From: Methanoregula sp.
GTDB taxonomy: Archaea > Halobacteriota > Methanomicrobia > Methanomicrobiales > Methanospirillaceae
Length of the DNA: 10,856 nucleotides
Reading direction: 5' to 3'
Assembly (NCBI GenBank): GCA_003157895.1
Contig: PMKW01000064.1
Span: 21,693-32,548, forward strand
Under the pieces are notes generated by a model. That model was not told where the DNA came from, ran no database searches, and saw only the letters and a list, made by a program, of their open reading frames with translations. The position numbers were made by a program, and so were the translations under genes. Below, piece by piece: positions 1-10,856 of this stretch. Position 1 is the stretch's first letter; every line of letters begins with the position of its first letter.

Positions 1-78
1 CTCAAGAATCCCCATGACGAGCCGGCGGGTCTGGCTCTTGTCTCCTTTGGGACTTGCGTTGATACCAATAATCTTCAT
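1..78 (-). CDS. Flavodoxin / NADPH-dependent FMN reductase-like protein, N-terminal 26 residues only
   Basis: The 26 visible codons (ATG at 76-78 on the minus strand) begin MKIIGINASPKGDKSQTR and run off the left edge. A short beta strand followed by an N-x-S-P-K-G-x-x-S-x-T loop is the phosphate-binding loop of the flavodoxin-like FMN reductase and iron-sulfur flavoprotein families, which bind FMN and transfer electrons in the cytoplasm. A partial Shine-Dalgarno-like AGTGAT lies just upstream. The gene is divergent from the decayed cupin at 185-446. A GGTGC/GCACC dyad at 98-109 lies between them and could be an operator, but the support for that is weak. With so little sequence I cannot say which subfamily it is, nor whether a cysteine cluster for Fe-S binding is present. 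Confidence 0.72.
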   Translation of the reverse strand, partial: MKIIGINASPKGDKSQTRRLVMGILE

Positions 79-184
79 GATCGAATCACTATGGAGTGGT
101 GCGTGCACCGGACAATAAAGGTGCGCATTTCATGGAGGGATTCATTGCCTTGAGCACTATAATCACGAATGAATTGGAGGATCC

Positions 185-446
185 ATCAAGATATTCCGCG
201 ATATCGCTGACTTGCCCCCGCAGCAGGGTCATTGACGGTTCGCTCCATGCGGAACTCCTCCCTCCGGACAAGGTGCCCGGTGCACAGAGGCTCCGCTGCA
301 GCGTTGCGCATGCGATCGTTCCGGCCGGAGATCGACCCATCCCGGGTGGCAGGTCGCAATATATCCGCAATACCGGAACGGGAGATCTCGTCTTCCTCTG
401 CATCGGGACCCCGAAATGGCAGGCCGCTGACGAAGAGCTGGCATAA
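185..446 (+). pseudogene. Small single-domain cupin, decayed (lost start, frameshift, core deletion)
   Basis: Two reading frames join into one cupin-like protein. Codons from 185 read IKIFRDIADLPPQQGH and hit TGA at 233. Reading on one base later gives DGSLHAELLPPDKV, then SVAHAIVPAGDRPIPG, then GRSQYIRNTGTGDLVFLC, ending PKWQAADEELA at 444-446. Small archaeal cupins of this type run S-V-A-H-A-x-V-x-P-G, then P-H-x-L, a metal-binding core, I-P-P-G-x-x-Q-x-I-x-N-x-G and D-L-x-F-L-C-I. Here the stretch from P-H-x-L to I-P-P is missing, about 40 residues by my memory of the family. The first codon is ATC where ATG is expected, 4 bases after GGAGG (176-180). Removing one T from CATTGAC near 231-233 restores the frame. 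A start further upstream in the second frame exists (96), but its leading residues do not resemble a cupin. The core that holds the metal ligands is gone, so the product is almost certainly inactive. Confidence 0.68.
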
Positions 447-587
447 CTCAGGGACCTGCCGGCACGGTTCATAGGGGAATACGGGGACGACATTTTGACC
501 TTCGCCATGACGCTCCTGATGCCGGAGATCAAACCACCGGCCGAAAATAGCTGGTTACCGCGGTTATCCCGGAGAAGATGGAGATAA
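447..587 (+). other. Open stretch in frame with the cupin remnant, possibly a second gene remnant
   Basis: Directly after the cupin stop the same frame stays open for 46 codons, to TAA at 585-587. It contains DLPARFIGEYGDDILTFAMT and then LLMPEIKPPAENSW. The amphipathic composition looks more protein-like than most shadow frames nearby, but there is no start codon with a ribosome site and I recognise no family. It may be the tail of another decayed gene or chance. Confidence 0.2.
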
Positions 588-609
588 AAAAAAGCAGGGA
601 TTTAATCCC
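586..609 (-). terminator. Hairpin plus T8 tract ending the membrane-protein gene
   Basis: Read on the minus strand, GGGATT and AATCCC flank a single base (597-609) and overlap the stop codon of the 602-1189 gene. They are followed two bases later by eight T (A586-A593 on the plus strand). A T-rich tract is the main termination signal in archaea, and the short stem adds to it. Confidence 0.6.
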
Positions 610-1189
610 AGTAATGTCTCACAAAGAGTTTTGACTTTTGGACCTTCCCGGTACAGAACCGGAGTGCCAGCGGTACGATCAGGATGGTGACAATGATGTT
701 GCCGATCAGCCAGGTGGAGAAGGTCGAAACGATAGTCGATGTTGATCCGGGAAGGAGTGAGAGGGTAAATGCCCCCCACGCTGCACCGATAAGGTTGTTG
801 ATCAGAATCGAAAAGAGGATGATGATCGTCCAGTCCCGCCGGTTTTTCAGCGTGAGGTCGACTTCGAACATCCGGACTGCGATGAGAGGGATGAGTACCT
901 GCAGGAGCCCGGCAACCGCCCAGATGGCAGCGATCTCCGGGTGTATCAGGAGGCTTGCCGTGCCCAGCACACCGGCGAGAAGCGTCCCGGCATAGGCTGC
1001 AATCGCCCCGTAGGCGCCGAACCAGAGTGTAAATAGGATCATGAACGCAACCGCAATATAGACAAGGGAAGCACCGCTGGTACCGGCCGGGATAAACTTT
1101 ACCGAGATCCACGCGAGTGCGGTATTGACCAGGATAAGAACGAGGGTCAGGATCACAAAAGAGTACGTAGGTTCCTGTGCATGTCTCAC
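602..1189 (-). CDS. Six-helix integral membrane protein, MASE1-like without output domain
   Basis: The 195-residue product is almost entirely hydrophobic, with about six membrane helices near residues 10-32, 41-58, 60-80, 88-107, 119-146 and 156-178, and a short basic tail ending FVRHYWD. The start is GTG at 1187-1189, chosen because AAGGTGA lies six bases upstream on the minus strand. The ATG of the overlapping frame has no such site. The alternation of helices, the loop before helix 5, and the final T-W-L-I-G-N-I-x-V-T-x-L-x-V-P-L segment resemble MASE1, the sensory membrane domain found in front of histidine kinases and diguanylate cyclases. Here no cytoplasmic signalling domain follows. 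An ECF-transporter S-component-like fold is another possibility. No substrate or signal can be read from the sequence. TATA-like TAAAATACT and AATATAAAAT boxes lie upstream between 1203 and 1245. Confidence 0.75.
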   Translation of the reverse strand: MRHAQEPTYSFVILTLVLILVNTALAWISVKFIPAGTSGASLVYIAVAFMILFTLWFGAYGAIAAYAGTLLAGVLGTASLLIHPEIAAIWAVAGLLQVLIPLIAVRMFEVDLTLKNRRDWTIIILFSILINNLIGAAWGAFTLSLLPGSTSTIVSTFSTWLIGNIIVTILIVPLALRFCTGKVQKSKLFVRHYWD

Positions 1190-1287
1190 AAAAATTCACC
1201 TTGATTTTATATTGTGCGTCACTCTACATAGTATTTTACCTCATAGAGAGCAGGGAATTGCAGAGGTTACGCCACCGGTGAGAACAA

Positions 1288-1318
1288 GCAGAAGGAAACG
1301 GGCCCGTTGGATTTCTGC
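1288..1318. promoter_or_regulatory. Long two-part palindrome between the CDF and the membrane-protein gene
   Basis: A perfect 12-bp palindrome, AACGGGCCCGTT (1297-1308), sits inside a second pair of arms, GCAGAA (1288-1293) and TTCTGC (1313-1318), with spacers of 3 and 4 bases. It lies in the 189-bp gap after the CDF gene and about 100 bp upstream of the membrane-protein start. It could be an operator or an RNA hairpin. No T tract follows directly, so it is not a typical terminator. Confidence 0.35.
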
Positions 1319-1378
1319 ATGCGATAACGTATACCGGTACTACAGGAACATGATAAAAAGCTGGGGATCGGGAGGCGA

Positions 1379-2335
1379 TCAGGTTTTATCCTTCTTTTCA
1401 TAGTAGGTACAGAACGACCCGCACCGGGTGCAGCCCTCGTTGCAGGGCTCAACGTGGATCGTGATCGTGGCCCGGGGGTATTCGGTATTCAGGTCGGCCT
1501 CGAGGTGATCGGTCAGGTCGTGGGACCGGACAACGGAAATATCCCCGGGCACCACGAGATGGAATTCGATAAAGATCTCCGGCCCTGAACGCCGGGTCTT
1601 CAGGTCATGGAACCCGGCATAGATACCGGAGTGCTGGCAGATGATCTCCTTGATCCGCTTTTCATCCTTTTCAGGAATACTGTGGTCGCTGAGATCGAAT
1701 AACGACCTCCTCGTCAGATCATACGCGGCCTTCATAATCACAACAGCCACACAGAGAGCGACAAGCGGGTCGAAGATCTGGATATGGGTGAACTTGATCA
1801 GGACGAGGCCGATAAAGACCCCGAGCGAGGTATAAACATCGGTCCGAAGGTGCCATGCATCGCTTTCAAGCGCAATGGACTCCGACAGTTTTGCCACAAC
1901 GAAAAGACGGTGGGAGACGTACCAGTTCGCCAGTGCTGCGATCCCCATGACCGCAATACCAAAGATGAGCAGCTCATCCGGCAGCTCTACCGTGGCACGC
2001 CCGAGCAGCTTGATGACCGCTTCATAGATGATCAGGAGCGCAGCCACAAAGATCAGCAGGGCTTCGATGAATCCTGATAAATCCTCAAACTTCCCGTGGC
2101 CGAACGAATGGGCGGCATCGGGTGGCTCGGCGGACTTCCGCACAGAGAAAAAGGCAATCACCGCGGCGATCAGGTCCATGGAAGAGTGGATGGCTTCCGA
2201 GATGATGCTGACAGAGCCGATTGCAAACCCGACAACGAACTTCATCAGCACGAGACTGGTATTGGAGAGGACCGAGAGCCGTGCAGTATTCTGCTTGAGC
2301 TGGTCGAGCGACTTTTTATCTTGGGTTGGACTCAT
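1379..2335 (-). CDS. Cation diffusion facilitator (CDF) divalent metal exporter with cysteine-rich tail
   Basis: This inner-membrane protein exchanges Zn2+, Cd2+ or similar ions for protons and lowers cytoplasmic metal. The 318-residue product (from ATG at 2333-2335) has the family's six helices. The transport-site pairs are H50-x3-D54 in helix 2 (AIHSSMD) and H162-x3-D166 in helix 5 (DAWHLRTD). An H-D/H-D set is typical of Zn-preferring CDFs, whereas bacterial FieF has D-D/H-D. The HSFGHGK loop before helix 3 is conserved. The cytoplasmic C-terminal dimer domain covers about residues 215-297 (GFHDLKTR, FIEFHLVV, ITIHVEP). The protein ends in a tail with C298-x3-C302-x2-C305-x3-C309, an extra metal-binding feature not needed for transport. 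An in-frame TTG at 2362 would add nine residues. Neither start has a clear ribosome site. I chose ATG because CDF N-termini begin shortly before a lysine-rich helix like this one. An AT-rich GGAATATTTCC at 2387-2397 could be its TATA box. Confidence 0.9.
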   Translation of the reverse strand: MSPTQDKKSLDQLKQNTARLSVLSNTSLVLMKFVVGFAIGSVSIISEAIHSSMDLIAAVIAFFSVRKSAEPPDAAHSFGHGKFEDLSGFIEALLIFVAALLIIYEAVIKLLGRATVELPDELLIFGIAVMGIAALANWYVSHRLFVVAKLSESIALESDAWHLRTDVYTSLGVFIGLVLIKFTHIQIFDPLVALCVAVVIMKAAYDLTRRSLFDLSDHSIPEKDEKRIKEIICQHSGIYAGFHDLKTRRSGPEIFIEFHLVVPGDISVVRSHDLTDHLEADLNTEYPRATITIHVEPCNEGCTRCGSFCTYYEKKDKT

Positions 2336-2362
2336 GGTGTGCTGGATATATGTCGGCCGCAA

Positions 2363-2660
2363 TTCACATCAAGGTATGGAGCATAGGGAAATATTCCGGC
2401 GATTCGCACTGAAATACGGGCATGAACCTATCGGATTCTCGTCGAAAAGCCGAAAACCATTATGTATTCATTACAGAATTAACGTACCTTAATCATCCCG
2501 GAAAAAATTCCGCCCTATCTCCTCCCTTACCGTAGTAAACAGGTCGAAGAATCCACCGGATTCTTCTCCCATCCCGGCCTATCGGGCTTCTATGCTTCGA
2601 AATTTTTCGCAGTTAACGCCAGATTGATGAGCTTTGGTCCCAAAGGGTCATTGATCTGTC
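2363..2660. other. Divergent intergenic region between the CDF and beta-propeller genes
   Basis: No credible ORF is present. The stretch holds several dyads: CGGAA/TTCCG around four A (2499-2512), a perfect 9-bp hairpin (2546-2566), and CGAAA/TTTCG around two T (2598-2609). It should carry both divergent promoters. I cannot place the rightward one with confidence, and the start at 2661 has only a weak ribosome site. Confidence 0.5.
2546..2566. promoter_or_regulatory. Perfect 9-bp inverted repeat with 3-base loop
   Basis: GAAGAATCC (2546-2554) and GGATTCTTC (2558-2566) are exact reverse complements around ACC. The site lies 95 bases before the beta-propeller start. The left arm with its flank, TCGAAGAATCC, resembles TCGAAGAATGC found twice in the gap before aspS (5801-5811 and 5890-5900). 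It could be an operator or a leader hairpin. Confidence 0.4.
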
Positions 2661-4844
2661 ATGACACGCAGCACACTTTACCTCCTTGTGCCTGTACTTC
2701 TCATCATTGCTGCCATCGTCACCAGCGGCTGTGTGGGATCTGCAGTGGCACCCGCTGCAGGGGACATAAAAAAATTCAGTTCAGCGGACGAGATCCGTGA
2801 TTACATCAAAAACAACACCGCCATTGCAGCCGAAGGAGAAGGGGATGGAGATGGCGAAAGCTGGGGCATTACCGATGGGGTGAGGACAATGGTTCCCACT
2901 GCCGTCCCCCAGATTGCCATGGCCGAATCCGCTGCCAAAGGGGCAGCAGTTCCGGCGGCCATCGGAGGATCCACGGATCACTCCGCTACCAACGTGCAGG
3001 TCTTGGGTGTGGATGAACCGGATTTTGTCAAGAACGATGGCCGGTATATCTACATAATTTCCGGCACAACGCTTGCGATCGTGGATGCGTACCCGGCGGC
3101 ATCGGCATCGATCGTATCAAAAATTACGATTGAAGATACCCCCAAAGACCTGTTCATTGACGGGGACCGGCTCGTGCTCTTCAGCGTGGGAACAGAGGAT
3201 ACGGATACCACGTCAGCCGGTGACAGTGCGGTCTCCGCATCACAGGGCAAGGAGATGCCGTATTATCACCCCAGTACCACACCGGTCACCCACGCGGTCT
3301 TCTATGATATCAGCAGCCCGGCACACCCGAAGGTACTCAAAGACTATACGATTGACGGGGACTATATCGATGCCCGGTTAATCGATTCCAGCCTCTATCT
3401 CGTAACCCGGGAACAGATTTATCCATACAATCCTGACAGGATTGTCGCGCCTCAGGTGCATGAAGGCACAAAGACCATTCTTGCACCGGATGTTTATTAC
3501 TTCGACAACCCCGAGCGCGAGTACGCCTTCACCACGATCTCCTCGTACGATACCGGCAGTGCAGGAGAAAAAGAAGCCAGGACCTACCTTGTGGGCAGCG
3601 GCAACATCCTCTACGTTTCCGAGGACGCCATGTATATTACGTACCAGAAATACCATAACATCGTCTATCCGGTATGGGCCGTGCCGGCGATTGTTCCCGT
3701 TGTCCAGATCAGTATTACACAGGCCGCCGGAGCAGCTTCCGGCACGGGCAGTGCAGCTGACGGCGGTGCGGAGGTCTCGTCTCTGATACAGGGTGAAGAC
3801 TTCAACCAGATGAGCGAGACGGAGAAACAGGCTGTCATCGCTGACATGAAGAACAAGGAGCAGGAAGTTAACCGGAAGCAAGAGATCGACCAGACCACGA
3901 CCGTCATTCACAAGATCGCGATCAGTGGCGGCACCATTACCTATATCGCGAGGGGTGAAGTGCCCGGCACGCTCAAGGACCAGTTCGCCATGGACGAGCA
4001 TGACGGCAACCTGCGGGTCGCGACCACGTCCAGCGTCTGGACCTCACGCGGCCAGTACGAATACAACAACGTATTTGTCCTTGACGGAAAGATGGCTACC
4101 ATCGGGTCACTTACCCATATTGCCGAGCAGGAGCAGATCTATGCGACCCGGTTCATCGGAGACCGGCTCTATATGGTGACCTATAAGCGGGTCGACCCGT
4201 TCTTCGTAATCGACCTCTCGACCCCAACAAGCCCGAAGATTCTCGGCAAGCTCAAGATCCCCGGTTACTCTGACTACCTGCACCCCTACGATGCCACGCA
4301 CATAATCGGTATCGGTAAGGAGACCGGGACCAATGACTGGGGCGGTGTCTCAACAAAGGGACTGAAGCTTGCCCTCTTTGATGTGTCGGATGTGGAACAC
4401 CCGACACAGATCGATAAGGTGGAGATCGGCGACTCAGGGACGGACTCCGCAGCACTTACGGATCACAAGGCGTTCCTGTTCGACAGGGAGAAGAACCTGC
4501 TCGTGATCCCGGCCCGGGTCGTGAAGAACGAAGCAGCGGTTACCGGCAAATATGGCGCAATCCAGCCGAATATCTGGTATGGGGCATATGTCTTTGGTGT
4601 TACTCCGGAGACCGGCTTTACTCTCCGGGGCATGGTTCAGCATGGTACCGATAACAGCTCGTATTACTGGTATGGCAGCTCGCAGGACGAGGTAAAGCGC
4701 TCGCTTTATATCGGTGATACCCTGTATACGATTTCGTCAGCGAAGATCCTGGCAAACCCGCTGGACCAGATCAACAGGACGGTTTTGACTATCCCCCTGC
4801 CGGGCGGGGGAGATGTGCTGTACCCGCCGGGGATGGTAGAGTAA
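2661..4844 (+). CDS. Secreted beta-propeller domain lipoprotein
   Basis: The 727-residue product begins with a positively charged end, a hydrophobic helix, and the lipobox VTSGC with C24 as the likely lipidated residue, so it should be anchored on the outer face of the membrane. A low-complexity linker (about residues 27-109, including an EGEGDGDGES run) leads to the beta-propeller domain. That domain opens with NVQVLGVDEPDFVKNDGRYI, the hallmark of the archaeal/bacterial beta-propeller family (PF09826 type). Blade-like repeats follow: FYDISSPAHPKVL, FVIDLSTPTSPKILGKLKI, ALFDVSDVEHPTQIDKVEI. A charged, probably helical insertion (about residues 376-410, with SETEKQAVIADMKNKEQEVN) interrupts the propeller. 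No catalytic motif is visible, and the family is generally uncharacterised, with proposed binding roles. The ATG start is fixed by the signal peptide. It stands alone and converges with the gene at 5037-5579. Confidence 0.88.
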   Translation: MTRSTLYLLVPVLLIIAAIVTSGCVGSAVAPAAGDIKKFSSADEIRDYIKNNTAIAAEGEGDGDGESWGITDGVRTMVPTAVPQIAMAESAAKGAAVPAAIGGSTDHSATNVQVLGVDEPDFVKNDGRYIYIISGTTLAIVDAYPAASASIVSKITIEDTPKDLFIDGDRLVLFSVGTEDTDTTSAGDSAVSASQGKEMPYYHPSTTPVTHAVFYDISSPAHPKVLKDYTIDGDYIDARLIDSSLYLVTREQIYPYNPDRIVAPQVHEGTKTILAPDVYYFDNPEREYAFTTISSYDTGSAGEKEARTYLVGSGNILYVSEDAMYITYQKYHNIVYPVWAVPAIVPVVQISITQAAGAASGTGSAADGGAEVSSLIQGEDFNQMSETEKQAVIADMKNKEQEVNRKQEIDQTTTVIHKIAISGGTITYIARGEVPGTLKDQFAMDEHDGNLRVATTSSVWTSRGQYEYNNVFVLDGKMATIGSLTHIAEQEQIYATRFIGDRLYMVTYKRVDPFFVIDLSTPTSPKILGKLKIPGYSDYLHPYDATHIIGIGKETGTNDWGGVSTKGLKLALFDVSDVEHPTQIDKVEIGDSGTDSAALTDHKAFLFDREKNLLVIPARVVKNEAAVTGKYGAIQPNIWYGAYVFGVTPETGFTLRGMVQHGTDNSSYYWYGSSQDEVKRSLYIGDTLYTISSAKILANPLDQINRTVLTIPLPGGGDVLYPPGMVE

Positions 4845-5020
4845 AAAAAATTTAAAATATTGGAGCACCGTCTCGATGATGATGTCATCGTATGGGAACA
4901 CGGATCATTCCAATCGGTAAACATAACAATAGAGACGTCACGAATCGGCAGCAACAGGCTAATCTCCCGGGGCACATCCAGTCCCTGGAAGGTTTTAGGC
5001 TTAACGGAATTCTTCAGCAG

Positions 5021-5026
5021 AAAAAA
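5021..5026 (-). terminator. T6 tract after the single-pass membrane-protein gene
   Basis: Ten bases past the stop codon (5037-5039) the minus strand reads CTCCTTTTTTCTG. A T tract just after a stop is the expected archaeal termination signal. No strong stem precedes it. Confidence 0.5.
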
Positions 5027-5036
5027 GGAGAATGTA

Positions 5037-5579
5037 TCAGATTGGCTGGGCATTCATGCTCGGCGGGATGATGCGCCGGATAAGTATCTCCGGTACCTGC
5101 CGGGAGGTCATGACCTTCATATCGAACAGGGCATTGCTCCCGGAAGGGCCGATGTATGTCAATACGATCTGGAAATCCGTATCAATAATAGGGATGCCAA
5201 GCGCAGAAATACGGGCATAGCGAGCACTGATTGTACGCTCCTGGCCGATCGCAAGACGCTCCTTATTGCCGTCAACCGAGGTATCTACTTCGTTGTCCAT
5301 GGTCATAACCATGATATTACTGTTCCCAATCGTGACCTGTTGACTGTCAGGCAGGGAGACGCGGTACGTGGTGGTGTACGGGAACGAGGTGCCGGTCGGC
5401 TGTTCGAGAACGGCGACGGTAAGGGTCAGGACCGCGATAACGGAAACGACGACCACGATAGCAATGAGCCAGAGCAGGATCCTGGTACCGAGGCCCCATC
5501 CTTTCTTCTCCTTGATCACCACTGTCTTGGTGACCGGCTGCGGTACCGGTTGGGTTGGTTGGATTGGTTCGGTGGCCAT
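5037..5579 (-). CDS. Single-pass membrane protein with extracytoplasmic domain, unknown function
   Basis: The 180-residue product has a short cytoplasmic head rich in P, Q and T (residues 1-20), a basic patch KEKKGWGLGTR, and one membrane helix at about 33-57. A predicted extracytoplasmic domain of about 120 residues follows, rich in beta-forming residues (TTTYRVSLPDSQQVTIG, NIMVMTMDNEVDTSVDGNKE, TDFQIVLTYIGPSG). No cysteine or signal-peptidase site follows the helix, so it probably stays anchored N-in. It resembles the many lineage-specific surface proteins of Methanomicrobiales, but I cannot assign a family. The ATG start is supported by GTGAT a few bases upstream on the minus strand, which matches the 3' part of the archaeal GGAGGTGAT site, and by a TATA box at 5611-5618. 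A longer open frame on the opposite strand (4860-5612) is its shadow. Confidence 0.72.
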   Translation of the reverse strand: MATEPIQPTQPVPQPVTKTVVIKEKKGWGLGTRILLWLIAIVVVVSVIAVLTLTVAVLEQPTGTSFPYTTTYRVSLPDSQQVTIGNSNIMVMTMDNEVDTSVDGNKERLAIGQERTISARYARISALGIPIIDTDFQIVLTYIGPSGSNALFDMKVMTSRQVPEILIRRIIPPSMNAQPI

Positions 5580-5607
5580 AGTTTATCACATGGAAATTTG
5601 GGGGCTT

Positions 5608-5622
5608 TGTAATATATTGGTT
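5608..5622 (-). promoter_or_regulatory. TATA box of the single-pass membrane-protein gene
   Basis: On the minus strand CCAATATATTACAAAG places an AT box (5611-5618) about 35 bases before the ATG at 5579. The start of transcription would fall near 5590, giving a short leader that still contains the GTGAT ribosome site. Confidence 0.5.
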
Positions 5623-5640
5623 GTGGAGTGAGACCAGAAT

Positions 5641-5676
5641 GACTGCATATCGCTCTGGCAGTCCCGGAATTTCCGG
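5641..5676. repeat. Two adjacent dyads upstream of the leftward membrane-protein gene
   Basis: GACTGC (5641-5646) pairs with GCAGTC (5658-5663) across 11 bases. The next base begins CCGGAA-T-TTCCGG (5664-5676), a perfect 6-bp dyad. They lie 62-97 bases upstream of the start at 5579, behind its TATA box, where a regulator could bind. Confidence 0.35.
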
Positions 5677-5825
5677 TGGTACCGCACAGGATAGTCCGAG
5701 TCCGACTTGCGGCTGGCATTTCACTTCCTGGAAACTGGCTGGAGAGGTTCTGAGGGATAATCGTTCCCTGCCAGATGCACCTGATTGAAACGGCGCCAGT
5801 TCGAAGAATGCTTACACGTTCGATC

Positions 5826-5862
5826 AAAAACCTGCGGCCGGTTGAGGAACCTTACGGTTTTT
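5826..5862. repeat. Nested inverted repeat ending in a T5 tract
   Basis: AAAAACC (5826-5832) pairs with GGTTTTT (5856-5862), and inside it GGTT (5840-5843) pairs with AACC (5848-5851). Either strand ends the stem in five T, as a bidirectional terminator would. No annotated rightward gene precedes it, so a terminator role would imply an unannotated transcript. Confidence 0.35.
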
Positions 5863-5914
5863 CTCCTGCTTCGGAATTGGTGGGGGTCATCGAAGAATGC
5901 GTGTGCATTCCTCG

Positions 5915-5945
5915 CATCTCTCAGGTCTGATGACCTTCGAGATTC
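5915..5945 (+). repeat. Covarying dyad element, copy 1
   Basis: Outer arms ATCTC/GAGAT and inner arms AGGTC/GACCT are separated by TC on each side and enclose TGAT (5928-5931). It matches 6031-6061 at 27 of 31 positions. The four differences are two paired changes that keep both stems: C-G to G-C in the outer arm and G-C to A-T in the inner arm. Confidence 0.7.
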
Positions 5946-5988
5946 AGCAGAACCCCGGCAATGAGAAGGGAAACTTCAGCAAACCTTC

Positions 5989-6006
5989 GAAGTTCTGATG
6001 AACCTC
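5989..6006 (+). repeat. Related TGAT dyad, intermediate copy
   Basis: GTTC (5992-5995) and GAAC (6000-6003) flank TGAT (5996-5999). Past an A/C mismatch, GA (5989-5990) pairs with TC (6005-6006). The core TCTGATGA is shared with the two longer copies, but the outer arms are not. Its left arm also pairs with AACTTC at 5972-5977, so two alternative hairpins are possible. Confidence 0.45.
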
Positions 6007-6030
6007 AGCACGTCGAAGGCTTCGTCTTCT

Positions 6031-6061
6031 CATGTCTCAAGTCTGATGACTTTCGACATTC
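6031..6061 (+). repeat. Covarying dyad element, copy 2
   Basis: Outer arms ATGTC/GACAT and inner arms AAGTC/GACTT, again separated by TC on both sides, enclose TGAT (6044-6047). Architecture and spacing match the copy at 5915-5945 exactly, and both stems are perfect despite changed arm sequence. It ends 78 bases before the aspS start. Confidence 0.7.
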
Positions 6062-6066
6062 TCCAG

Positions 6067-6090
6067 CCCGTCTTTCTGTTGGAAGACGGG
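6067..6090 (+). repeat. 10-bp hairpin upstream of aspS
   Basis: CCCGTCTTTC (6067-6076) and GGAAGACGGG (6081-6090) pair over ten positions, with one G-T wobble, around loop TGTT. TTACAATAAAC follows, so there is no T tract. It may be the 3' end of a small RNA, a boundary element or a regulator site before the aspS promoter. Confidence 0.5.
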
Positions 6091-6138
6091 TTACAATAAA
6101 CTCCATTACCTCCCCCGGCTCATAGATATAAGATTCTG

Positions 6139-7431
6139 ATGCGCATCCTCATCAACGAAGTAACACCGGCAACCGGTTTTACGGAGGTCTGCGGCTGGGT
6201 CCACGAGGTCCGTGACCTCGGCGGCCTTGCCTTCATGCTCGTCCGTGACCGGACCGGTATCATCCAGGTGACCATTCCGAAGAAGAAAGTCCCAGAAGCA
6301 GTCCTTGCTGCGGTCAAGGCCGTCTCCCGCGAGTCCGTTGTCCGGGTTACCGGCCCGGTCAAAGCTATGGAGAAAGCTCCCGGTGGCCGCGAGCTCGTGC
6401 CCGAGTCCATCGAGATCGTAAGCCTTGCCGAGACCCCACTGCCGCTCGATGTTTCCGAGAAGGTGCCGGCCGAGCTCGATACCCGGCTCGACGCCCGCTT
6501 CCTCGACGTACGGAGGCCCCGCGTGGCGGCGGTCTTCGAGATCCGCTCCGCTGCGATGCATGCGATCCACCAGTATTTCCACCATGAGGGATTCACCGCC
6601 ATCACCACCCCGAAGATCGTGGCAGCAGCAACCGAGGGTGGGACCGAGCTCTTCCCAATCGCTTACTTCGACAGGGAGGCGTTTTTGAACCAGAGCCCGC
6701 AGCTCTATAAGCAGATGATGATGGCTGCCGGCTGCGAGAAAGTATATGAGATCGGCCCGATCTTCCGGGCGGAAGAGCATAATACCACGAAGCACCTGAA
6801 CGAGGCCACGAGCATCGATATAGAGGTCTCGTTTGCCGATCAGAACGATGTTATGCGCATCCTTGAAGACGTCATCGTGAAGACTTACGCGTACGTGTAC
6901 CGCTCCTGCCCGGATCAGCTCGCAAACCTTGGGATCACCGATTTTACGGTGCCGACAGCCCCGTTCCCCCGGCTGCCCTATGCCGAGGCTATAGGGATCG
7001 CAAAGAAGGGGATCGAGGAGCCGATCAAGTATGGCGACGACATCAGCCCGGCAGCCGAGCGGGCAATCGGTGCAGAGATGGGGGGCCACTACTTCATCGT
7101 GGACTGGCCTTCTGAAATCCGGCCGTATTACGCCATGCAGTACGAGAACGATCCCTCGATCTGCAAGGCGTTCGACCTGATGCACCCACGGATGGAACTC
7201 TCGAGCGGGGCCCAGCGGGAGCACCGGTACGACCGGCTTGTACAGCAGATCAAAAAGAAGGGGCTCAATCCCGAGAGCTTCGAGTTCTACCTCCGCCCGT
7301 TCCGGTACGGCATGCCACCCCATGCAGGCTGGGGCCTCGGCGCCGAGCGGCTGGTCATGACCATGCTCGGCCTTTCAAACGTACGGGAAGCCGTGCTCTT
7401 CCCCCGCGATATGCACCGGCTCGTTCCCTGA
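6139..7431 (+). CDS. aspS: Aspartyl-tRNA synthetase, archaeal type (probably non-discriminating)
   Basis: The 430-residue class II enzyme attaches aspartate to tRNA-Asp in the cytoplasm. The N-terminal OB-fold anticodon domain (about 1-105) contains GWVHEVRDLGG and RDRTGIIQVT. The catalytic domain carries TATEGG-like AATEGGTELF (163-172), QSPQLYKQ (185-192), motif 2 FRAEEHNTTKHLNEA (209-223) and motif 3 GLGAERL (399-405). It ends FPRDMHRLVP, as archaeal AspRSs do. Length is normal and no core motif is missing. Two anticodon-domain positions are H22 (in GWVH) and P81 (in EKAPGG). By the known comparison of Thermococcus kodakarensis AspRS (W26, K85) with the Methanothermobacter enzyme (H, P), this pattern predicts a relaxed enzyme that also makes Asp-tRNA-Asn for GatCAB. 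The ATG fits the family N-terminus. Ribosome-site signal is weak. It is followed after 58 bases by the methionine synthase gene on the same strand. Confidence 0.96.
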   Translation: MRILINEVTPATGFTEVCGWVHEVRDLGGLAFMLVRDRTGIIQVTIPKKKVPEAVLAAVKAVSRESVVRVTGPVKAMEKAPGGRELVPESIEIVSLAETPLPLDVSEKVPAELDTRLDARFLDVRRPRVAAVFEIRSAAMHAIHQYFHHEGFTAITTPKIVAAATEGGTELFPIAYFDREAFLNQSPQLYKQMMMAAGCEKVYEIGPIFRAEEHNTTKHLNEATSIDIEVSFADQNDVMRILEDVIVKTYAYVYRSCPDQLANLGITDFTVPTAPFPRLPYAEAIGIAKKGIEEPIKYGDDISPAAERAIGAEMGGHYFIVDWPSEIRPYYAMQYENDPSICKAFDLMHPRMELSSGAQREHRYDRLVQQIKKKGLNPESFEFYLRPFRYGMPPHAGWGLGAERLVMTMLGLSNVREAVLFPRDMHRLVP

Positions 7432-7441
7432 CCGTGAACTA

Positions 7442-7450
7442 TTTCTTTTT
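7442..7450 (+). terminator. T-rich tract after aspS
   Basis: TTTCTTTTT begins 11 bases after the aspS stop. It could end the transcript before the methionine synthase gene. It is short, so read-through into the next gene is possible. Confidence 0.35.
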
Positions 7451-7489
7451 AGGCATCGACCTTAAGGTAACAAACAGTGTCCGGACACC

Positions 7490-8395
7490 ATGGCAAAAGC
7501 GTATTTTATTGATAAGGTACTGGCGACAACAGTTGTCGGCAGTTATCCGGTGGTTAAAGGCGGGGGCCTGCTGAGCCTCTTTGACCCGCTCCGTCCCGCA
7601 GTCGAGACCGCGGTTGGCGACCAGCTCGCGGCCGGGATCGATATCATCTCTGACGGGCAGGTGCGGGGAGACATGATCGGCGCTTTTACATCAAATCTAC
7701 CGGGCATCCGGCAGCAGGAAGTGGTAGGCAAGATCCAGCCTGCCTCCGGCCCGATCACCGTGGGGGACACAAAGTATGCGATCTCGAAGGCCCCAAAGGT
7801 GAAAGGAATCATCACCGGCCCGACCACGCTTGCCTACGGCCTCCACATTGCCACACCTATGTACCGGAACAAGGAGGAACTTGTACCTGACATTACCGCC
7901 GCTCTGCTTGTCGAGGCACGGGCACTTGAAGCTGCAGGAGTCGCGCTCATCCAGATCGACGAGCCGATCTTCTCGACCGGGATCGCTGATCTCGCAGTCG
8001 GGAAGCAGGCAATCGACAGGATCACGAGCAGCCTCCATACCCCGGTTTGCATGCATGTCTGCGGGAACCTCGGGAACGTGATTGACGAGATCCTGAAGTT
8101 CAACGTGAACGTGCTCGACTTCGAGTTTGCGAACAACCCGGCAAACCTCGACCTGCTCTCCCGCCGGGACCTGACCGGCAAGATGCTCGGGTTCGGCTGC
8201 GTGGACTCGACAACCGACCGGATCGAAAGCACTGCCGAGATCCGCAGGCGTATAGAGAAGGGTGTGGAGATCTTCGACCCGAAGATCATGCTTATCGACC
8301 CGGACTGCGGTATGCGGATGCGGACCCGCGAAACCGCTTACGCGAAGCTGAAGTACATGTGCGATGCGGCAAAGGAAGTCAGGCTCGCGCTGTGA
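7490..8395 (+). CDS. metE: Stand-alone core methionine synthase (MetE C-terminal domain type)
   Basis: The 301-residue protein corresponds to the catalytic C-terminal barrel of cobalamin-independent MetE, without the N-terminal half that binds folate in bacterial enzymes. Zinc ligands are visible in family order: H189 and C191 (CMHVCGN), E212 (DFEFANN) and C273 (DPDCGMR). Other conserved parts are TTVVGSYP (13-20), SDGQVRGDM (54-62), KGIITGPTTLAYG (105-117) and IQIDEP (154-159). Archaeal core enzymes transfer a methyl group to homocysteine from a methyl-corrinoid rather than from methyltetrahydrofolate. The exact donor cannot be read here. The ATG is placed by the family N-terminus. No clear ribosome site precedes it (GTCCGGACACC). 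It follows aspS by 58 bases. Annotation as a generic uroporphyrinogen decarboxylase/cobalamin-independent synthase family protein would refer to the same fold. Confidence 0.9.
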   Translation: MAKAYFIDKVLATTVVGSYPVVKGGGLLSLFDPLRPAVETAVGDQLAAGIDIISDGQVRGDMIGAFTSNLPGIRQQEVVGKIQPASGPITVGDTKYAISKAPKVKGIITGPTTLAYGLHIATPMYRNKEELVPDITAALLVEARALEAAGVALIQIDEPIFSTGIADLAVGKQAIDRITSSLHTPVCMHVCGNLGNVIDEILKFNVNVLDFEFANNPANLDLLSRRDLTGKMLGFGCVDSTTDRIESTAEIRRRIEKGVEIFDPKIMLIDPDCGMRMRTRETAYAKLKYMCDAAKEVRLAL

Positions 8396-8411
8396 CCGGG
8401 TCTGCATAACC

Positions 8412-8416
8412 TTTTT
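8412..8416 (+). terminator. Short T tract after the methionine synthase gene
   Basis: CATAACCTTTTTATC starts 16 bases or so past the stop at 8393-8395. Five T without a strong stem is a weak archaeal termination signal. The 119-bp gap to the next gene also contains TTTATTA (8478-8487 area), a possible TATA box about 32 bases before the ATG at 8515. Confidence 0.3.
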
Positions 8417-8514
8417 ATCTCACTCATCACCGGATATATTCTTCCGGGGATTCTGCAAGATGGATCAACAGGTTCATGATTTATTACAGAGCCAATATCT
8501 TTTAGCGAGAAATT

Positions 8515-9222
8515 ATGGCAAAAACCTGTCCCAGCTGCGGTTATCATGAAACTGATAATCAGGCACTGTACTGCAACAAATGCGGTTACCCGTTCCCGCA
8601 GAGCCAGCCCAGAAGACCGGCTGCGGCAACGGTCCCGGTCAACCGCCCGGCACCGCGTACCGCAAAAAGACCCACGCACAAGAAGACCAGCGGGGGAGGT
8701 TTTTTCTCATTTGGTACCCTCATCACCGGAAATCACCTCAAACTGATCTACATCCTTGGCGCGGTTGTGATAGTTCTCGTCTCCCTCGTGGGAATCGCCG
8801 GGAAGTTTGCAAAGCCGGTGGCCGGTGGCGTCAATATGTCGATAACCAACACCACGGCCATCGCTCAGGATCCTGCCGGTTCGCCCCTGTTCTGGATCGG
8901 GTTCCTTTTTGCCGGTAGTATACTCTGGCGGATGTTCTGCGAGCTCTTCGTGGTGCCTTCCCGGGTGCACGGCGTCCCTGATCCTGGCCGGGAGGCCGAA
9001 CCTGAAGACGAAACGGCAGATTACGGAGATGCGGAGGCTGCCGTGTACGGTGATGGAGGGCCGGCACAGTTGGTTGAATGTCCCAAATGCAGGAAGATCG
9101 TTCCGGTTGAAGAGCTGCGGGAATGCGAGCACTGCGGTGTGCAGGGGTGCAGCAACTGCATCCGGCCGATGGGCCTGTTGAAGAAAACGATGACGTGCCG
9201 GGAGTGCTTTGAAGGGGAATAA
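8515..9222 (+). CDS. Two-helix membrane protein with N-terminal zinc ribbon and C-terminal cross-brace zinc domain
   Basis: The 235-residue product starts with a zinc ribbon (C5, C8, C20, C23; CPSCGY and CNKCGYP). A basic, proline-rich linker (24-60) leads to two membrane helices at about 76-97 and 124-148, an acidic linker (158-183), and a compact domain with eight cysteines in four CxxC pairs (C189/C192, C204/C207, C212/C215, C228/C231). The CPKC-ECEHC-CSNC-CREC pattern suggests two zinc ions in a RING/FYVE-like cross-brace, with both zinc modules facing the cytoplasm. Zinc-ribbon membrane proteins of this general layout are common in methanogens and mostly uncharacterised. I can assign no reaction. 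The start is set by MAKTCPSCG with weak GAG upstream. An overlapping 29-codon frame beginning MDQQVHDLL (8461) is less likely to be real. Confidence 0.78.
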   Translation: MAKTCPSCGYHETDNQALYCNKCGYPFPQSQPRRPAAATVPVNRPAPRTAKRPTHKKTSGGGFFSFGTLITGNHLKLIYILGAVVIVLVSLVGIAGKFAKPVAGGVNMSITNTTAIAQDPAGSPLFWIGFLFAGSILWRMFCELFVVPSRVHGVPDPGREAEPEDETADYGDAEAAVYGDGGPAQLVECPKCRKIVPVEELRECEHCGVQGCSNCIRPMGLLKKTMTCRECFEGE

Positions 9223-9229
9223 TTTTTTT
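9223..9229 (+). terminator. T7 tract directly after the zinc-ribbon membrane-protein gene
   Basis: Seven T follow the TAA stop (9220-9222) without a gap, a strong archaeal termination signal. A further T6 lies at about 9366-9371. Confidence 0.6.
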
Positions 9230-9265
9230 AATGATCTGGCGTTGTGGAAAAAATTTCATGAGATA

Positions 9266-9310
9266 TTGCCGGAAAAACCGGGATCACGGAACCATAGTCC
9301 CTTCCGGCAA
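9266..9310. repeat. Long stem-loop between convergent genes
   Basis: TTGCCGGAA (9266-9274) and TTCCGGCAA (9302-9310) are perfect complements. Inside, GGGA (9280-9283) pairs with TCCC (9298-9301), leaving a 5-base bulge on the left and a 14-base loop. The rest of the 223-bp gap (9223-9445) holds A- and T-rich tracts and no ORF. It may be shared 3' end structure for the two converging transcripts. Confidence 0.4.
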
Positions 9311-9445
9311 ACGCAGGTTATCCCGTTGACCTTCCTGTTTTGCATCCCCATTTGCAATAATAAGACGTTTTTTCAACTACGATGAAGAAAAACCAGACGG
9401 GACCTAATCCTGCAATGATTATTAGCAAGTTTCAGGTTTTTCGAA

Positions 9446-10843
9446 TTACATAAACGAGAATGTCTCCGGCACCAGCGTCTGCAAATCAACAGCAATCGCA
9501 AGCGCCGGTGTCGGGTTTACGTTCATCTGCTTCTGGAACTTGGTCTGGGACTGCCATGTGCCGGCATTGATCCCGAGCACGCCGCGGTAATTCGTGATGC
9601 CCTTGATATGCACATGACCGGTGTGCAGGATCTCGGGCAGCGGGTCGATGATCAACCGGTCGATCTTCCCGGCGGCAATCGGCGTCTTGCGCCCGTATGC
9701 GGGAGCGAGATGACGGCGAACGAGCATCTCCTCCATCATCAGCCCGCTCTTCTCATACGAAGCGCCGGGGATGAGGCCGATCATGTCATCGATGGACCGG
9801 CCATGATACATCAGCACCCTTACTCCCTGCAGGCGCACGAGCGCCGGGTTCTCCACGAGCACGCAGTTGGACGGGAACGTCTTGGTAAACTGCTCCGGCA
9901 GCACCGGCTGCGGTTCCGCCCCGCGGACTACGTCGTGGTTCCCGGGCGAGATGATGATCTTCATGCGGGAGGGCAGAGCCTGCATCATGGTACCGAAGGC
10001 ATCGTACTGCTCGTAGATATTCTTGATCTTCAGCTCGGCGTCCTGGTTCGGGTAGATGCCGATGCCGTCAACAAGGTCTCCTGCGATCAGCAGGTAGGAG
10101 TAGTCCGAGTCAGAAAGCCAGTCGGCGAACTTATTCCAGCTGGCTTCGAGGAAGGTATCGCTGCCTACGTGGGTATCGGAGATGAAGACAGCTTTTCCCG
10201 GCTGCTCGCTCTTGAACGGGGCATTGTCGATCCGTATGTCCGGGCGGTAGAGCAGCTCGGCAAAGAAGAGCTTCCCGTCGTTCGAGAGCTTACCCTTGAC
10301 GCCAATCACCTCATCATGGACGATCCGCTCGGCATCGGCAAAGACCGGCCGGTCCTTCCGGAAGAGCACCGGAATAGTACCGGAAGTGTCCTCGATATCG
10401 GCGATGCGGTGGCCGTTTGTGGTAGTCTTCACCTCCACGACCATCCCGATAACCGTGCATTCCTCCTGCCGGTAGCGGGTGTTCTTTGTGAGTGCCTCGA
10501 TGGGCATCGCCCCGCACCGGTTCCGGATCATGCTTCCGAGCCGGCTGTACCGATCCCGGAAGTAGTGGAGGTAGTCGCCCGTCCCGTTCACCGCGCCCGA
10601 CGTGCCGGCCAAGCCGGAGACCACCTCCACCTCAGGATCGACGAGGAACCTTGTTCCGTCCCGGACCGGGCGGACACCCGGGATATGCTTTGCCAGGACA
10701 ACGATCGTATCCTTCGGGACACCGGCAATGATGCGCTCGATCAGGTCCGGCTCGTTCTGCTCGAGGATGTAGCGCACCACTTCCGGGTGCACCTGCAGCT
10801 TCGTATCGAGGAACCGGTGCGTGATTTCCTGCGCATCAAGCAT
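9446..10843 (-). CDS. polB: DNA polymerase D (Pol II) small subunit DP1, 3'-5' exonuclease
   Basis: DP1 forms the replicative PolD with the large subunit DP2 and supplies proofreading through a metal-dependent MRE11-like phosphoesterase domain. The 465-residue product has a small helical N-terminal region (about 1-50), then an OB fold (about 125-200, with CTVIGMVVEVK and DTSGTIPVLF), then the phosphoesterase core. The core motifs are all present: D223 and H225 (FISDTHVGS), D256 and D259 (AGDLVDG), N302, H303 and D304 (PGNHD), H347 (MYHGRS), H410 and H412 (HTGHVH). The exonuclease site therefore looks intact. It is shorter than the roughly 600-residue Pyrococcus DP1, as in many methanogens that lack a long N-terminal linker. 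The start ATG (10841-10843) is 13 bases from the window edge, so its promoter is not visible. The large-subunit gene is not in this window, which is usual since the two are often unlinked. Confidence 0.95.
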   Translation of the reverse strand: MLDAQEITHRFLDTKLQVHPEVVRYILEQNEPDLIERIIAGVPKDTIVVLAKHIPGVRPVRDGTRFLVDPEVEVVSGLAGTSGAVNGTGDYLHYFRDRYSRLGSMIRNRCGAMPIEALTKNTRYRQEECTVIGMVVEVKTTTNGHRIADIEDTSGTIPVLFRKDRPVFADAERIVHDEVIGVKGKLSNDGKLFFAELLYRPDIRIDNAPFKSEQPGKAVFISDTHVGSDTFLEASWNKFADWLSDSDYSYLLIAGDLVDGIGIYPNQDAELKIKNIYEQYDAFGTMMQALPSRMKIIISPGNHDVVRGAEPQPVLPEQFTKTFPSNCVLVENPALVRLQGVRVLMYHGRSIDDMIGLIPGASYEKSGLMMEEMLVRRHLAPAYGRKTPIAAGKIDRLIIDPLPEILHTGHVHIKGITNYRGVLGINAGTWQSQTKFQKQMNVNPTPALAIAVDLQTLVPETFSFM

Positions 10844-10856
10844 ACCGGAATATCGG

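What the first reader, a model, noticed from the sequence alone, without database searches (positions are those of the whole stretch)
5915..6061. Repeated two-stem dyad with complete covariation between copies, before aspS
Two 31-bp copies, 116 bp apart, share 27 positions. Each folds into outer 5-bp stem, TC/TC mismatch, inner 5-bp stem and a TGAT centre. All four differences form two compensating pairs, one in each stem. Drift in a plain repeat would break pairs, so the pairing itself appears to be under selection. A third, looser copy with the same TCTGATGA core lies between them. This could be a duplicated structured RNA motif (small RNA or leader) or a set of symmetrical protein-binding sites. 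I know of no described element with this exact form.
Basis: seen in the sequence. Interest (0 to 1): 0.78.

Follow-up and report, generated by a model that had tools for sequence, protein, structure and literature searches.

The report
Self-nesting hairpin repeats in Methanoregula
The two matching hairpins in front of this methanogen gene are copies of a small repeat scattered by the dozens through some related archaea; its paired bases change together while its unpaired bases stay fixed, and copies sit inside one another, which suggests a tiny mobile DNA element moved by an enzyme not yet known.

Summary
In detail: two 31-bp dyads (5915-5945, 6031-6061) whose four differences form two compensated pairs. 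They are not an aspS feature. They are right-hand hairpins of about 47-60-nt double-hairpin units of a dispersed family in Methanoregula and kin: TC-[GAAGA..TCTTC hairpin]-TC-linker-outer stem-TC-[5-7 bp]-TGAH-[5-7 bp]-TC-outer stem. A covariance model with no training row from this genome finds both copies (E 6e-11). Across copies the stems vary with compensation, while the unpaired TC/TC internal loop and the TGAH loop stay constant. Seven of 39 genus genomes hold at least 45-139 units each, the other 32 hold 0-6. In seven loci of four genomes and two genera a unit sits exactly at the 5' edge of another family hairpin's 4-nt loop, after TC, and window copy 1 appears to lie inside an older minus-strand unit. 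Best reading: miniature mobile hairpin elements inserting after TC. Y1/RAYT transposase, reverse transcriptase and IS110 transposase had no match in any of the seven rich genomes, so the mobiliser is unknown. Mobility is inferred, not observed; RNA or protein-binding roles remain possible.

The parts
5892..5945 (+).
   Evidence: R2 match 5890-5942, 55.3 bits, E 6e-11; R1 match E 6e-8; boundaries
5916..5943 (+). Right hairpin of unit 1: outer 5916-5920/5939-5943, TC 5921-5922 and 5937-5938, inner 5923-5927/5932-5936, loop TGAT 5928-5931
   Evidence: folds so on both strands
6015..6061 (+). Double-hairpin unit 2 (47 nt): short left hairpin from GAAGG, right hairpin = copy 2; preceded by TC (6013-6014), ends ATTC
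   Evidence: R2 match 6013-6058, 55.3 bits, E 6e-11; R1 E 1.5e-6
6032..6059 (+). Right hairpin of unit 2: outer 6032-6036/6055-6059, TC 6037-6038 and 6053-6054, inner 6039-6043/6048-6052, loop TGAT 6044-6047
5946..5990 (-). First part of an older unit on the minus strand, interrupted by unit 1
   Evidence: weak R1/R2 minus-strand matches 5990-5935 (E 0.034, 0.08); aligns to intact units in L056, L088, L201
5870..5891 (-). Second part of the interrupted minus-strand unit
   Evidence: joined with 5946-5990 it matches L088 and L201 at 17 of 22 positions (9 of 22 in the shorter L056 row); 7 of 5000 random window 22-mers do as well
5986..6006 (+).
   Evidence: R2 8.7 bits, E 0.62: not significant alone
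2544..2594 (+). Partial unit: good left hairpin, eroded right hairpin, in another intergenic gap of the window
   Evidence: R2 31.8 bits E 6.7e-6; R1 E 1.8e-4
6139..7431 (+). aspS, downstream neighbour, not part of the element
   Evidence: PF00152, PF01336
5037..5579 (-). Upstream divergent ORF, no Pfam match, not part of the element

Best explanation
The dyads are right-hand hairpins of about 47-60-nt non-coding double-hairpin units that form a miniature mobile DNA family. Shown: many dispersed copies, patchy among relatives; stems that vary with compensation around constant unpaired TC/TC and TGAH; units sitting exactly between stem-TC and the 4-nt loop of other family hairpins. Inferred: a unit moves as a hairpin-forming single strand recognised mainly by its unpaired bases, is joined 3' of a TC, often in an extruded family hairpin, and arrays then grow by nesting and slippage. 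Because recognition ignores the paired letters, stems drift as long as they pair. The enzyme is unknown.
For: Copy number and patchiness: R1 finds 45-139 units in 7 of 39 genus genomes and 0-6 in the other 32 (lower bounds); R2 rings in 29 of 232 genomes of the order, among them another genus (g8) with 21 and 18 hits in G172 and G178 (at most 25 scored per genome). Structure; outer stems, not used for selection, Watson-Crick in 360 of 429 positions. Nesting at one exact position in 7 loci: G023 four, G015, G028, and G178 of another genus. Window copy 1 splits an older unit. A 46-nt family segment is present in G002 and absent at the G028 site. Larger composites of about 440 and 790 bp that carry units are in G028 and not in G002.
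Against: No movement was observed. No Y1, RVT_1 or IS110 match in any of the 7 rich genomes, so no mobiliser is in hand. Only one small, clean presence/absence site was found in about 320 kb of G002/G028 synteny, and slippage or deletion can make some of these patterns. In the loose junction test host stems of at least 6 bp occur in 6 of 50 units against a shuffled mean of 2.0 and maximum of 6; in the exact-junction test 5 of 47 against mean 0.82, maximum 4 (shuffling brings hosts with alike arms together). The joined window host did not fold into the expected two hairpins. Junctions are ambiguous by 2-4 shared bases.
Confidence: 0.7

Rival explanations
1. Structured RNA module: hairpins act in transcripts (mRNA ends, leaders or processing sites) and a protein reading the unpaired bases keeps the pairing; spread through the genome is secondary.
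For: Loops and internal loops conserved and stems free is the usual pattern of functional RNA; in tandem gaps the TC strand is the gene sense strand in 21, opposite in 12, mixed in 4 of 37; divergent gaps hold 7 of 59 element-bearing gaps against 106 of 478 gaps in the sampled contigs.
Against: The strand bias is weak and shrank with sampling (one search gave 10:1:2). 12 opposite cases. Absent from most close relatives. No Rfam match. Which strand folds is unsettled: inner non-Watson-Crick pairs favour the GA strand 20 to 8, outer ones 15 to 19.
Confidence: 0.15
2. Dispersed DNA sites for a structural or replication protein that binds extruded hairpins; copies spread by an ordinary process and are kept for binding.
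For: Symmetric hairpins with constant unpaired letters, dozens per genome.
Against: Close relatives with complete genomes (G036, G037) have 0 R1 hits; nesting and arrays are not needed for such a role.
Confidence: 0.07
3. Selfish drift without a dedicated enzyme: replication template switching and slippage copy hairpins, and the same mechanism corrects one arm from the other, which mimics compensation.
For: Tandem arrays with near-identical units (L052, L089); in one G002/G028 orthologous array a whole stem pair is replaced with TC and loop kept; no known mobiliser found.
Against: Does not explain constant TC and TGAH over variable stems, nor insertion of whole units at one position in unlinked hosts.
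Confidence: 0.07
4. Archaeal box C/D sRNA, because TCTGATGA contains a box-C-like TGATGA and a box-D-like CTGA (box letters recalled, from no call).
For: Letter resemblance only.
Against: The letters are the loop and closing pairs of a covarying hairpin; no Rfam family at E up to 1 over 5780-6145.
Confidence: 0.01

Closest known systems
PATEs and SMRs of Haloquadratum walsbyi (PMC3119063, passages seen)
   Same: Archaeal, short, transposase-free, palindromes near the ends, no clear target duplication; one kind (SMR-A) inserts into the palindromes of others, mobilisation called enigmatic
   Different: PATEs relate to IS605-type transposons; here no Y1 transposase in 7 rich genus genomes nor in 8 same-family genomes. 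Units here insert into their own kind, and stems vary while unpaired letters are constant
REP/REPIN with RAYT (PMC3116915, passages seen)
   Same: Dispersed extragenic hairpins, doublets as the unit, ordered tandem clusters; compensated changes in the hairpin are reported there too
   Different: REPINs are tied to RAYT (Y1) genes; none found here. The two hairpins here are different from each other and in tandem, not inverted REPs
Mitochondrial double-hairpin elements, GC clusters and RHEs (PMC4478555, PMC2800124, passages seen; Allomyces elements only as cited there)
   Same: Small hairpins in intergenic DNA, patchy, mobiliser unknown; yeast GC clusters are flanked by a short repeat (AG or ACT)
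   Different: Mitochondrial; in the passages seen stems are conserved and loops vary, the opposite of this family
IS110/IS1111 and REP-targeting IS (PMC11208160, PMC1525189: search listing and abstract starts only)
   Same: Site choice in repeated palindromes; a shared core dinucleotide at the junction (core recalled)
   Different: Those encode a transposase; PF01548 has no match in the 7 rich genomes

Membership tests
REP/REPIN-RAYT | Y1/RAYT transposase in the carrier genome | tested here: not met
   PF01797: 0 matches in each of the 7 rich genus genomes, 5 of 39 others match; 0 of 8 same-family genomes. Six of the seven rich genomes are drafts
REP/REPIN-RAYT | Many short extragenic palindromes | tested here: met
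   R1 counts; by a crude ORF heuristic 106 hairpins in gaps and 43 inside called ORFs, 32 of those 43 in ORFs under 250 aa or in none
REP/REPIN-RAYT | Doublet of inverted REPs | tested here: not met
   Left and right hairpins differ and stand in direct order
PATE (IS605-derived) | Palindromes near the termini, no target duplication | tested here: inconclusive
   Two hairpins fill the unit; 2-4 bases are shared at junctions
PATE (IS605-derived) | Ends like those of an IS605-type transposon in the genome | tested here: inconclusive
   No Y1_Tnp match in the rich genomes; TnpB-only elements were not searched
Retroelement-mobilised repeat | Reverse transcriptase in the carrier | tested here: not met
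   PF00078: 0 in the 7 rich genomes, 8 of 39 genus genomes match
IS110/IS1111 | DEDD transposase in the carrier | tested here: not met
   PF01548: 0 in the 7 rich genomes, 4 of 39 match
MITE of a DDE transposon | Terminal inverted repeats shared with a transposon, target duplication | not tested
   No DDE transposase search was run; GAA..TTC at the ends is only 3 nt
Known structured RNA family | Match to an Rfam model | tested here: not met
   0 at gathering scores over the window; 0 at E up to 1 over 5780-6145
Functional RNA | Transcription and processing of the copies | not testable with these tools
   No RNA-seq here

The most novel reading that the evidence does not exclude
A new transposition system in archaea: an enzyme other than Y1/RAYT, reverse transcriptase or IS110 recognises hairpins by their unpaired bases (TC/TC, or tandem GA/GA on the other strand, plus the TGAH loop), leaves the paired sequence free to drift, and joins units at the 5' edge of hairpin loops, building nested arrays.
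Probability: 0.3. Interest if true: 0.82.

Novelty: new variant of a known kind. Interest (0 to 1): 0.6.

Why it matters
Small palindromic repeats are common, but what moves or keeps them in archaea is mostly unknown. Here the unpaired letters are fixed and the paired letters free, which makes recognition by shape testable, and the nested copies give an exact insertion site (stem-TC|loop). The usual mobilisers were not found in carriers, while close relatives lack the repeat, so gene-content comparison could name the enzyme. It also warns against reading covariation between two copies before a gene as a leader RNA.

Tried and rejected
aspS leader or operator: rejected, hairpins upstream of aspS in 3 of 30 genomes. 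My first upstream survey and first tree used minus-strand loci without turning them; both are void for those genomes and were replaced.

Y1 (IS200/IS605-type) mobilisation was my first mechanism; the enzyme was not found. Reverse transcriptase and IS110 were tested next and not found. TnpB, DDE transposases, HUH Rep proteins and site-specific recombinases were not tested. RT and IS110 were not tested in the other genera.

Strand bias to genes looked strong at first (10 same, 1 opposite, 2 mixed) and weakened with more loci (21, 12, 4). The wobble test for the folded strand is split.

Nested copies: the pattern search of 13 genomes listed 10 places; read, 5 are nested units (L291, L294, L295, L298, L300; the L294 host arm has one mismatch), 1 is an ordinary unit (L296), 2 are slipped copies in one array (L297, L299), 1 is unclear (L293), 1 looks unrelated (L292). 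Two more came (L164, loop TATC; L234, loop AGAT). One search listed 11 interrupted hairpins, of which 3 are these nested units (L082 and L298 are one locus, L083 and L295 another, L278 and L291 another), against 3 in the reversed control. L085, first thought nested, lacks the host arm and was dropped.

G002/G028 comparison: of 6 gaps of at least 18 nt printed, 2 concern the family; the 107-nt one shares TTCTCCA at its ends and may be a deletion.

Vectors: two unit patterns, exact, found nothing in viral contigs; 5880-6070 had no match in phage or plasmid records.

Limits: training rows of R1 and R2 were picked for a paired inner stem, so inner-stem covariation there is partly by choice; outer stem, left hairpin and one search are not. 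In one search one of five measures (further pair types) was not unusual (116 of 500 shuffles). Counts are lower bounds: at most 146 candidates (R1) or 25 (R2) were scored per genome. One search counts most orthologous pairs twice (changed: TC and loop 2 of 152, stems 24 of 272, flanks 135 of 2207) and includes a few hairpins that may not be family.

Full report
What is there.

It is a dispersed family. Searching 39 genus genomes with 5640-6138 gave many short matches at unlinked places, mostly in G002, G008, G015, G023 and G028, many of them over the dyads. Reading them showed one architecture: TC, a left hairpin GAAGA..TCTTC, TC, a short linker, an outer stem, TC, an inner stem of 5-7 bp, loop TGAT, TGAA or TGAC, the other arms, TC between them. 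A rule-based scan of the loci then held gave 127 hits against 3 for the reversed sequence. R2 and R1, whose rows come from G002, G023 and G028, find both window copies (E 6e-11 each with R2; 6e-8 and 1.5e-6 with R1).

The structure is real. In contiguous stretches, TC-N6-TGAH-N6-TC is paired in 16 of 77 cases (1.3 expected by shuffling arms), the 7-nt form in 14 of 166 (0.6), the 5-nt form in 4 of 141 (0.1), the 9-nt form in 10 of 77 (0.8), while the 4- and 8-nt forms give 0 of 131 and 1 of 168. Outer stems, on which nothing was selected, are Watson-Crick at 360 of 429 positions over 143 hairpins. Covariation scores are 0.443 (13 units) and 0.389 (15 units) against shuffled means of 0.141 and 0.140; sliding partners by one column lowers pairing from 95-97% to about 50%. 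The constant letters are the unpaired ones. On the other strand the TC/TC loop is a tandem GA/GA, and that strand is the more stable in 51 of 56 hairpins as RNA and 53 of 56 as DNA; which strand matters is open.

Distribution. R1 finds 50, 122, 65, 78, 45, 133 and 139 units in G000, G002, G003, G008, G015, G023 and G028, and 0-6 in the other 32 genus genomes (E up to 0.01, lower bounds). R2 over 232 genomes of the order rings in 29: 15 of this genus, 6 of g8 (2 to 21 hits), one each of g12 (weak) and g17 in the family, and 6 in another family with weak matches. On an aspS tree of 30 genomes the six rich ones present (aspS of G008 is in pieces) fall in one clade of 14 (100/99) but mixed with genomes of 0-6; the label needs 4 changes, at least 3 on firm branches, and is only mildly clustered (32 of 500 shuffles as low). 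Placement: of 59 element-bearing gaps 37 are tandem, 15 convergent, 7 divergent, the sampled contigs having 265, 107 and 106 such gaps.

Nesting. In seven loci (G023 four, G015, G028, and G178 of genus g8) the order is host 5' arm ending in TC, a unit beginning GAAGA and ending TTC, the 4-nt loop (TGAT in five, TATC and AGAT in two), host 3' arm. Host arms and inserted stems differ among them, so I take them as separate events at one position. In the window, taking out 5892-5945 joins a minus-strand unit whose 22 nt beyond the junction match intact units at 17 positions, reached by 7 of 5000 random window 22-mers; read on its own strand the inserted unit again follows TC. The joined host has three extra bases by the junction and does not fold cleanly, so it is an old or damaged copy. 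G002 and G028 (aligned blocks mostly 85-96% identical) differ at one clean site by a 46-nt family segment that shares ATTC with its flank, and G028 has composites of about 440 and 790 bp with units where G002 has 3 and 7 bp between anchors. In one orthologous array a stem pair has been exchanged as a whole, GGGGTC/GACCCC for AAGGTCC/GGACCTT, with TC and loop kept.

How it most likely works. A unit is copied or moved as a hairpin-forming strand, read by its unpaired bases, and joined after TC, family hairpins being favoured targets; tandem arrays grow by slippage. The single-strand step and the reading of unpaired bases are inference. Y1 transposase, reverse transcriptase and IS110 transposase have no match in any of the seven rich genomes, one of them a single-contig assembly; a divergent, lost or different enzyme is not excluded.

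Compared with what is known. It works like PATEs/SMRs, REPINs and mitochondrial hairpin elements (PMC3119063, PMC3116915, PMC4478555, PMC2800124: passages seen). It fails the enzyme test of RAYT-linked elements, and its conservation pattern is opposite to that reported for the mitochondrial ones. I found no description of it in literature searches (open-access library), nor the words repeat, palindrom, hairpin or transpos in the M. formicica genome note (PMC4155587). An archaeal REP survey (PMC12306157, passages) names no Methanoregula in the table seen.

Verdict. Observation confirmed; aspS reading not supported; pairing claim strongly supported over the family; a new variant of small palindromic mobile repeats whose mobiliser is unknown.

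Noticed in passing
window 6079-6138; last 60 nt before aspS in L001-L030: A block like CCATAAA-TCCATTA..CCCAT-GTTATAGGATTTTG just before the aspS start is alike in nearly all 30 genomes read, unlike the hairpins; perhaps the promoter or leader.
   Followed up: no
window 2544-2594: Partial unit with a good left hairpin and an eroded right one in another gap of the window.
   Followed up: partly
G028:C18 about 85798-86055 (L166): Four copies of a 79-nt non-coding unit with a GAAGGC-ATCA-GCCTTC-type hairpin, in a larger composite absent at the G002 site.
   Followed up: partly
G028:C18 125384-125620 (L168): A tandem hairpin repeat of another sequence (GACTGGCTATAAAGCCAGGAGC..) with 277 nt between anchors in G028 and 61 in G002.
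   Followed up: no
G121 (genus g29, another family of the order): Eleven weak R2 matches, best E 5.4e-4; could be a distant or unrelated hairpin repeat.
   Followed up: no
G178:C1 about 1931550-1931650 (L297, L299): A 19-nt piece TGATGAACCTTTCGGATTC repeated after TC within an array, as if segments bounded by TC are exchanged or slipped.
   Followed up: no
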